Below are positions 1-64,000 of a stretch of DNA of 64,000 nt, one piece after another; the first letter of the stretch is position 1, and each line of letters starts with the position of its first letter. Origin of the DNA: Bacteroides sp. ET71 (lineage in GTDB: Bacteria > Bacteroidota > Bacteroidia > Bacteroidales > Bacteroidaceae). Where the stretch lies: the NCBI RefSeq assembly GCF_023336905.1, contig NZ_JAMBLS010000007.1, forward strand, positions 62,001-126,000, written 5' to 3'. The notes beneath the pieces are model-generated. The model did not search any database. It worked only from the letters and a program-made list of their open reading frames with translations, and had not been told where the DNA came from. A program made the position numbers and the translations under genes.

Positions 1-402
1 TGCATCATCGGCCACCGTCAATCCACTGTTCACAATCTCTGTTGCAACATTGAAATTGGCACGGGCAAGCCCCGTCAACAGCTCAAAACTGTCAGGTGAC
101 AAAGCATACATACGTTTATATATATCAAGAGCCTCCATATTCTTCCCCTGGCGTTCCAGAATACGTGCTTTTATAGGAAGCACCTGCACATTGTTAGGAT
201 CCACCTTCAGTATACGGTCAATGGCACTCAACAATTTTGGCATGTTATTGGTTGCAATATGCACATTCACCAGATTGTACAAGAAGTCAAGTGACACCGG
301 ATATTTAGTAATGGCTTCCTCCAATATTTTTTCTTGCTCAGCGTAGTTCTTCTGCGACAGATAAATCAGGTTTAAATTTAAAAAAAATAATAAGCCAAGC
401 GT
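1..402 (-). pseudogene. TPR-repeat protein fragment, 5' end missing and running off the window
   Basis: Read on the minus strand, 402 down to 1 is one open frame with tetratricopeptide character: helix pairs with spaced Ala, Gly, Tyr and Pro, and segments such as YPVSLDFLYNLVNVH and KVDPNNVQVLPIKARILERQ that fit TPR units. The frame runs past the left edge. At its 5' side there is no Met codon; an in-frame TAA (403-405) follows a run of hydrophobic low-complexity codons and then the remains of an IS1595 transposase. I infer that an insertion removed the start of the TPR gene. TPR proteins are protein-binding scaffolds, and no specific role can be named. The family call is fairly safe; the call 'broken' rests on the missing start. 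Confidence 0.6.
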
Positions 403-424
403 TTATTCCATCTGAATCTACGGA

Positions 425-905
425 TTAATGGCAGTATCGTTGTATACTACGTTTAAATCCGCTCCAAAATCCTTCTATTGCAGTGTAAGCATTAGCACAT
501 GCATATTGTCCTTTGCCGTAGTCAACACTTTCGTATATTTTGACGAATATATCATAATCACAACCATTCATCGGTAATAACCTTCGGTGTGTTTAACCGT
601 TCTGAATATCGGAATAATAAGATATTTCTTGGAGGTGCTTTCGGCTACACAGTAAAACGACCTAACCACCTCTTTGTAGGTTACACGTGGCATATGCTTA
701 CTATTCTCATGGTAGAAATTTTGAGGATAAGACATCTGTATGGATATGGTACCTTATTCCTATTTCCTTTGCTTATACTTTTTTTGATTGGCTATTAACC
801 ATATAGCCATAAACCACTTGCGCAAAAAGTGCTCAAGATAACTCAAGCAATTCTCTTATGTCGGAAAAACTTGCGATAAACTGAAAAGTGAAGTAAATTT
901 AGCAA
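425..905 (-). pseudogene. decayed IS1595-family transposase
   Basis: Recognisable pieces of one transposase lie in order on the minus strand but in different frames. Near 850-900 is an N-terminal piece resembling SLSQVFPT, a stop, then ENCLSYLEH. Around 560-590 is KVITDEW. From 571 to 425 is a short frame with GKGQYACANAYTAIEGFWS followed by FKRSI and QRYC. IS1595 transposases carry ITDEW, then a Gly-Gln/Glu-Tyr segment, T-IEGFWS-KR and a C-terminal QRY(C/A) segment. In this copy the residues normally between KRSI and QRYC appear deleted, and there are several stops and frameshifts, so it cannot be active. The stretch is AT-rich. The ends are approximate because terminal inverted repeats were not found. 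Confidence 0.55.
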
Positions 906-1164
906 AACATACACCAACAATAATGCGTTTGATATATATTGACAAGAAAAATCCTTTGTTATGAAAGTTTTTCCCGCCAAAGTTTTGTTAGGCATTAATG
1001 TGTATAATTCAATTTGTTTAAATCATTCAATTATATTTGCACGCAAATATAAAGATTATTTTTTGACACGATTAAACAAAAAGAAGCAGTTTACCTTCTA
1101 TCCGTCATTCTTTAGGTATTAAGCATACAAAAATAAGGATTAAACAGCACAAGAGGTTCTAATT
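906..1164. other. AT-rich intergenic stretch with a mirrored promoter-like motif
   Basis: No gene seen. At 1032-1051 there is a perfect inverted repeat, TATATTTGC, two bases, GCAAATATA. Each arm is a Bacteroidetes -7 like box (TAnnTTTG), one per strand. No -33 TTTG stands at the usual ~20 bp on either side, so promoter activity is uncertain. Confidence 0.35.
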
Positions 1165-2598
1165 TTATTCCACCTTATCCAATCCCATTTTCTTGGCACG
1201 CTGCAACATGAATTCGTAAGCGGCGTCGTGTTCATTGGGAATGACCCCATCCAGAATAGCGTCTTTAATGGCACTCTTCAACGAGCCAACCTTTGGGCAG
1301 GGAGGGAGGTTGAAAACCTTCATGATTTCTTCCCCACTTACGGGAGGTTGGAAATTGCGGATGCGGTCGCGTTCTTCCAAATCTTTCAGTTTGCGGCGCA
1401 CCAGTTGGAAATTGTTCAGAAAACGTTCCTTACGCTCACGGTTCTTCGAGGTTATGTCTGCTTCGCACAATAGCATCAAGTCGTCGATATCGTCTCCGGC
1501 TTCAAACAACAGACGGCGCACGGCAGAGTCTGTCACTTCTTCGTCGGCTATGACAATGGGACGCATGTGCAGTCCTACCAGTTTCTGCACATACTTCATT
1601 TTTTCATTCATGGGCAACTTCATCTTCCGGAAAATATCGGGCACCATCTTGGCGCCGACGAAGTTATGGTTATGAAATGTCCAGCCGATACGCGGTTCCC
1701 AGCGTTTGGTCACAGGTTTAGCGATGTCGTGCAGCAGCGCCGCCCAACGCAGCCACAGGTTATCGGTCTGCTTGCTGATGTTGTCCAACACCTCCAGCGT
1801 GTGATAGAAATTGTCTTTATGCCCCTTTCCGTTCCGGGTTTCCACGCCTTGCAGCTTCACCAGTTCCGGGAAAATCAGTTCCAGCAGACCGCAACGGTCC
1901 AAGTCTATAAAGCCCCTGGAGGGTACGGGCGACAGTATGATTTTGTTCAACTCGTCGGCTATGCGCTCGCGCGAGATGATGGAAATCCGTTCGCGGTTAC
2001 GCCCCAACGCTTCGAATGTTTCGTCGTCTATATAAAACTTCAGTTGAGTAGCGAAACGGATGCAGCGCATCATTCGCAAAGGGTCGTCGCTGAAAGTCAC
2101 ATCCGGGTCCAAAGGCGTACGGATGGTGCGTTCTTTCAGGTCTTCGATGCCGTCAAACGGGTCTACCAGCTCGCCATACCGAGAGGCATTCAGGCAGACG
2201 GCCAAGGCATTAATGGTAAAATCCCGGCGGTTCTGGTCGTCTTCCAATGTTCCATCTTCCACCACCGGTTTGCGCGAATCATGCGTGTACGATTCCTTAC
2301 GGGCTCCCACGAACTCGACCTCCGTTCCCCGGTATTTCAATTGTGCAGTACCGAAGTTACGAAAAACCGAAACGTGCGCACCACGTCCCAAGCGTTTTCC
2401 CAAGGCTTCCGCCACGACGATGCCACTGCCTACCACCACCACATCGATGTCTTTCGACGGGCGTTGTAGAAAGATGTCACGCACATAACCGCCCACCACA
2501 TAACATTCTACGCCCAGCGTGTCGGCCACGGCTGAGATTTGCTTGAATATGTCATCTTTGAAATATTGCTTCAGCTCTTCTGTCGTCAGTTCCAACAT
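1165..2598 (-). CDS. cca: CCA tRNA nucleotidyltransferase with HD domain
   Basis: 477 residues. Adds or repairs the 3' CCA of tRNAs in the cytoplasm; this matters here because the tRNA-Ser gene in the window does not encode CCA. The N-terminal nucleotidyltransferase domain has YVVGGYVRD followed by KDIDVVVVG (the catalytic G-G and DxD signature), then an RRDFTINAL segment and the RNA-binding region with DDPLRMMRCIRFA. The middle carries an HD phosphohydrolase motif in LLHDIAKP. I start at the Met of MLELTTEE: the open frame continues 28 codons upstream, but the -7 box TATCTTTG (2631-2638, minus) lies inside that extension, so the longer start would precede transcription. Transcribed alone, divergent from the lipoprotein gene. 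Confidence 0.93.
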   Translation of the reverse strand: MLELTTEELKQYFKDDIFKQISAVADTLGVECYVVGGYVRDIFLQRPSKDIDVVVVGSGIVVAEALGKRLGRGAHVSVFRNFGTAQLKYRGTEVEFVGARKESYTHDSRKPVVEDGTLEDDQNRRDFTINALAVCLNASRYGELVDPFDGIEDLKERTIRTPLDPDVTFSDDPLRMMRCIRFATQLKFYIDDETFEALGRNRERISIISRERIADELNKIILSPVPSRGFIDLDRCGLLELIFPELVKLQGVETRNGKGHKDNFYHTLEVLDNISKQTDNLWLRWAALLHDIAKPVTKRWEPRIGWTFHNHNFVGAKMVPDIFRKMKLPMNEKMKYVQKLVGLHMRPIVIADEEVTDSAVRRLLFEAGDDIDDLMLLCEADITSKNRERKERFLNNFQLVRRKLKDLEERDRIRNFQPPVSGEEIMKVFNLPPCPKVGSLKSAIKDAILDGVIPNEHDAAYEFMLQRAKKMGLDKVE

Positions 2599-2630
2599 GT
2601 CGTTTTGCTTTTTTCTTTCATAAATGGCTG

Positions 2631-2659
2631 CAAAGATACGGATATTATTTCTATTTTTG
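2631..2659. promoter_or_regulatory. divergent promoter pair, cca and lipoprotein gene
   Basis: The minus-strand -7 box TATCTTTG is at 2631-2638, about 33 nt before the cca start. The plus-strand -7 box TATTTTTG is at 2652-2659, about 29 nt before the lipoprotein start. Both fit the Bacteroidetes TAnnTTTG consensus; -33 boxes are weak. Confidence 0.55.
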
Positions 2660-2687
2660 TCCCCTGTAACAGAGAAGAACAACAGTT

Positions 2688-3518
2688 ATGAAGAAACCGG
2701 TATATCTTTTTTTAGCAGTTCTTGGCTGCTTGCTGGGAGCGTGCGAGAATGTGGAGGAGAAAGCAGGAGTGAAACTACAAGCAGCCCGCCAAGCCTACGA
2801 GGCAGGCCAGTTCAGCGAAGCGAAGTCATTGATTGACAGCATCAAGATACTATATCCGAAGGCGTTCGACACGCGCAGGGCTGGACTCTATCTGATGCAG
2901 GACATCGAGCTGGCCGAACAGCAGAGGTCGCTCGTCTACCTGGACAGTTTGTTGCATATTGAACAAGAGAAATTTGCTGCCCTTCGGAAGAATTTCACGC
3001 TCGAAAAAGACACTGCCTACCAACAAATCGGGCGCTATCTGGCACCGGCACAAGTAGTAGAAAGAAACCTGCACCGTTCGTACCTGCGTTTCCAGACTGA
3101 TGAAAAAGGGGTGATGAGCTTGACGTCTATCTACTGCGGGAAACAAAACATCCATCACACTGCCGTGAAAGTCTCGGCACCCGACCACACTTTCGCCCAG
3201 ACGCCTGCCTCGAAAGACAGTTACGAGACTTCTGACTTGGGAGAAAGGATAGAGAAAGCAGACTATAAGCTGGGAGAAGATGGCGGGGTCATCTCGTTCA
3301 TCTGCCTGAACAAAGACAAGAACCTGCAGGTGGAATACATAGGCGACCGCACTTACAACACCACCCTCACCCGTACCGACCGCCAGGCTGCCGCCGATGT
3401 GTATGCCCTCTCACAAGTGCTTACTTCCATCACCCACATCCAGCAACAGAAAGACGAAGCCAATCAAAAAATCCGCTTCATCCAGGAAAACATCAAGAAG
3501 CGGAAAAAGACGGAATAA
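2688..3518 (+). CDS. lipoprotein of unknown function
   Basis: 276 residues. The N-terminus is a lipoprotein signal, hydrophobic core then LLGAC with the lipidated Cys at residue 19. The next ~40 residues (QAARQAYEAGQFSEAKSLID) resemble a single TPR-like helix pair that opens many envelope lipoproteins. The middle is a long charged helical stretch, and the C-terminus is helical and Lys-rich (QENIKKRKK). It probably sits in the cell envelope. I do not recognise the family with certainty; similar single-gene lipoproteins are common in Bacteroides. It has its own promoter (2652-2659) and is followed by a strong hairpin at 3588-3627. Confidence 0.75.
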   Translation: MKKPVYLFLAVLGCLLGACENVEEKAGVKLQAARQAYEAGQFSEAKSLIDSIKILYPKAFDTRRAGLYLMQDIELAEQQRSLVYLDSLLHIEQEKFAALRKNFTLEKDTAYQQIGRYLAPAQVVERNLHRSYLRFQTDEKGVMSLTSIYCGKQNIHHTAVKVSAPDHTFAQTPASKDSYETSDLGERIEKADYKLGEDGGVISFICLNKDKNLQVEYIGDRTYNTTLTRTDRQAAADVYALSQVLTSITHIQQQKDEANQKIRFIQENIKKRKKTE

Positions 3519-3587
3519 GAAACGCCGAACAACAGCCCAGCCCGTTGCGCACAACAGACAAGGCTATTGCGCACGACAGGCAGAAAC

Positions 3588-3627
3588 GAATCAGGCCGGA
3601 GGTGCATGTGCACTTCCGGCCTGATTC
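3588..3627. terminator. long hairpin, bidirectional terminator between convergent reading frames
   Basis: A perfect 13-bp inverted repeat (GAATCAGGCCGGA at 3588-3600, its complement at 3615-3627) extends inward through a second palindromic GTGCA/TGCAC stem to a two-base loop. It lies between the lipoprotein gene (plus) and the capsule-export relic (minus). T-runs are short (CTTCT on the plus side), so termination is likely but not certain. Confidence 0.6.
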
Positions 3628-3680
3628 TTCTATTCCCTTCCATCTGAACTGCCCGGACAAACTGCCGAACAGACGAAGAC

Positions 3681-4124
3681 TTATTTCACCAGGTTGGCTA
3701 TCGAAGCAGCCATTGTACCCAACGAAGCGAAAGATGTGGCGTAACCCAGGATGTTGGACAGGAGGACACCGTTCTTCTTTTTCTTGTTCGGCACCACAAT
3801 CTCGCAACCGGGCTCCACCTGTCCGCGACCGCTGCCATTCACCTTGGCCACCTGGCCGTTCATGTAGATGATGAACTTCTTGCTCTTCTTCGCGTGCTGG
3901 CTGTAGCCACCGGCCTGACCCAAGTAGTACTTCACCCCTTCACCCTCGCTGTACGAGACCGTATTGGGCATCATCACGGCACCGCTGATCTTCACCGTGT
4001 TCGTATATTCAGGTACCTGGAGCACATCGCTCTCACACAAGCCGATGTCATTACGAACAATCCCCTGTATGATGAAATAATAGTATCCGAAAAAGTTCTC
4101 GTACAGTCTCTCCCATTTTTCCAA
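3681..4124 (-). pseudogene. 3' remnant of a capsule-export (Wza/SLBB) gene
   Basis: The translated fragment matches the last ~120 residues of Bacteroides SLBB-containing polysaccharide export proteins: a segment with ESDVLQVPEYTNTVKISGAV (the SLBB-like loop before a beta-grasp), GGYSQHAKKSKK, then PGCEIVVPNKKKK and a C-terminal membrane helix ending ASIANLVK. Full members are several times longer, with a signal sequence and repeated SLBB units. Here the open frame begins at a TTG at 4124 with an in-frame TAG directly upstream, and the first ~28 residues do not fit the family. The fragment is transcribed away from the metal-efflux promoter at 4132. I read it as a relic of a lost export gene. 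Confidence 0.65.
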
Positions 4125-4131
4125 CTATATA

Positions 4132-4163
4132 TTTGGCTAATCATCAGATAAAATTTATCTTTG
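4132..4163 (+). promoter_or_regulatory. promoter of the metal-efflux locus
   Basis: TTTG at 4132-4135 and TATCTTTG at 4156-4163, separated by exactly 20 bp, is a textbook Bacteroidetes promoter. Transcription should begin a few bases downstream, about 20 nt before the ATG at 4186. Confidence 0.75.
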
Positions 4164-4185
4164 CGCCGGATAGAAAAATACCGGA

Positions 4186-4599
4186 ATGAAATTCAAAAGG
4201 CACATTACTTATATATTGCTTGTTGTCAGCTTGCTGATGACAGCAGTGCCTGTTCTCCCCCACCACCATCACGCCAATGGCCTGCTGTGCATGAAAAACG
4301 ACATCAGCACCGACTGTTGCCTGCAACATTCCGATTCCCCGAGAGAAGGACATTGCTGCTGTCAAACGGGATGTGTGGCTCACCACTTCTTTCAACAAAT
4401 GCCGACAGACACCCGGAACGAAATGCAACCGGCTGCTTCTGAAATCATTCCTTTCTTGTCTCCTCTGCTGCTCCGGCTTTCCGACAGCCTGACCAATGCC
4501 GACAAGAAACAAATACCTATCTACATAGAGTCGCTGCACGAAAAGTTTACCGCACGTGCCACAGGACTCCGTGCCCCTCCCTCTACCCTCCTTTCCTGA
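4186..4599 (+). CDS. small Cys/His-rich secreted or membrane-anchored protein (DUF6769-like)
   Basis: 137 residues. An N-terminal hydrophobic segment (residues 8-25) serves as signal or anchor, followed at once by PHHHHAN and a dense Cys/His region: CMKNDISTDCC, CLQH, then EGHCCCQTGC and HH near residue 66. That arrangement suggests transition-metal binding in the envelope. It is the first gene of the locus that encodes a His-rich adaptor, a CzcA-type pump and a TolC-type channel, so I infer a role as a metal sensor, buffer or delivery protein for that pump. Proteins of this kind (DUF6769) often sit next to HME-RND operons in Bacteroides. No enzyme motif is visible. The promoter at 4132-4163 drives it. 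Confidence 0.75.
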   Translation: MKFKRHITYILLVVSLLMTAVPVLPHHHHANGLLCMKNDISTDCCLQHSDSPREGHCCCQTGCVAHHFFQQMPTDTRNEMQPAASEIIPFLSPLLLRLSDSLTNADKKQIPIYIESLHEKFTARATGLRAPPSTLLS

Positions 4600-4630
4600 A
4601 TCCATTCCTTCCCACAACGCACTTTGCAAA

Positions 4631-4659
4631 CCGGTTGCAACCGGCAACGACTAATTTTG
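4631..4659 (+). promoter_or_regulatory. palindrome plus -7 box ahead of the RND efflux genes
   Basis: A perfect 14-bp palindrome CCGGTTGCAACCGG (4631-4644) stands directly before a -7 box TAATTTTG (4652-4659). It occupies the place where a repressor or activator of the efflux genes could bind. If this is the promoter, the octamer array lies in the 5' leader of the adaptor gene. No regulator gene lies beside it. Confidence 0.4.
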
Positions 4660-4680
4660 CAGCGAGGAAGCCTCTTTTTC

Positions 4681-4937
4681 AGTTGATGAGTTGATGAGTT
4701 GATAAGTTGATGAGTTGACAAGTTGATGAGTTGATGAGTTAATGAGTTAATGAGTTGATGAGTTGACGAGTTGATGAGTTGATGAGTTGACGAGTTGATG
4801 AGTTGATGAGTTGACGAGTTGATGAGTTGATGAGTTGATGAGTTGATGAGTTGATGAGTTAATGAGTTGATAAGTTGATGAGTTGATGAGTTGACAAGTT
4901 GACGAGTTGACGAGTTGATGAGTTGATGAGTTGACGA
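4681..4937 (+). repeat. octamer tandem array, about 32 copies of GTTGATGA
   Basis: A continuous array with 8-bp period and unit GTTGATGA; variants GTTGACGA, GTTAATGA, GTTGATAA and GTTGACAA are interspersed. It fills most of the gap between the Cys/His-rich gene and the RND adaptor gene. The plus strand contains TGA in every frame; the minus strand happens to stay open as THQLINSS repeats, which I do not consider a gene. The form suggests growth by replication slippage followed by point mutation. Confidence 0.9.
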
Positions 4938-5078
4938 GGAGGCTACCAGGAAGAGTGTTTCAGCAGACAAATTAACAGGCGATTGGCAAACAGACAAGTT
5001 GACAAGCCCTTGTTGTCTCGTTAACTCGTCCTCTCGTCAACTAAATTATTCACACACAACCAACACATTATTATATAT

Positions 5079-6272
5079 ATGAGAAAAACATTCTTTATCG
5101 GGACGCTGAGCCTCTTCCTGCTCGGCGCCTGCAACAGCCAACATCACGAAGAGCATGACGAGCATGACCACGCTACCGAGCAACACGACCATGCCGCCGA
5201 AGGAGCCGGGCACGAAGGCCACAACCATGAGACAGAGACGCACGAAAGTGGTAACGAAATCGTACTGACACCGGAAAAGGCAAAGGCTGCCGGCGTGGTA
5301 GTGAACGAAATACAACCCGGCACTTTCCACCAGGTCATCAAGACCAGCGGACAGGTGCTGGCCGCACAAGGTGACGAACGGGTGGCCGTGGCAACGGTGG
5401 CCGGCGTGGTATCGTTCAAGAACCAGGTGATAGAAGGGATGAGCGTCAGCCAGGGGATGCCGCTGGTGGTGCTCTCGTCACGCCACATGGCCGAAGGAGA
5501 CCCCGTACAGAAGGCCCGCGTGGCCTACGAAGTGGCCAAGAAAGAGTACGAGCGCATGGCCGCGCTGGTGGGCGACAAAATCGTATCGGAGAAAGAGTTT
5601 GCCCAAGCCCAACAGACGTATGAGAATGCCCGCATCAGCTACGAGGCCGTGGCTAAGAACCAGACAGAGAACGGGCAGGTGGTGACCTCACCCATCGGAG
5701 GGTATGTGAAGAGCCTGCTGGTGAAGGAAGGCGACTACGTGTCGGTCGGTCAGCCGCTGGTGAGCATTACGCAGAACAAACGGCTGTTCCTGCGGGCTGA
5801 CGTGTCGGAGAAATATTACAAAGACCTGGGAAGCATCGTGTCGGCCCATTTCCGGACTCCCTACAATGACGAAGTATATGACCTGAAGAAGTTAAACGGT
5901 CGACTGCTATCCTACGGCAAAGCATCGGGAGAACAAGGATATTACATCCCCGTGACTTTCGAGTTCGACAACCGGGGAGGCGTAGTGCCCGGCTCGTTCG
6001 TGGAAATCTTCCTGTTGTCGCAATCCATGGAAGGGGTGCTGGCGGTGCCGGAATCGGCTTTGACCGAGGAACAGGGCAGCTTCTTTGTCTACCGGCAGGT
6101 GGACGAGGAGTGCTACGAGAAGCAACGGGTCATCGTGGGAGCCGACGATGGGGAACAGGTGCAGATACTCTCGGGCATACGGGCGGGCGACCGCATCGTG
6201 ACGCAGGGAGCCTACCAGGTGAAACTGGCCTCGGCCTCGAACGCAATACCGGCCCACACACACGAACACTAA
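5079..6272 (+). CDS. RND heavy-metal efflux periplasmic adaptor (CzcB/CusB type)
   Basis: 397 residues, membrane-fusion protein of a tripartite metal exporter. A lipoprotein signal ends in LLGAC (Cys 18). Residues 22-57 form a striking His/Glu/Asp stretch (HHEEHDEHDH, EQHDHAAEGAGHEGHNHE) that should bind divalent metal ions in the periplasm. Then follow the barrel-sandwich/lipoyl halves (VVNEIQPGTFHQVIKTSGQV and SPIGGYVKSLLVKEGDYV), a helical hairpin around residues 140-190, a beta-barrel and a C-terminal membrane-proximal domain (GIRAGDRIVTQGAYQVK). It precedes the pump gene, separated by a heptamer array, and is probably co-transcribed with it. The metal (zinc/cobalt/cadmium or copper/silver) cannot be chosen from sequence; the His-rich arm favours Zn/Co/Cd or Ni. 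Confidence 0.92.
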   Translation: MRKTFFIGTLSLFLLGACNSQHHEEHDEHDHATEQHDHAAEGAGHEGHNHETETHESGNEIVLTPEKAKAAGVVVNEIQPGTFHQVIKTSGQVLAAQGDERVAVATVAGVVSFKNQVIEGMSVSQGMPLVVLSSRHMAEGDPVQKARVAYEVAKKEYERMAALVGDKIVSEKEFAQAQQTYENARISYEAVAKNQTENGQVVTSPIGGYVKSLLVKEGDYVSVGQPLVSITQNKRLFLRADVSEKYYKDLGSIVSAHFRTPYNDEVYDLKKLNGRLLSYGKASGEQGYYIPVTFEFDNRGGVVPGSFVEIFLLSQSMEGVLAVPESALTEEQGSFFVYRQVDEECYEKQRVIVGADDGEQVQILSGIRAGDRIVTQGAYQVKLASASNAIPAHTHEH

Positions 6273-6276
6273 CTAT

Positions 6277-6449
6277 AATGATTAATGGTAAATGGTTAAT
6301 GGTTAATAAGGGACGGACTTGTCGTCCATACCATTAATCATTAACCACTAACCATTAACCATTAACCACTAACCATTAACCACTAACCATTAACCACTAA
6401 CCATTAACCACTAACCATTAACCATTAACCATTAACCATTAACCATTAC
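6277..6449 (+). repeat. heptamer array with self-complementary arms (CCATTAA/CCACTAA)
   Basis: A short left arm (TAATGATTAATGGT, 6277-6290) is complementary to a right arm (ACCATTAATCATTA), with a small GGACG/CGTCC hairpin between them. To the right, about 16 heptamers ACCATTA or ACCACTA run to 6449, four bases before the pump gene's ATG. Because it lies inside an operon, the transcript would carry a long AU-rich stem-loop between adaptor and pump. A related array lies between hpt and adk. Confidence 0.85.
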
Positions 6450-6453
6450 CTAC

Positions 6454-9400
6454 ATGCTGAACAGAATCATACACTATTCCCTGCACAACCGCATCCTGGT
6501 GCTGGTAGCATCGGTGCTGTTGCTGGTAGGGGGAACTTATACGGCGATGCATACGGAAGTGGATGTCTTCCCCGACCTGAATGCGCCGACCGTGGTCATC
6601 ATGACCGAAGCGAACGGAATGGCCACCGAGGAGGTGGAGCAACTGGTAACCTTCCCCATCGAGACGGCTGTCAACGGGGCGACGGGCGTGCGGCGCGTGC
6701 GCTCGTCGAGCACCAACGGCTTCTCGGTGGTGTGGGTAGAATTTGACTGGGACACGGACATCTACCTGGCGCGGCAAATCGTGAGCGAGAAGCTGGCGGT
6801 GGTGAACGAGTCGCTGCCGCCCAACGTGGGACGCCCGACGCTGGGCCCGCAATCGTCTATTCTGGGCGAGATGATGATCGTGGGATTGACGGCGGACTCG
6901 ACCTCGATGATTGACCTACGCACACTGGCCGACTGGACCATCCGCCCGCGCCTGCTGTCGACCGGGGGCGTGGCACAGGTGGCCGTGCTGGGAGGCGACA
7001 TCAAGGAGTATCAGATACAGCTTGACCCAGAACGGATGCGGCACTACGGCGTGACGCTGACGGAGGTGCTGGAGGCGACGCGGGGCATGAATGTGAATGC
7101 CAACGGCGGGGTGCTGTATCAGTATGGCAACGAGTACATCGTGCGCGGGCTGCTGGCCACGACGGACGCCGCCGAGATGGGCAGGAGCGTGGTGCGCAGC
7201 CAGGGGCCGCAGGGAGCACCGCTGCTGCTGGAGGACATTGCCGACGTGCGCATCGGGGCGAAGCTGCCCAAGCTGGGCACGGCCTCGGAGAAGGGGCGTC
7301 CGGCGGTGCTGCTGACGGTGACGAAACAACCGGACACCAGCACGCTGGAGCTGACCGACAAACTGGAGGCGGCCCTCCATGACCTGCAGAAGAACCTGCC
7401 GGCTGACGTGCACGTCAGCACCGACATCTTCCGCCAGAGCCGCTTCATCGAAAGCTCTATCGGCAACGTGAAGAAGTCGTTGGTCGAGGGCGGACTGTTC
7501 GTCGTGGTCGTCCTCTTCATCTTCCTGGCCAATGCCCGCACGACGGTCATCTCGCTCGTCACCCTGCCCTTGTCGCTGCTGGCCTCGCTGCTGGTTCTAC
7601 ACTACCTGGGACTGAGCATCAATACGATGAGCCTGGGCGGCATGGCCATCGCCATCGGGTCGCTGGTGGACGACGCCATTGTCGACGTGGAGAATGTCTA
7701 CCGGCGCCTGCACGAGAACCGGCTGCTCCCTCCGGAGCGACGCCTGCCCATCAAAGAAGTCGTGTTCGAGGCATCGAAGGAAGTACGCCTGCCCATCCTC
7801 AACTCCACGCTCATCATCATGGTCAGCTTCCTGCCCCTCTTCTTCTTGAGCGGCATGGAGGGGCGTATGCTGGTGCCGCTGGGCATCGCCTTCATCACGG
7901 CCCTGGCTGCCTCTACGATAGTGGCCCTGACCGTCACGCCGGTGCTCTGCTCGCTGATGCTGAAGAATAAGGGCAAGCGGGAACGGGCTGAAGCCGACTC
8001 GCCTGTGGCCCGATGGCTGAAGAAGCACTACGAGCGCCTGCTCTTGCTCTCCTTGGGACACGGCCGCAAGATATTGGGCGTGACCGTCGTCCTCTTTCTG
8101 GTAGCCCTGGGCCTGTTCTTCACCCTGGGACGCTCGTTCCTGCCGCCCTTCAACGAAGGGTCGTTCACCATCAACGTCTCCTCGCTGCCCGGCATCTCGC
8201 TGGAAGAAAGTGACCGCATCGGGCGCCGCGCCGAAGAACTGCTGATGACCATCCCCGAGATACAGACCGTGGCGCGCAAGACGGGCCGCGCCGAGCTGGA
8301 TGAACATGCCCTGGGCGTGAACGTCAGCGAGATAGAGGCTCCCTTCGAACTGGACGGCCGCAGCCGCGCCGAGCTGACGGCCGAGGTGCGCCGCAAGCTG
8401 TCGACCATCAGCGGGGCGAACATCGAGATAGGCCAGCCCATCAGCCACCGCATCGACGCCATGCTGAGCGGCACGCAGGCCAACATTGCCATCAAGCTCT
8501 TCGGCGACGACCTGAACCGCATGTTCCAACTGGGTAATGAGATAAAGCAGAAGATTCAGGACGTGCCCGGCGTGGCCGACCTCACCGTCGAGCAACAGAT
8601 TGAACGCCCGCAGCTCACCATCCGTCCCCGCCGCGAGATGCTGGCCCGCTACGGCATCACCCTGCCTCAGTTCGCCGAGTTCGTCAACGCCTGCCTGGCC
8701 GGCGAAGCCGTCTCGCAAGTCTACGAGCAGGGCAAGAGCTTCGACCTCGTCGTCCGCGTGCGTCACGACCTGCACGACCGCATCGACGAAGTGCGCAACC
8801 TGATGATAGACACCGCCGACGGCCGGAAAGTCCCCCTGTCCTACGTGGCCGACATCCGCTCGTCCGCAGGCCCCAACACCATCAGCCGCGAGAATGTGAA
8901 ACGCAAGATAGTCATCAGTGCCAATGTCGACGGGCGCGACCTGCGCTCGGTGGTCAACGACATTCAGGCACGCATCGACGAGAGCGTCCCCCTGCCCGAA
9001 GGCTACCACGTGGAGTACGGCGGCCAGTTCGAAAGCGAACAGGCAGCCAGCCGCACGCTGATGCTGACCTCTGTCGTGGCCATTGTTGTCATCTTCCTGC
9101 TGCTCTACCACCAGTTCCGCAGCGCCCGCGAGAGTGCCGTCATCCTCATCAACCTGCCCCTGGCACTGATAGGCGGCGTGTTCGCCCTGCTCCTCACCAC
9201 GGGCGAAGTCAGCATACCGGCCGTCATCGGCTTCATCTCGCTCTTCGGCATCGCCACCCGCAACGGCATGCTGCTCATCAGCCACTACCGCCACTTGCAG
9301 GAGGTAGAAGGCTACAGCATCCGCGACAGCGTCATCCACGGCTCGCTCGACCGCCTCAACCCCATCCTCATGACCGCCCTCTGCTCGGCCCTGGCCCTCA

Positions 9401-9549
9401 TCCCCCTGGCACTGGGCAGCGACCTGCCGGGCAACGAGATACAAAGCCCCATGGCCAAGGTCATCCTGGGCGGCCTGCTCACCTCGACTTTCCTCAACGG
9501 ATTCATCATACCGATTGTCTACTTATTCATACATAAACAGAAACAATGA
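6454..9549 (+). CDS. heavy-metal RND efflux pump (CzcA/CusA family)
   Basis: 1031 residues, the usual length for HME-RND inner-membrane proton antiporters. One TM helix at the N-terminus (residues 12-30), a large periplasmic porter domain, TM2-6 (about 340-500), a second periplasmic domain and TM8-12 at the C-terminus. The TM4 proton-relay signature is present as GSLVDDAIVDVENV at about residues 400-413, with the paired Asp typical of the CzcA branch. IYLARQIVSEKL and NGMLLISHYRHL are further family segments. It works with the upstream adaptor and the downstream TolC-type channel; the channel gene overlaps it by ATGA, so translation is coupled. Locally high GC explains the very long but meaningless antisense frames here. 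Confidence 0.95.
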   Translation: MLNRIIHYSLHNRILVLVASVLLLVGGTYTAMHTEVDVFPDLNAPTVVIMTEANGMATEEVEQLVTFPIETAVNGATGVRRVRSSSTNGFSVVWVEFDWDTDIYLARQIVSEKLAVVNESLPPNVGRPTLGPQSSILGEMMIVGLTADSTSMIDLRTLADWTIRPRLLSTGGVAQVAVLGGDIKEYQIQLDPERMRHYGVTLTEVLEATRGMNVNANGGVLYQYGNEYIVRGLLATTDAAEMGRSVVRSQGPQGAPLLLEDIADVRIGAKLPKLGTASEKGRPAVLLTVTKQPDTSTLELTDKLEAALHDLQKNLPADVHVSTDIFRQSRFIESSIGNVKKSLVEGGLFVVVVLFIFLANARTTVISLVTLPLSLLASLLVLHYLGLSINTMSLGGMAIAIGSLVDDAIVDVENVYRRLHENRLLPPERRLPIKEVVFEASKEVRLPILNSTLIIMVSFLPLFFLSGMEGRMLVPLGIAFITALAASTIVALTVTPVLCSLMLKNKGKRERAEADSPVARWLKKHYERLLLLSLGHGRKILGVTVVLFLVALGLFFTLGRSFLPPFNEGSFTINVSSLPGISLEESDRIGRRAEELLMTIPEIQTVARKTGRAELDEHALGVNVSEIEAPFELDGRSRAELTAEVRRKLSTISGANIEIGQPISHRIDAMLSGTQANIAIKLFGDDLNRMFQLGNEIKQKIQDVPGVADLTVEQQIERPQLTIRPRREMLARYGITLPQFAEFVNACLAGEAVSQVYEQGKSFDLVVRVRHDLHDRIDEVRNLMIDTADGRKVPLSYVADIRSSAGPNTISRENVKRKIVISANVDGRDLRSVVNDIQARIDESVPLPEGYHVEYGGQFESEQAASRTLMLTSVVAIVVIFLLLYHQFRSARESAVILINLPLALIGGVFALLLTTGEVSIPAVIGFISLFGIATRNGMLLISHYRHLQEVEGYSIRDSVIHGSLDRLNPILMTALCSALALIPLALGSDLPGNEIQSPMAKVILGGLLTSTFLNGFIIPIVYLFIHKQKQ

Positions 9550-10769
9550 AACACATACTGATACTCGCTGTAGCCCTGGCTCTGACGGCCAAGGGGCACG
9601 CCCAGGAAGGCATGGAAGCCATCCTGCAACAAATCGCCCGAAACAACAAGGCGCTTCAGGCCAACACCCAGCTCATCGCCTCGCAGAAGCTGGAGAGCAA
9701 AGCCACCAACAACCTGGCCAACCCCACCCTGTCTTACTCGCACCTGTGGGACTCTGACGACAAGAACATCACCGTGGGCGAGCTGGTCATCTCGCAAAGC
9801 TTCGACTTCCCCAGCCTCTACGCCACCCGCAACCGCGTGAGCCGCCTGAAGAGCACCGCCCTCGACGCACAGTCGGCCGCCGTCCGCCAGCAAGTCCTGC
9901 TGCAAGCCCAACAGCTCTGCCTGGACATCGTGCTGCTGCACCAACAGCAACAACTGCTGGACGAACGCCTGAAGAATGCCGAAGAACTGGCACAGATGTA
10001 TGCCGAACGACTGAAAACCGGAGACGCCAATGCCCTCGAAACCAACAAAATCAACCTGGAGCTGCTGAACGTGCGTACCGAGAGCCGCACCAACGCCACC
10101 ACCCTGCAAAACAAGCTGAAGGAACTGACCGCCCTGAACGGCAACCTGCCCCTGGCCCCCGGACGACCGCAGCCCGAGCCTGCCATGCCCGGCCCCGAGG
10201 CACTGGGACTGACCGACTATACCCCCACTCCCCTGCCCGCCGACTTCACCCCGGTGCTGAACGAGCTGCTGGCCGCCGACCCTGCCCTGCAAGCCCTGCA
10301 ACACGAAAGCGCCGCCGCCCGCAAGCAAGTCTCCGTAAGCAAACAGGGATGGCTGCCTCAACTGGAACTGGGCTACCGCCGCAATACCGAGACACGCCAC
10401 CCGCTGAACGGCATCGTGGTAGGCTTCTCCTTCCCCCTCTTCGAGAACCGGCATCAGGTAAAGATGGCCAAGAGCCAGGCCCTCAACGTGGACTATCAGA
10501 AAGAAGACGCTCTCCTGCAAGCCTCATCGGCCTTGTGGCAACTCTACGACGAAGCACGCAGCCTCCAGCAATCCATCGACGAATACAACGACACCTTCGC
10601 CCGGCAACGCGACCTCTCGCTGCTGCGCAAGGCACTGGAAGGCGGCGAAATCAGCATGATAGAATATTTCGTGGAAGTGTCCGTGGTCTACCAGAGCAAA
10701 GCCAACCTGCTGCTGCTGGAGAACCAATACCAGAAGGTAATGGCACAGATGTACAAGAGCCGGCTTTAA
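9546..10769 (+). CDS. TolC/CzcC-family outer-membrane efflux channel
   Basis: 407 residues. The signal peptide (residues 1-19, ending GHAQ) is followed by two repeats of the outer-membrane-efflux fold: long alpha-hairpin segments (LQQIARNNKALQANTQL, and LLEQ-like coiled coil near 120-190) and beta strands such as QLELGYRRNTE. It completes the tripartite metal exporter. The start ATG overlaps the pump's stop codon (ATGA). Its 3' end overlaps by four bases the end of the convergent methyltransferase gene, so there is no room for a separate terminator. Confidence 0.92.
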   Translation: MKHILILAVALALTAKGHAQEGMEAILQQIARNNKALQANTQLIASQKLESKATNNLANPTLSYSHLWDSDDKNITVGELVISQSFDFPSLYATRNRVSRLKSTALDAQSAAVRQQVLLQAQQLCLDIVLLHQQQQLLDERLKNAEELAQMYAERLKTGDANALETNKINLELLNVRTESRTNATTLQNKLKELTALNGNLPLAPGRPQPEPAMPGPEALGLTDYTPTPLPADFTPVLNELLAADPALQALQHESAAARKQVSVSKQGWLPQLELGYRRNTETRHPLNGIVVGFSFPLFENRHQVKMAKSQALNVDYQKEDALLQASSALWQLYDEARSLQQSIDEYNDTFARQRDLSLLRKALEGGEISMIEYFVEVSVVYQSKANLLLLENQYQKVMAQMYKSRL

Positions 10770-12175
10770 GGCAGGCTCTTACGGATGCGCCATTCTGCCG
10801 GATAAAGGTTGTTCGCACGGTTGCCGATGTTCTTCACGAAACCTATGGGCAGCCCCTCGCAGGTCAGCAGCACAAAGCCACGGGGCGCATCTCCCGGCAA
10901 GACAATCGCCTCTCTGCGCAGATAGGCAAGCGCCTGCTCAGCCGATACTTCCACACGCTGAAAAGCATCAGGACGCAAGGCCGTGCTCATGGCCAAAGCA
11001 TGGGTGGGCAACAGGTCGCGGCCTTTCACCTCGGCCAAAGGCACTCCTGCCTGCAAGAGATAAAGCGAATCGCGCAAACGTTGCAGCACCTCTTTATATA
11101 GAAGAGGGAAAGCGAACAGACCCGTGCCTTGAGGCATCAGCACATAAGAATCGGGGTCATGCAACCAATTGGCAGCCCTCGACATGATTTCCTTGGGAAG
11201 AAGCGGAAGACGGTCTTTAGTGCCGTTGCCACTCTTCCCCTTTTTATTCCCGCGCCGCCCAACCGGCGGTTGTTCCTCTTCCGCCTCAACCGGTTTCTGC
11301 AAGACTGACAGAAAGAAGCCTTCCCCCCGGGTTTTATGAGGCAGGAAACGATAAACCGGCAAATCCTCTCCTTCCAGCAAACAACCCGTGATTCCCCATT
11401 CTGAAGGAACAGGTACTGATACGGGACATGCTCCCCATTCATCACGCAACCAACGCACTTGCTCCTCATTCTCGGAAAGATTATACGTGCAAGTGCTATA
11501 TATCAGCCATCCACCCGGCTTGAGACAAGGCCAAATATCTGCCAATATACGCCTCTGACGACGAGCACACATTTCCACAGCCTCCAAGCTCCAATCGTTC
11601 ACAGCCCCGGCATCTTTACGAAACATCCCCTCACCCGAACAGGGAGCATCTACCAGAATCAAGTCGAACATTCCCACCAATGGAGAAAAATCAGCCGGGT
11701 CATTGTGAGTCACTACACTCCACGCATTTCCCCACTTCGTCAGATTTTCCGCCAAGACCTGCGCCCGTGCACGCATCACCTCATTAGACACCAGCAAACT
11801 ACCTTCGGGCAAAGCATCGCAAGCCAAAGTAGACTTTCCTCCCGGAGCAGCACAAAGGTCCAGCATCACCACCGGACAGTCGCCCACACAATGCCGTAGC
11901 ACATGCCACAGAAACATCGATGAAGCCTCTTGTACATAATACGCTCCCGCATGCAGCCGAGGGTCTAACGTAAACGAAGGTCTCTGAGAAAGATACCTGC
12001 CCTGCGGGCACCAAGGCACCCAAGCCTCCAAAGGGAACATCCCTTCCTGCACTTTGCGAAGGTTCATACGAATACTGACAGAGGCATCCCCCTGCAAAGC
12101 GTTGAAAAAAGCATCGGCATCGGCTTGTCCCAACAAGGAACGAAGCTGTGCTATAAAAGCGGCTGGTAGAATCAT
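10766..12175 (-). CDS. RsmF/NOP2-type RNA (cytosine-5) methyltransferase
   Basis: 469 residues. SAM-dependent m5C methyltransferase of rRNA or tRNA. Residues 1-75 form the N-terminal RNA-binding part; the Rossmann core shows CAAPGGKS (SAM site), DAPCSGEGMFRKD (first Cys) and STCTYNLSENE (catalytic Cys). The C-terminal ~160 residues, after a Lys/Gly-rich linker (RGNKKGKSGNG), match the pre-PUA/PUA-like tail of RsmF (YebU). Likely target: 16S rRNA, as in E. coli RsmF, but not proven. The promoter is on the minus strand at 12200-12207 (TATATTTG). The gene converges on the efflux operon with a 4-bp overlap. Confidence 0.9.
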   Translation of the reverse strand: MILPAAFIAQLRSLLGQADADAFFNALQGDASVSIRMNLRKVQEGMFPLEAWVPWCPQGRYLSQRPSFTLDPRLHAGAYYVQEASSMFLWHVLRHCVGDCPVVMLDLCAAPGGKSTLACDALPEGSLLVSNEVMRARAQVLAENLTKWGNAWSVVTHNDPADFSPLVGMFDLILVDAPCSGEGMFRKDAGAVNDWSLEAVEMCARRQRRILADIWPCLKPGGWLIYSTCTYNLSENEEQVRWLRDEWGACPVSVPVPSEWGITGCLLEGEDLPVYRFLPHKTRGEGFFLSVLQKPVEAEEEQPPVGRRGNKKGKSGNGTKDRLPLLPKEIMSRAANWLHDPDSYVLMPQGTGLFAFPLLYKEVLQRLRDSLYLLQAGVPLAEVKGRDLLPTHALAMSTALRPDAFQRVEVSAEQALAYLRREAIVLPGDAPRGFVLLTCEGLPIGFVKNIGNRANNLYPAEWRIRKSLP

Positions 12176-12199
12176 GGGCTACATTATATAATAATGCTG

Positions 12200-12230
12200 C
12201 AAATATAGGAGATGATTCTCACTTGTGCAA
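12200..12230 (-). promoter_or_regulatory. promoter of the RNA methyltransferase gene
   Basis: Minus-strand -7 box TATATTTG at 12200-12207, with a TTG at 12228-12230 about 20 bp upstream as -33 element. Confidence 0.5.
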
Positions 12231-12389
12231 CAATTACTCCCAACACGATGCCAGTCTTGCACATCCCTTACTTACCACAAGAACAAAGCCTTCACTTTAG
12301 GAAATAACCTGACAGATAAACGAGATTTTCCACTCCAAGAACATCAAACTTCACTATTTTACTAAAACATGCTCAACAACATATGAAAT

Positions 12390-12413
12390 AATAAGTGTTT
12401 CTTTACACTTATT
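12390..12413 (+). promoter_or_regulatory. probable AraR operator
   Basis: A perfect inverted repeat, AATAAGTGT, six bases, ACACTTATT, about 95 bp before the symporter gene. It ends three bases before a -7 like box TAATATTG (12417-12424), so a bound repressor would cover the -33 region. The operon's second gene is a NUDIX-type AraR; in Bacteroides this class represses arabinose genes until L-arabinose binds. The pairing of this site with that protein is inferred. Confidence 0.65.
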
Positions 12414-12507
12414 CAGTAATATTGCACCCGAAAAAAGGAAGAGACACATCCAACGTGTCATTCCACCAGGCCTGAATCGACAAGTATCATCTAAAACATA
12501 AAGAATC

Positions 12508-14226
12508 ATGAACTGGAATTCACATCAATTCGTATGGCTCGACTGGGCCATTATCGCAGCCGGTATAGTCCTCGTAGCTTGGGCAGTCTGGCGAGAAGTA
12601 CAGAAAGACAAACGCCTGCAAGGCAGCGAAACCAGCGGAGGGTACTTCCTGGGGAAAGGAGAACCCTGGTATGTATTGGGCGCCGCCATTTTTGCAGCCA
12701 ACATAGGCTCGGAACACCTGGTCGGTCTGGCCGGTGCCGGAGCAAAAACAGGCCTTGGCATGGCCCACTGGGAAATGCAAGGATGGATGATTCTGGTATT
12801 GGGCTGGTTATTTGTACCTTTCTATCAGCATGCCGGAGTCTTCACCATGCCTGAATTTCTGAACCGCCGCTATACACGCAAGACCAGCTCCTGGTTGTCC
12901 ATTATCACCCTCATCTCTTACATATTGACCAAAGTGAGCGTGACGGCTTTTACCGGCGGCATCTTCATGGAAAGCTTGTTAGGGCTTCCCTTCTGGTATG
13001 GCGCCATCGGTTTGATTGTGCTGACCGGGATATTCACTGTCTTTGGAGGAATGAAAGGAGTGATGACCCTCTCGAAGATACAGACACCCATTCTGATTAT
13101 AGGTTCCTTTCTGGTGCTGTTTCTGGGGCTTTACACGTTGGGCGACGGAAGTATCGGCGGCGGATGGAACGCTATGCTGGAACATGCGCGTGGCCTGAAC
13201 GAAGGGTATGGCACCAATCACCTGATGCACCTCGACAAGGCAGACCCACTTTACGGACAGTTCCCAGGATTTTGGGTTATTGCCGGATCGGCCATCATCG
13301 GTTTCTGGTACTGGTGTACCGACCAGCACATCGTACAACGTGTACTTGGCCAGCAAGAAGGTGAAAAAGCAGCCGACGTGATGCGCCGCGCCCGCCGAGG
13401 TACCATTGCTGCCGGTTATCTGAAAGTATTGCCCGTATTCATGTTCCTCATCCCGGGCATGATTGCTGCGGCCTTGGCAGCCAAGAGTGGCTCCGGCTTC
13501 GAAATGGGAAGCACAGACGAAGCGTTCGGCTCGATGGTGAAGTTTGTACTTCCTGCCGGTGTCAAAGGCATTGTTACGATAGGCTTCATCTCAGCTCTGG
13601 TAGCCTCGCTGGCAGCTTTCTTCAATTCCTGCGCCACCCTTTATACCGTAGACTTCTACAAACCGAAGCATCCGGACGCCAGCGAAGCACGGTTGGTATG
13701 GATTGGCCGTGCCGCCACATGGACTGTTGTATTGCTTGGGCTGGTATGGATACCCGTCATGATGGGTTTAGGCGGCCTCTACGAATACTTGCAGGACGTA
13801 CAGTCGCTGCTGGCCCCCTCTATCGTCGCCGTGTTTGCTCTGGGCATTTTCACCAAAAGAATCACGCCCAAAGCAGGAGAAGTGGGCATTATCACCGGTT
13901 TCATCATTGGCATGGTACGACTGATCTGCAACATCTTCAAAGCAGATTTAAACAACATGACCGCCCTGAACGATGTGTTCGGCTGGTTCTGGAACACCAA
14001 CTGGCTGGTATTTGAAATCTACCTGCTGGCTTTCATCATAGTGCTTATGGCTGTTGTCAGCATCTTCACCCGTCCGGCCGACGAAGAAAAGTTAAAAGGT
14101 ATCACCTTCCTCACACAAAGTGAAGAGCAGAAGAAAGAGACACGCTCCAGTTGGAGCACAGTGGACATCATTGCCTCACTGGGCGTTGTCATCCTCTGCA
14201 TAGCCTTCTATTGTTATTTCTGGTAA
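12508..14226 (+). CDS. sodium:solute symporter (SSS family), probable L-arabinose transporter
   Basis: 572 residues with about 14 hydrophobic helices. SSS-family signatures are present: GGYFLGKGEPWYVLGAAIFAANIGSEH near residues 48-74 (the conserved TM1 sodium-site region) and FIGFWYWCTDQ-like GFWYWCTDQHIVQR near 267. It imports a sugar across the inner membrane with Na+. As the first gene of the arabinose operon, L-arabinose is the natural substrate, in place of the E. coli AraE or AraFGH systems. The operator at 12390-12413 and -7 box at 12417-12424 control it. The AraR gene follows after 5 bp, so the operon is tightly packed. Confidence 0.9.
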   Translation: MNWNSHQFVWLDWAIIAAGIVLVAWAVWREVQKDKRLQGSETSGGYFLGKGEPWYVLGAAIFAANIGSEHLVGLAGAGAKTGLGMAHWEMQGWMILVLGWLFVPFYQHAGVFTMPEFLNRRYTRKTSSWLSIITLISYILTKVSVTAFTGGIFMESLLGLPFWYGAIGLIVLTGIFTVFGGMKGVMTLSKIQTPILIIGSFLVLFLGLYTLGDGSIGGGWNAMLEHARGLNEGYGTNHLMHLDKADPLYGQFPGFWVIAGSAIIGFWYWCTDQHIVQRVLGQQEGEKAADVMRRARRGTIAAGYLKVLPVFMFLIPGMIAAALAAKSGSGFEMGSTDEAFGSMVKFVLPAGVKGIVTIGFISALVASLAAFFNSCATLYTVDFYKPKHPDASEARLVWIGRAATWTVVLLGLVWIPVMMGLGGLYEYLQDVQSLLAPSIVAVFALGIFTKRITPKAGEVGIITGFIIGMVRLICNIFKADLNNMTALNDVFGWFWNTNWLVFEIYLLAFIIVLMAVVSIFTRPADEEKLKGITFLTQSEEQKKETRSSWSTVDIIASLGVVILCIAFYCYFW

Positions 14227-14231
14227 AGGCT

Positions 14232-14909
14232 ATGAACGACTATTACAGTAAAAATCCCCGCTTCTACGTCGGCATCGACTGCATCATCTTCGGATTCGAC
14301 AAGAAAAAGCTAAGCCTGCTGATACTGCAACGCAATTTTGAGCCAGCCAAAGGTGAGTGGTCGCTGATGGGAGGATTCGTGCAAGAAGGAGAAAGTGCCG
14401 ACGAGGCAGCCAAACGTGTCTTGCAAGAACTGACCGGACTCAAGAGCGTATACATGGAACAAGTAGGAGCTTTCGGCGAGGTGCACCGCGACCCGGGCGA
14501 ACGGGTTATCTCACTGGCCTACTATGCCCTGATAGACATCAACGCCTACGACCACGAGCTGGTGCACCAGCACAATGCACATTGGGTAGACGTCAACGAA
14601 CTTCCGCACCTGATATTCGACCACAACCAGATGGTGGAAAAAGCCCGCAATGCCATGAAACAGAAAGCATCGTGTGCACCGATAGGCTTCAACCTGCTGC
14701 CGGAACTGTTTACACTTACCCAACTGCAGAACCTCTACGAAGCCATCTACGGAGAGTCCATCGACAAACGCAACTTCCGCAAACGTATTGCCGACATGGG
14801 ATTCATTGAGAAAACAGATAAAATAGACAAGACTGGTTCCAAGAAGGGGGCTTATCTCTATAAATTCAACGACAAGGCCTACCGCAAGGATCCCAGATTC
14901 AAATTATAG
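14232..14909 (+). CDS. araR: NUDIX-type transcriptional regulator of arabinose genes (AraR)
   Basis: 225 residues. The N-terminal ~150 residues form a NUDIX-like fold (GGFVQEGESADEAAKRVLQEL at about 57-77), but the catalytic box GX5EX7REUXEEXGU is degenerate: the REUXEE positions read RVLQEL, so hydrolysis is not expected and the pocket should sense a ligand. The C-terminal ~70 residues are a winged helix (LLPELFTLTQLQNLYEAIYG, NFRKRIADMGFIEKT). This is the architecture of NrtR-related AraR described in Bacteroides, which binds L-arabinose. The ATG at 14232 is used because the longer frame reads into the symporter gene. It should repress its own operon through 12390-12413. Confidence 0.88.
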   Translation: MNDYYSKNPRFYVGIDCIIFGFDKKKLSLLILQRNFEPAKGEWSLMGGFVQEGESADEAAKRVLQELTGLKSVYMEQVGAFGEVHRDPGERVISLAYYALIDINAYDHELVHQHNAHWVDVNELPHLIFDHNQMVEKARNAMKQKASCAPIGFNLLPELFTLTQLQNLYEAIYGESIDKRNFRKRIADMGFIEKTDKIDKTGSKKGAYLYKFNDKAYRKDPRFKL

Positions 14910-14923
14910 GAGACTAAAAAGAT

Positions 14924-15613
14924 ATGTTAGAAGCACTGAAACAACAAGTATTCCATGCCAACCTCGAGCTGGTAAAACATGGATTGGTCATCTTCACCTG
15001 GGGCAATGTCTCGGCCATCGACCGGGAGAGCCGTTTGGTAGTCATCAAGCCCAGCGGCGTCTCTTATGACGAGATGAAAGCTGAAGACATGGTGGTGGTC
15101 GACCTGGAAGGCAATGTGGTAGAAGGCAACCTTCGTCCTTCCAGCGACACGCCCACGCACCTGGTGCTGTACAAAGCCTTTCCCGAAATCGGGGGCGTGG
15201 TACACACACACTCTACCTATGCCACAGCCTGGGCACAAGCTGGCATTGACTTGCCAAACATCGGCACCACGCATGCCGACTATTTCCACGAAGCTATCCC
15301 CTGTACGGCAGACATGAGCGAAGAAGAAGTGAAAGGAGACTATGAGCGGGAGACGGGCAATGTCATCGTAAGACGCTTTGCCCATATCAATCCTGTACAC
15401 ACTCCGGGCGTATTGGTGAAAAACCACGGCCCGTTTGCCTGGGGCAAGGACGCCCATGACGCTGTGCACAATGCGGTAGTCATGGAGCAGGTGGCCAAGA
15501 TGGCATCCATTGCTTTCAGTATTAACCCACACCTGAGCATGAATCCCTGGCTGATAGAAAAACATTTCAGCCGCAAACACGGTCCCAATGCCTATTACGG
15601 ACAAAAGAAATAG
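14924..15613 (+). CDS. araD: L-ribulose-5-phosphate 4-epimerase
   Basis: 229 residues, class II aldolase/epimerase fold. Converts L-ribulose 5-phosphate to D-xylulose 5-phosphate, the last step of bacterial arabinose breakdown. Zn-binding and active-site residues are visible: GNVS near residue 27, [29 protein letters not shown] (the two His ligands) and the third His in [13 protein letters not shown]. Length and motifs match E. coli AraD. It starts 14 bp after araR and is followed by araA after 33 bp. Confidence 0.95.
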
Positions 15614-15646
15614 AACAACATTCACCTTTAATAAAAACAAAAAGCT

Positions 15647-17176
15647 ATGAACACCTTATTTGACCAGTACGAAGTATGGTTCGTAACAGGAGCGCAGCTT
15701 CTGTATGGGGGCGATGCGGTCATCGCAGTAGACGCACACAGTAATGAAATGGTAGCCGGACTGAATGACGGCGGCAGACTTCCGATAAAGGTCGTATATA
15801 AAGGTACGGCCAACTCGTCGAAAGAAGTAGAAGCAGTCTTCAAGGCAGCCAATAACGACGAGAAGTGCGTCGGTGTCATCACCTGGATGCACACGTTCTC
15901 GCCCGCCAAGATGTGGATTCACGGCCTGCAACAGCTCAGGAAGCCCTTGCTGCACCTGCATACTCAATTCAACAAAGAGATTCCCTGGGAAACGATGGAC
16001 ATGGACTTTATGAACTTGAACCAGTCTGCCCACGGCGACCGAGAGTTCGGACACATCTGCACCCGCATGCGCATCCGCCGCAAAGTGGTGGTCGGTTACT
16101 GGAAAGATGAGGAGACCCAGCATAAAATAGCCGTGTGGATGCGTGTATGCGCCGCATGGGCCGATGCACAAGACATGCTCATCATCCGCTTCGGCGACCA
16201 AATGAACAACGTGGCCGTGACCGACGGCGACAAGGTAGAAGCCGAACAACGCATGGGATACCACGTAGACTACTGTCCGGTCAGCGAGCTGATGGAATAC
16301 CACAGCCAGGTGAAAGACGAGGATGTCAAGGCGCTGGTGGACGAATATTTCCGCCTGTATGACCACGACACAGAACTGGAAGACAGCCGCACCACGGCTT
16401 ACGAGAAAGTGTGGAACTCGGCCAAAGCGGAACTGGCTTTGCGCGCTATCCTGAAAGCCAAGGGCGCCAAGGGGTTCACGACCAACTTCGACGACTTGGG
16501 GCAGACCGACGGCAGCCATTTCGACCAGATTCCCGGCCTGGCATCCCAACGTCTGATGGCAGAGGGCTACGGATTCGGTGCCGAAGGTGACTGGAAATCG
16601 GCCGCTCTGTACCGCACCGTGTGGGTCATGAACCAGGGACTGACGGGTGGCTGCTCGTTCCTGGAAGACTATACACTGAACTTCAACGGCGAACGGAGTG
16701 CCATCCTCCAGGCTCACATGCTGGAAGTATGTCCGCTCATTGCTGCCCAAAAGCCTCGTCTGGAGGTGCACTTCCTGGGCATCGGAGTCCGCAAGAGTCA
16801 GACAGCCCGACTGGTATTTACCAGCAAAGTAGGAAAAGGTTGTACGGCTACGGTTGTCGACCTGGGGAACCGCTTCCGCCTGATTGTGAACGATGTAGAA
16901 TGTATCGAACCGAAACCGTTGCCCAAACTGCCCGTGGCTTCGGCCTTGTGGATTCCGCAGCCCAACTTCGAAATCGGCGCAGGAGCCTGGATTCTGGCCG
17001 GAGGGACGCACCACTCTTGCTTCTCGTACGACCTTACGGCCGAATATTGGGAAGACTACGCCGAGATGGCAGGCATCGAAATGGTGCACATCAACCAGGC
17101 AACGACTATCAGTGAGTTCAAGAAAGAACTTCGCATAAACGAAGTCTACTATATGCTGAACAAAGCGTTATGCTAA
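15647..17176 (+). CDS. araA: L-arabinose isomerase
   Basis: 509 residues, full length. Converts L-arabinose to L-ribulose; needs Mn2+. Typical segments: YEVWFVTGAQLLYG at the N-terminus, WMHTFSPAKMWI, HLHTQFN, GDQMNNVAVTDGDKVEAE, and the C-terminal catalytic region with EDYTL, LEVHFLGIGVRK and GGTHHSCFSYDL. The metal-binding Glu/His set lies in these blocks. First enzymatic step of the operon. Confidence 0.97.
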   Translation: MNTLFDQYEVWFVTGAQLLYGGDAVIAVDAHSNEMVAGLNDGGRLPIKVVYKGTANSSKEVEAVFKAANNDEKCVGVITWMHTFSPAKMWIHGLQQLRKPLLHLHTQFNKEIPWETMDMDFMNLNQSAHGDREFGHICTRMRIRRKVVVGYWKDEETQHKIAVWMRVCAAWADAQDMLIIRFGDQMNNVAVTDGDKVEAEQRMGYHVDYCPVSELMEYHSQVKDEDVKALVDEYFRLYDHDTELEDSRTTAYEKVWNSAKAELALRAILKAKGAKGFTTNFDDLGQTDGSHFDQIPGLASQRLMAEGYGFGAEGDWKSAALYRTVWVMNQGLTGGCSFLEDYTLNFNGERSAILQAHMLEVCPLIAAQKPRLEVHFLGIGVRKSQTARLVFTSKVGKGCTATVVDLGNRFRLIVNDVECIEPKPLPKLPVASALWIPQPNFEIGAGAWILAGGTHHSCFSYDLTAEYWEDYAEMAGIEMVHINQATTISEFKKELRINEVYYMLNKALC

Positions 17177-17196
17177 CTTTTTAACACAGGAATATC

Positions 17197-18876
17197 ATGG
17201 ACGACAAATATGTCATAGGGCTGGATTACGGCAGCGATTCGGCCCGGGCTCTGGTGGTCGGCGCGTCTTCGGGAAAGATATTGGCCACGTCGGTCAAATA
17301 TTATCCTCGCTGGATGCAGGGCTTGTATTGCAATCCGCGTGCCAACCAGTGGCGCCAACATCCGAAAGATTACCTGGAAGTGCTGGAAAGCACTGTGAAA
17401 GAAGCATTGTCGCAATGTCCGCCCGACGTGCCTGCCAAAGTCGTAGGCATTGCCTTCGACACCACCGGCTCCACGCCCGCCTTTACCGACGAGAGCGGCA
17501 TGCCGCTGGCCATGCGCCCCGAATTTGAAGACAATCCCAACGCCATGTTCATCTTGTGGAAAGACCACACGGCCGTGAAAGAGGCTGCGGAAATCAATGA
17601 GAAGTGCAAGGCCAACGACGTGGACTACTCGCAATACGAAGGCGGCATTTACTCCGCCGAGTGGTATTGGGCCAAAGCCATCCATGTGTTGCGTGAAGAC
17701 CCTCTGGTGGCCGAAAAGGCTTATTCTATCGTTGAACACTGCGAGTGGTTGCCGGCCGTGCTGACGGGCGTGAAACATGCCAAAGACATTGTGCGCAGCC
17801 GCTGTGCCTGCGGACACAAAGCCATGTGGCACACCCAATGGGGCGGCTTGCCTCCGGAAGAGTTTCTGGTGAAACTCGACCCGAGACTGAAAGGATTCCG
17901 CGCCCGCCTGTTCGAACAGACGGAGACTGCCGACAAGCCCGTAGGCAAGCTTTGTCCGGAATGGGCGCAAAGACTGGGATTGAGCACGGACGTGGTGGTG
18001 GCCGGCGGAGCCTACGACTGCCACATGGGAGCCGTAGGAGCGGCCGTCACTCCGCACACGCTGGTGCGCGTCATCGGCACTTCGACGTGCGACATCATGG
18101 TGGCTTCGTATGAAGAGATGGGCAAACGGCTGATTCACGGCATCTGCGGACAGGTGGACGGTTCGGTCATCCCCGGCATGGTGGGTCTGGAAGCCGGACA
18201 GTCGGCTTTCGGCGACGTCTACGCCATGTTCTGCCGGATGCTCGAATTTCCTTTGCGACAGGTCCTTCCGGCTACGTCGCTGGCCGGCAAACTGTCGGCA
18301 GACGAGTTGCAGGCGGTCATTGACGAAGCGACGGGACGGCTCATCGGCGACCTGACGCGCGAGGCCGAGAAGATTCCGATGGAAGAAAGCACGCTCATCG
18401 CCACCGACTGGGTGAACGGACGCCGCACGCCCGACGCCAACCAACTGCTGAAAGGCACCATCGCCGGATTGACCTTGGGCACCACGGCCCCGCAGGTGTT
18501 CCGCGCCTTGGTGGAAGCCACGGCCTACGGCACGAAAGCCATCGTAGACCGCTTCACGCAGGAGGGTTGCCGCATCGACTCCATCATCGGCATTGGCGGC
18601 ATTGCCCTGAAGAGCCCCTTTGTCATGCAGACCATGAGCGACGTCTTGGGCATGCCCATCAAGGTGTGCCACACCGACCAGGCCTGTGCCTTGGGAGCCG
18701 CCATGTTTGCCGCCACGGCCGCAGGTGTCTACCCCAGGGTGGAAGACGCCATCGAAGCCATGAACTCGGGCTTTTCCAAAGAATACCAGCCTGATGCGGC
18801 CCGGCACGAGGCTTACCAGCATCTGTATGACAAATACGTACGCCTGGGGCGGTTTACCGAACAGGAATTGTTCTGA
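17197..18876 (+). CDS. araB: L-ribulokinase (FGGY family)
   Basis: 559 residues. Phosphorylates L-ribulose at O5, between AraA and AraD. ATPase-fold motifs: GLDYGSDSARALVVG at the N-terminus (phosphate 1), FDTTGSTPA, GGAYDCHMGAVGA in the middle, and the FGGY C-terminal signature region with GGIALKSPFVMQTMSDVLG and ACALGAAMFAA. It ends the operon, 39 bp before a strong hairpin terminator. The order transporter-araR-araD-araA-araB gives uptake, control and all three catabolic steps from one promoter. Confidence 0.95.
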   Translation: MDDKYVIGLDYGSDSARALVVGASSGKILATSVKYYPRWMQGLYCNPRANQWRQHPKDYLEVLESTVKEALSQCPPDVPAKVVGIAFDTTGSTPAFTDESGMPLAMRPEFEDNPNAMFILWKDHTAVKEAAEINEKCKANDVDYSQYEGGIYSAEWYWAKAIHVLREDPLVAEKAYSIVEHCEWLPAVLTGVKHAKDIVRSRCACGHKAMWHTQWGGLPPEEFLVKLDPRLKGFRARLFEQTETADKPVGKLCPEWAQRLGLSTDVVVAGGAYDCHMGAVGAAVTPHTLVRVIGTSTCDIMVASYEEMGKRLIHGICGQVDGSVIPGMVGLEAGQSAFGDVYAMFCRMLEFPLRQVLPATSLAGKLSADELQAVIDEATGRLIGDLTREAEKIPMEESTLIATDWVNGRRTPDANQLLKGTIAGLTLGTTAPQVFRALVEATAYGTKAIVDRFTQEGCRIDSIIGIGGIALKSPFVMQTMSDVLGMPIKVCHTDQACALGAAMFAATAAGVYPRVEDAIEAMNSGFSKEYQPDAARHEAYQHLYDKYVRLGRFTEQELF

Positions 18877-18915
18877 AACCGACTGCCGGACCTACATTCA
18901 TTGACGCACTGAAGC

Positions 18916-18957
18916 AGGCGGACTGCCGGGCAACCAACTCCCGGCGGTCCGCCTTTT
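18916..18957 (+). terminator. rho-independent terminator of the arabinose operon
   Basis: The stem AGGCGGAC-TGCCGGG pairs with CCCGGCG-GTCCGCCT across a short loop, followed by TTTTCTTTC. It is 39 bp past the araB stop codon. Confidence 0.85.
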
Positions 18958-19145
18958 CTTTCGCCCGTCGCCTCTTGCGGACAAAAGCCGCCGCCACTCC
19001 GAACACGAGCCGTCTTCCTTCCGAACAAGAGCAAATGCCCGGCCGCACCAGAAGAAAATCTGCAAAAAAAGTCGTTCCTTTGCAACCAAATGGACTCCGG
19101 TTTCCGTCTAACACACAAAGAAACCATAAAAAAGACATCAGATTT

Positions 19146-19862
19146 ATGAAAACCCTGTTTTTAACTCTCATCGCCGCCGCAGCGCTCTGTCTGCCGGCAC
19201 AAGGAAAGCAAAGAATCGTGACCGAACGCGACAGTCTGGGCAACACGAAACGCATCATCGAACTGCTGGACACCGTGCGCGACGGAAAAGCCGAGACCGA
19301 CACGCTGAGCATCACCACCTACGAAACGGCGCAAGACCACACCTACACCACATCGCGCAGCATCGACTACACCTGGGACATCACCGACTGGGAATGGCTG
19401 GGCAGCAAGGCACAGATGTTTGTCACACTGTTCTTCGCGGGAAGCTTCGTGTTCTTCATCACCCCCTTGGCCATCATCCTCCTCATATTCTACTTCCGCA
19501 ACAAGAACCGCAAGCGCCGCTTCCTCCTGATGCAGCAGGCCCTGGCCAGCGGACAACCGCTGCCGAAGGACGTCTTCAAAGAAGTGACCCTGCCGGACAA
19601 CCGCGTGAAGGGCATCAAGAACATTGCCTTGGGCTTGGGGTTGGTCATCTTCCTGTGGTTGCTGACAGGCGAAGCCTCTATCAGTTGCATCGGCTTGCTC
19701 ATCATGTGCATCGGAGCCGGCCAACTCGTAATCTACTACACCACACCCAAGAAAGAAGAGAGACCCACGACACACACCGAAACCCGCCCCCGGCAAGAAT
19801 CCACCCGGGACGAGACGCGGAACGAAGAATCGTCCGATGCTAACGCCCCGACGGCAGAATGA
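19146..19862 (+). CDS. membrane protein (DUF6249-like) in ECF sigma operon
   Basis: 238 residues. N-terminal signal peptide (MKTLFLTLIAAAALCLPAQG), a Thr/Asp-rich periplasmic segment of ~70 residues, a membrane helix near 95-120 (FVTLFFAGSFVFFITPLAIILL) followed by a basic stretch NKNRKRRF, a cytoplasmic loop, two more helices (about 165-205) and an acidic, Thr/Arg-rich tail. I resemble it to DUF6249 proteins, which have the FYFRNKNRKRRFxLMQQALASGQPLP pattern split over the membrane edge. Its stop overlaps the sigma factor start by ATGA, so it may report an envelope signal to that regulator. The Met at 19146 opens the signal peptide; the upstream frame extension has no signal. Confidence 0.7.
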   Translation: MKTLFLTLIAAAALCLPAQGKQRIVTERDSLGNTKRIIELLDTVRDGKAETDTLSITTYETAQDHTYTTSRSIDYTWDITDWEWLGSKAQMFVTLFFAGSFVFFITPLAIILLIFYFRNKNRKRRFLLMQQALASGQPLPKDVFKEVTLPDNRVKGIKNIALGLGLVIFLWLLTGEASISCIGLLIMCIGAGQLVIYYTTPKKEERPTTHTETRPRQESTRDETRNEESSDANAPTAE

Positions 19863-20407
19863 AACGCCTGGACGACATAGCACTGGTGGCACAAGTCGCG
19901 GTGTTCAACAACACCGCGGCCTTCGACAAGCTGGTCAGGAAATACCAGTCGCCCGTGCGGCGCTTCTTCCTAAACCAGACTTGCGGCGATGCCGACCTCA
20001 GCGACGACCTGGCCCAAGAAACCTTCATCAAAGCCTACACCTGCATCGCCTCCTTCAAGGGGCTGTCCAACTTCTCCACTTGGCTCTACCGTATTGCATA
20101 TAACGTATTTTATGATTATATTCGCAGCCGGAAAGAGACCGACGAACTGGACACAAGCCAGGTCGACGCCCAATGCAGCACCCGCCAGAAAGACGTGGGA
20201 CTGGAGATGGACCTCTACCAAGCCTTGGCCACACTGAAAGAAATAGAACGCACCTGCATCACACTCTTCTACCTCGATGACCTGAGCATCGACAAGATTG
20301 CAGGCATCACAGGATGCCCCGCAGGCACGGTGAAGAGCCACCTGTCGCGGGCGAAACAAAAACTGGCTACGTACTTAAAACAGAATGGATATGACGGAAA
20401 CAGATGA
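19859..20407 (+). CDS. ECF-type RNA polymerase sigma factor
   Basis: 182 residues. Region 2 around residues 20-85 (FDKLVRKYQSPVRRFFL, then DLAQETFIKAY and FSTWLYRIAYNVFYDYIR, the -10 recognition helix), region 4 near 125-175 (LDDLSIDKIAGITGCPAGTVKSHLSRAKQKL, helix-turn-helix for the -35). No anti-sigma of the FecR type follows; instead a 111-residue membrane protein overlaps its end. It starts inside the stop of the preceding membrane gene, so the three genes form one translation-coupled unit. Confidence 0.93.
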   Translation: MKRLDDIALVAQVAVFNNTAAFDKLVRKYQSPVRRFFLNQTCGDADLSDDLAQETFIKAYTCIASFKGLSNFSTWLYRIAYNVFYDYIRSRKETDELDTSQVDAQCSTRQKDVGLEMDLYQALATLKEIERTCITLFYLDDLSIDKIAGITGCPAGTVKSHLSRAKQKLATYLKQNGYDGNR

Positions 20408-20720
20408 CAAACAAATAGAACAGTTCCTCTCCGCAGGACGCCGGGAGATTGCCGACAACGGATTCAGCCGCCGCGTCATGCGGCACCTGCCCGACCGCCG
20501 CGAACGGTTCGTGTTGTGGTGGACCCGGCTGGGCTTCACCCTCGCCCTGGTGCTCTTCATTGCGCTGGACGGCATACAACTGCTGTGGAACGCTTTGCGC
20601 GAGGCCGTCACCTCGATGGTGGAGCAAGGCATGGCGGCCGACGTCGACCCCAAGTCGCTGCTCATAGCTGGCGCAGTACTGCTGTTCCTGGCTTACAAAA
20701 AAATAGCCTCATTGGCTTAA
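20385..20720 (+). CDS. small membrane protein, candidate anti-sigma factor (DUF5056-like)
   Basis: 111 residues, overlapping the sigma gene by 23 bp. A charged N-terminus (MTETDDKQIEQFLSAGRR, then NGFSRRVMRHLP) precedes two hydrophobic helices, about residues 46-68 and 91-108. The N-terminal helix resembles the start of DUF5056 proteins found behind ECF sigma genes in Bacteroides. Position and topology (cytoplasmic helix, then membrane) suit an anti-sigma role; this is inferred. A second ATG at 20391 is equally possible as the start. Confidence 0.7.
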   Translation: MDMTETDDKQIEQFLSAGRREIADNGFSRRVMRHLPDRRERFVLWWTRLGFTLALVLFIALDGIQLLWNALREAVTSMVEQGMAADVDPKSLLIAGAVLLFLAYKKIASLA

Positions 20721-20750
20721 AAGACAAGAAAACGGAACAAGTAGCCCCGC

Positions 20751-20785
20751 TTTGCACCAAGTTTCGCTTTTTTATGCTACCTTTG
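20751..20785 (+). promoter_or_regulatory. promoter of the phospholipase D-family gene
   Basis: TTTG at 20751-20754 and TACCTTTG at 20778-20785, 23 bp apart, slightly longer than usual. The start codon follows 32 bp later. Confidence 0.5.
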
Positions 20786-20817
20786 CCCCCTCGGAAACTG
20801 ATTAAGCAAAGATAGTT

Positions 20818-22050
20818 TTGAAGCACACTATACTGATTATCCTGCTGGGCATCCTCCTCCCCGTGGCTGCCACACGCGCCCAAACAGCGAGCGACACGCT
20901 GATGATGGACTACCTGCGTGCGACAGGCATCCCCGTGACAGGCAACAACCGCGTGAAACTGCTTACTACGGGACGGGATAAATTTGCCGACCTGTTCGAC
21001 GCCATCCGCCGGGCACGCCATCATGTACACCTGGAATACTTCAACTTCCGCAACGACTCCATCGCCAATGCCTTGTTCGACCTGCTGGCCCAGAAGGTGC
21101 AGGAAGGCGTAGAAGTACGTGCCTTGTTTGACGCCTTCGGCAACTGGTCGAACAGCCAGCCGCTGAAAGAAAAGCATATCAAGGCCATCCGCGCCCGAGG
21201 CATCGAGCTGGTGAAGTTCGACCCCATCACTTTCCCCTACGTCAACCACGCCCTGCACCGCGACCACCGCAAGATTGTGGTCATCGACGGACGGACGGGC
21301 TACACGGGCGGCATGAACGTGGCCGACTACTACATCACGGGACTGCCGAAGATAGGGGCGTGGCATGACATACATGTGCGCATCGACGGCGATGCCGTGC
21401 GCTACCTGCAAGGCATCTTCCTGACCATGTGGAACCGGGAGACCGGCCAGCACGTGGGTGGGCCGGAATACTTTGCCGACATCGACATCCCGGAACAGGA
21501 GGCTGAGGAGGTGGCCATCGTAGACCGCGTGCCGCGCGAGACGCCCCGCTCTATCAGCCATGCCTACACGGCCGCCATCGACAGTGCCCGCCACGTGGTC
21601 CGCATCATCAATCCCTACTTCGTGCCTACCAAGTCCATACGCACCGCCCTGAAACGGGCATTGAAACGCGGTGTGCAGGTGGAAATCATGATTCCCAGCG
21701 TCAGCGATGTGCCTTTCACGCCCGAAGCCGCCCTCTACTACGTGCACAAGCTGATGAAGCGCGGCGCGCGCATCTACCTTTTCAACGGAGGGTTCCACCA
21801 TGCCAAGGTGATGACCGTGGACGACTGTTACTGCACGGTGGGCACGGCCAACCTGAACAGCCGCAGCTTGCGTTATGACTACGAGACGAACGCCTTCATC
21901 TTCGCCCCCCGCACCACGGCAGCGCTCAATGCGCTGTTCGAACGCAACCGCCAGAACAGCACACTGCTGACGCCGGACATCTGGAAACAGCGCTCGGGCT
22001 GGAAGAAGTTCGTCGGATGGTTCGCCCACTTGTTCACGCCTGTACTGTAA
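20818..22050 (+). CDS. phospholipase D-family protein, cardiolipin synthase-like, TTG start
   Basis: 410 residues. Two HKD motifs are complete: HRKIVVIDGRTGYTGG (about residues 150-165) and HHAKVMTVDD with GTANLNSRS (about 327-350), as in cardiolipin synthases that join two phosphatidylglycerols, or in phosphodiesterases. The N-terminus is a signal or single anchor (ILIILLGILLPVAATRAQ) in place of the two TM helices usual in cardiolipin synthase, so the enzyme probably faces the periplasm. The first codon is TTG, 33 nt after the -7 box; no ATG is in frame before the signal sequence. The signal would be lost with any later start, which supports TTG. Confidence 0.85.
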   Translation: MKHTILIILLGILLPVAATRAQTASDTLMMDYLRATGIPVTGNNRVKLLTTGRDKFADLFDAIRRARHHVHLEYFNFRNDSIANALFDLLAQKVQEGVEVRALFDAFGNWSNSQPLKEKHIKAIRARGIELVKFDPITFPYVNHALHRDHRKIVVIDGRTGYTGGMNVADYYITGLPKIGAWHDIHVRIDGDAVRYLQGIFLTMWNRETGQHVGGPEYFADIDIPEQEAEEVAIVDRVPRETPRSISHAYTAAIDSARHVVRIINPYFVPTKSIRTALKRALKRGVQVEIMIPSVSDVPFTPEAALYYVHKLMKRGARIYLFNGGFHHAKVMTVDDCYCTVGTANLNSRSLRYDYETNAFIFAPRTTAALNALFERNRQNSTLLTPDIWKQRSGWKKFVGWFAHLFTPVL

Positions 22051-22056
22051 GGACGA

Positions 22057-22088
22057 TTTGCTCCATTTCAGAGAAAAGTTTACCTTTG
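22057..22088 (+). promoter_or_regulatory. thyA promoter
   Basis: TTTG at 22057-22060 and TACCTTTG at 22081-22088, 20 bp apart, 43 bp before the thyA ATG. Confidence 0.7.
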
Positions 22089-22130
22089 CAGGAGAAAAGA
22101 AAACGACCTGACACATAATCATACTGAGCA

Positions 22131-22925
22131 ATGAAACAATACTTAGACCTCCTCGACCGCATCCTCACCGAAGGTGTGCATAAGGAAGACCGCACGGGCA
22201 CGGGCACGCTGAGCGTGTTCGGCCACCAGATGCGCTTCAACCTGGAAGACGGGTTCCCGCTGCTGACCACCAAGAAGCTGCACCTCAAGTCCATCATCTA
22301 CGAGCTGCTGTGGTTCCTGCGCGGCGACACCAACGTGCATTACCTGCAGGAGCACGGCGTGCGCATCTGGAACGAATGGGCCGATGCCGACGGTGACCTG
22401 GGGCACATCTACGGCTACCAGTGGCGCTCGTGGCCGGACTACCAGGGGGGCTTCATCGACCAAATCAGCGAAGCCGTGGAGACCATCAGGCACAACCCCG
22501 ACTCGCGCCGCATCATCGTCAGCGCGTGGAACGTGGCCGACCTGGGACGGATGAACCTGCCCCCGTGCCACCTGCTCTTCCAGTTCTACGTGGCCGGCGG
22601 ACGGCTCAGCCTGCAGATGTACCAGCGCAGCGCAGACACGTTCCTGGGAGTCCCCTTCAACATCGCCTCCTACGCCCTGCTGCTCCAGATGATGGCCCAG
22701 GTGACGGGGCTGAAGGCCGGGGACTTCGTACATACGCTGGGCGACACGCACGTCTACACCAACCATCTGGAGCAGGTGAAGCTGCAACTCACCCGCACGC
22801 CACGCCCGCTGCCCCGGATGCACCTCAACCCCGACGTGAAAAGCATCTTCGACTTCCGCTACGAAGACTTCGAGCTGACGGACTACAACCCCTGGCCGCA
22901 CATTGCCGGACAAGTGTCGGTGTAA
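22131..22925 (+). CDS. thyA: thymidylate synthase (ThyA type)
   Basis: 264 residues, the standard short ThyA length. Methylates dUMP to dTMP using methylene-tetrahydrofolate. Visible motifs: [12 protein letters not shown] (folate/phosphate loop), [19 protein letters not shown], the catalytic Cys in [33 protein letters not shown] and the [12 protein letters not shown] block. folA follows 224 bp downstream, so the enzyme that regenerates the oxidised folate is encoded next to it; a 22-bp repeat array occupies the gap. Confidence 0.98.
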
Positions 22926-22976
22926 CCCCCTCCCCGTCCCTCCTCCGCGGGGGAATGAGGATGCCAACGCGGAAGC

Positions 22977-23130
22977 ACCGCGGGCCTCTCGCGAAGACAC
23001 CGTGGTCCTCTCCAAAAAAGACCGCGGTCTTTTCTCAGAAACACCGCGGTCTTTTTCCAGAAACACCGCGGTCTTTTTCCAGAAACACCGCGGTCTTTTT
23101 CCGGAAACACCGCGGTCTTTTTTCAAACCC
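22977..23130 (+). repeat. seven-copy 22-bp tandem array between thyA and folA
   Basis: Units start at 22977, 22999, 23021, 23043, 23065, 23087 and 23109. The best-kept unit is ACCGCGGTCTTTTTCCAGAA plus AC; each contains ACCGCGGT, itself a palindrome, except the first two, which are degenerate (ACCGCGGG, ACCGTGGT). The array ends 19 bp before the folA ATG. No spacers separate the units, so it is not CRISPR. The right-hand copies are nearly identical, the left-hand ones diverged, as expected for growth from one side. Confidence 0.92.
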
Positions 23131-23149
23131 CTTAAAAACGATTTCCAAC

Positions 23150-23641
23150 ATGACCCTCACCCTCATCGCCGCCATCGACCGCCGCCGTGCCATCGGCTAC
23201 CAAAACAAGCTGCTTTTCTGGCTGCCCAACGACCTGAAACGCTTCAAATCCCTCACCACGGGCCACACCATCCTGATGGGCCGCAAGACATTCGAATCCC
23301 TGCCCAAAGGCGCTTTGCCCAACCGACGTAACATCGTCCTCTCCTCCCAAGCCGGACTCCAACTGCCCGGCGCGGAGGTGTTTCCCACCCTGGACGAAGC
23401 CCTGGCCTCGTGCCGACCGGATGAACACGTCTACATCATCGGCGGCGCCAGCCTCTACCACCAGGCCCTCCCCCTGGCCGACGAGCTGTGCCTGACAGAA
23501 ATAGACGCCGAAGCCCCCCGGGCCGACGTATGGTTCCCCCCCATCGACCCCGCCACGTGGCAAGAAAAAAGCAGGGACGCCCGTCCTGCTGACGAGAAAC
23601 ATCCCTGCCCTTATGCGTTTGTAGACTACGTGCGACGCTGA
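23150..23641 (+). CDS. folA: dihydrofolate reductase
   Basis: 163 residues. Reduces dihydrofolate to tetrahydrofolate with NADPH. DHFR marks: LIAAIDRRRAIGYQNKLLFWLPNDLKRF (Met20-loop region and active-site acid in the LPNDL segment), HTILMGRKTFESLP (NADPH), and VYIIGGASLYHQAL. The ATG at 23150 follows the repeat array; the open frame continues far upstream only because the array has no stop in that frame. It is likely transcribed from the thyA promoter, as no clear promoter lies in the array. Confidence 0.97.
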   Translation: MTLTLIAAIDRRRAIGYQNKLLFWLPNDLKRFKSLTTGHTILMGRKTFESLPKGALPNRRNIVLSSQAGLQLPGAEVFPTLDEALASCRPDEHVYIIGGASLYHQALPLADELCLTEIDAEAPRADVWFPPIDPATWQEKSRDARPADEKHPCPYAFVDYVRR

Positions 23642-23652
23642 TTCCGCTGCCG

Positions 23653-24129
23653 CTACTCCTCCTCTTCCGCCGGCAATATCGGCATCTGCCGCTTGATGGC
23701 TTCGTGAAACGAAATCAACGTCTCCGTACGAGCCAGACCAAGCGGTTGCAGTTTGTCGTGGATGATGCTCAGCAAATGATGATTGTTCCGGGCATACAGC
23801 TTGATGAACATGTCATACTTACCGGTCGTGAAGTGGCACTCCACAATCTCCGGAATAGCCTCCAATGCCTTTGTCACCGCATCGAACGATGCCGGGTCCT
23901 TCAGGTATATGCCAATGTAAGCACAAGTCTCATAACCGATTTTCTCCGGGTCGATGATAAACTCCGAGCCTTTCAGAATGCCCATGTTTGCCAACTTCTG
24001 TATGCGCTGGTGGATGGCCGCCCCCGACACGTTGCAGGCGCGCGCCACCTCCAGGAAAGGAATACGTGCATTGTCTGCAATCAGCTTCAGAATCTGCACG
24101 TCCAAACTATCCAATTGATGCTGTCCCAT
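23653..24129 (-). CDS. Lrp/AsnC-family transcriptional regulator
   Basis: 158 residues. N-terminal helix-turn-helix (LDSLDVQILKLIADNARIPF, VSGAAIHQRIQKLANMGIL), then the RAM ligand-binding/oligomer domain (ACAYIGIYLKDP-like strand at ~75, VECHFTTGKYDMFIKLYARN). Such regulators form octamers and sense amino acids or related metabolites; the target cannot be named. The -7 box is TAACTTTG at 24187-24194 (minus). The gene converges on folA with an 11-bp gap. Confidence 0.93.
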   Translation of the reverse strand: MGQHQLDSLDVQILKLIADNARIPFLEVARACNVSGAAIHQRIQKLANMGILKGSEFIIDPEKIGYETCAYIGIYLKDPASFDAVTKALEAIPEIVECHFTTGKYDMFIKLYARNNHHLLSIIHDKLQPLGLARTETLISFHEAIKRQMPILPAEEEE

Positions 24130-24186
24130 TTCGTATTATTGATTGAAAAAAACACATTAACCCCTGCATCCGCTTGCAAGTTGATG

Positions 24187-24194
24187 CAAAGTTA
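24187..24194 (-). promoter_or_regulatory. -7 box of the Lrp/AsnC gene
   Basis: TAACTTTG on the minus strand, 58 bp before the start codon; followed by GCATC as in many Bacteroides promoters. The -33 box is not at standard spacing. Confidence 0.45.
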
Positions 24195-24270
24195 GTCATT
24201 TTTCCCCTCAAAACAGATACAGTTTGTTACTTTTATTAGCAGAAAAGGAGCGAATGATGCACAAAGAGTG

Positions 24271-24278
24271 TATCTTTG
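24271..24278 (+). promoter_or_regulatory. -7 box of the M64 peptidase gene
   Basis: TATCTTTG, 23 bp before the ATG at 24301. It lies within the longer open frame that begins with GTG at 24268 and therefore rules out that start. Confidence 0.55.
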
Positions 24279-24300
24279 CCGAGAAAAAATACACCCGATT

Positions 24301-25581
24301 ATGAAGAAAAAGCACTTGCTTCTTGCCTGCCTGTGCCTCTGCCTGGGAGCAGTGAAGGCACAAACATTCGAACACTACTTTACGGACCGGACACTGCGCG
24401 TGGACTACCTGTTTACAGGCAATGCCGAGCGGCAAACCATCTGCGTGGACGAACTCTCCTCACTGCCCCGCTGGGCCGGAAGGCGCCACCACCTGTCGGA
24501 ACTGCCATTGGCCGGCAACGGACAAATCACGATGAAGGACGCAACAGACGGAACGGTCATATACCGCACTTCTTTCTCCGCACTGTTCCAGGAATGGCTG
24601 GAGACAGACGAGGCACGCACCACGGCCAAGGGCTTCGAAAACACCTTCCTGCTGCCCTTCCCCCGGCGGGCGGTGTCGGTAGAGGTCACTTTGTTCGACT
24701 CGCACAGACAGGTACGTGCCCGGCTGCAACACCGTGTAGACCCGGAAGACATCCTGATACGGCGGAAGGGAGAGACTCATGTCTGCCCGCACCGCTACCT
24801 GCTGAAAAGCGGACAGGCCGACCGTTGTATCGACGTAGCCATCGTGGCCGAGGGCTACACGGAGGCAGAGATGGACATGTTCTACCGCGACGCGCAGACG
24901 GCCTGCGAGAGCTTGTTCGGACACGAGCCGTTCCGCTCGATGAAGGAGCGGTTCAACGTCGTGGCAGTGGCCAGCCCGTCGGAAGACAGCGGGGTGAGCA
25001 TCCCACGGCTGAGCGAGTGGCGGAGCACGGCCTTCGGCTCGCACTTCAGCACGTTCTACTCCGACCGTTACCTGACGACCTCGCACCTCAAGACCCTGCA
25101 CGACGCACTGGCGGGGATAGACTATGAGCATATCATCGTGCTGGCCAATACCGATGAATATGGAGGAGGAGGCATCTACAATTCGTACACGCTGACGACG
25201 GCGCATCACAAGGACTTCCGCCCGGTGGTGGTGCATGAGTTCGGACACAGCTTCGGGGGGCTGGCCGACGAGTATTTCTACGACGAGGATGTGATGAACG
25301 ATACGTATCCGACCGACGTGGAGCCGTGGGAACAGAACGTGACGACGCGCGTGGACTTTGCCTCGAAGTGGCAGGACATGATTCCCGAAGGCACGCCTCT
25401 GCCCACACCGGCCGACAACTTCAACATGCACGAGGTAGGCCTGTACGAAGGGGCGGCCTACTCGGCCCGGGGGCTGTACCGTGCCTCGTACAACTGCCGC
25501 ATGCGCACAAACGAGTATCCGGCCTTCTGCCCCGTATGCCAGCGGGCTTTACGCCGGCTGATTGAGTTCTACACAGAATAA
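24301..25581 (+). CDS. secreted M64-family (IgA-peptidase-like) metallopeptidase
   Basis: 426 residues. Signal peptide MKKKHLLLACLCLCLGAVKA. An N-terminal beta-sandwich domain of ~150 residues precedes the catalytic domain: VAIVAEGYTEAEMDMFY at about 180, then the zinc site HEFGHSFGGLADEYFY near 312-327 (two His, the catalytic Glu, and the conserved Gly), and a downstream Met-containing turn. This matches M64 peptidases, first described as a Clostridium IgA protease; the actual substrate in Bacteroidales is not known. Likely periplasmic or surface-exposed. The GNAT gene follows after 27 bp. Confidence 0.88.
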   Translation: MKKKHLLLACLCLCLGAVKAQTFEHYFTDRTLRVDYLFTGNAERQTICVDELSSLPRWAGRRHHLSELPLAGNGQITMKDATDGTVIYRTSFSALFQEWLETDEARTTAKGFENTFLLPFPRRAVSVEVTLFDSHRQVRARLQHRVDPEDILIRRKGETHVCPHRYLLKSGQADRCIDVAIVAEGYTEAEMDMFYRDAQTACESLFGHEPFRSMKERFNVVAVASPSEDSGVSIPRLSEWRSTAFGSHFSTFYSDRYLTTSHLKTLHDALAGIDYEHIIVLANTDEYGGGGIYNSYTLTTAHHKDFRPVVVHEFGHSFGGLADEYFYDEDVMNDTYPTDVEPWEQNVTTRVDFASKWQDMIPEGTPLPTPADNFNMHEVGLYEGAAYSARGLYRASYNCRMRTNEYPAFCPVCQRALRRLIEFYTE

Positions 25582-25608
25582 TAACCTGACTTTAAACATC
25601 GTAAGAAC

Positions 25609-26154
25609 ATGATTAGACTGCAACGTATCACGACAGCCGATGCCGACTGGTATCGGTTCATGGAAGAACTGATGGTACAGTCCTTCCCACCGGAGGAGTA
25701 CAGGCCGCTGGAGCAGTTGCGCCTCTACACGGACACGAAGCCGGCCTTCTACAACAACATCGTCCTGGAGAGTGACGACACGCCTGTCGGCTTTTTCACC
25801 TACTGGGATTTCGGCACCTTCTGCTACGGCGAGCACTTTGCCATCGACCCCGCCCGACGCAACGGAGGCTACGGCGCCCGAGTCATCGAACGGCTATGTG
25901 CCGACCTGGCCCCCCGGCCGCTGGTACTGGAGGTGGAGATGCCCGACAACGACTTGGCCCGCCGCCGCATAGGTTTCTACCAGCGGCAGGGCTTCCGGCT
26001 GTGGGACAAGCCCTACCGGCAACCGCCCTACAAGCCCGGCGACAGCTTCCTGCCCATGCTCCTGATGGCCTACGGCGCACTGGACGCCGACCGGGCCTAC
26101 GACGAAGTCAAGCAACGCATCTACCGCGAGGTGTACGGCACCTGCCCGGACTGA
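25609..26154 (+). CDS. GNAT-family N-acetyltransferase
   Basis: 181 residues. The GNAT core is visible: a beta strand with PVGFFTYWDFGTFCYGEHFAID, then the acetyl-CoA loop RRNGGYGARVIERL (R/QxxGxG/A) near residues 83-96, and RRIGFYQRQGFRLWDKPY. The acceptor is unknown. It is probably read from the promoter of the peptidase gene, since only 27 bp separate them. Confidence 0.9.
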   Translation: MIRLQRITTADADWYRFMEELMVQSFPPEEYRPLEQLRLYTDTKPAFYNNIVLESDDTPVGFFTYWDFGTFCYGEHFAIDPARRNGGYGARVIERLCADLAPRPLVLEVEMPDNDLARRRIGFYQRQGFRLWDKPYRQPPYKPGDSFLPMLLMAYGALDADRAYDEVKQRIYREVYGTCPD

Positions 26155-26284
26155 GGCGGAGGGACACTCCTCACACTCGTCTCCATCCACCGACGGATAC
26201 TTCCAACCATACCTGAAGACCCCTGCGGGAAATCATCGCTCGCAGGGATGGAAAATATATGCTCAGGCTGATAAAAACAATATA

Positions 26285-26368
26285 GCGCAGTGCGCTATGA
26301 ATATATCACAGTGCGCTACGAATATATCGCAGTGCGCTATGAATATATCACAGTGTGCGATAAAGAAT
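26285..26368 (+). repeat. 21-bp tandem array, four copies
   Basis: Units begin at 26285, 26306, 26327 and 26348; unit TCGCAGTGCGCTATGAATAT plus A, the last one degenerate. The first contains the palindrome AGCGCA-G-TGCGCT. The 21-bp period equals two turns of B-DNA. On the minus strand it reads as FIAHCDI repeats, which I do not take as coding. Confidence 0.85.
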
Positions 26369-26373
26369 CCACC

Positions 26374-26465
26374 GGTGCGAAGACAAGATTCCGAGCGGTG
26401 CGAAGACACATTTCCCAGCGTAGTGAAGACATGCTTCCGACCGTAACAAAGACGGCCTCCCCGCC
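26374..26465 (+). repeat. 23-bp degenerate tandem array, four copies
   Basis: Units begin at 26374, 26397, 26420 and 26443; the shared core is GTGCGAAGACA-(4-5 nt)-TTCC-AGC. Similarity falls from left to right. It directly follows the 21-bp array but has a different period and sequence. Confidence 0.65.
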
Positions 26466-26534
26466 CATGCGGAGAGGCCGTGTAAAGCCTGGCGAAAGAA
26501 TCCTTGAGAAAGAGCCGGCCGGGGCAGCGCACCC

Positions 26535-27023
26535 TCAGTCTGCCGACGCCTCGTCCGCTTCCGCCTCGCGTGCCGAGTAACTGACGTTCAACGCCCCCGC
26601 CCTACGCAACGCCTCCTTGACGTCGGCCACCAACCCCATGGGGGCATCGCCGTCCACCTTCAGGCTCACCACCATGCGCCCGCGGTCCTCCGGCGCCAGC
26701 CGCGCCTGCTCGGCGGCGATAAAGGCCGGGATGTCGTCCACCGTGGCCAGCTTGTCGTTCAACTGGATGCAAAACCCACCGACGGCACCGGGTGCATCAC
26801 CAGCGGCGGCCCGCCCCACATAGATGGTCGTCACCAGCGACTTCTTCTCCAAACGCTCGGCCCTCGCCGCCTCCGGCACGCGATAGTCCACCTTGGGCCG
26901 CGACTCGCGCAAGTTCGTCACCAGCATAAAAAAGAACAGCAAAGTGAATATCAGGTCGGGCAACGACGAAGTATTCAACCTCGGCACCTCCCTCCTGCGC
27001 TCCCGCCCGAACCGCCTGCTCAT
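26535..27023 (-). CDS. exbD: ExbD-family biopolymer transport protein (second copy)
   Basis: 162 residues. Short basic cytoplasmic N-terminus (SRRFGRERRREVPRLNTSS), then the TM helix LPDLIFTLLFFFMLVT carrying the conserved Asp of ExbD near residue 24 that takes part in proton flow, and a periplasmic domain. Start ATG at 27023 overlaps the stop of the upstream exbD by ATGA; the longer open frame upstream lies inside that gene. Together with ExbB and TonB it powers SusC-like and other TonB-dependent transport. High GC makes codon use stand out slightly from the surrounding genes. Confidence 0.9.
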   Translation of the reverse strand: MSRRFGRERRREVPRLNTSSLPDLIFTLLFFFMLVTNLRESRPKVDYRVPEAARAERLEKKSLVTTIYVGRAAAGDAPGAVGGFCIQLNDKLATVDDIPAFIAAEQARLAPEDRGRMVVSLKVDGDAPMGLVADVKEALRRAGALNVSYSAREAEADEASAD

Positions 27024-27625
27024 GGCCGCCCTCCTTCCCCGCCATACGTCTCCTCCGACACCCGCTGGGGATAAACCATGCGCACGGCCTGCCGACGGGC
27101 AGGTGCCAAGTCGGCATAATCCTGCCCCCAACGACGGCGCGACAACTCGTTGCGCAACTCCTCGTACACCCCGGCCAACTCGTCCTGCAACGCCACATAA
27201 GCCTTGTACGTAGCCTCGCGGTGGCACGACAACAGGATGACGTGATTCTTCGTCACCTCCACCGTCCCCAACCCCGGCACCTCCGTCGCCACCCGTTCGG
27301 GCAAGTCCTCGCGGCCTTCCGGATTCCCAACAAACTCCCTGGCCACGGCATGCAGCTCCGCCAGTCCGACCAGACGCTCGTCACACCACAAGCGATCGTC
27401 GGCATCCAGCCTGACGGACAACACATTCCGCTCGCGCACCTCCACCGTCTCCGGCTTCCTTCCGTCGGCCGCCCACTCCGGCAACCGCCGCGGCAACCCC
27501 ATGTCCGTATCCATCGAAGTAGTCATCAGAAAAAAAATCAGCAGCAGAAAAGCAATGTCTGCCGTCGAGCTCGAATTGATTTCGGGAACCCTCCGCCCAA
27601 ACCTCCTGTTCCTGTACATCGTCAC
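27020..27625 (-). CDS. exbD: ExbD-family biopolymer transport protein (first copy)
   Basis: 201 residues. N-terminal basic stretch, the TM helix AFLLLIFFLMTTSMDTDMG preceded by PEINSSSTADI with the conserved Asp, and a periplasmic domain of ~150 residues, longer than E. coli ExbD (141 residues). It is followed by the second exbD with a 4-bp overlap. Bacteroidetes often have two different ExbD genes per cluster; both TM helices keep the acidic residue. Confidence 0.92.
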   Translation of the reverse strand: MTMYRNRRFGRRVPEINSSSTADIAFLLLIFFLMTTSMDTDMGLPRRLPEWAADGRKPETVEVRERNVLSVRLDADDRLWCDERLVGLAELHAVAREFVGNPEGREDLPERVATEVPGLGTVEVTKNHVILLSCHREATYKAYVALQDELAGVYEELRNELSRRRWGQDYADLAPARRQAVRMVYPQRVSEETYGGEGGRP

Positions 27626-27640
27626 TCCTCCTCCCCCGAT

Positions 27641-28159
27641 TTACCTGAACCTGCGGGCAATGCCAAACCCCACCATCAATGCCACCGCCAGTCCCATCAA
27701 CACATAGATGGTGTACAGGAACATGTCGGCCACCTTCAACCAGAACGGCACATTCTCCCCGCCGTCATAACCCGGCATCGACAACGGACTACCGCTGCCC
27801 GCCCACCACGACACAGCCAAGACCACCGCCACCAGCGCCACGCCCATCAACGACCGCAGAGCCGAACGCGGAGCCACCACACAGCGTGCCGCAAACTTGA
27901 CAATCACACCGGTCACAGACACCAGCAACGTGAGCCCCAGCAACACATACATCCACACCATCAGCCCGTCCGTGCCCCGCGGCTCCGACAACGAAGCATC
28001 TGCGACCACACGCTGCCCTTCGGGCGTCTCACCACCCATGAAGAACCCTACGGACACCAACAGCGTCACGCCCAACAACAGCCATAAGACCGCCCCCGAA
28101 AGCCTCTGTATCCGCAGCCTCCCGGACTTACGCAGAGACCGATTCTCCGCATCACTCAT
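27641..28159 (-). CDS. four-helix membrane protein in the exb cluster, unknown function
   Basis: 172 residues. Four hydrophobic helices: about residues 18-38 (VLWLLLGVTLLVSVGFF), 58-82, 97-113 and 138-160. A short basic N-terminus (LRKSGRLRIQRL) suggests N-in. It sits between exbB and the first exbD with an 8-bp overlap to exbB, so it is made together with the motor. I chose the ATG at 28159 because GGAGG precedes it and it overlaps least; an ATG at 28174 is possible. Similar unnamed genes occur at this place in other Bacteroidales exb clusters. It may be a motor accessory; that is inference. Confidence 0.75.
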   Translation of the reverse strand: MSDAENRSLRKSGRLRIQRLSGAVLWLLLGVTLLVSVGFFMGGETPEGQRVVADASLSEPRGTDGLMVWMYVLLGLTLLVSVTGVIVKFAARCVVAPRSALRSLMGVALVAVVLAVSWWAGSGSPLSMPGYDGGENVPFWLKVADMFLYTIYVLMGLAVALMVGFGIARRFR

Positions 28160-28946
28160 GCCCTTGCCTCCCATGCCTCAACTCATACTTGATAACCATA
28201 TCCAACAACGACACCGACGCATCCTCCATATCATTCGTCAACGCCTCTATCTTCGACAAGATATAATTATAGAATACCTGCAAAATCAATGCGACAATCA
28301 GCCCGAAAATCGTGGTAATCAGCGCCACCTTCATCCCCCCGGCAACCGCCGTAGCCGATATGTCGCCAAGCTGCTGAATCTTGTCAAAAGCCTGCACCAT
28401 GCCGATGACCGTGCCCAAGAAACCCAACGACGGCGCTATGGCTATGAACAACGATATCCACGAACACCCCTTCTCCAAGTAGCCCGACTGCACGCCTCCA
28501 TAAGCCACCATCGACTTCTCCACGACATCCACCCCTTGGTCTATCCGCATCAGCCCCTGGTAATAAATGGACGCCACCGGCCCCCGCGTGTTGCGGGCAC
28601 GCTCCTTGGCCGCCTCGACATCCCCCTTCTCCAGTTCCGATTCGACACTCGCCACAAATTTCTTCGTATTGATTTCAGACAGACTCAAGTAAATAATCCG
28701 CTCGATACAGAAAGCCAATCCAATGACAAAAGCAATGGCAATCCAACTCATAAAGAAAGCCGAGCCTTCGATAAACTTGACTTTCAACACCTTGTGGATG
28801 CCATCTTTCGACTCTCCTTCCTTCTCCAGCACATGCTCCGTCTCTTCTACCGGAAGAACCTCTGAAGCCTCTTGCGCCACCATCCGCTGCACAGGCAAGT
28901 AAGCCAATATACCGGACAAAATAAACAACAGGAATAAACGTTTCAT
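28152..28946 (-). CDS. exbB: ExbB/TolQ/MotA-family proton channel protein
   Basis: 264 residues. Begins with a signal-like helix (MKRLFLLFILSGILAYLPVQRMVAQ) and an acidic linker, then the three-helix ExbB core: a helix at about 75-95 (FFMSWIAIAFVIGLAFCIERIIYLSL), and the conserved pair near 175-240 with WISLFIAIAPSLGFLGTVIGMVQAF and ATAVAGGMKVALITTIFGLIVALI. It forms the pentamer around ExbD. The ATG at 28946 follows the -7 box at 28983-28990; the longer frame includes the tRNA gene and is not real. Confidence 0.93.
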   Translation of the reverse strand: MKRLFLLFILSGILAYLPVQRMVAQEASEVLPVEETEHVLEKEGESKDGIHKVLKVKFIEGSAFFMSWIAIAFVIGLAFCIERIIYLSLSEINTKKFVASVESELEKGDVEAAKERARNTRGPVASIYYQGLMRIDQGVDVVEKSMVAYGGVQSGYLEKGCSWISLFIAIAPSLGFLGTVIGMVQAFDKIQQLGDISATAVAGGMKVALITTIFGLIVALILQVFYNYILSKIEALTNDMEDASVSLLDMVIKYELRHGRQGHE

Positions 28947-28982
28947 CGTGATTATATAAATATCTGATTCTAAATTACGCCT

Positions 28983-28990
28983 CAAAGATA
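28983..28990 (-). promoter_or_regulatory. -7 box of the exbB operon
   Basis: Minus-strand TATCTTTG, 37 bp before the exbB start. Drives exbB, the 4-TM protein and both exbD genes. Confidence 0.6.
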
Positions 28991-29035
28991 GCTTTTTTTC
29001 AAATACCTCTTCTACTCCCTTGTTACAAATTGCCA

Positions 29036-29078
29036 TAAAAAGAAAAAGAACCTCTAAGTTTACCTTAGAAGTTCTTTT
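29036..29078 (-). terminator. terminator downstream of tRNA-Ser
   Basis: Minus strand: AGAACTTCTAAG, loop of five, its complement with one G-U pair, then TTTTTCTTTTT. It ends the tRNA transcript about 20 bp past its 3' end. Confidence 0.8.
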
Positions 29079-29097
29079 CGTTATCCTTGCAATTCTG

Positions 29098-29185
29098 CGG
29101 AAAGACGGGGATTCGAACCCCGGATACCCTTTTGGGGTATACACGCTTTCCAGGCGTGCCTCTTCAACCACTCGAGCATCTTTCC
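29098..29185 (-). tRNA. tRNA-Ser, anticodon GGA
   Basis: 88 nt on the minus strand. Acceptor stem GGAAAGA/TCTTTCC, D-arm after TGCTCGAGTGGTTGAAGAG, anticodon stem CACGC/GCGTG with loop CTGGAAA (anticodon GGA, reads UCC/UCU), a long variable arm (TATACCCCAAAAGGGTATC, typical of class II tRNAs), and T-arm GGGGTTCGAATCCCC. The discriminator base is G and the CCA end is not encoded, so the CCA enzyme at 1165-2598 is needed. Confidence 0.97.
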
Positions 29186-29222
29186 TTCACTCTCGAAAAT
29201 GCTGTTTCAATTTTTTCGGGTG

Positions 29223-29230
29223 CAAAAGTA
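29223..29230 (-). promoter_or_regulatory. -7 box of tRNA-Ser
   Basis: Minus-strand TACTTTTG, 37 bp before the tRNA 5' end. Confidence 0.5.
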
Positions 29231-29318
29231 GTTTATTTTTTTATTTTCTTCCACATTCAAGAAGCTTTTATCTGTCAATAGCAGTCTTTTTAATATATTT
29301 TAAAGAAATTAGATAGAG

Positions 29319-30098
29319 TTAGCTCTCTCGACCGAACATTTTCAGAGCATTTGCAGAGGTCGTCTCGGCCACATATTCCGGCAGCTCTCCCAAGATATCA
29401 GCCAATTTCAGCAGAGTGTCTTTCACAAAAGCAGTCTCATTCCTTTGTCCCCTATGAGGGACGGGTGCTAAATAGGGAGCGTCCGTCTCCAATACCATTC
29501 TGTCCAGTGGTATGTCACGCAACACTTCCGGCAAGGCAGATTTCTTGAATGTCACCACTCCATTGATGCCCAACAAAAAGTTCGAAAAAGCCAAGGCACG
29601 CCGAGCCTCTTCTTTTGTCCCAGTAAAGCAATGCCAAATGCCTCTCAAATGTGTATTCTTATAAGGCTCCAACACTTGAAAGATTTCCTCAAAAGCCTCA
29701 CGGCAATGGATGACAACAGGCAAATCATGTTCCAATGCCAGACTCAGTTGAACGTCCAAAGCTTTTCGCTGCTGTTTCTCATAAGTCTTATCCCAATACA
29801 AATCCATCCCAATCTCTCCCACAGCCACATAGTGTTCATTGGAAAGCAACTGTTGTTTCACCACGGACAATTCGGCTTCATAATTATCGTTGACAGACGT
29901 GGGATGCAACCCTATCATGGGGAAACAATAGCCAGGATATTCCTCACACACTCGCAACAAAGGTGCTATTGTCGTACTGTCAATATTAGGCATAAATATA
30001 TGTGAAACACCTGCCTGCCTGGCACGTTCAACCACTTGTGGCAAGTCTTCGTCAAATTCTTCCAGAAACAGGTGTGAATGTGAATCTACCAATCTCAT
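29319..30098 (-). CDS. TatD-family metal-dependent hydrolase
   Basis: 259 residues, TIM-barrel amidohydrolase of the TatD type (3'-5' exonuclease or D-aminoacyl-tRNA deacylase activity is reported for relatives). Metal ligands: VDSHSHLF at the N-terminus (HxH), the Glu in VAVGEIGMDLYWD, VVIHCREAF, WHCFTG and the catalytic Asp of LETDAPYLAP. Its start codon overlaps the stop of the upstream gene (ATGA), so it closes the tonB-polyprenyl synthetase transcript. Confidence 0.93.
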   Translation of the reverse strand: MRLVDSHSHLFLEEFDEDLPQVVERARQAGVSHIFMPNIDSTTIAPLLRVCEEYPGYCFPMIGLHPTSVNDNYEAELSVVKQQLLSNEHYVAVGEIGMDLYWDKTYEKQQRKALDVQLSLALEHDLPVVIHCREAFEEIFQVLEPYKNTHLRGIWHCFTGTKEEARRALAFSNFLLGINGVVTFKKSALPEVLRDIPLDRMVLETDAPYLAPVPHRGQRNETAFVKDTLLKLADILGELPEYVAETTSANALKMFGRES

Positions 30099-30805
30099 AC
30101 GCTCGCTTCTCTTTTCTTTTCTCCGGTCCGATAATAATAAATCAATCCATAATCCCGGCAAAGCTCCATCCGTTTTTCAGCAGGGATTACCTTCTCGTAT
30201 CTTTTCTCAACCTGGTTCCAGGCGTCCAGTATCAGAGCGTCCGCTTCTGCGCGCATGGAAGCCAGTTGTTCCAGGCTACGGGCAGTCAATGCTTGCAGGC
30301 TTTTCTGTTTCTCGTAACTCTCCATGAAAATGTCGTAATGCACCCTTACTTTCGCAATCGTAGGATTATAGATAGGAACACCTCCTTGTGTCGTACGCCG
30401 TGTTTCCCCGTCTATAATCTTTCGTCCCCATTCGGCCAAGGCATGTTCCGACGATAAGTCGGGTACAACATTGTTTTGCAAGTCCAGGCCATATAAGTTT
30501 TTATGTATGGCACGGACTTCATTGCGTATTACTGCCAGATTGAGCACTTGAATGAAGTGTGACACATAGAGGCGGGCCATCTTAACGTGTTGCTGATGTT
30601 TGGGAGCAGCCTCCGATTGACGGGCATAACACTCTGAATAATAGATTTGGGCCGCTTCAAATTTGGGCAGGAAGTTACAAATCTCCCGCAATGTTTTCAG
30701 CGAAACCGCCAAGTCATATACATTATAGGAATCAGCTTTGGCTGCTACCGCTTTAAGTGAACGAATTCTGGCTTGATCTGTGTTTGGCAACCGTCTGTAT
30801 GGCAT
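30095..30805 (-). CDS. conserved hypothetical cytoplasmic protein
   Basis: 236 residues, no signal peptide and no membrane helix. Mostly helical, rich in Tyr, Arg and Gln, with segments AVSLKTLREICNFLPKFEAAQIYYSE, KMARLYVSHFIQVLN and TIAKVRVHYDIFMESYEKQ; the pattern recalls a four-helix bundle that binds a partner. I do not recognise a named family. Its position between polyprenyl synthetase and TatD, with a 4-bp overlap to TatD, implies co-expression. The start is the ATG at 30805, directly preceded by a GTG codon. Confidence 0.8.
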   Translation of the reverse strand: MPYRRLPNTDQARIRSLKAVAAKADSYNVYDLAVSLKTLREICNFLPKFEAAQIYYSECYARQSEAAPKHQQHVKMARLYVSHFIQVLNLAVIRNEVRAIHKNLYGLDLQNNVVPDLSSEHALAEWGRKIIDGETRRTTQGGVPIYNPTIAKVRVHYDIFMESYEKQKSLQALTARSLEQLASMRAEADALILDAWNQVEKRYEKVIPAEKRMELCRDYGLIYYYRTGEKKREASV

Positions 30806-30848
30806 CACTTCTATTATTTAGTGTAACACATCAGTTTATCTCATTCTT

Positions 30849-31823
30849 TTAAGACTGGCGAATCGTCAGTTTATCCATCAGCTCCTCCAGAGCATGTTTC
30901 CGCTCCGACGGCACGTTCACAGCAGACAATGCAGCACGAGCCTTAATAAGATATTCATCCATCAAGCCCTCACACACGTTTTTTACCCCTATCTCGTCGT
31001 ACAACGCCGTTACTGCCGCAATCTTTTTCTCGGGCACATAAGTATCGGCATCTATCCAAAAATCCAAAGCGCGGCGCTGCTTCTCATCTGCCAGTTCCAG
31101 GGCCTTTATCAACAAATAAGTTTTCTTGTTGCACAAGATGTCCCCTCCGATGTTTTTTCCAAACACTTCCGGATTTCCATACACATCCAACAAATCGTCT
31201 TTCAACTGGAACACAATGCCCAGGTTTATGCCAAAATCGTACAAATGTCCGGCATCTTCTTCCGTAGCCCCTGCCAGCATAGCCCCCATCTTCAAACTGC
31301 CAGCCAGAAGGACCGACGTCTTCAGACGGATCATTTCCAAATATTCCGCCTCTGTCACATCCTTACGGACCTCAAAGTCCATGTCCATCTGCTGCCCTTC
31401 ACAAATCTCCAGGGCAGTAAGACTGAACACATCCAAAACTGCCTTCAGATAAACCGGATTGCACTGCGCCATAAACTGATAGGCCAGCACCAGCATTGCA
31501 TCGCCGGACAGAATGGCCGTATTTTCATTCCAGACCTTATGCACAGTCGGTTTGCCCCGGCGCATGTCAGCCTTGTCCATCAAGTCATCATGCAACAACG
31601 TATAATTATGATACACCTCAATGCCCGTAGCCGGTGCCAGAATATTTTCCACGTCCTCGTGATATAAGTTATAGGCCATCAGCATCAACACGGGACGAAT
31701 ACGTTTCCCTCCCAACGAGAGTACGTAAGAAACGGGTTCATACAAGCCCTGCGGCTGGCGGGTAAATTTCAGCCCGGCAAGGTGATTATTTATTTTCTCC
31801 AACAATTCAGTAGTCGTAAACAT
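30849..31823 (-). CDS. polyprenyl (geranyl/farnesyl-type) diphosphate synthase
   Basis: 324 residues. Condenses isopentenyl diphosphate with an allylic diphosphate. First aspartate-rich motif LLHDDLMDKADMRRG near residues 77-92 (DDxxD), second FQLKDDLLDVYG near 207-218, substrate loops GGKRIRPVL and the Lys/Arg set. The residues before the first motif (VYHNYTLLHDD) carry an aromatic/bulky pattern typical of short-chain enzymes making C15 or C20, but the chain length is not certain. It follows tonB after 23 bp. IspH, which supplies the C5 units, is encoded at 48.4 kb. Confidence 0.93.
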   Translation of the reverse strand: MFTTTELLEKINNHLAGLKFTRQPQGLYEPVSYVLSLGGKRIRPVLMLMAYNLYHEDVENILAPATGIEVYHNYTLLHDDLMDKADMRRGKPTVHKVWNENTAILSGDAMLVLAYQFMAQCNPVYLKAVLDVFSLTALEICEGQQMDMDFEVRKDVTEAEYLEMIRLKTSVLLAGSLKMGAMLAGATEEDAGHLYDFGINLGIVFQLKDDLLDVYGNPEVFGKNIGGDILCNKKTYLLIKALELADEKQRRALDFWIDADTYVPEKKIAAVTALYDEIGVKNVCEGLMDEYLIKARAALSAVNVPSERKHALEELMDKLTIRQS

Positions 31824-31846
31824 ACAATATCTTATTAAACTAAATT

Positions 31847-32539
31847 TTACTGTAACCTAAATACCACAGGCAAGGAATAGCACACACGTACAGGCTTTCC
31901 GCGCAATCGCCCTGGCTTCCAACGAGGCATAAAGCGAAGCACCCGGACTGCTTCATTGTCCAGAACCGGATGAACACCTTGCAACACACGCACATCCGAT
32001 ATGCTGCCGTCTTCATTCACCATGAACTGACACAGTACATTGCCCTGCAAGTTACGATGCTGTGCATACAACGGATAACGGATATGCTGAGTCAGATAAC
32101 GCATCAGGCCAGCCTGTCCTCCATCCGGAAATTCAGGCAACTCATCAACCAAAACAAAGTTTTCTTTTTCTGCTGATAAATTTTCTTCCGCTTCCATGGG
32201 CGCTGACTCATTGACAGAAGCCACATCTACTTGTGCCTGAATCTCGACAGGCGTATCCTCTACCGGGACATCATTTTCCACCACCGTCATCACTTCCGGC
32301 GTAACGGATGGCACCACAGGAGGCGGAGGAGGAACAACCTCGGGCTGCTCAATCACCGGAACTTCAAGTTCTTCCTCAAACACCAGTTCCGGAAGCAATG
32401 CCTGCAAATCCGGGTCATCGGTACGTCCCGTCCATTCAAAAGCTACAAACAAGACAGACAATGCCACCACGCAGCCAAGCAACAGCCACGTGCTTCGATA
32501 TTGCTCCAAGTCAGCTTCGGACGACTTCTTTACTTCCAT
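31847..32539 (-). CDS. tonB: TonB-family energy transducer
   Basis: 230 residues. One N-terminal TM helix (TWLLLGCVVALSVLFVAFEW), a periplasmic Pro/Glu/Val-rich linker (PVIEQPEVVPPPPPVVP) and a C-terminal TonB domain with HIRYPLYAQHRNLQGNVLCQ, then GSISDVRVLQGVHPVLDNEA and RFMPRWKPGRLRGKPV. It transmits the ExbBD motor's work to SusC-type receptors in the outer membrane. The -7 box is TATATTTG at 32579-32586 (minus). It heads the transcript tonB, polyprenyl synthase, unknown protein, TatD. Confidence 0.95.
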   Translation of the reverse strand: MEVKKSSEADLEQYRSTWLLLGCVVALSVLFVAFEWTGRTDDPDLQALLPELVFEEELEVPVIEQPEVVPPPPPVVPSVTPEVMTVVENDVPVEDTPVEIQAQVDVASVNESAPMEAEENLSAEKENFVLVDELPEFPDGGQAGLMRYLTQHIRYPLYAQHRNLQGNVLCQFMVNEDGSISDVRVLQGVHPVLDNEAVRVLRFMPRWKPGRLRGKPVRVCYSLPVVFRLQ

Positions 32540-32578
32540 AACCCATACATTCGGTTCGTATCAGTGTTCCTTTTGTGG

Positions 32579-32586
32579 CAAATATA
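32579..32586 (-). promoter_or_regulatory. -7 box of tonB
   Basis: Minus-strand TATATTTG, 40 bp before the tonB start codon. Confidence 0.5.
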
Positions 32587-32785
32587 GCGTTTTTCCTTCT
32601 ATTCCTGTACACAAAAGATTGTTTTTCTGCAAAGCAACCGGCCTTTTTATCCTTCCACGAAGGATTCACACTTTCCAAAGAGGGCATTGGCCATTGAGTG
32701 CCCGCGCTGCCCCTACGGCAAAGCTCTGCCTGTCCCGAACTTCAGCCTTGCTTCGTCCGCACCCTCCAAATGGCTCGTGCGCACA

Positions 32786-32827
32786 AGAAAAAAGCCTGCT
32801 GCCAAGTTATCCTCGGCAAGCAGGCTT
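32786..32827 (-). terminator. terminator of the SusC/SusD/GH18 locus
   Basis: Minus strand: stem AAGCCTGC/GCAGGCTT extended by TGCC/GGCA with one bulged base, followed by TTTTTTCTT. It lies about 58 bp after the last gene of the locus. The rest of the 345-bp gap (32540-32884) shows no gene. Confidence 0.8.
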
Positions 32828-32884
32828 CACTCTGTTTATCCCGGACACGCCGTCCGTGTCCAACGCGATAACAAGTCCTTCGGA

Positions 32885-34066
32885 TTATTCAATCTTCACT
32901 CTCATGTCTACGACTGTCGGTTCTACGAACGTCTGGCTGCCGCCATTGTCTCCGCGCAGGCCCCGGTTGGAAGTGGCGTTGTTGCCGTTGGGCGACTGGT
33001 CTTTCACGTACCATACGCCATTTTCCTCGTAGTAATCTTCGCCGTTCAGTTTCCAATAGCCGACCAATCCGTCGCTCGCCGGGTCTACGTACATCATGTT
33101 GTCGCGGAGTTGGTTGGCAGTGCGGGCCACTGACCACAGGCGCACCTCGCTCATGAAGCCATACCATGTGCGGCGGCTGTCGTAGTCGTAAGCATAACCG
33201 ATGCTGAAGTGCTGGTTCAAGTCGAAGGTCAGACCGCTTCCCACGCCCTTTTCAGCCACCTTTTCCCCATTCAGGTAGATGGCAGCCATGCCCGAAGGAG
33301 AATCGTAAGTGAATGCTACGTGGTACCATTTGTTCAGCGCATAGCTGTTAACCACGTCTTCCGGTATCTGGAGCTGCACGTTGCCCGCTACCTGGATTTC
33401 ATTGTCCGGATGGTTCAAGTCACCCGTACGCAAAATCAAGATGCCCTCGTTGCCCATGATGGTACCCAGATTGTTCCACCGCTCCGCATAAAGCAAAGCT
33501 TCGTAGGTGACAGAACTCATCGACGCGCAACTCTTCGGCAAACGCACATCCAGCCAGTTGGGAGTGATGTCATACACTTTATCAATGATGATAGGTTTCT
33601 TCACCACAATGTACGTCACATTTTCCCCGTTCATCAGCGTGATGTCCGAACTGTTCAGCAAGAGCGGCAGCACGTAAGTGACGCCATCTTCCCCGGCCTG
33701 GATGTTCTTCAGCGAGACAGCGCACGCACCGGCATACAGTTCACCGGCCTTGATGACAGACGAATGTCCCTCCATCTCATAATTGCCTTCCGGCATGAGC
33801 AGACAGGCAGTCCCGTGTTTCTGGTTATACTGGTCCACCAAATCCTGGCCGCCCACGCTGTAACTGACACTTACGTCATTGCCCACCATGCTCGACAGCC
33901 GCGAGACTACCTCACATTCATAAGTGTCTTCTTCCGTTTCCACATTGATTACATCACTTTCGAAGTACAGTTTCGATTCCAGCAAGTCGTTCTCACTATC
34001 GTTGCAACCGAAAAACAAGAAAGCCATTGCAACCAAAATACCTGAATATAAATTGATACGTTTCAT
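32885..34066 (-). CDS. surface lipoprotein, DUF1735 plus LamG-type lectin domain
   Basis: 393 residues. Lipoprotein signal ending LFFGC (Cys near residue 21), then a DUF1735-like beta-sandwich (residues ~30-150; DVSVSYSVGGQDLVDQYN and the MPEGNYEM region), and a LamG/concanavalin-like domain from ~160 to the end (EALLYAERWNNLGTIMG, WYHVAFTYDSPSGMAAIYLNG, SEVRLWSVARTANQLRDNM, LVGYWKLNG). No catalytic residues are evident; such proteins bind glycans at the cell surface. It follows the GH18 gene after 4 bp and is the last gene of the locus, an arrangement like the BT3985-type protein in the Bacteroides high-mannose N-glycan locus. Start chosen at the Met that opens the signal sequence. Confidence 0.85.
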   Translation of the reverse strand: MKRINLYSGILVAMAFLFFGCNDSENDLLESKLYFESDVINVETEEDTYECEVVSRLSSMVGNDVSVSYSVGGQDLVDQYNQKHGTACLLMPEGNYEMEGHSSVIKAGELYAGACAVSLKNIQAGEDGVTYVLPLLLNSSDITLMNGENVTYIVVKKPIIIDKVYDITPNWLDVRLPKSCASMSSVTYEALLYAERWNNLGTIMGNEGILILRTGDLNHPDNEIQVAGNVQLQIPEDVVNSYALNKWYHVAFTYDSPSGMAAIYLNGEKVAEKGVGSGLTFDLNQHFSIGYAYDYDSRRTWYGFMSEVRLWSVARTANQLRDNMMYVDPASDGLVGYWKLNGEDYYEENGVWYVKDQSPNGNNATSNRGLRGDNGGSQTFVEPTVVDMRVKIE

Positions 34067-34070
34067 AAGG

Positions 34071-35225
34071 TTACTGTTCTGTGTTATCGTTGTTATTGCC
34101 ACTATGCTCCTCTATCCATTCCTCGTAAGCCTGCTGGTTGATTTGAATGGCCTGGCGCATATACTTGTAGTCTGGAGTATTGTCATAGTCATTGTCCAGG
34201 CGGAACGCTCCCACGCCGCCTTTCGGCCCGTTCTGATGGTTGTAGGCAGCTTGGCGGAGCAATACGCCTCCCGTGTTCCAAGAAGACTCGAAGTTCTCGG
34301 TAAAGATATGCTTCCGGTAGTCATAATACTCGCCGCACCAGTTCTGAAGCGTCGATACGCGATAGTCCAAGTAGCTGTCCCCGTATGCCTGCGTGATGAA
34401 GTAATCGAAGTAAGGTGCCGATTCCTTATAGGCATTCCAGATTTCGCCGTCAATCATGAAATAGTAATATTTTCCATTCGGGCGCTCCGTGGCTTTCGGG
34501 CCGAAATATTTGCCGATTTCTTCCACCAGCACGTGCAGATAGCGTCCGCCGTTGCCTTTCAAACTACCGTCTCCATCGCCGCCGTTATTCGGCTCCCAGT
34601 CGATGTCCAGGCCGTCATAGTTGGTGGCGACAATCGTATCCACCAAAGCTTTGGCATATCTCCGGATGGCGGCAGTATGGTCTTCCGAGCCTTTCACGCC
34701 GCTGGTGAATCCCCAATACTCTTCGGTGGCCTTCTTGGTCAAGGCTGTAATCTCATCGCTGGAAGCGTCAGGATTCTCTTCTTGCACTTTCTCTGCCACA
34801 GAAGCCGGGGTAATGCCCGTTCCGATGTTATGCAGGATGTAGCAGACAAAAACCTTGCCGCCTTTCTTATGCTGGAACGTATTCTTATCCGCAATCTTGG
34901 CTTCATTCAAGTCAAACGGGCCACTCCACATCGAGACCATGTCAATGCTGTCCGGCAATGACGTCAGATAACCTTTACGAATCGGGCCTTCCGGAGACCA
35001 GTTGCTGAACCAGCCAAAAGATACAGGACGCCCGTAATTCTGAGCGGTAGCTTTCCACGCGCGCAGGTCGGAATAATAAGCTTCGCTCTCTTCATTATCC
35101 ATCGTATTGTATCCTCCGATATGGTCCATCTCGATTTTCTCAACATCCGTGCACGATGCAACCATCATTCCGAGCAGAGGAAACGCATACAATATTCTTT
35201 TCAATATACTATTCATATTCATCAT
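34071..35225 (-). CDS. GH18 glycoside hydrolase, probable endo-beta-N-acetylglucosaminidase
   Basis: 384 residues. Lipoprotein signal ending MMVASC (Cys 25). TIM barrel of GH18: the catalytic motif is YDGLDIDWEP (about residues 203-212), with the proton-donor Glu 211 and the two Asp of DxxDxDxE intact, so the enzyme should be active. KVFVCYIL and FMIDGEIWN, FDYFITQAYGD are further barrel strands. Members of this type cleave the chitobiose core of N-glycans. Linked to SusC/SusD and a LamG lipoprotein, so the target is likely host glycoprotein. Whether it prefers high-mannose or complex glycans is not visible. ATG 35225 or the in-frame ATGs at 35222 and 35216 could be the start. Confidence 0.88.
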   Translation of the reverse strand: MMNMNSILKRILYAFPLLGMMVASCTDVEKIEMDHIGGYNTMDNEESEAYYSDLRAWKATAQNYGRPVSFGWFSNWSPEGPIRKGYLTSLPDSIDMVSMWSGPFDLNEAKIADKNTFQHKKGGKVFVCYILHNIGTGITPASVAEKVQEENPDASSDEITALTKKATEEYWGFTSGVKGSEDHTAAIRRYAKALVDTIVATNYDGLDIDWEPNNGGDGDGSLKGNGGRYLHVLVEEIGKYFGPKATERPNGKYYYFMIDGEIWNAYKESAPYFDYFITQAYGDSYLDYRVSTLQNWCGEYYDYRKHIFTENFESSWNTGGVLLRQAAYNHQNGPKGGVGAFRLDNDYDNTPDYKYMRQAIQINQQAYEEWIEEHSGNNNDNTEQ

Positions 35226-35242
35226 TTTTTAGTTGTTAATAA

Positions 35243-36859
35243 TTACCTGCAATCCCACCACAATCTGGAAGCAGGCGTGTCTGCTTTGTCTTTCAACTTC
35301 TGCACAGCCTCCTCATAGTTGGCCCTGTCTTCCTCCGACTGCGAGAAACTCAACGGGTAAACCATCCGGCGAATACCGCCTTCCGTTGTTACGCCTTGGG
35401 CCGCCCCTCTGTTATTCTGCACAGGATTCAGCTTCGGATAACCCGTCCGCCTGAATTCTGTCCATGCTTCCTGCCCGTTCGGATAAAGGGCAATCCATTT
35501 TTGAATCATGATTTTCTCCAGTTTTTCTTCATTGCTGCCGGTAAACTCGGTCGTGGCCCTTGTCGGAGCGGACGCTCCGTAAGAATAGCCATCGGCCCTG
35601 ACACTGACAGCCACCGGTGTAGCTCCCGTAGCCAAGTAGGCATCGACTTCGGAAGCCGTAAGGCCGTTTTCTTCGAACGACATCTGGATGCCCTGCTTGT
35701 ACAACGACTCTGCATCGCCGAACTCCGGCCACTCCAATGCTGCTTCAGCCAGCAAGAAATAAACTTCCGACGCACGCATCCAATAAGTAGGCGTAGAGCT
35801 GGTCATGTTCGGCAGCGAGAACAATTCAAACAAGTTATTTCCCTGTACGTGTCCGGGAGGAACCGGGGCATACTTGCTTCCGTCAAAAGCCTCCAGCGCA
35901 TAGCTATTAGCGGCGTCGGCAGGAGAAAAATACTTGCTCAGGCGCGGGTCTTCGTAACCGTTCAGGTAAGCAAACATGCTTGTACCCATGCGAGCCTCTC
36001 CATATTGCGCGGCCAGCCACTCGATGTTATTGACAAATACATACCCGGCACCAGTGCTCATCTGTGCCTCGTCAGTCCTTACGGTCATCACTCCGCCGTC
36101 AACAGCAGTCTTTGCCCACTGCTTGGCTTTGTCCGGCGCTACATATTTCAGGCGCATCGCCAGGCGCAGCATCAACGAGTTGGCATACCGCACCCACTTG
36201 GCTGCATCGCCGCCATAAACGGCATCAAAATCGGCGACTACCGTTCCTCCCTGTTCGGCCAACGAAGACAATTCAGTCACAGCACTCTGCAAGTCGGCAA
36301 ACATGGCGTCGTACACCTCCTCTTCGCTGTCGAAAGGAATAACCAAGGCAGCTTCCCCGGCATGTGTATAAGGAATAGGACCAAAGGTTTCAAGCGTCTT
36401 GTGCCATGCGGAGACTTTCAGAATCTGCGCCAATGCAAAGGCTTCCGGCGCACCGGCTTTTTCCGATTCCTGCTTTATCTTTTTCCAAGAAGCGAAGGGC
36501 TCTGTGTAGGAATTACGATACATGGAAGAAACCCAGTCGTCCTGCAAATAATAAGTCATGTGATTGTTGCCGCTGTACCAGTTGTTGTCTTCACTGAAAT
36601 AGCCGCTCCAAATATCTCCTGCCAGATGGTAAGACGTTTGATACTGGTTGATGATGTCCGTACCGTCGGCCTGCGTGCCTACGGGGATAACATACCTTTC
36701 CAACGTCACCATAGGGCCACCCATGGCAATGCCGTCCATCTTGCCCATTTCTTCCGTCATCTCATACGGATTGGTGTTTATGTCTTCATAGTCACAAGAA
36801 CCTAACAAGGCCAATGCACAAACACCTGCAAATACTTTATATCGATTTACTTTTTTCAT
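35243..36859 (-). CDS. susD: SusD/RagB-family glycan-binding lipoprotein (SusD-like_2 type)
   Basis: 538 residues. Lipoprotein signal with LLGSC (Cys 22), followed by DYEDINTNPYEMTEE, the opening typical of the SusD-like_2 branch. TPR-like helices carry the fold (ALAQILKVSAWHKTLETFGPIPYTHAG and WVRYANSLMLRLAMRLKY, which are family hallmarks), with the C-terminal segment WTEFRRTGYPKL and RRMVYPLSFSQSE. It caps the SusC barrel at the cell surface. susC ends 7 bp before it; the GH18 gene begins 17 bp after its stop. Confidence 0.93.
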   Translation of the reverse strand: MKKVNRYKVFAGVCALALLGSCDYEDINTNPYEMTEEMGKMDGIAMGGPMVTLERYVIPVGTQADGTDIINQYQTSYHLAGDIWSGYFSEDNNWYSGNNHMTYYLQDDWVSSMYRNSYTEPFASWKKIKQESEKAGAPEAFALAQILKVSAWHKTLETFGPIPYTHAGEAALVIPFDSEEEVYDAMFADLQSAVTELSSLAEQGGTVVADFDAVYGGDAAKWVRYANSLMLRLAMRLKYVAPDKAKQWAKTAVDGGVMTVRTDEAQMSTGAGYVFVNNIEWLAAQYGEARMGTSMFAYLNGYEDPRLSKYFSPADAANSYALEAFDGSKYAPVPPGHVQGNNLFELFSLPNMTSSTPTYWMRASEVYFLLAEAALEWPEFGDAESLYKQGIQMSFEENGLTASEVDAYLATGATPVAVSVRADGYSYGASAPTRATTEFTGSNEEKLEKIMIQKWIALYPNGQEAWTEFRRTGYPKLNPVQNNRGAAQGVTTEGGIRRMVYPLSFSQSEEDRANYEEAVQKLKDKADTPASRLWWDCR

Positions 36860-36866
36860 AGTAACA

Positions 36867-39800
36867 TTACAATTTAACTTTAATACCGAAACCAAAACTT
36901 CTTACGCTCGGCTGCATGAAATAATCGTTACCTTGCCCATAGGTCCCTGTCGACGGGGTAAGTTCCGGGTCATACGGAGCTTCGCAATAAATCATCCACG
37001 GGTTATTGGCAATGAACGACACTGTCACGTCTTTCAATACATTCTTAAACCACGAATTGGGGAAGGTATAACTTAAAGTCAGTTCCTGCAAGCGGATATT
37101 GGTTGCGCTATATACGTAATAACCGGAAGTCTGGTAGTCACCCGTACCAATCATTTTGTAATAGGTCTCAGCATCCACTCTTCCTTGTCCGGGAAGCAAA
37201 GCCCCGCCCAAGTCGCGTGCCTCGGCCGAAGCCTTTGACACGCCAAAGCGGTCCAAAATGGCTTCTGTGGAAGAAGTGACCACGCCGCCGAAACGTCCGT
37301 TGATCAAGAAGCTCAGGCCAAATCCTTTATAAGAGAACGAGTTGTTCCATCCCAAAGTAAAATCAGGAGTCGTCTTACCCAAATATACCGGATCACCGGT
37401 TTCCAAACTATAAGATCCGTCTTGCTTGATTTCAACAAAACCTTGGCTGTCTTTCTTGAAGAACGAGTTGGCATAGATGTCGTTGATGCTGCCGCCTTCT
37501 TTCAGAATGACACGGCCGTTTTCTTTCAATACCTGCGGAATGTTAATGGGCTCCAGGCTCAGGTCGGTATGATAATCGTGAACCATCTCCTTAATTTCAT
37601 TGATGTTGCGAGAGAACGTCAGCGAAGAAGAGAATCCGAAATCCTTAAAGGTATTGCTATAACCCAGTGAAGCTTCCCATCCACGGTTCTCCACATTACC
37701 TGCCTGCAAATAAATCTGCTTGTAGCCTGAATATTCCGGAAGGTCTCCAAGGAAAGTCTGGTTGTAAGTATTCGACTTGTAGTAAGTCACCTCAGCGTTC
37801 AAGTGGTTCCACAATTTCACGCTCAGGCCAAATTCATAAGAGCGGGTACGTTCGGCCTTAAAGTCGGTAAACGGATAGATGCCATCTTCCTGCAAACTGC
37901 CACCTACGATGGGAGTCGTCACAGTCCCCGGAGTCAAACCTGAACTTGAAATCGGGGCACCCACTTCTGTATAAGAACCACGGACTTTCAAGTAAGAAAT
38001 GAAATCGGGAAGGTCTACCATTTCGGAAATGATGCCCGACAAGCCGATGGACGGATAGAAGAACGACTCTTCGTCTGTATTCACCAAACGCGAGTTCCAG
38101 TCATTACGTCCGGTAAGGGTCAAGTAAACCATGCTCTTCCAGCCCAATTCGACACTGGCAAACACCGCATGATTGCGTACACGGGAATCTCCTCCGTCTT
38201 CAATCGCACGAGCTTTGGAAGAATCGATGTTGCTGGCGGCAAACAAATTCGGAACCAACAGCAACGGGCCTCTGTATCCCTTGGTTTCAGACCCGTAATT
38301 AGAATAACTGTAACCGATATTAGCAGAGATATTGAAATCCTTGAATTGCTTGTTGATGTTTACCATGAAATCCGCGTATTCCTGATGGTCTTTGTAGTTA
38401 TTGTATTCATAAAGACCTTTTGAGGAACCTTCCGTGAACACGTCGTAAGAAGAAGCATATATCTTCCGTTCGAAATCTATATAAGAATCGTCCATGCGGT
38501 AACGTGCAGCCACGTTCAACCAGTCGAAAATCTTATAAGTCAAGCCTACGTTGAACATATAGCGGTTCTTCTCGCTGGGAGCCACATTGCGGTAGGCCGT
38601 CCAATAGGGATTTTGATTGCCATACGTACCGTCACTCACCGGCCAATACTGCACCGGTATGTTACGGCTCTGGTCGTAGCGTTCGAATGTCCTGATAGCA
38701 TCCCAGTTTTCACCGCGGGGGAACAAATAAGCAGCCATCACCGGATTCCAATATTGGCCCTGAGACACCATGTTGCGGTCTTTCTGCTTCACATACGATG
38801 CGCCCAAATCCAATTGCAACTTATCGTCCAAGAACGTCGATGTATTGCGGATGGTAAAATTCAAGCGGTCATACCGGTTGTTCGGGACAATGCCTTTCGA
38901 ATTGGTAGACGAAATCGAAGCAAAAGTCTGATTGTGCTCCGTTCCGGTAGACAATGTCAACGAGTTTATAAAATTCGTTCCGGTATTGAAGAAATCATCC
39001 TTCGGGTCATATGAGCTGGGCGTCGCCAGTTTGTCTCCCCAGCTTTCAAACACGCCTTCCTTGTTTCCGTATGTATTCTGGAATTCAGGAGTCATATAAG
39101 CCTTGCTGAACTCCGTGGAAGAAGAGAATGAAATCTGTAGCTTTCCTTCTTTTCCTTTCTTGGTAGTAATCAATATCACACCATTGGCAGCGCTACTTCC
39201 GTACAAGGCCGCAGCCGAAGGGCCGCTCAATACGGAAATGCTCTCAATGTCTTCGGGATTGAAATCGGCAATGCCCTCCGTAGCGGCCCTGGTATCGCCG
39301 AGCACTTCGTTTCCTTGTCCCAAATTAGTATTGAACAAGGGAATACCATCGACCACGTACAATACATTATTGTCTCCTTCGATGGACTTGGCACCACGCA
39401 TTACCACACGGGTTGCACCACCCACTCCACTGGCGCTCCGGTTGATGGTCACACCTGCAATCTTACCGTTCAGTGAATTGACAAAGTTGGCATCTTTGGC
39501 ACGAATCAATTCATCGGATTTCACTTCTTGCACATTATACGATAATGCCTTTTCAGCACGCTTGATACCCAATGCGGTCACGACCACTTCGTCCAGCACT
39601 TCGGTATCTTCCGTCATTACTATCTGCCCGAGGTCCGGTTGCGGTTCCAGCTCCAACGTCTTGTAGCCTATATAAGAAACCTCAATAACGGCTCCTTCAG
39701 CTACAGACAAGGAAAAGCTACCGTTGATGTCGGTAATCGTACCGTTGCTCGTCCCTCGCTCGCGGATATTCACGCCTATCAATGGCTCACCCGCCGCATC

Positions 39801-39950
39801 GACAACAGTGCCTTTTACTTTCAACACTGTCTGCTGTGAGATCGGCAAATCACTTGGTTTTGATGCCCCATTCGGATGGGCAAGCACAAGGCTCCCTCCG
39901 GGAAACATCAGCAAAAGCAATAATAATTGCGACAATTTGCTTCTTTTCAT
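36867..39950 (-). CDS. susC: SusC/RagA-family TonB-dependent transporter
   Basis: 1027 residues. Signal peptide (LLLLLLMFPGGSLVLA), carboxypeptidase-D-like repeat (VKGTVVDAAGEPLIGVNI, GTITDINGSFSLSV), a TonB box region (LDEVVVTALGIKRAEKALSY), the plug domain (RGAKSIEGDNNVLYVVDGIPL and the SAAALYGSSAANGVILITTKKG motif) and a 22-strand barrel ending in aromatic-rich SFGFGIKVKL. It imports glycan fragments bound by SusD. The promoter seems to be ~190 bp upstream at 40143-40150. No anti-sigma/sigma pair or hybrid two-component regulator lies beside the locus. Confidence 0.95.
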   Translation of the reverse strand: MKRSKLSQLLLLLLMFPGGSLVLAHPNGASKPSDLPISQQTVLKVKGTVVDAAGEPLIGVNIRERGTSNGTITDINGSFSLSVAEGAVIEVSYIGYKTLELEPQPDLGQIVMTEDTEVLDEVVVTALGIKRAEKALSYNVQEVKSDELIRAKDANFVNSLNGKIAGVTINRSASGVGGATRVVMRGAKSIEGDNNVLYVVDGIPLFNTNLGQGNEVLGDTRAATEGIADFNPEDIESISVLSGPSAAALYGSSAANGVILITTKKGKEGKLQISFSSSTEFSKAYMTPEFQNTYGNKEGVFESWGDKLATPSSYDPKDDFFNTGTNFINSLTLSTGTEHNQTFASISSTNSKGIVPNNRYDRLNFTIRNTSTFLDDKLQLDLGASYVKQKDRNMVSQGQYWNPVMAAYLFPRGENWDAIRTFERYDQSRNIPVQYWPVSDGTYGNQNPYWTAYRNVAPSEKNRYMFNVGLTYKIFDWLNVAARYRMDDSYIDFERKIYASSYDVFTEGSSKGLYEYNNYKDHQEYADFMVNINKQFKDFNISANIGYSYSNYGSETKGYRGPLLLVPNLFAASNIDSSKARAIEDGGDSRVRNHAVFASVELGWKSMVYLTLTGRNDWNSRLVNTDEESFFYPSIGLSGIISEMVDLPDFISYLKVRGSYTEVGAPISSSGLTPGTVTTPIVGGSLQEDGIYPFTDFKAERTRSYEFGLSVKLWNHLNAEVTYYKSNTYNQTFLGDLPEYSGYKQIYLQAGNVENRGWEASLGYSNTFKDFGFSSSLTFSRNINEIKEMVHDYHTDLSLEPINIPQVLKENGRVILKEGGSINDIYANSFFKKDSQGFVEIKQDGSYSLETGDPVYLGKTTPDFTLGWNNSFSYKGFGLSFLINGRFGGVVTSSTEAILDRFGVSKASAEARDLGGALLPGQGRVDAETYYKMIGTGDYQTSGYYVYSATNIRLQELTLSYTFPNSWFKNVLKDVTVSFIANNPWMIYCEAPYDPELTPSTGTYGQGNDYFMQPSVRSFGFGIKVKL

Positions 39951-40142
39951 AAATTTGGGTTAATTGAATTAGGTAATTAAACGAATAGGTTATTAAAAGT
40001 TTCCATGGATTCTTCTTCTACATCAAAATTCATTAGGGATGAATTTACTTCTACCTTTTTTCCGAAGGCAAGCAGAGTTTCTTCTTAAAATATGTTTTCA
40101 TAATATATGCTTATAAGTCTTTCAATGGTTTAAGATTCGCCG

Positions 40143-40174
40143 CGAAAATAGAATAAAGCGAAAGAATATGCAAT
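40143..40174 (-). promoter_or_regulatory. putative susC promoter
   Basis: Minus strand: ATTG at 40171-40174, 20 bp, then TATTTTCG at 40143-40150, one base off TAnnTTTG. It gives a leader of about 185 nt, long but usual for susC-like genes. Confidence 0.5.
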
Positions 40175-40277
40175 AAATATTCGTTAAATAAATCTTAATC
40201 TAAGTAAAACCGCTTTCCGCCATAACTTATGTATCGGAAAAAGCTATATCTTTACACTAACAAGTCTGTTAATCAAA

Positions 40278-40290
40278 TTAGTCAAACTAA
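40278..40290 (+). promoter_or_regulatory. inverted repeat ahead of TetR gene, possible autoregulatory site
   Basis: TTAGT-CAA-ACTAA, a perfect 5-bp inverted repeat 13 bp before the TetR start, between -7 box and gene. TetR proteins usually bind such sites, but the arms are short. Confidence 0.3.
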
Positions 40291-40303
40291 AATGTTATAC
40301 AAG

Positions 40304-40936
40304 ATGGATAAAGAGCAGAACCAGTCACGAGACACAGAAACAAGGATTCTTCAAGCGGCTGAAAAAGAATTCTTTGAAAAAGGATATATTGGAGCAAGAA
40401 CAGCTTCCATTGCAGAAGCTGCCGGTGTGACTCACGCCATGCTGCACTACTATTTTCGTACAAAGGATAAACTCTTCGAACGGATTTTAGCAGAGAAAAT
40501 CAACATGTTAGGCGACATTATCCTGAGTGCCATAGGCGATAATCATCTGCCTTTGGAAGACAGAATCCGCCAAGGAGTAGAGCGACATTTCGATTTCATC
40601 TCGGCCAACAGAGACCTGCCGCGGTTTATTGTAAACGAGGTACTCACCCGACCGGAACATGTCGAGCTTATGAAGCAGAATACATTGCATATCGTCAGCA
40701 ACCTCTTGAATAGCCTACAGCATGAGATTGACGAATACGCTGCCCAAGGGCTTTGCCGCCCTGTAGATGCCCGAATGCTACTGATAGACATCGTGTCGCT
40801 CAATGTTTTCCCCTTTATGGCAGCCCCGATTATCCAAGGAGCAATAGGAGATTATTATGAAAGTTATGACGAGTTTCTGGCTTTGCGCAAGAAAGAGAAC
40901 GTGGAAACTGTTTTGAGGAAACTAAAAATCCATTGA
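40304..40936 (+). CDS. TetR/AcrR-family transcriptional regulator of the exporter
   Basis: 210 residues. N-terminal helix-turn-helix: RILQAAEKEFFEKGYIGARTA, then SIAEAAGVTHAMLHYYFRTKDKLF, which is the TetR DNA-binding pattern. The rest is the helical ligand domain. It starts the operon TolC, HlyD, two ABC ATPases and two permeases, with only 2 bp to the channel gene, so it probably represses the operon and is relieved by an exported compound. I start at MDKEQNQ (40304); ATGs or start codons a few residues upstream are possible but not conserved-looking. Confidence 0.9.
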   Translation: MDKEQNQSRDTETRILQAAEKEFFEKGYIGARTASIAEAAGVTHAMLHYYFRTKDKLFERILAEKINMLGDIILSAIGDNHLPLEDRIRQGVERHFDFISANRDLPRFIVNEVLTRPEHVELMKQNTLHIVSNLLNSLQHEIDEYAAQGLCRPVDARMLLIDIVSLNVFPFMAAPIIQGAIGDYYESYDEFLALRKKENVETVLRKLKIH

Positions 40937-40938
40937 CT

Positions 40939-42222
40939 ATGTTGAAACTATATTTTCTTTTGGTATTATCACTCTGGGCGGGAACCCATCTTTCTGCCCA
41001 GATGACGTTAGAAGAATGTGTCGCGTTGGCACAAGACAACTATCCGCTCATCCGGAAATACGATTTGCTGACCCAGACCAAAGAGGTGAACCTGTCAGAC
41101 ATCAACAAAAGCTGGCTCCCGCAAATCAGCCTGTACGGGCAAGGCACCGTGCAGAATGAAACTCCTTCCTTTCCACAATCCTTGGCACGGCTCATCAGCC
41201 AAACCGGTACCCCTGTCTCCGGCCTGAATGAATGGCAATATAAAATCGGAGCGGACATCAGCCAGAACATCTGGGATGGGGGAGCAGCCCAATCCCGGCG
41301 GAAGATTGAACATGCCGAAGATGCAGAACGCCAGGCGGCACTGGAAGTGCAGCTTTATGCGATCCGGGAAAGAGTAGAGAATTTGTATTTCGGGATATTG
41401 CTGATTGAAGAACAAGTCAAGCAAACCCGGAACATGCAGGGATTACTCCAAAGCAATCTCGACAAGCTGCGGGCCATGCAGAAAAACGGCACCGCTCTGC
41501 AAAGCGATGCGGACATGGTGGAAGCACAATGTCTCAACACTGCCCAACAGCTCACCCAAGCAGAAAGCACAGCAGAAAGCTACCGCAAAGTGCTTGAAAT
41601 ATTCATCGGGAAGAGCCTTGCCGGGCAGAAGCTGTTGAAGCCGGAGACGTCGATACCCCAAGACCTGATGCCCGACCGACCGGAATTGAAGCATTTCGAA
41701 GCACGGCTGATGGCCAATGATGCCCAAAACGCAAGCATCACCAGCAGCATCATGCCCAAAATCGGCCTGTTCGCCCAAGCGTACTATGGCTATCCGGGAC
41801 TCGATTATTTCGAAAGCATGATGAACCGCGACCTGTCTTTCAATCTCCTTGCCGGAGTAAAAGTCTCGTGGAACATCGGAGCTTTTTACACCAAGAAAAA
41901 CCACCGGCAGAAACTCCGCCTTGCATCGGAAAACATTGCCGTGGAACGTGATGTATTCCTGTTCAACACCCGGATGAAAGTCCGGTCGCAACTGGATCAT
42001 ATCCATGAACTGAAAGCTGTTATGAAAGAGGATGGCCGAATCGTAACCCTGCGCGAAAATGTGCGGAAGGCCGCCGAGTCGCAATTGGACAACGGAGTAA
42101 TTGACGCCACCGCCTTGCTGACCAAGCTGACGGACGAAAAACAAGCCCGGCTCGCTACGGCTTACCACGAAATCCAACTTCTTCAAAGCATTTACCAACT
42201 TAAATATACTCTGAACAAATGA
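40939..42222 (+). CDS. TolC-family outer-membrane channel
   Basis: 427 residues. Signal peptide (LKLYFLLVLSLWAGTHLSA), then MTLEECVALAQDNYPLIRKYD, the usual first repeat of outer-membrane efflux proteins, followed by two long helical hairpins and strands such as PKIGLFAQAYYGYPGLD. It is the outer part of the ABC exporter. The ATG at 40939 is used; the TTG two codons earlier is not needed. It overlaps the adaptor gene by ATGA. Confidence 0.92.
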   Translation: MLKLYFLLVLSLWAGTHLSAQMTLEECVALAQDNYPLIRKYDLLTQTKEVNLSDINKSWLPQISLYGQGTVQNETPSFPQSLARLISQTGTPVSGLNEWQYKIGADISQNIWDGGAAQSRRKIEHAEDAERQAALEVQLYAIRERVENLYFGILLIEEQVKQTRNMQGLLQSNLDKLRAMQKNGTALQSDADMVEAQCLNTAQQLTQAESTAESYRKVLEIFIGKSLAGQKLLKPETSIPQDLMPDRPELKHFEARLMANDAQNASITSSIMPKIGLFAQAYYGYPGLDYFESMMNRDLSFNLLAGVKVSWNIGAFYTKKNHRQKLRLASENIAVERDVFLFNTRMKVRSQLDHIHELKAVMKEDGRIVTLRENVRKAAESQLDNGVIDATALLTKLTDEKQARLATAYHEIQLLQSIYQLKYTLNK

Positions 42223-43145
42223 AAAAGATAACCTTATTTTCCGTGGCTCTTCTCGCATTGGCTGCCTGCCAAGACAGAGACAAGTATGATGCTACCGGCA
42301 TCTTCGAGGCCAATACCGTGACTGTATCTGCCGAAACAGGAGGCAAGCTCGTGACATTCGGCATAGAAGAAGGAGACAGCCTGATGGCCGGACAAACGGT
42401 CGGCTTAGTAGACACGACCCTGCTGTCGCTCCAACGGCAACAGTTCTGGAGTCAACAACGCTCTGCCGAAAAGTCATCGCCCGACATTGCTGCCCAAGCG
42501 GCAGCGTTGAGGTCGCAGATTGCCCACCAGCAAAACGAATGTGCACGCATCGCCCGTCTGCTGTCCGACGGTGCGGCCACTCCCAAACAAAGCGATGACG
42601 CGAGGGCGCAGCTAAACACCTTGCGCGGGCAACTGGAAGGCCTGCTATCTACCCTCGACAAAAACCGCTCCTCCATCACCGAAAGTGCCTTGGCCTTGCA
42701 ATACCAGAAGGAACAGGTCGAAGAGCAGATACGTAAGAGCCGCATCACGGCCCCGACCACCGGAACAGTCTTGGAGAAATATGCTGAACAAGGCGAATAT
42801 GCCACTCCGGGACGTCCGCTCTTCAAAATGGCCAACTTGGACGGAATCTACCTGCGGAGTTACTTCACGGCCTCGCAACTGGCCCACATCCACATTGGAC
42901 AAGCGGTAACCGTGATTGCCGATTTCGGCGGAGACGAACGGTATGAATATCCGGGCCGCATCACATGGATAGCGCAGGAAAGCGAGTTTACCCCCAAATC
43001 CATCCAGACGCAAGACTCAAGGGCCAACTTGGTCTATGCCGTAAAGGTTGCAGTGAAGAATGACGGCAGGTTGAAACTCGGCCAATACGGAGAGGTACGC
43101 ATAAGCCAAATGGAAGAAGCTTCCCTCCACAGTGACGAAGAATAG
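42219..43145 (+). CDS. HlyD/YhiI-type membrane-fusion lipoprotein
   Basis: 308 residues. Lipoprotein signal with LALAAC (Cys 17). Two lipoyl-type halves (ATGIFEANTVTVSAETGGKL, ITAPTTGTVLEKYAEQGEY) flank a helical hairpin near residues 75-165, then a beta-barrel (QAVTVIADFGGDERYEYPGRI). It bridges the ABC permeases and the TolC channel, as YhiI does in E. coli. The ABC gene begins after a 143-bp gap, the widest in the operon. Confidence 0.9.
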   Translation: MKKITLFSVALLALAACQDRDKYDATGIFEANTVTVSAETGGKLVTFGIEEGDSLMAGQTVGLVDTTLLSLQRQQFWSQQRSAEKSSPDIAAQAAALRSQIAHQQNECARIARLLSDGAATPKQSDDARAQLNTLRGQLEGLLSTLDKNRSSITESALALQYQKEQVEEQIRKSRITAPTTGTVLEKYAEQGEYATPGRPLFKMANLDGIYLRSYFTASQLAHIHIGQAVTVIADFGGDERYEYPGRITWIAQESEFTPKSIQTQDSRANLVYAVKVAVKNDGRLKLGQYGEVRISQMEEASLHSDEE

Positions 43146-43288
43146 CCCCCATGCCACGGATTTCCGGGAAAGGCAGTGCGGATTCCATCCTTCTGCAACA
43201 CCAAGGAAATGCCTTTCACTGCAAAGGACAGCCCGGAACAACCGGAAGCATGGACGTTGGTTATGGCAAATGAACTATCCATACGCTT

Positions 43289-44224
43289 ATGAGAAACATC
43301 ATAGACATCCAAAGACTCACGAAACGGTACGGGAAGTTGACGGCCCTCGACTCTGTGACACTCTCCATCGCCGAAGGCTCCCTGTTCGGCCTCATCGGGC
43401 CGGACGGCGCGGGCAAATCCACGTTGTACCAAATACTGACTACCCTGCTGACGCCTGATGAAGGCTCGGTCACCGTGGCGGGACTGGACGTGGTAAAGGA
43501 TTTCCGGCAACTGCGCACCGAAATCGGCTACATGCCGGAGAAATTCTCCCTCTATCCCGACCTCACCGTCCGCGAGAACCTGCACTTTTTCGCCTCGCTG
43601 TTCGGTGTGCGCGTAGAGGACAATTTCGACCTGATAGCTCCGATATTTGCTCAGTTGGAGAAATTCCCCAACCGCAGGGCAGGAGCTTTGTCGGGCGGCA
43701 TGAAGCAGAAACTGGCCCTTGCTTGCGCGTTGATACACCGGCCCAAAGTGCTGCTTTTAGACGAGCCGACCACCGGTGTGGATGCTGTGTCGAGAAGTGA
43801 GTTTTGGAACATGCTGACCACCTTGAAAGAACAAGGCATCACGATTCTCGTCTCCACTTCCTACATGGATGAGGCCGAGCGTTGCGGGCAGATTGCCCTG
43901 ATGAACAAAGGGAGAATCCTCGACATGAACACCCCGGCCAGGTTGATCGAAGGTATGGACAAGAACCTGTACAACGCATCGGCCGCAGACATGTACCCGT
44001 TGCTCAAAGCTTTGCGTGCTCTGCCGGACGTGGAGGATTGCTACACCTTCGGAGCCACACTGCACGTAGTAGCCCGCGACAACTTTAATCCTGATGCCGC
44101 GGTCGCCAAACTCCGCCGGGACGGACTGGCAGATGCCAGGATATATCCGGCCCGAGGAAATATTGAGGACTTGTTTATAAAATTAGCCAAGCATGATGAA
44201 CCAGACAATGACCTTGAAAAATAA
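43289..44224 (+). CDS. ABC transporter ATP-binding protein 1
   Basis: 311 residues. Walker A GPDGAGKST near residue 36, signature LSGGMKQKLALACAL near 132, Walker B VLLLDEPTTGVD. The Asp replacing the more usual Asn/Ser in GPDGAGKST is common in this family. A C-terminal extension of ~90 residues follows. It is equivalent to the first half of the fused YhiH/RbbA ATPase; here the halves are separate genes. It overlaps the next gene by 32 bp. Confidence 0.93.
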   Translation: MRNIIDIQRLTKRYGKLTALDSVTLSIAEGSLFGLIGPDGAGKSTLYQILTTLLTPDEGSVTVAGLDVVKDFRQLRTEIGYMPEKFSLYPDLTVRENLHFFASLFGVRVEDNFDLIAPIFAQLEKFPNRRAGALSGGMKQKLALACALIHRPKVLLLDEPTTGVDAVSRSEFWNMLTTLKEQGITILVSTSYMDEAERCGQIALMNKGRILDMNTPARLIEGMDKNLYNASAADMYPLLKALRALPDVEDCYTFGATLHVVARDNFNPDAAVAKLRRDGLADARIYPARGNIEDLFIKLAKHDEPDNDLEK

Positions 44225-44963
44225 AGAAGCCGTCATTTCGATAAAAGACCTGACCAAGAAATTCGGAGACTTCACCGCCGTGAATCACATCACCCTCCAG
44301 GTGCGGAGAGGCGAGATATTCGGATTCTTGGGGGCTAACGGCGCAGGCAAGACCACCGCCATGCGTATGTTGTGCGGACTCAGCTATCCCACGTCAGGCA
44401 GTGGCACCGTGGCCGGATACGACATCCTCAGCCAGGCGGAGGAAATCAAGCGCCACATCGGCTATATGAGCCAGAAATTTTCGCTATACGAAAACCTGAC
44501 CGTGTGGGAGAACCTGAAACTTTTCGCTACCATCTATGGCATGTCATCCTCCCAAATAAAGGAAAAGACCGATGCGGCTTTCCGGGCATTGGGCATGGAG
44601 AACATGCGGAATGTCATGGTCAAGGAAATTCCCCTCGGATGGAAACAGAAGCTCGCGTTCACCGCCGCTACCCTGCATGAACCGGACATCGTTTTCTTAG
44701 ACGAACCCACAGGAGGTGTTGACCCCGCTACCCGGCGCAAATTCTGGGAAATGATTTACCGGGCTTCGTCGGAAGGCATGACCGTCTTCGTGACCACTCA
44801 CTACCTGGACGAGGCGGAATATTGCCACCGCATCTCCATCATGGTGGACGGGCGCATCAAGGCGTTGGACAGCCCGGCAAGGCTGAAACAGCAATACCAG
44901 GCCGAGACGATGGACGAGGTGTTCAGAATCGTAGCCCAGGATGCCCAAAGAGGAGGAGACTAA
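44193..44963 (+). CDS. ABC transporter ATP-binding protein 2, altered signature motif
   Basis: 256 residues. Walker A GANGAGKTT near residue 46 and Walker B IVFLDEPTGGVDP are intact, but the ABC signature LSGGQ is replaced by PLGWKQKLAF, so its composite ATP site may be weak. The same kind of change is seen in the second half of YhiH/RbbA-like ATPases. It likely pairs with ATPase 1 as a heterodimer with one strong and one weak site. Start ATG at 44193 overlaps the preceding gene by 32 bp; an ATG at 44208 is an alternative. Confidence 0.9.
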   Translation: MMNQTMTLKNKEAVISIKDLTKKFGDFTAVNHITLQVRRGEIFGFLGANGAGKTTAMRMLCGLSYPTSGSGTVAGYDILSQAEEIKRHIGYMSQKFSLYENLTVWENLKLFATIYGMSSSQIKEKTDAAFRALGMENMRNVMVKEIPLGWKQKLAFTAATLHEPDIVFLDEPTGGVDPATRRKFWEMIYRASSEGMTVFVTTHYLDEAEYCHRISIMVDGRIKALDSPARLKQQYQAETMDEVFRIVAQDAQRGGD

Positions 44964-45092
44964 TTTCAGGAAGAATAAAACACTCGGAATAGAGAGGCAC
45001 CGGAAAGCAGCTACCGCATATTCCTCCCTTCTTTATCCCCATGCCCGGTTTTTCATTCTTCATCATTCATTGCTTAATTCTTTATTAAAAAA

Positions 45093-46139
45093 ATGTCGAT
45101 ATTCCAATCACTCATCAAGAAAGAGGTGCTGCACCTCCTGCGCGACTCCCGCACCACCCTGGTGGTGCTGGTCATACCTGCCGTGCTGCTGTTGTTGTTC
45201 GGGTTCGCCATATCTACCGAGGTCAATAACGTACGGATTGTGGCCGTGGCAGAACAACACACCGACGAGACCCGGCAGATGATAGACCGTTTCCGCGCCA
45301 ACTCCTATTTCACGTTCGAAGGCATGGTGCCCTACCACGAGGTGGAGAATCTCTTGCGGAAAGGGAAAGCGGATGCCGCCGTCATCTTCCGTGTGGAAGA
45401 CGGGAAGTTGACGCACCAAGTCATTGTGGATGCTTCCAACACCACCTTGGCACAGACTGCTACAGCCTATATCGAGAGCGTCATGGGCCAAGGAACCAAC
45501 GTGCCCGTCGTGACCAACACGCTCTACAACCCGCAACTGAAGAGTGCGTACCACTTCGTCCCCGGCATCATGGGCATGATATTCATACTGATTTGCGCCA
45601 TGATGACCTCTGTCTCGATTGTCAGCGAGAAGGAGACGGGAACCATGAACCTGCTGCTGGTATCTCCCGTGCGTCCACGGACAATTATCTTAGGCAAATT
45701 GGTGCCCTATTTCCTGTTGTCGTGCCTCATACTGGTATTGATCCTGCTGCTGGGCTATACCGTGCTGGAGCTTCCCTTCTCCACAGGCATCATACATGTC
45801 GTATGGCTCAGCATCCTTTACATCATCTTGGCGCTGGCCTTGGGGCTGCTTATATCCACGATAGCTGCCACGCAGGTCTCCGCCCTGTTGGTTTCCGGCG
45901 TGATGTTTATGATTCCGGTCGTCCTGCTGTCCGGCATGATTTTTCCGGTGGAAAACATGCCTTTAGTCCTGCAATGGTTCTCGTGCATCATCCCGGCCCG
46001 CTGGTACATCTCTGCCATGCGTGTCCTGATGATCCAGCAGCTTCCCGTCGGCTACGTCCTGACCGAAGTGCTGGTCTTGTCGGGCATGACAACGGTTGTG
46101 CTGGCCTTGGCCATCAAGAAGTTTAACACGAAACAATGA
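45093..46139 (+). CDS. ABC-2 type permease 1
   Basis: 348 residues. One TM helix near residues 25-42 (VVLVIPAVLLLLFGFAIS), a periplasmic domain of ~130 residues, then five TM helices from ~170. The motif SVSIVSEKETGTMNLLLVSPVRP before TM3 is the ABC-2 hallmark. It forms a heterodimer with the next gene. The ATG is 129 bp past ATPase 2, and a poly-A stretch precedes it. Confidence 0.92.
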   Translation: MSIFQSLIKKEVLHLLRDSRTTLVVLVIPAVLLLLFGFAISTEVNNVRIVAVAEQHTDETRQMIDRFRANSYFTFEGMVPYHEVENLLRKGKADAAVIFRVEDGKLTHQVIVDASNTTLAQTATAYIESVMGQGTNVPVVTNTLYNPQLKSAYHFVPGIMGMIFILICAMMTSVSIVSEKETGTMNLLLVSPVRPRTIILGKLVPYFLLSCLILVLILLLGYTVLELPFSTGIIHVVWLSILYIILALALGLLISTIAATQVSALLVSGVMFMIPVVLLSGMIFPVENMPLVLQWFSCIIPARWYISAMRVLMIQQLPVGYVLTEVLVLSGMTTVVLALAIKKFNTKQ

Positions 46140-46146
46140 ACGCACT

Positions 46147-47259
46147 ATGAACGCAAAGACTTTGAAAATATTGCTCTGGAAAGAAGTTACGCAAATCAAG
46201 CGCAACCCCCTTATACGGTATGTGTCTTTTGTCATGCCCATTCTGGTCATGTCCATCATTCCGTTGGTGGCTACACTCGACGTGAAAGATGTGGGCGTGG
46301 CTGTAGTGGACAACGACCACACGGTATTGTCACGGCGCCTGATAGCCGACATGGATGCCTCCGAATACCTGTCGGTGACGGGCTGCCACTCCAGTTACGA
46401 CGAAGCCTTCCGGCAGATAGAAACAGGCGAGGCGGATGTGCTGGTCACCATTCCGAAAGATTACTCGAAGGACTTGGCCAACGGCGGAAGGCCGAAGCTG
46501 GACTTGAGGGCCAACGGAGTAAACGCCACTAAAGGAACATTGGGGGCGCAATATGCCACGCTGTCCATAGCCCACACTCTTGCGCAATGGCAGTCGGAAG
46601 CCGGTATCAGCCTGCCCCAAGCGACAGCGAACAGCACGGTGAACCTCTACAACCCTACGCTCAACTTCCGCAACTACATGATACCCGCCCTCATGGTCGT
46701 GTTGCTCATCATCATCTGCGGCTTCCTGCCCACCCTCAACTTGGTCAGCGAGAAAGAAACAGGGACTATAGAGGCCATGAACGTCACGCCGGTGGGGAGG
46801 CTGGAATTTGTCTTGTCGAAGCTGATTCCCTACTGGGTTGTAGGCATCTTGGTCGTCACGGTGGGAATGCTCATCGGCTGGCTGATTTACGGCTTAGTGC
46901 CGGAAGGGAATATCTTCAACATCTATCTGGCAGCCATCCTGTTCAGCCTCGTCATGTCCGGCCTCGGTGTGTCCATCGCCAACCGCTCATCCACCATCCT
47001 GCAAAGCATCTTCCAGATGTTCGCCTTCATCGTCATCTTCCAGCTCATGGGTGGTCTGTTCACCCCCATCGCTTCCATGCCCCAATGGGCACAGTACATT
47101 ACCTACGCCATCCCGCCCCGCTATTTCATCGAAATCATGCGTTCGGTCTACCTGAAAGGGGCTACCTTGGCCGACCTTTGGGTGCCCTACACGGCCTTGT
47201 CCGCCTTTGCGGGATTGCTTTGCCTCGTAGCCGCCCGGACCTATCGGAAAAGGACATAG
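46147..47259 (+). CDS. ABC-2 type permease 2
   Basis: 370 residues. Same layout as permease 1: N-terminal helix, periplasmic domain, five C-terminal TM helices, and NLVSEKETGTIEAMNVTPVGR. Paralogue of the preceding gene, as YhhJ-like pairs are. It is the last gene of the exporter, 7 bp after permease 1. Substrate unknown: relatives export drugs, detergents or bile-like compounds. Confidence 0.92.
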   Translation: MNAKTLKILLWKEVTQIKRNPLIRYVSFVMPILVMSIIPLVATLDVKDVGVAVVDNDHTVLSRRLIADMDASEYLSVTGCHSSYDEAFRQIETGEADVLVTIPKDYSKDLANGGRPKLDLRANGVNATKGTLGAQYATLSIAHTLAQWQSEAGISLPQATANSTVNLYNPTLNFRNYMIPALMVVLLIIICGFLPTLNLVSEKETGTIEAMNVTPVGRLEFVLSKLIPYWVVGILVVTVGMLIGWLIYGLVPEGNIFNIYLAAILFSLVMSGLGVSIANRSSTILQSIFQMFAFIVIFQLMGGLFTPIASMPQWAQYITYAIPPRYFIEIMRSVYLKGATLADLWVPYTALSAFAGLLCLVAARTYRKRT

Positions 47260-47375
47260 GCCCTTGCCTTCCTGAGGGTAGCGCTATGAGGGCACCTCAA
47301 AAAGGAGAAACGCTATCATTAGTTTCGCTCAAAACCTCTTTTGAATATTTCATTGAGGTATAGTCTGTCGGGCTG

Positions 47376-47442
47376 AACGTATGTGAAGCATCTCCCAGCC
47401 CTCCAAGCAAGCAGGAGATTCTTCACTTCGTTCAGGATGACA
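47376..47442. repeat. diverged hairpin element (relative of the 140-bp element)
   Basis: CTGAACG-ATGTGAAGCATCTCC faces GGAGATTCTTCACTTCGTTCAG on the other side of a short GC-rich loop, and the ends read TGTC...ATGACA. It resembles the ends of the 140-bp element (TGTCAT...ATGACA; GGAGAT) and lies in the 289-bp gap between the exporter and cmk. That gap holds no gene. Confidence 0.6.
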
Positions 47443-47524
47443 GCGCAAAAGGATACAGGATAGTTCATTTGGATACAGCCTCATAGATTTTGCCCGCCGA
47501 GGTAGATTATTGGAAGATAATCCG

Positions 47525-47532
47525 TACCTTTG
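47525..47532 (+). promoter_or_regulatory. -7 box of cmk
   Basis: TACCTTTG, 16 bp before the cmk ATG; no standard -33 box. Confidence 0.45.
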
Positions 47533-47548
47533 ACAAAAATTTCAGCAC

Positions 47549-48241
47549 ATGAAAAAGATAACCATTGCAATCGACGGCTTCTCCTCTTGCGGGAAAAGCA
47601 CCATGGCCAAAGACCTGGCACGGGAAATAGGCTACATCTACATCGACAGCGGCGCCATGTACCGCGCCGTCACCCTCTTCTGCCTGGACAACGGTCTGTT
47701 CACGGGAGATGATATCGACACTGAACGGCTGGAACAGGAAATGGGAAACATCCGCATCTCTTTCCGCCTGAACCCGGAAACGGGAAGGCCGGACACTTAC
47801 CTGAACGGCGTCAACGTAGAAAACCGCATCCGCAGCATGGAAGTATCGGCACACGTCAGCCCCGTGGCTGCCCTGCCATTCGTGCGGCAAGCCCTCGTGG
47901 CCCAGCAGCAACAGATGGGACGCGAAAAAGGCATCGTAATGGACGGGAGAGACATCGGCACGACGGTCTTCCCCGATGCCGAACTGAAGGTGTTCGTCAC
48001 CGCTTCGCCGGAGATACGTGCCCAACGCCGCTACGACGAGCTGAAAGCCAAGGGACAACCGGCTGACTACGAAGACATACTGGCCAACGTGAAACAACGC
48101 GACGACATTGACCAACACCGCGCCGTCAGCCCCCTGCGCCGTGCCGACGATGCCCTGCTGCTGGACAACAGCCATCTGACCATAGCCGAACAAAAGGCAT
48201 GGCTGATAGAACAGTATCGCCGGACGTGCGGATTATCGTGA
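47549..48241 (+). CDS. cmk: cytidylate kinase
   Basis: 230 residues. Phosphorylates CMP/dCMP. P-loop [15 protein letters not shown] at residues 8-22, then [16 protein letters not shown], the CMP-binding extra domain ([27 protein letters not shown]) and [17 protein letters not shown]. Full length. ispH follows after a hairpin-rich 146-bp gap. Confidence 0.96.
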
Positions 48242-48263
48242 CGCAGCAAACAGGCTTCCAATT

Positions 48264-48323
48264 CCTACCTGCTCCCTACCTCGTCCCTGTCTATACACAA
48301 GGACCAGGTAGGGAGCAGGTAGG
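48264..48323. repeat. 18-bp inverted repeat between cmk and ispH
   Basis: CCTACCTGCTCCCTACCT (48264-48281) has its exact complement at 48306-48323, separated by 24 bp. Each arm itself holds a direct repeat (CTACCT ... CTACCT). No T-run follows, so it is not a normal terminator; in mRNA it would form a stable stem between cmk and ispH. Confidence 0.8.
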
Positions 48324-48387
48324 GAGGAGAAACGAATCTGGTATAAAGATGGCAGGAAAACAAAAAGAATCAGACCGGGAAAAATGT

Positions 48388-49269
48388 ATGGCAAACGTAA
48401 CAATAGAAATAGACAAAGGCTCGGGGTTTTGCTTCGGCGTGGTAAACGCCATCCGCAAAGCAGAAGAAGAACTGGCAAAAGGCGGAACACTCTATTGCCT
48501 GGGAGACATTGTGCACAACAGCCGCGAAGTAGAGCGCCTGAAGGCCATGGGATTAGTGACCATCAACCACGAAGAGTTCGGCCGCCTGCACGATGCCAAA
48601 GTGCTGCTCAGGGCACACGGTGAGCCGCCCGAAACGTATGAGACCGCACAAAGGAACAACATCGAAATCATAGATGCCACCTGCCCTGTGGTGCTGCAAC
48701 TGCAAAAACGCATTAAGCAGGAATACAACCGCGACGACGATTCGGAGAAACAAATCGTCATCTACGGGAAAAGCGGACATGCCGAGGTGTTGGGGCTGGT
48801 AGGCCAGACGGCAGGGCATGCCATCGTGATAGAAAGCCTGGAGGAAACCAAACAACTGGATTTCAACAAAAGCATACGGCTGTATTCGCAGACTACAAAA
48901 TCCTTGCATGAGTTCCGCGAGATTGTGGAATATATCCGGGAACACATGGCACCGGGGGTGACATTCCAATATTACGATACCATCTGCCGGCAAGTGGCCA
49001 ACCGGATTCCAAACATCCGCGAGTTTGCGGCCTCACACGACTTGATTTTCTTCGTCAGTGGCAAGAAAAGCTCCAATGGCAAGATGCTGTTCAGCGAATG
49101 TCTGAAAGTAAATCCCAACTCACACCTGATTGACAGCGCCACAGAAATAGACAACTCGCTATTGGAGGGGGCTGAATCCATCGGTGTGTGCGGTGCCACC
49201 TCGACTCCGAAGTGGCTGATGGAAGAGATATCAGAAGCCATCCACGCCTTCTATGCCTCCAAGGAATAA
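48388..49269 (+). CDS. ispH: 4-hydroxy-3-methylbut-2-enyl diphosphate reductase
   Basis: 293 residues. Last step of the non-mevalonate isoprenoid pathway, an Fe-S enzyme. The three cluster cysteines are present: GFCFGV at residue 15, DATCPVV near 95 and GVCGATSTP near 268; the substrate-binding His of VHNS and AHGE and the catalytic Glu region lie between. The ATG at 48388 gives the family N-terminus; the in-frame ATG at 48349 would add 13 residues not typical of IspH. Confidence 0.96.
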   Translation: MANVTIEIDKGSGFCFGVVNAIRKAEEELAKGGTLYCLGDIVHNSREVERLKAMGLVTINHEEFGRLHDAKVLLRAHGEPPETYETAQRNNIEIIDATCPVVLQLQKRIKQEYNRDDDSEKQIVIYGKSGHAEVLGLVGQTAGHAIVIESLEETKQLDFNKSIRLYSQTTKSLHEFREIVEYIREHMAPGVTFQYYDTICRQVANRIPNIREFAASHDLIFFVSGKKSSNGKMLFSECLKVNPNSHLIDSATEIDNSLLEGAESIGVCGATSTPKWLMEEISEAIHAFYASKE

Positions 49270-49299
49270 AATCTCCTTTCAGGAACAGGCAAGAATGAA

Positions 49300-49439
49300 A
49301 GCCTGTTTAACAATCGCTCTCTCTGTCATGTTGAGCAAGCGGAGCGGAGTCGAAACATCTCCCTAATGCTTTTCAGGCGCGTAGTGAGGTCCCTCGACTG
49401 TGCTCGGGATGACAGGAAAATGAATTTTAAACAGGTTCT
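49300..49439 (-). repeat. 140-bp dispersed element, copy A (left of pfkA)
   Basis: Bounded by AGCCTGTTTAA (49300) and TTAAACAGGTTCT (49439), imperfect terminal inverted repeats, with inner inverted ends TGTCAT and ATGACA. Reverse-complementing it gives copy B with only about six differences over ~130 bp. No coding capacity. MITE-like. Confidence 0.85.
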
Positions 49440-49494
49440 GAAGTTGAAATAACATTTTAATGTAAAATAACAGCAGGCAACTTTAGCTTTTTCG

Positions 49495-49502
49495 TATCTT
49501 TG
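49495..49502 (+). promoter_or_regulatory. -7 box of pfkA
   Basis: TATCTTTG, 58 bp before the ATG. It lies inside the segment bounded by copies A and B, so it would move with pfkA in any inversion. Confidence 0.5.
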
Positions 49503-49560
49503 CAGGGTCGGAAAAACGAATTGACCGGAAGACAATAATTAATCCTAAAATAAATACATC

Positions 49561-50541
49561 ATGGGAGCAGTTAAATGCATAGGTATTTTGACGTCGGGAG
49601 GTGATGCCCCCGGCATGAACGCCGCCATCCGCGCCGTGACGCGTGCCGCCATTTACAACGGACTGAGCGTAAAAGGCATATACAGAGGATACAAAGGATT
49701 GGTGACGGGAGAAATCAAGGAATTCAAAAGCCAGAATGTAAGCAACATCATCCAATTGGGCGGAACCATCCTGAAGACAGCCCGTTGCAAGGAGTTCTGT
49801 ACGCCCGAAGGCCGGCAGACAGCCTATGACAACATGAAAAAAGAAGGCATCGACGCACTGGTCATCATCGGTGGAGACGGTTCGCTGACAGGCGCACGTA
49901 TCTTTGCCGAAGAGTTTGATGTGCCTTGCATCGGTTTGCCGGGTACCATCGACAATGACTTGTATGGCACCGATACGACCATCGGATATGACACGGCACT
50001 GAACACGATTCTGGATGCCGTAGACAAGATTCGCGACACAGCCACGTCGCACGAACGTCTGTTCTTCGTTGAAGTGATGGGACGTGACGCCGGTTTCCTG
50101 GCCTTGAACGGAGCTATTGCTTCCGGAGCGGAAGCAGCCATTATCCCCGAGTTCAGCACGGAAGTAGACCAATTGGAAGAATTTATCAAAAACGGTTTCC
50201 GCAAGTCGAAAAACAGCAGCATCGTACTGGTGGCAGAAAGTGAACTGACAGGTGGTGCCATGCACTATGCCGAACGCGTGAAGAATGAATACCCGCAATA
50301 TGACGTACGTGTAACAATTCTGGGACACTTGCAACGCGGCGGAAGCCCGACGGCCCACGACCGTATCCTGGCCAGCCGCCTGGGTGCCGCAGCCATCGAC
50401 GCCATCATGGAGGGACAGCGCAACGTGATGATTGGCATCGACCACGACGAAGTGGTGTATGTACCTTTCATCAAAGCTATCAAAAAAGACAAGCCAATCA
50501 AGAAAGAGTTGGTGAACGTCCTTCGTGAATTGTCTATCTAA
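49561..50541 (+). CDS. pfkA: ATP-dependent 6-phosphofructokinase
   Basis: 326 residues. Glycolytic phosphorylation of fructose 6-phosphate. Motifs: [19 protein letters not shown] (ATP loop), [17 protein letters not shown] (catalytic Asp), [21 protein letters not shown] and [16 protein letters not shown] (effector/F6P). A Gly at the position of the GGDGS motif, in place of Asp, marks ATP rather than pyrophosphate use. Promoter at 49495-49502; terminator at 50571-50599. Confidence 0.96.
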
Positions 50542-50570
50542 AATTACAGATATACTGATAACTAAAAAGT

Positions 50571-50599
50571 AAAAGCATCCCTTGTGGATGCTTTTTTTA
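50571..50599 (+). terminator. pfkA terminator
   Basis: AAAAGCATCC-CTTGT-GGATGCTTTTTTT: stem of 8-10 bp, loop of five and a T-run of seven. Confidence 0.9.
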
Positions 50600-50601
50600 A
50601 G

Positions 50602-50741
50602 AGCTTGTTTAAAATTCATTTTCCTGTCATCCCGAGCGTAGTCGAGGGATCTCACTACGCGCCTGAAAAGTATTAGGGAGATGTTTCGACTCCGCTCCGC
50701 TTGCTCAACATGACAGAGAGAGCGATTTTTTAACAGGTTCT
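50602..50741 (+). repeat. 140-bp dispersed element, copy B (right of pfkA)
   Basis: Inverted relative to copy A, starting AGCTTGTTTAAAA and ending TTAACAGGTTCT. Contains CCTGTCATCCCGAGC near the left and CTCAACATGACAG near the right. Ends 17 bp before the flavin reductase start, so it lies between promoter-less DNA and that gene. Confidence 0.85.
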
Positions 50742-50758
50742 AAAACCATCAAAAATCT

Positions 50759-51322
50759 ATGAGAAAGAATTTTGGAGCCAAACCGTGGACATATCCACAA
50801 CCCGTTTTTATAGTAGGGACATTTGATGAAGAGGGACGACCCAATGCCATGAATGCAGCCTGGGGTGGTATCGATTATGATGACCAAATCAATCTGTGCC
50901 TCAGTGCAGGCCATAAAACAGTGAAAAACTTGCTGGCTACACGTGCCTTTACCGTCAGCATGGGAACCGTAGAACAACTGGTGGCCTGTGATTACGTAGG
51001 TATCGTGTCGGGCAACAAGGAAGCAGAGAAATTTGCCAAAGCAGGTTTCCATGCCGTAAAGTCCGAATTTGTCAATGCACCTCTTATCGAAGAATTGCCG
51101 ATGGCCGTAGAATGTGAACTTATTTCATACGACGCAGAGACATGCCATCTGGTTGGCCGCATCGTCAATGTATCGGCCGACGAGTGCATCCTGGATGAGC
51201 AGGGCAAGATAGACCCCGACAAATTACATGCTTTGACGTTTGACCCTGTACACAATGCATATTTGGCAATAGGTGAAAAAGTCGGCAATGCTTTCAGAGA
51301 CGGCTTGAAACTAAAGGCATGA
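50759..51322 (+). CDS. flavin reductase-like FMN-binding split-barrel protein
   Basis: 187 residues. Opens with KPWTYPQPVFIVGTFDEEGRPNAMNAAWGGI, the flavin-reductase-domain start, followed by LCLSAGHKTVKNLLATRAFTVSMG (flavin phosphate region). No signal. Its stop overlaps the next gene's start (ATGA). Likely FMN-bound reductase; substrate unknown. Confidence 0.9.
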   Translation: MRKNFGAKPWTYPQPVFIVGTFDEEGRPNAMNAAWGGIDYDDQINLCLSAGHKTVKNLLATRAFTVSMGTVEQLVACDYVGIVSGNKEAEKFAKAGFHAVKSEFVNAPLIEELPMAVECELISYDAETCHLVGRIVNVSADECILDEQGKIDPDKLHALTFDPVHNAYLAIGEKVGNAFRDGLKLKA

Positions 51323-52212
51323 AAACTCCTGCTGTCATCCCGCCCTTGCGGCTTAATGTCATGCGCGAAGCGCGGGATTATCTGATGATTGCCTTAGGCA
51401 TGGTGCTGTATGGCATCGGATGGACACTGTTTCTGCTGCCACAAGACATCACAGCCAGTGGCGTGCCGGGCATCGCCTCTATTGTCTATTTTGCCATAGG
51501 GCTGCCCGTGCAATATGTCTACCTGGGTGTCAACGTCGTGCTGCTCATCGTATCCATCTGGCAACTGGGATGGAAATTCAGTATCAAGACAATATTTGCA
51601 GTATTTACCTTGTCGACATTCTTGGCCATTATCCAGGAAATAACCCAAGATGTACATCTGTTGGACGACCAGCCTTTCATGGCTTGTGTATTAGGAGCAT
51701 CATTTTGTGGAACGGGTATCGGCATTGCGTTTTCAAACAACGGCAGTACGGGAGGAACAGACATCATCGCTGCCGTGGTGCATAAATATCGGGACATAAC
51801 GCTGGGACAGGTGATGCGCATCATGGACTTGACCATCATTACGTCCAGTTATCTGGTATTGCACGACTGGGAAAAAGTTGTCTATGGATATGTAACCCTG
51901 TTCATCTCAAGTTTTGTATTGGACCAGGTTGTGAACAGTGCCCGGCAATCGGTACAGTTTTTCATCATCAGTGAAAAATATGAAGAAATAGGGAAACACA
52001 TCAACCAATATCCTCATCGGGGCGTGACGGTGATCAATGCATCCGGGTTCTATACAGGCCGTGAAATCAAAATGTTGTTTGTACTGGCCAAGAAACGCGA
52101 GTCGACCATCATTTTCCGCTTGATTAAAGACATCGACCCGAAAGCATTTGTATCACAAAGCGCCGTGATTGGTGTATATGGCGAAGGTTTTGACCGGATT
52201 AAAGTGAAATAG
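51319..52212 (+). CDS. YitT-family membrane protein (DUF2179 tail)
   Basis: 297 residues. About five TM helices (residues 20-190; LMIALGMVLYGIGWTLFLLPQDITASGVPG is typical of YitT) and a soluble C-terminal DUF2179 domain (QFFIISEKYEEIGKHI, GVTVINASGFYTGREIKMLF). GTGIGIAFSNNGSTGGTDIIA is a further hallmark. Function in the family is not settled; transport or membrane sensing is supposed. Coupled to the flavin reductase by a 4-bp overlap. Confidence 0.92.
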   Translation: MKTPAVIPPLRLNVMREARDYLMIALGMVLYGIGWTLFLLPQDITASGVPGIASIVYFAIGLPVQYVYLGVNVVLLIVSIWQLGWKFSIKTIFAVFTLSTFLAIIQEITQDVHLLDDQPFMACVLGASFCGTGIGIAFSNNGSTGGTDIIAAVVHKYRDITLGQVMRIMDLTIITSSYLVLHDWEKVVYGYVTLFISSFVLDQVVNSARQSVQFFIISEKYEEIGKHINQYPHRGVTVINASGFYTGREIKMLFVLAKKRESTIIFRLIKDIDPKAFVSQSAVIGVYGEGFDRIKVK

Positions 52213-52214
52213 GA

Positions 52215-52865
52215 TTATTGCCTGACGACGGGATGGAATTGTCCATCACGCCACAAGTAAGATATGGAGCGGCGGATGAACGGCTTAAGTTCTTCTGCCG
52301 CTTCGCGTTCCATATAAGATGGTGTGCCCAGACGGAAAACAAGACTGTCGCCGGTGGCGGTGAGAGTAGCATCAAGCAAGCGCAAATCGGCCTGACGGCG
52401 GACGTCACGCAGGCGATAATTGCAAGCCGAATCTGGTATGTCAAGCAAGAAATCTTCTACTTGTGGAAGGACGGGCAGGTAAGAAACCGCAGGCAGAAAA
52501 TGCCAGCGGGTGTCATAAAAGCGAATAGTACAATCGGGGGCAGGACCATAGACTGTGCTAACGGTACAAATGACTTGTGTAGAATCTGTCAATGGCAACA
52601 AGCGCATTTGCCAGGTGCTTTTAGGCGTCATTTGCAAACGGATATAATCCGGCGTCAGAGTAAGCATCTCCGATTTTCCTCCCAAGCGGTTGGTTACCAC
52701 AGCACGCATCCGGCTGTCTAGGAAATCTATGCAATCGGCTCTATTGACAGGAGTCAGCAGAGGAAGAATGGAATCGGGCATGTGGACGAACAATGTGCGG
52801 GCCTCTTGCGCTGAAGCAACTGCAAGTACAGCAAACAGGCAGAGGGTGGAAATCAGTCTTTTCAT
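52215..52865 (-). CDS. DUF3256-family secreted protein
   Basis: 216 residues. Signal peptide MKRLISTLCLFAVLAVASA, then ARTLFVHMPDSILPLLTPVNRADCIDF, which marks DUF3256, a Bacteroidales family of periplasmic proteins without known role. The remainder is beta-rich (QMRLLPLTDSTQVICTVST). It converges on the YitT gene with 2 bp between the stops. Confidence 0.88.
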   Translation of the reverse strand: MKRLISTLCLFAVLAVASAQEARTLFVHMPDSILPLLTPVNRADCIDFLDSRMRAVVTNRLGGKSEMLTLTPDYIRLQMTPKSTWQMRLLPLTDSTQVICTVSTVYGPAPDCTIRFYDTRWHFLPAVSYLPVLPQVEDFLLDIPDSACNYRLRDVRRQADLRLLDATLTATGDSLVFRLGTPSYMEREAAEELKPFIRRSISYLWRDGQFHPVVRQ

Positions 52866-52999
52866 ATCGGTTTTCTAAAAAATTGCGACGCAAAGATGGG
52901 GATAAAGTGTGAGACAAACAAGTGCGGCAAAATATTTATTTATACTTTCCTCAAATATATACTTGCCGACCAACAGGCTTTCCAATCTCCCAAACTAAA

Positions 53000-53176
53000 A
53001 GCTTCTTTAAAATTCCTTTTCCCTGTCATCCCGAGCGTTGTTCTCCCCCGCCAAACGGGAGAGGCAAAAGGGGGTATCGAGGGAGTCCACTATGCGCATG
53101 AAAAAGTATTAGGGAGATGTTTCGACTTCGCTTCGCTCTACTCAACATGACAGAAAGCGATTTTTAAACAGGCCCT
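53000..53176 (+). repeat. dispersed element, copy C with a ~37-bp insert
   Basis: Same orientation as copy B (AGCTTCTTTAAAA ... TTAAACAGGCCCT). Between CCCGAGCG and TCGAGGGA it carries an additional hairpin-like stretch (TCTCCC ... GGGAGA). It occupies most of the 334-bp gap between the DUF3256 gene and the EamA gene; the rest shows no gene. Confidence 0.85.
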
Positions 53177-53199
53177 GAATATAAACAAAAAGAGAAGAA

Positions 53200-54096
53200 T
53201 TAACGGCTACCCATATAAAGGCACAACATACCCAACAGGACCAATGCCAAATCGACAGCCTTTCCACGCAAATTCTTTTCCTGGAAAACCATCGCACCAA
53301 ACAAGAAAGAAACAATTACACTGCCCCGGCGCACCATGGAAACCACAGATACCAACGAACCGTCGAGACTGAGGGCATAGAAATAGACAAAATCAGCCGC
53401 ACTCAGAAATACGGAAATGCCCACTATACACCAGTCCCATCGAAAAGGCTGCGCAGCACGCCGCGGCCACCACAACAACAAAAGTACGGGACACATGATA
53501 AAAACCTGATAGACATTGTACCAGGCTTGTACGGCCATAGGCTCCAAACGCGAAGTCAGGAATTTATCATACAATCCGCTGACCGCACCCAAAACAGCAG
53601 CCAATACAATGCAAGCTATCCAGCGGTTATGACGGAAATCAATGCCTTCTTTCCGCCCTGAACGGCTCAACAGGAAAAAAGACACGATAGCTAACGTCAC
53701 ACCGGCCCATTGCCAGGCGTTCAGACGTTCGCCAAATACCAGCATGGCTCCAATCAATACCATCACAGGACGTGTGGCATTGATAGGCCCCACGAGCGTC
53801 AAAGGCAAATGTTTCATTCCTAAATAACCGAAGAACCATGAGCCCAAGACTATAAATGCTTTGAGTAAAATAAGCAGATGCCCTTCATATCCCACACGAG
53901 GCACGTGAAACAGCGTGCCTTCCAACGTTTCCGGCCAACCCAATGATGCAATGATGAATGGGACAAATACCAAACTGCAAAACAAAGTGTTGAGAAACAA
54001 CACCGGCAACACTGCATTGTCATGCAATGATTTCTTCTTAAAAACATCGTAAAAGCCCAACAGGGCGGCAGACAGAAAGGCAAGAAGCAACCACAT
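53200..54096 (-). CDS. EamA/DMT-family transporter
   Basis: 298 residues with ten hydrophobic helices in two EamA halves. PINATRPVMVLIGAMLVFGERLNAWQWAG closes the first half and VVSMVRRGSVIVSFLFGAMVFQEK the second, both typical. Drug/metabolite exporter family; the substrate is not visible. Start at 54096 gives MWLLLAFLSAALLGFYDVF, the expected first helix. Confidence 0.92.
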   Translation of the reverse strand: MWLLLAFLSAALLGFYDVFKKKSLHDNAVLPVLFLNTLFCSLVFVPFIIASLGWPETLEGTLFHVPRVGYEGHLLILLKAFIVLGSWFFGYLGMKHLPLTLVGPINATRPVMVLIGAMLVFGERLNAWQWAGVTLAIVSFFLLSRSGRKEGIDFRHNRWIACIVLAAVLGAVSGLYDKFLTSRLEPMAVQAWYNVYQVFIMCPVLLLLWWPRRAAQPFRWDWCIVGISVFLSAADFVYFYALSLDGSLVSVVSMVRRGSVIVSFLFGAMVFQEKNLRGKAVDLALVLLGMLCLYMGSR

Positions 54097-54188
54097 AAAA
54101 AAACAAAAGATTCAATTGGGGAATATAACGTAGCTATTATCACATGAAGGACAACGGAAAGACTCTACTTAGTATCTGTACACTTCAT

Positions 54189-54944
54189 TCAGTATGAAAG
54201 AAACAGACTTTCGGGATAGGTAATATCCGCTAAGAACAAAGCTTGTGCCGGAGCAGAGGTGCCGGCCCTACAGCGGTCTTTCACCTCGATAATATGCCGG
54301 AAACCTTCGACTGTCAATTTTCCTCGCCCTACATCCAGCAGGGTTCCTACAATGGCTCGCACCATGTTGCGCAAGAAACGGTCGGCCCGAATGGTGAAAA
54401 CCCACGTCACAGCGTCTAACCGGGTCCACTGAGCTTCCGTGACATGGCAAATGTTCGTTTTCACATCTGTATGTAATTTACTGAAACTGGTAAAATCCAG
54501 ATATTCCATCAAAACAGTTGCTGCCCGGTTCATTTCATGAAAATCCGGTTCGTGAAATAGCCTCAAATGATACTGCTGCCGAAAGGGGTCTTTGGCGGTA
54601 GTGACATAATAACGATACATTCGGGATGTGGCACTGAAGCGTGCATGGGCTTCCGGCCTTACAGGACGCAAAGCATGTATGGCAATATCAGGAGGCAACA
54701 AACGATTCAGCTTATCTACCATCAGCGCACAATCCAACGTTTGTTCGGCATCAAAGTGTGCCACCATAAGCGCTGCATGTACTCCTGCGTCTGTTCGCCC
54801 TGCACCTGTCACATCGGTCTCTCGACGCAACAAAATGGAAAGGGCACGTTCCAGACATGCCTGAACGCTTTCCCCATTGGGCTGTACCTGCCACCCGTGA
54901 TAGTTGGCTCCGTCGTATGAAAGATAAATGAAATATCGTTGCAC
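54189..54944 (-). CDS. truA: tRNA pseudouridine synthase A
   Basis: 251 residues. Makes pseudouridine at positions 38-40 of tRNAs. Catalytic Asp in [11 protein letters not shown] near residue 52; opening [19 protein letters not shown] and the C-terminal [21 protein letters not shown] are family signatures. The -7 box TACCTTTG (54981-54988, minus) precedes it by 36 bp. Confidence 0.96.
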
Positions 54945-54980
54945 GTTCTTTATCGGTCTGTTGTTTCAAAAATCCGGATG

Positions 54981-55040
54981 CAAAGGTACGGAAAAAACTG
55001 GAAAAAGAGTTTCACACCTGCCTGGGGTGTTGTATCTTTG
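54981..55040. promoter_or_regulatory. divergent promoters, truA and DUF5715 gene
   Basis: Minus-strand TACCTTTG at 54981-54988 serves truA; plus-strand TATCTTTG at 55033-55040 serves the DUF5715 gene, 53 bp before its ATG. Confidence 0.6.
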
Positions 55041-55093
55041 CATGATTTTTCGCCCACAAGGCTGTTAATGTTCATCCACTAACTATTATAACT

Positions 55094-55780
55094 ATGTATA
55101 ACAAAATTCGTATATTCCCTCTCTTTTTCACTGTTTGTTTATGCGGTGTATTTGCCTTCGCTGGCTGCAAAAGAAAAGAAGATTTGACTATGAAAATGAA
55201 TCAACCGCACAACATTCACGGCGTATCCAATTTTGGACGTACCTTCGGTGACCGTAACGACCGCCAACTGGCCATAGCCCAAACCATCGGCATAGCTCCC
55301 ATTGCTTCACGGGAGGCAGCGGAAAAGATGACGGATAAACTCACTTTTATAGACGATAATGAACGTTATTCCATCGATTCGCTGACTCATTCTATCCCCT
55401 ACCTCATTCCCGGTGCAGCCACGTTGCTGGACACCATCGGACAAAACTTTCTCGATTCACTGGCCTGCAAGGGTCTTAACCCCAACCGCATCATAGTTAC
55501 TTCTGTCCTCCGCACACAAAATGACGTAAAACGGTTGCGCCGGCGCAACACCAATGCGACAATCAATTCCACGCACGCTTATGGCACTACGTTTGACATC
55601 AGTTGGAAACGTTTTGAAAAGGTGGAAGATCCCGATGGCCGTCCTTTGCAAGATGTTGGTGCTGACACTTTGAAATTAGTCTTAGCCGAAGTGCTTCGCG
55701 ATTTAAAGCAGGCTGGGAGATGTTACGTAAAATACGAAATCCGCCAAGCCTGCTTCCATATTACTACTCGCGTAAAGTAG
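55094..55780 (+). CDS. DUF5715-family lipoprotein, peptidase M15-like
   Basis: 228 residues. Lipoprotein signal with FAFAGC (Cys 25). The C-terminal half carries STHAYGTTFDISW near residue 158 (S-x-H-x(6)-D, the zinc ligands of M15/VanY-type DD-carboxypeptidases) and near the end EIRQACFHIT with a third His. I infer a peptidoglycan-cleaving or -binding envelope protein; activity is unproven because the usual E-x-x-H spacing is altered. The end overlaps the convergent nnr gene by 17 bp. Confidence 0.78.
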   Translation: MYNKIRIFPLFFTVCLCGVFAFAGCKRKEDLTMKMNQPHNIHGVSNFGRTFGDRNDRQLAIAQTIGIAPIASREAAEKMTDKLTFIDDNERYSIDSLTHSIPYLIPGAATLLDTIGQNFLDSLACKGLNPNRIIVTSVLRTQNDVKRLRRRNTNATINSTHAYGTTFDISWKRFEKVEDPDGRPLQDVGADTLKLVLAEVLRDLKQAGRCYVKYEIRQACFHITTRVK

Positions 55781-57287
55781 CCAGTTCTTTCCATGCCTGA
55801 GGTAAATGGGCTATAATGTCACCGGCCGTCATGCCGATTTGCCCCAATTCTTCGGCTGCCAAGTCTCCGGCACGCCCATGCACGCAGACACCTAATGCAG
55901 CCGCATCGCCGGGTGCATAGCCTTGTGCCAACAAAGCCAAAAGGATGCCTGTCAGCACATCACCACTCCCTCCCGTTGCCATGCCAGGATTGCCTGTCGT
56001 GTTGAAACGGCATGTTCCATCGGGTGCAATGACAATTGTATAGGCCCCTTTCAGTACAATGTGCACATCGGCGTTGCGGGCCAGCTCACGTGCACGTTCC
56101 AAACGTTCGAATGAATTTCGACATTTGCCTACCAGTCTCTCTAATTCCACTGGATGCGGGGTCAGAATACTGCCCTTGGGCAACCGAGACAACAGAGCCC
56201 GGTTTTCACCCAAAATATTCAAAGCATCGGCATCCAATACCATAGGTGTCTCGCTCGTTTCAATCTGTTCTGCCAAAGCATTCACCGTATCGGGCAAGCG
56301 GCCTAATCCCGGCCCTATGGCTACCGCCTGATAGTCATTGGTATCAGTGGCCGTTGCAAAACAGATATCGCTTAAGTCTATTTCCGTCATGGCTTCAGGG
56401 ACAGCCGTTTGAAGAAGTGTATTGTTGCAGAAAGGCACGTGTACAGTCAGTAAGCCCACCCCAGAACGCAGACAGGCACGTGCAGCCAATACCGATGCTC
56501 CGCCCATGCCTTGCGAACCTGCAATGAGCAAGGCACGGCCAAAATGTCCTTTATGTGCAAATTTATCGCGCGGCTTTAATAACATGGCTACATCCGCCGG
56601 TTCTGTCATCGAGTAATCTGTCGGCATCTGGGCTATGGCATCCCGGCTCAAACCGATATCCAACAAACGCCATTCGCCCACGTAGGGTTCATTTTCGGAG
56701 AAGAGGAAAGAAAGTTTCGGGAGTTGCAAACTAAGAGTAAGGTCTGCATGCACAATGCCCGACGGTGCATTATAAGAATTATCCTCGCCCATCAGCCCCG
56801 AAGGGATATCGATAGCCACGACTTGTGCCGGCGAAGCATTGATAAACTTCACAACGGCGGCGAACCCACCGGTCAACGGTTTGTTGAGACCGCTGCCGAA
56901 GAGTCCGTCGATAATTACGTCTTCGGCTGTCAGTTTCGGGAAGACGAACTGTGAGGTGATTACATGAAAGTTGGCATCAGGCAATGCAGCCAACCGTTCC
57001 ATATTAGTAGCACAATCAGGCGAAAGACCACCTTTTGTATTGAACAAGAAAGTTTCTACCCGATAGCCTTTTTCTGCCAACAAACGGGCTACGGCCAATG
57101 CGTCTCCGCCATTATTTCCAGGCCCGGCAAATACTGTGAAGCTGGTCTCTTTACTCCACCGCCCGGCAATGGCTGATGCCAAAGCACGGGCGGCACGTTC
57201 CATCAAGTCGATGGAAGCAATAGGTTCATTTTCTATGGTGTAAGCATCAAGCTGTTTGATGCTGGCAGTAGGAAATATTTTCATCAT
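55764..57287 (-). CDS. nnr: bifunctional NAD(P)H-hydrate epimerase/dehydratase
   Basis: 507 residues, two domains. The N-terminal YjeF_N epimerase (residues ~1-215; FAGPGNNGGDALAVARLL, VDGLFGSGLNKPL) converts R to S hydrate; the C-terminal ribokinase-like dehydratase (~225-500; GHFGRALLIAGSQGMGGASVLA, VAIGPGLGR, LTPHPVELERL, NTTGNPGMATGGSGDVLTG) uses ATP or ADP to restore NAD(P)H. Both halves look complete. -7 like TACTTTTG at 57312-57319 (minus). Start at the first of two adjacent ATGs. Confidence 0.95.
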   Translation of the reverse strand: MMKIFPTASIKQLDAYTIENEPIASIDLMERAARALASAIAGRWSKETSFTVFAGPGNNGGDALAVARLLAEKGYRVETFLFNTKGGLSPDCATNMERLAALPDANFHVITSQFVFPKLTAEDVIIDGLFGSGLNKPLTGGFAAVVKFINASPAQVVAIDIPSGLMGEDNSYNAPSGIVHADLTLSLQLPKLSFLFSENEPYVGEWRLLDIGLSRDAIAQMPTDYSMTEPADVAMLLKPRDKFAHKGHFGRALLIAGSQGMGGASVLAARACLRSGVGLLTVHVPFCNNTLLQTAVPEAMTEIDLSDICFATATDTNDYQAVAIGPGLGRLPDTVNALAEQIETSETPMVLDADALNILGENRALLSRLPKGSILTPHPVELERLVGKCRNSFERLERARELARNADVHIVLKGAYTIVIAPDGTCRFNTTGNPGMATGGSGDVLTGILLALLAQGYAPGDAAALGVCVHGRAGDLAAEELGQIGMTAGDIIAHLPQAWKELATLRE

Positions 57288-57381
57288 GCGCTTTTACTTT
57301 TAAATACGCAACAAAAGTACGAATTTAGTTGCAAAAGCGTGTCGTCTATGAACAGCTTTCCTACTATATTATATTACTTGA

Positions 57382-58764
57382 TTACTTACCCCAGGCATTC
57401 TTGCGGCTTTTGCCCATTGAGAAAGACAGGCCCAGGTAGGCATTGACACTGCGCGAGTTCTCCCCCAAATACATATAGTCCGTACCTACCATCAGAGGTC
57501 CCAGCTTGATGCCAAAGCCGAAAGATTTACCGGCAGTCTGCAACATGGAATAGCTGAGAGCCAGATTGAGGGCGCGGGCCGGACGGAAGTTGGCCGAGAA
57601 GGTCAGTTCGCTCAACGTATTGACCTGCCCCCAACGAGTTGTGGAAAGGATACCGGCAGAGAGCTTGTCATTGAAGAAAGAATATTCGCCACCCAGCACC
57701 AACGTAGTCGGCAGACGGGTTGTACGGGCTTTCTTCTCACCATCTTCCTGCATCTGAAGGAGGTCGAGGTCAATGACATCGCCACCCGATACACGGTCGA
57801 TGAAGTCGCCTACATTGTTGGCATCGTAATGTTCATTGGTGCTGGCTTGGATAACGTTGGACGAGCTCTTGCTCCACTTGATAAAGCCTAAATCCAATAC
57901 TGCAGCCGAGAGAGTCAGATTGTCCAGCAGACGATAAGTGGCACCCAAGTCGATACCTGCACCGTAACCGCTGATGCCGAAGTTATTGTACTCTACATCG
58001 TCTACATAGCCATCCTCAGAGATGAGGTCGAGCCCTTCTACATTTCCTTCTGCCCGGGCATCAATATTGATATCTGCCGAAGCATCGGGATTCAGATAGT
58101 CATCAGAATCATATAGGTTATTAGAAGAAATATTGACATTATTAATACTCAAATTCAAGTTGCCGGCACCCAGCAGGAAGTTGAACTTACCTCCCACAGT
58201 CAAGCGGTCGCCGATGGGGCGTGCATAGCCTACGCCTACTTCTACATAGGCATTTACAGCCAGTTCTTGTTCGCTGAACTGGAAGTGCTGGTTGTTCCAA
58301 TCAGTGAGGTCATCACCCGGCATGTCGCGCAGGAAGTCGAACAAGCCGCGGGGGAATGCTCCCTCTACGTCGGTGCGCAAACCAATGTTGAACGACCAGA
58401 AAGCGTTCTTCCGATAGAATCCGAAGGAGATAATGTCCGTGTTTAGAGAGATGGAAGCCTTGTTCATGTCCTTCAAGTTCTTGTTGAACGAAGGAGAATC
58501 CCAGAAATCATCTCCGGCGTCGAACATGTCGATGAAGTCCTGCGTACCCAGTGAATTGGTGTAAGCCGAAGCGTTGAACATACCCAGAGCCGGCACATTG
58601 ACGTAGCCGCGCGAAGGCAGGTTGGCAGGGTTGAGCTGCAATTTGCCGGCACCATCCATAAAATAGGACGTGCGCAGGAATTGTGCCTGTCCGGCCACGG
58701 GAACGAGTAACAATGCCAACGTCCAGGCTACATGTTTAAGACTTGTGTGCATCTTTTTTCTCAT
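57382..58764 (-). CDS. DUF5723-family outer-membrane barrel protein
   Basis: 460 residues. Signal peptide (HVAWTLALLLVPVAGQA), then FLRTSYFMDGAGKLQLNPANLPSRGYVNVP, typical of DUF5723, a Bacteroidetes family predicted to form a barrel in the outer membrane. Multiple beta strands follow, an Asp/Asn-rich insert near residues 215-260, and a C-terminal MGTDYMYLGENSRSVNAYLGLSFSMGK-like end, split here by short residues. Function unknown. ATGs at 58770, 58764 and 58752 are in frame; 58764 opens the basic signal start MRKKMH. Confidence 0.8.
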   Translation of the reverse strand: MRKKMHTSLKHVAWTLALLLVPVAGQAQFLRTSYFMDGAGKLQLNPANLPSRGYVNVPALGMFNASAYTNSLGTQDFIDMFDAGDDFWDSPSFNKNLKDMNKASISLNTDIISFGFYRKNAFWSFNIGLRTDVEGAFPRGLFDFLRDMPGDDLTDWNNQHFQFSEQELAVNAYVEVGVGYARPIGDRLTVGGKFNFLLGAGNLNLSINNVNISSNNLYDSDDYLNPDASADINIDARAEGNVEGLDLISEDGYVDDVEYNNFGISGYGAGIDLGATYRLLDNLTLSAAVLDLGFIKWSKSSSNVIQASTNEHYDANNVGDFIDRVSGGDVIDLDLLQMQEDGEKKARTTRLPTTLVLGGEYSFFNDKLSAGILSTTRWGQVNTLSELTFSANFRPARALNLALSYSMLQTAGKSFGFGIKLGPLMVGTDYMYLGENSRSVNAYLGLSFSMGKSRKNAWGK

Positions 58765-58883
58765 AATCATTACTTGTGTTTGGTTGCCTATGGCTTCCTC
58801 CTTCGGCATAAAACAATAACATAACAGACGCAGAAGCCCGCAGGAAATGGGAGTTCCAGCGACGCCCATAATCTTAACGAATG

Positions 58884-58891
58884 CAAAGATA
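58884..58891 (-). promoter_or_regulatory. -7 box of the DUF5723 gene
   Basis: Minus-strand TATCTTTG, about 120 bp before the start codon, giving a long leader. Confidence 0.5.
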
Positions 58892-58965
58892 CGTGTTTCT
58901 CTGCAAAAAGAAGAACAATTATGCGGAAATGTTGAAAATAAAAAGAGAAATAAAGGCAAAAGAAA

Positions 58966-58993
58966 AGCCAACCGGCCTGAAGGCCGGTTGGCT
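58966..58993 (-). terminator. terminator after the outer-membrane protein gene
   Basis: Perfect 12-bp stem AGCCAACCGGCC / GGCCGGTTGGCT with a 4-base loop, followed on the minus strand by TTTCTTTTGCC. It separates the 59026-60759 unit from the DUF5723 gene. Confidence 0.9.
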
Positions 58994-59025
58994 GATTGTT
59001 TCTGTTGGTAATACGTTTGTTTGGA

Positions 59026-59745
59026 TTAGAAATTATAGCCAAATCTCACAGAAGTAGTTGCGATCTTGCAATCTTCTGTAATTTCGTTGAAGTCTGTACC
59101 ATAATTTACGCCAAAGTGAAGAGCCTTGTAGTCAAAACCTACACCAATGTGCCAACCGGCCTGGAAACGTTTCCAAGCTTCTGTTTTATATGAATCGCCA
59201 TACTCATCTTCTATTGTTTCATCTTTAAACAGATTCATATCAATCAACTCTTTACCATCATATTCAGCCTTCAATTTTCCAGTCATATTAATACGGAAAT
59301 CAAAACCAAAATTCGGGGCAATAGCGAAATCATCGTTAATATTGATTCTATACGCCAAACTAACAGGAATATTTAAAGAGAACATGTTAACCTTAAAATC
59401 AAGTCCTTCGATATCAGCTTTAGAATGTCTATATTGCAAAGCACCACCTACTTCCAAATAAAGAGGAACTTTCTGTGTCAAGCCAATACCTCTTAAATAA
59501 CCAATCTCAAAGCTCCCTTTCAATTTCCGAATATCATCTAAATCACCTAAATCATCTCCATCAAGGCCATCTACTTTCAACGTAGAAGGCAAATAACTCA
59601 CATACACGCGGTTGTACCCATCGGTATTCACAGTCGTCCAAATGCTGCTACCAGAAGCAGAAGAACCAGAATTTGCGAACTGCGCAGAAGCAGTACCTGC
59701 CAAGCCAACGAAGGCCAGAACCAACAAAGCTTTCAATGTTTTCAT
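59026..59745 (-). CDS. outer-membrane beta-barrel protein
   Basis: 239 residues. Signal peptide MKTLKALLVLAFVGLAGTASA. The remainder is rich in alternating hydrophobic strands (FEIGYLRGIGLTQKVPLYLEVG, NMFSLNIPVSLAYRININDD, FAIAPNFGFDFRINMTG) and ends in TSVRFGYNF with the terminal Phe of outer-membrane proteins. Small OmpA/OmpW-like barrel; function unknown. It follows the beta-propeller gene after 39 bp. Confidence 0.85.
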   Translation of the reverse strand: MKTLKALLVLAFVGLAGTASAQFANSGSSASGSSIWTTVNTDGYNRVYVSYLPSTLKVDGLDGDDLGDLDDIRKLKGSFEIGYLRGIGLTQKVPLYLEVGGALQYRHSKADIEGLDFKVNMFSLNIPVSLAYRININDDFAIAPNFGFDFRINMTGKLKAEYDGKELIDMNLFKDETIEDEYGDSYKTEAWKRFQAGWHIGVGFDYKALHFGVNYGTDFNEITEDCKIATTSVRFGYNF

Positions 59746-59784
59746 AACTTGTAAAATTAAATGGTTAATAAAACTATTAATGAA

Positions 59785-60759
59785 TCAATAATTGAATGTC
59801 ATTTTCCAGACGTTTGCCACTCCCGTAGCGCTGCCGCGCTGAGAGATGAAGTAGATGTATTTTCCGTCCTGGCTCCACACGGGGCTGAGGTCGTCGGCCG
59901 CGTGGTAGGTCAGTTGCGTCATCTCCGTGCCGTCCAAGCGGGCGACGTAGAGGTCGGTATTCAGGTAGTTGATGTTCCCGCTGACAATGCGGCTGCTGCC
60001 CACAAAGAGCACCCAGCGGCCGTCGGGCGAAACGATGGGGGAAGTGAAGCTGCGCTCGGCGTCGGAGATAATACATTCTTCGGTACCTGTGACGTAATTG
60101 ATTTTCCACAACTCGCTAAGCCCGGCAGCGTTGATGCGCGAACAGATAAAGGCGGTCTCGTTGCGCAAGGGGCAGGGATTCATGCCGTTGCTGTATGTGG
60201 ACAGGAAATTGTTGCTGACGTCGTAGCTCCAGATGCTGACGTTTTTCGCTTCGAGGCGTGCGAAGAAAATCTGTTTCATGTCCGACGAATAGACGGGCGA
60301 ATAGTCTTGCGCGCCGTTGGTGATTTGGCGGCAGACGTAGCCTTTGCGGGCATCGGTGCGGAATATCTGGTTGGTTTTGCCGCGCGTCTCCGAAAAGCAG
60401 AGATAGCGGCCGTCGGGCGAAAAGGTGAAGTCGACCACGGCCGTGCGGTTGGTGCGTTGCGTGGAGCCGCCCTGTTTGTTCAGGTCTTTAATGAAAATGT
60501 TGGTTGTATTGTTCCGGGCAGACAGGTAAGCGATGTAGTCTCCACCCGGCGTGATATCGAGAATACGGTTCGAGAACCAGTCTATATGACCCTTGGTCCG
60601 CTTGACTTGCGGCAGGCAGACACAATCGGCATCGGTCGTAATACGTATGAAGTCATTCCCGGATTCTTCCGGCACAGCCACGACTGAATAATCAACCTGC
60701 TGTGCAGACATGGTGACAACAAAGGTTAAGCTCAAAGCTGCGGCCAGCCATCTTTTCAT
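59785..60759 (-). CDS. TolB-like beta-propeller periplasmic protein
   Basis: 324 residues. Signal peptide (RWLAAALSLTFVVTMSA). WD40-like PD40 repeats are clear: FTFSPDGRYLCFSETRG, SPVYSSDMKQIFFAR, SPIVSPDGRWVLFVGSS, SPVWSQDGKYIYFISQRG, each about 45 residues apart. Such propellers bind protein or peptidoglycan partners in the periplasm. Probably co-transcribed with the barrel protein downstream. An ATG four codons upstream (60771) is possible. Confidence 0.85.
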   Translation of the reverse strand: MKRWLAAALSLTFVVTMSAQQVDYSVVAVPEESGNDFIRITTDADCVCLPQVKRTKGHIDWFSNRILDITPGGDYIAYLSARNNTTNIFIKDLNKQGGSTQRTNRTAVVDFTFSPDGRYLCFSETRGKTNQIFRTDARKGYVCRQITNGAQDYSPVYSSDMKQIFFARLEAKNVSIWSYDVSNNFLSTYSNGMNPCPLRNETAFICSRINAAGLSELWKINYVTGTEECIISDAERSFTSPIVSPDGRWVLFVGSSRIVSGNINYLNTDLYVARLDGTEMTQLTYHAADDLSPVWSQDGKYIYFISQRGSATGVANVWKMTFNY

Positions 60760-61248
60760 GCTATGTATCATAATACTCTCCGTTTAAATCCACCGACGAA
60801 AGGACGCTTGCATTTCCTGCAAGAGAGTGCCCTGAACAGGCACCCCGGCCTCTCTTCGGATATGCAAATGAAAGCAATTATTAATGAATTTAAAAGAATA
60901 CTACGTTAAAAAACACTAAACCCCGTGGAAACATGTGCAAGACACAAGCCAGGCAAAGATTTGCCGGACTGCAACGGCAGAGAGTCCACAGACGTTTTAA
61001 CCATTATATATATAAAGCAAACGGAGAGCCCGAAAACAACGGCACGGAAGGATGAAGAAGAAGCAACGCCATTTCGAACAAAAGGCAAGGCCACACCGAA
61101 GAAAAAGCAAGCCCGAAAAACGGAAGAAGCCGCCCCACCCGAAAGCCTGGAGTAAGAGACTGGAAGAGAGGATTCAAGGGATTTGTGGAAAAGAAGATTG
61201 CGACTAAGCAAAAAATATCGTACTTTTGCACCAAATTGCATCTCTGTT
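60760..61248. other. ~490-bp intergenic region with a possible small basic ORF
   Basis: Holds the promoter side of the propeller gene and a -7 like TACTTTTG (61219-61226, wait-free match to TAnnTTTG) 23 bp before hpt. A 51-residue frame at 61052-61207 encodes a very basic peptide (MKKKQRHFEQKARPHRRK...), unsupported by a start signal, so I do not call it a gene. Confidence 0.35.
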
Positions 61249-61788
61249 ATGAACATTATACAAATAAAAGACAAACAATTTGCCGTATCCATTCCCGAGG
61301 CGGACATCTTGCGCGAGGTGGAACGCGTGGCCGGAGAAATCAACCGCGACCTGGTCGGCAAGAATCCGCTGTTCCTCAGCGTACTGAACGGCTCGTTCAT
61401 GTTCACCGCCGACCTGATGAAACGCATCACCATCCCCTGCGAAATCTCGTTCGTCAAGCTGGCCTCTTACCAAGGCATAGCCTCGACGGGCAAGGTGAAG
61501 GAGGTCATCGGCATCAGCGAAGACCTGACGGACCGTACCATCGTCATCGTGGAAGACATTGTAGACACGGGCTTGACGATGCAACGGCTGCTCGAGACGC
61601 TGGGCACGCGACGTCCCAAGGAAATCCACATCGCCACCCTGCTGCTCAAGCCGGAAAAGCTGAAAGTGGACCTCGACATCGAATACGTGGCCATGCAGAT
61701 TCCCAACGACTTCATCGTGGGCTACGGACTGGACTACGACGGACTGGGACGAAACTACAAAGACATTTATACAGTGGTTAATGATTAA
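61249..61788 (+). CDS. hpt: hypoxanthine phosphoribosyltransferase
   Basis: 179 residues. Salvages hypoxanthine/guanine to IMP/GMP. The PRPP motif is IVIVEDIVDTGLTMQ near residues 100-114; the flexible loop with SLNGSF-like LSVLNGSFMF near 40, and LVGYGLDYDGLGRNY at the C-terminus are family marks. ATG at 61249 gives the normal N-terminus; the frame upstream of it is spurious. The last codons and stop are part of a heptamer array that continues to adk. Confidence 0.96.
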   Translation: MNIIQIKDKQFAVSIPEADILREVERVAGEINRDLVGKNPLFLSVLNGSFMFTADLMKRITIPCEISFVKLASYQGIASTGKVKEVIGISEDLTDRTIVIVEDIVDTGLTMQRLLETLGTRRPKEIHIATLLLKPEKLKVDLDIEYVAMQIPNDFIVGYGLDYDGLGRNYKDIYTVVND

Positions 61789-61876
61789 TGGTAAATGGCA
61801 AGGATGTTCCACGCGCAGCCCATTGACCATTAACCATTAACCATTAATCATTAATCATTAACCATTCACCATTAAT
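61778..61876 (+). repeat. heptamer array between hpt and adk (CCATTAA type)
   Basis: The left arm (GGTTAATGATTAATGGT) overlaps the last hpt codons and stop; the right side holds about nine heptamers CCATTAA/TCATTAA, ending three bases before the adk ATG. The arms are complementary, as at 6277-6449. The shared sequence and shape show a common repeat class used inside operons. Confidence 0.85.
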
Positions 61877-61879
61877 AAA

Positions 61880-62452
61880 ATGCTAAACATCGTAATTTTC
61901 GGTGCCCCCGGCTCAGGCAAGGGCACACAGAGTGAGAGAATCGTAGAAAAATATGGCATCAACCACATCTCTACCGGAGACGTGCTTCGTGCCGAAATCA
62001 AAGCCGGCACCGAACTGGGCAAGACGGCCAAGGGCTACATCGACCAGGGCCAACTGTTGCCGGACAACCTCATCGTGGACATCCTGGCCTCCACGCTCGA
62101 CGGGCTGAAGGACTCGAAGGGAGTCATCTTCGACGGATTTCCCCGCACCATCGCCCAGGCCGAAGCGCTGAAGAAAATGCTGGCCGAGCGGGGTCAGGAA
62201 GTAAGCATCATGCTGGACCTCGAAGTGCCCGAAGACGAACTGATGAACCGCCTCATCCTGCGCGGACAGCAGAGCGGACGCGCCGATGATAATGAGGAGA
62301 CCATCCGCAAGCGCCTCACCGTCTACCACAGCCAGACGGCTCCCCTCATCGACTGGTACAAGCAAGAGGGCAAGTATTGCCACATCAACGGACTGGGCGA
62401 ACTGGAACGCATCACGGGGGATATCTGCGAGGCGATTGATAAAGTGAAATAA
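61880..62452 (+). CDS. adk: adenylate kinase
   Basis: 190 residues, the short form without the zinc LID insertion. P-loop GAPGSGKGTQS at residues 8-18, NHISTGDVLRAEI, GFPRTIAQAEAL and the short LID region RGQQSGRADDNEETIRKRL. Balances ATP, ADP and AMP. Probably co-transcribed with hpt. Confidence 0.97.
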   Translation: MLNIVIFGAPGSGKGTQSERIVEKYGINHISTGDVLRAEIKAGTELGKTAKGYIDQGQLLPDNLIVDILASTLDGLKDSKGVIFDGFPRTIAQAEALKKMLAERGQEVSIMLDLEVPEDELMNRLILRGQQSGRADDNEETIRKRLTVYHSQTAPLIDWYKQEGKYCHINGLGELERITGDICEAIDKVK

Positions 62453-62470
62453 ACTCTTATCCTACGGATT

Positions 62471-62536
62471 TGCACTATAAAAAGTGCAATTTCCCCATAA
62501 AAGTGCACTGAATTCAGTGCACTTTTCGTATCTTTG
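62471..62536 (+). promoter_or_regulatory. palindromic operator cluster and promoter of the HNH-type gene
   Basis: Two inverted repeats share the half-site AGTGCA: TGCACT-ATAAAA-AGTGCA (62471-62488) and a perfect 28-bp palindrome centred at 62512/62513 (AAAAGTGCACTGAA and its complement, 62499-62526). A -7 box TATCTTTG follows at 62529-62536, 22 bp before the ATG. The palindrome covers the -33 region, as a repressor site would. It could also act as the adk terminator, since TTTTC follows. Confidence 0.65.
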
Positions 62537-62557
62537 CGTATTATCCCATTAATAAAT

Positions 62558-63643
62558 ATGGTTCAAATAATCTGTGATACTTGGAAAGAGGCAAAAGGAT
62601 TTATCATGCAATATCCTGAACTTATCGGGCAAGTTATGCTTAAGTCCGAAGGAAGGAATATTATAGACATATATGACCCGCACCATACAAAGGATTGGAC
62701 TACCCGGATATCACAAGAAGAACTTATTCAGATAGTAAATAGCATAGAAAATGTATTAGAGCCTTCTATCAAGACAGGTTCCAATGATGTTTATAAAGAG
62801 CTATTATCTGATCAGAGATGGATAGATAAAAGCAATGAAATCAAGAGAAGAGATTTTTATACTTGTACAAGATGTTATAACAGCATTGTTCTAAATGATA
62901 TTATTCAATTGAAAGAATATCTACTAAAGGGAAATAATAGAACAGAATACGTTGAAAATATAAAAACTTTCAATACAATCTGTAGGAAATGGACTCCTAC
63001 TCCTTCTATCCTAAATAAGGATATACCAGAATACGAGTATGGTTTTAAGTACGAAAGTTCAAAAATTGTTCCCATCAAAGAACAGTGTATGAGAAAGATG
63101 AGATCATCCATTATATCTCATGGTTATATACCTTCTTTAAAACTCTACCTATATGAGTATAACTACTACATACATACCACTCCTTTTCTTATCAAGGAAA
63201 CAGTAAAAACAATAAAAGGAATTTTCTTTTCTAACCAACTACTATCAACAAACGAATCTATGTGGTACTGGGGGCCATACAATGATGAAGTAAAAGATTA
63301 CTATAATAAGAAAAGGACTTTATATTGGCAGTACAGTGAAAACGGAAACACGAATGATAAATTCGTATTATCACATTGTGTTAGTGAGGAAGGAGATTAT
63401 TATCATGGAGCATATAGAGGAATAGGTATTCTTTCTTACAACCAATACAGCATTATTTTTCCACTATATCAATTGAATACGGTTAATCTTGAAGTTCACC
63501 ATAAAGTGTACAAAAAGAAAAACGGAGAATATATAAAACCGTGGGAATATGAAAATGATGAATTGGAAACTCTTTGTTATAGCTGTCACCAACAAAAACA
63601 TATAGAAGAGAACATAAAGATTATTCATAATAACCATTTTTGA
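62558..63643 (+). CDS. HNH-endonuclease-like protein with a split zinc motif, AT-rich
   Basis: 361 residues. At residues 80-108, [20 protein letters not shown] then TCTRC match the first half of a common HNH domain (RW...K...I..RD...C..C). The second half occurs near the C-terminus: [11 protein letters not shown] with HH at 314-315, [13 protein letters not shown], and CYSCHQQKH (Cys 340, Cys 343, His 344, His 348). In normal members the halves are ~20 residues apart; here ~200 residues with many Tyr and Lys lie between. Both Cys pairs and the His pair are intact, so a folded, active nuclease is plausible. AT content is far above adk and obgE, suggesting transfer. It starts at the ATG at 62558, 22 bp after the -7 box, and ends 10 bp before obgE. 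Function unknown. Confidence 0.75.
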
Positions 63644-63653
63644 ATACAAGATT

Positions 63654-64000
63654 ATGCCAGAATCAAACTTCGTAGACTACGTGAAGATATACTGCCGCTC
63701 GGGCAAGGGCGGACGGGGTTCCACACACATGCACCGCGCCAAGTACATGCCCAAGGGCGGACCCGACGGCGGCGACGGCGGACGCGGCGGCAACATCATC
63801 CTGCGCGGCAACCGCAACTATTGGACGCTGCTGCACCTCAAGTACCAGCGACACGTGCTGGCCGGACACGGCGAAAGCGGTTCGAAAAACCGCAGCTTCG
63901 GCAAGGACGGAGAGGACAAGGTGATAGAAGTGCCCTGCGGAACCGTGGCCTACAACGCCGAGACGGGCGAATACCTGTGCGACGTCACCGAGCACGGGCA
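63654..64000 (+). CDS. obgE: GTPase ObgE/CgtA, 5' part
   Basis: Only the first 115 codons are inside the window. They give the glycine-rich Obg fold: [38 protein letters not shown] and [18 protein letters not shown], followed by [22 protein letters not shown]. ObgE is an essential ribosome-assembly GTPase. It begins 10 bp after the HNH-type gene and has no clear promoter of its own in that gap, so it would depend on readthrough from adk or on the HNH promoter. Confidence 0.95.

Follow-up and report, generated by a model that had tools for sequence, protein, structure and literature searches.

Between the genes for adenylate kinase (adk) and obgE in the gut bacterium Bacteroides sp. ET71 lies a gene whose predicted product carries the two parts of an HNH zinc motif far apart in one chain. 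Do these parts belong to a single motif and, if so, what is the stretch that separates them, and what might such a protein do in front of obgE? These questions were addressed in the window, by which we mean the whole stretch of 64,000 nucleotides of DNA that was analyzed, and among related genomes, loci and protein families. The features of the locus, all on the forward strand, are the following.

61880..62452, + strand: adk (adenylate kinase), the upstream neighbor; its translation begins MLNIVIFGAPGSGKGTQ
62499..62526, + strand: perfect 28-nt palindrome, AAAAGTGCACTGAA/TTCAGTGCACTTTT, terminator-like
62529..62536, + strand: TATCTTTG, a promoter-like -7 element that fits the Bacteroides consensus TAnnTTTG
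62558..63643, + strand: split-HNH protein gene, 361 aa, 31% GC
62558..62782, + strand: N-terminal region, residues 1-75; 64/75 identical in the orthologue from genome G855, 21-22% in relatives L006 and L028
62783..62893, + strand: N half of the HNH motif, residues 76-112 (Y79, L83, W88, Cys pair 103/106); N-half HMM 24.0 bits; weak match to phrog_144 positions 63-92; 33/37 identical in G855
62894..63415, + strand: variable insert, residues 113-286; 56/136 aligned residues shared with G855, dS 1.30
63416..63640, + strand: conserved segment and C half of the HNH motif (HH 314/315, PW, CxxCH 340-344), residues 287-361; C-half HMM 48.2 bits; PF01844; 64/75 identical in G855
63654..63998, + strand: start of obgE, which continues past the window end, 10 bases downstream of the split-HNH stop codon

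The two halves of the HNH motif

At 31% GC, the split-HNH gene is the lowest among the 56 frames of the window (52% overall), which bears out the remark in a sequence-only reading of this DNA that the gene is AT-rich compared to its neighbors. Its product contains CTRC at residues 103-106, with the preceding Trp at 88, followed by HH at 314-315 and CYSCH at 340-344. The same reading had placed the halves about 200 residues apart, and this held when HNH frames were gathered from 109 loci with a pattern demanding both halves, which yielded 68 distinct matches. The spacing between the Cys pair and HH was 8 to 12 residues in 58 of the 68 frames, 69 in one (L019) and 178 to 207 in nine, counts that do not represent population frequencies since the loci were picked by similarity and since members missing one half would escape the pattern. 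The window frame, at 207 residues, had the longest spacing of all.

Fifty-nine plain relatives supplied separate HMMs for the N half and the C half, with which 6182 frames were searched. With the N-half HMM, the window frame scored 24.0 bits and with the C-half HMM 48.2 bits, and the best frames without an HNH motif reached 8.8 and 7.4 bits, respectively. One frame classed as "other" (L095) had a C-half score of 57.3 bits and was read as a plain HNH frame truncated at the end of its contig. For L006 and L028, the N halves scored 10.4 and 11.0 bits, near background, and were 54% identical to the window protein over residues 76-112. It had been considered that the C-terminal motif might possess its own Cys pair and that the N-terminal match might be due to chance. 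Neither was found: CxxC occurs just twice in the chain, as CTRC (103-106) and CYSC (340-343), so that no separate Cys pair precedes HH in the C-terminal half, and the N half stood well above the 8.8-bit background.

Family profiles gave the same order of parts. The window C half aligned with positions 99-139 of phrog_144 and 217-262 of phrog_119, and the N half alone aligned weakly with positions 63-92 (E=0.015) and 182-210 (E=0.05), such that the halves sit 6 profile positions apart in both. The match to PF01844 (22.2 bits versus a cut-off of 21.4) covered residues 310-348 only, at profile positions 13-45, and the G855 orthologue had no Pfam match at E<=0.01. When the full split family was compared with the plain family by profile, the C half alone aligned. 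Among 19 positions invariant in nine plain relatives, mapped by eye, 17 were kept in the window protein; the two missing were the Q and R directly after the Trp. Overall, the comparisons support the view that the Cys-pair half and the HH/CxxCH half belong to one HNH motif, with an insertion between them.

Whether this motif cleaves DNA is a separate matter. What we take to be the position of the canonical HNH Asn is variable among the nine plain relatives, and N333 of the window protein is D in G855, L006 and L028; nuclease activity is therefore putative, and both observations would also suit a fold that does not cut DNA. DotN/IcmJ is an HNH-fold protein that is not known to have nuclease activity, and by analogy the fold might serve here as a zinc scaffold presenting a binding domain. 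Residues 71-142 do match IcmJ/DotN weakly (12.8 bits in NCBIfam against a cut-off of 100; E=0.41-0.47 in PDB with the family profile), but these scores are at chance level. Moreover, HH, PW and CxxCH are retained in all four A-type members of the family (described below), and the three best-matched PHROG families are all annotated as HNH endonucleases. We consider a protein devoid of nuclease activity unlikely, though by no means negligible.

Relatives that share the insertion point

When homologues were searched for and their insertion sites compared, as the sequence-only reading had suggested, twelve proteins were found to share one insertion point, which falls after the second zinc Cys and ahead of the HH strand: four A-type members, seven B-type members and L019. 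The A-type members are the window protein, L152 from G855, L006 from Phocaeicola faecium and L028 from G700; G855 belongs to the genus of the window and L028 to that of L006, and L030, also from P. faecium, is the same ORF as L006. The B-type members are L007, L008, L010, L011, L015, L016 and L153, with inserts of 178 to 198 residues in the six of seven that were measured. A CxxCxGxG-type zinc ribbon stands at the C terminus of six of the seven (all but L008), matching Pfam DnaJ_CXXCXGXG weakly (best E=0.011), and is absent from the window protein. The A-type and B-type inserts showed no profile similarity to each other (hhalign probability 0.2%). L019 (L148:8938-9672), from another family of the order, has a 69-residue insert at the same point and lies about 3 kb from obgE-adk; it may be an intermediate or an independent insertion, and its closeness to obgE in its own genome was treated as coincidence. 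A plain HNH domain was also seen at L013:1483-2823, fused to the N terminus of a protein read from its sequence as a Rep-type replication initiator.

The family is sparse in the genome sets searched, which overlap between the family, order and genus searches. Of 301 genomes of the family, 13 matched: the genome of the window, G182 (residues 70-347), G105 (residues 63-151) and ten with the C half only. In the order, 10 of 393 genomes matched, nine of them with the C half only and the tenth being the genome of the window. The B-type profile matched in 6 of the 301 family genomes, and 3 of 61 genomes matched in the genus of L006 and L028. Among 158 same-genus genomes, the A-type profile matched the genome of the window, G855 and G751, the last through the C half of the B-type protein L153; A-type genes thus number two in these 158 genomes, the window copy included. 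When contigs were scanned for two peptide patterns taken from the A-type core, P. faecium (L030) alone came up, and a viral scan gave no confirmed hit; the reach of both scans is limited to what the patterns match.

The insert itself resembled nothing recognizable. It had no PHROG match at E<=10, no Pfam match and no PDB match better than E=0.11, and no credible PDB hit to it emerged whether the query was the protein, the family profile or the A-type core. Searches of phages and plasmids with the window protein by tblastn, and of phages with the G855 and L153 proteins, returned nothing. The L010 protein matched 26 phage records, and the 20 matches listed cover the C half and zinc ribbon only (residues 213-304). 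Weak matches were obtained for the insert of L153 (L153:1582-2109, minus strand) with phrog_17122 (23 bits, E=1.6e-4), a phage family with no assigned function, and for that of L028 with phrog_19047 (E=6.6e-4); these are different families, and both matches may be due to chance.

The neighborhoods of the relatives were also inspected. L007 is the immediate neighbor of a type IIG restriction-modification pair, a type ISP restriction enzyme is encoded about 5 kb from L006 beyond some intervening genes, a Schlafen-type gene stands two genes upstream of L016, and L153 adjoins a CHAT-domain gene. Among the scanned neighbors of L010, L011, L015 and L008, there was no clear defense gene, an L010 neighbor being a weak PDC-S02 match. 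Direct contact with a restriction system was seen at one of nine split-HNH loci (L007), a count made from some neighbors only, four loci being scanned by PADLOC (ten neighbor proteins) and the rest by Pfam alone, with no base-rate control. These accessory or defense-like surroundings are suggestive only. In the window, the PADLOC models gave no family at E<=10 for the split-HNH protein. Across 52 window proteins, four families matched at E<=1e-10, namely, mad3 (two proteins) and QatD, mad2 and AriA (one each), which were taken as generic hits of housekeeping proteins. Three B-type loci from two genera, L010 (L144), L011 (L145) and L016 (L147), are found no more than about 4 kb from a gene named ftsZ on the basis of its sequence; this is possibly another variable slot beside a core gene.

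The adk-obgE slot and the G855 orthologue

The sequence-only reading had described adk and obgE as a usually close pair. An adk match at E<=1e-60 was found in 40 of 41 same-genus genomes searched; the adk loci of 30 of these 40 were read, and obgE was within reach in 25. The gap between the two genes in these 25 loci, the window included, was about 130 bp or less in 17, about 250 to 330 bp in 3 and 535 to 1297 bp in 5, the window being among the last. The pair is thus close in most loci, though not always. The obgE gene is essential, and the gap in front of it looks like a variable slot. In ten loci (L112, L114, L115, L116, L117, L118, L121, L122, L126 and L152), adk is followed by other genes before or instead of obgE within reach, obgE not being reached in L115, L116, L117, L122 and L126. 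The slot genes, with most names read from sequence, include an AAA_14/DUF4143 ATPase, a four-helix-bundle-like gene, AbiEii with DUF6922, and DNA-binding-like, transporter-like and sulfatase-like genes.

In three sister genomes with 95-96% adk identity, the slot is either empty (G730 and G758) or occupied by another gene, an AAA_14/DUF4143 gene in G743 (L112). The empty loci (L111 in G730 and L113 in G758) run from adk through the palindrome, TATCTTTG and a short leader to obgE in about 120 bp in total, and the palindrome recurs in L111, L112, L113 and G855 with one to three bases changed. TATCTTTG matches TAnnTTTG, the Bacteroides -7 promoter consensus given in PMC7366714. This element stands ahead of obgE in the empty sisters and ahead of the split-HNH gene in the window, where 21 bases separate it from the gene start (62536 to 62558) and the gene stops 10 bases short of obgE; there is no copy of TATCTTTG between the split-HNH gene and obgE. 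With this promoter-like element, found ahead of obgE in the sisters, on its upstream side and obgE so close behind, the gene is probably cotranscribed with obgE. This placement, together with membership in a small family, goes beyond what the sequence-only reading had described. It suggests that the slot would offer accessory genes a simple route to expression and retention via the leader of an essential gene.

The G855 orthologue occupies the same slot and likewise ends 10 bases ahead of obgE. It is immediately preceded by a retained copy of the terminator/promoter-like block, and a DUF6922 gene and an AbiEii gene lie between adk and this block. A toxin-antitoxin-type gene beside the orthologue raises the possibility that the protein is such a pair's toxin, or else an antibacterial nuclease for export, and that the insert determines its target or immunity partner. 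The N termini of L006 and L028 could be cited in the same sense, being strongly hydrophobic (19-residue means of 2.6 and 3.1) and followed by K/R-rich residues, a pattern that suggests membrane-anchored cytoplasmic proteins. The window protein lacks such an N terminus, however (its mean hydropathy over 19 residues peaks at 0.73), the window slot contains no AbiEii gene, and the window copy is flanked by adk and obgE with no partner gene. A toxin of either kind is therefore very unlikely.

Comparison of the window protein with its G855 orthologue separated the chain into constrained and divergent parts. Identity was 64/75 over residues 1-75, 33/37 over residues 76-112 and 53/60 over residues 287-346, versus 56/136 aligned residues in the insert (residues 113-286); that is, the N terminus and both HNH halves were 85 to 89% identical and the insert 41%. 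The flanks of the insert (161/187 amino acids identical) had a dS of 0.49 and a dN/dS of 0.15, and their dS lies near the values for obgE (0.41) and adk (0.43), which resembles vertical descent. The insert had a pS of 0.62, a dN of 0.57 and a dS of 1.30, the last a value that alignment error may inflate. For this reason, codon identity at identical residues was also counted. The same codon was used at 122/155 such residues in the flanks and 24/54 in the insert (p=5e-6); in runs of at least three identical residues, the counts were 116/147 and 9/24 (Fisher p=8e-5). The strongest result of the analysis, which comes from the one pair of window and G855, is that the scaffold appears constrained and the insert either replaced or hyperdiverged. 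The purifying selection on both halves in this pair argues that the halves act together. It also makes a decaying or chimeric pseudogene with a chance N-terminal match hardly conceivable: the gene is AT-rich and sporadic, as such a remnant might be, but the frame is open over 361 aa, the N half scores 24.0 bits against a background of 8.8, the flanks have a dN/dS of 0.15 and the same arrangement recurs in twelve proteins.

Other pairs were less extreme or more distant. Between L006 and L028, the N half, insert and C half were 76%, 71% and 91% identical, and between L010 and L011, they were 92%, 77% and 82% identical; in neither pair was the insert exceptional. In nine distant B-type pairs (from five of the seven proteins), the inserts were 11 to 31% identical, compared to 37 to 76% for the N half and 49 to 65% for the C half. 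Four distant A-type pairs gave 20 to 25% for the insert, 49 to 54% for the N half and 47 to 52% for the C half, and their N-terminal region (20 to 27%) was as variable as the insert.

The window and G855 grouped together, with support values of 0.97 and 94, and apart from G730, G758, G743 and others, when adk, hpt and obgE (obgE being partial or missing in some rows) were placed in an unrooted tree. The simplest history is thus one acquisition, followed by replacement or very fast divergence of the insert. A search of 301 family genomes for a donor of the G855 insert found none. The same data bear on whether the gene is a free-standing, selfish endonuclease of the homing type, whose insert would recognize a target near obgE in gene-free alleles, with cleavage followed by copying of the gene during repair. 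In favor of this are the HNH motif, a place in the obgE leader where neither a target duplication nor terminal repeats nor a transposase was seen, the empty sister alleles of G730 and G758, and the AT-rich and patchy character of the gene, with two A-type copies in 158 same-genus genomes, the window copy included. Nevertheless, the grouping of the window with G855 means that one acquisition suffices, relatives L006 and L028 occupy other sites so that members do not all lie at one conserved target, and a homing enzyme should conserve its target reader, whereas it is the insert that has changed fastest between these two genes in one slot. We regard homing as decidedly unlikely.

Proposed function and relation to known systems

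The explanation that we prefer, which falls a little short of an even chance, is that the gene encodes a solitary HNH-type nuclease, probably directed against phages or plasmids, with an exchangeable inserted domain that gates or aims it. The accessory setting of the family counts for it as well, with AbiEii and DUF6922 genes in the slot of G855, an AAA_14/DUF4143 gene in that of G743 and the type IIG pair beside L007. The HNH motif would act as the scaffold for an exchangeable recognition domain of about 140 to 200 residues, lodged in the loop that links the two Cys of the structural zinc to the HH strand. The Cys-pair half and the half with HH, PW and CxxCH would join into one HNH site, and the inserted domain would read a feature of foreign DNA or bind a phage component and so set when and where the nuclease acts. 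New insert alleles would displace old ones, presumably by recombination, with the scaffold kept. A lone nuclease must spare its own genome, and a fast-changing stretch inside a fixed motif would be expected to be a recognition or trigger domain. No partner methyltransferase adjoins the gene, the flanks being adk and obgE as had been noted from the start; an insert that decides when and where the nuclease acts would explain how the gene exists without one.

The behavior of the insert, divergent between orthologues at the same locus with the scaffold conserved, fits a sensing or targeting domain. The earlier interpretation of the gene as a nuclease with such a domain inserted therefore stands as regards one HNH motif, an insertion and its fit to sensing or targeting, whereas joint folding, cleavage and a defense role are what we infer. 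A wider and rather doubtful proposal is that the HNH motif may be a cassette holder, in which the loop between the Cys pair and HH is a port for unrelated recognition domains swapped by recombination; this would yield one-gene nucleases with a changing trigger or target, the scaffold being fixed at one slot and tied to the expression of an essential gene. If the halves do fold into one site, the active center would be assembled around the protein's own recognition domain, and binding could then control it directly. The comparison with G855 marks the fastest-evolving part of the protein and so poses a concrete question, namely, what the insert recognizes.

HNH nucleases and the exchange of recognition domains in restriction enzymes are already known. 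Judged by titles and abstract openings, no published HNH motif split by an exchangeable domain at this point was found, and the arrangement seen here appears undescribed in that literature. Plain HNH endonucleases (PHROG 144/119/589 and PF01844) have the same motif order (W, Cys pair, HHxxY, PW and LCxxCH), with the C half matching clearly and the N half alone weakly. They differ in having 8 to 12 residues between the Cys pair and HH (58/68), compared to 207 residues and an extra 75-residue N terminus in the window protein. The B-type split-HNH proteins share the insertion point and an insert that is less conserved than both HNH halves (nine distant pairs), but their insert has no profile similarity to that of the A type, and six of seven carry the zinc ribbon that the window protein lacks.

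Type I and type IIG restriction enzymes exchange their target recognition domains, and the window protein would work like them in combining a conserved catalytic scaffold with an exchanged specificity segment. Unlike them, it has no methyltransferase domain or adjacent partner, and its variable segment lies inside the nuclease motif. Solitary type IV or modification-dependent HNH restriction enzymes also exist; the window protein resembles these as a lone, accessory and patchy nuclease with no methyltransferase, although no known reader domain was recognized in its insert with Pfam or PHROG. In the RNA-guided endonuclease IscB, the HNH domain is itself the inserted domain. The HNH-half similarity to IscB is weak (NF040563, 13 bits in NCBIfam; PDB 9k2z, matched by the plain-family profile), but the window protein had no RuvC match in Pfam or NCBIfam and did not approach the 175-bit cut-off. 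The two arrangements are thus reversed: the HNH is the insert in IscB, whereas in the window protein it is the HNH that is interrupted by an insert.
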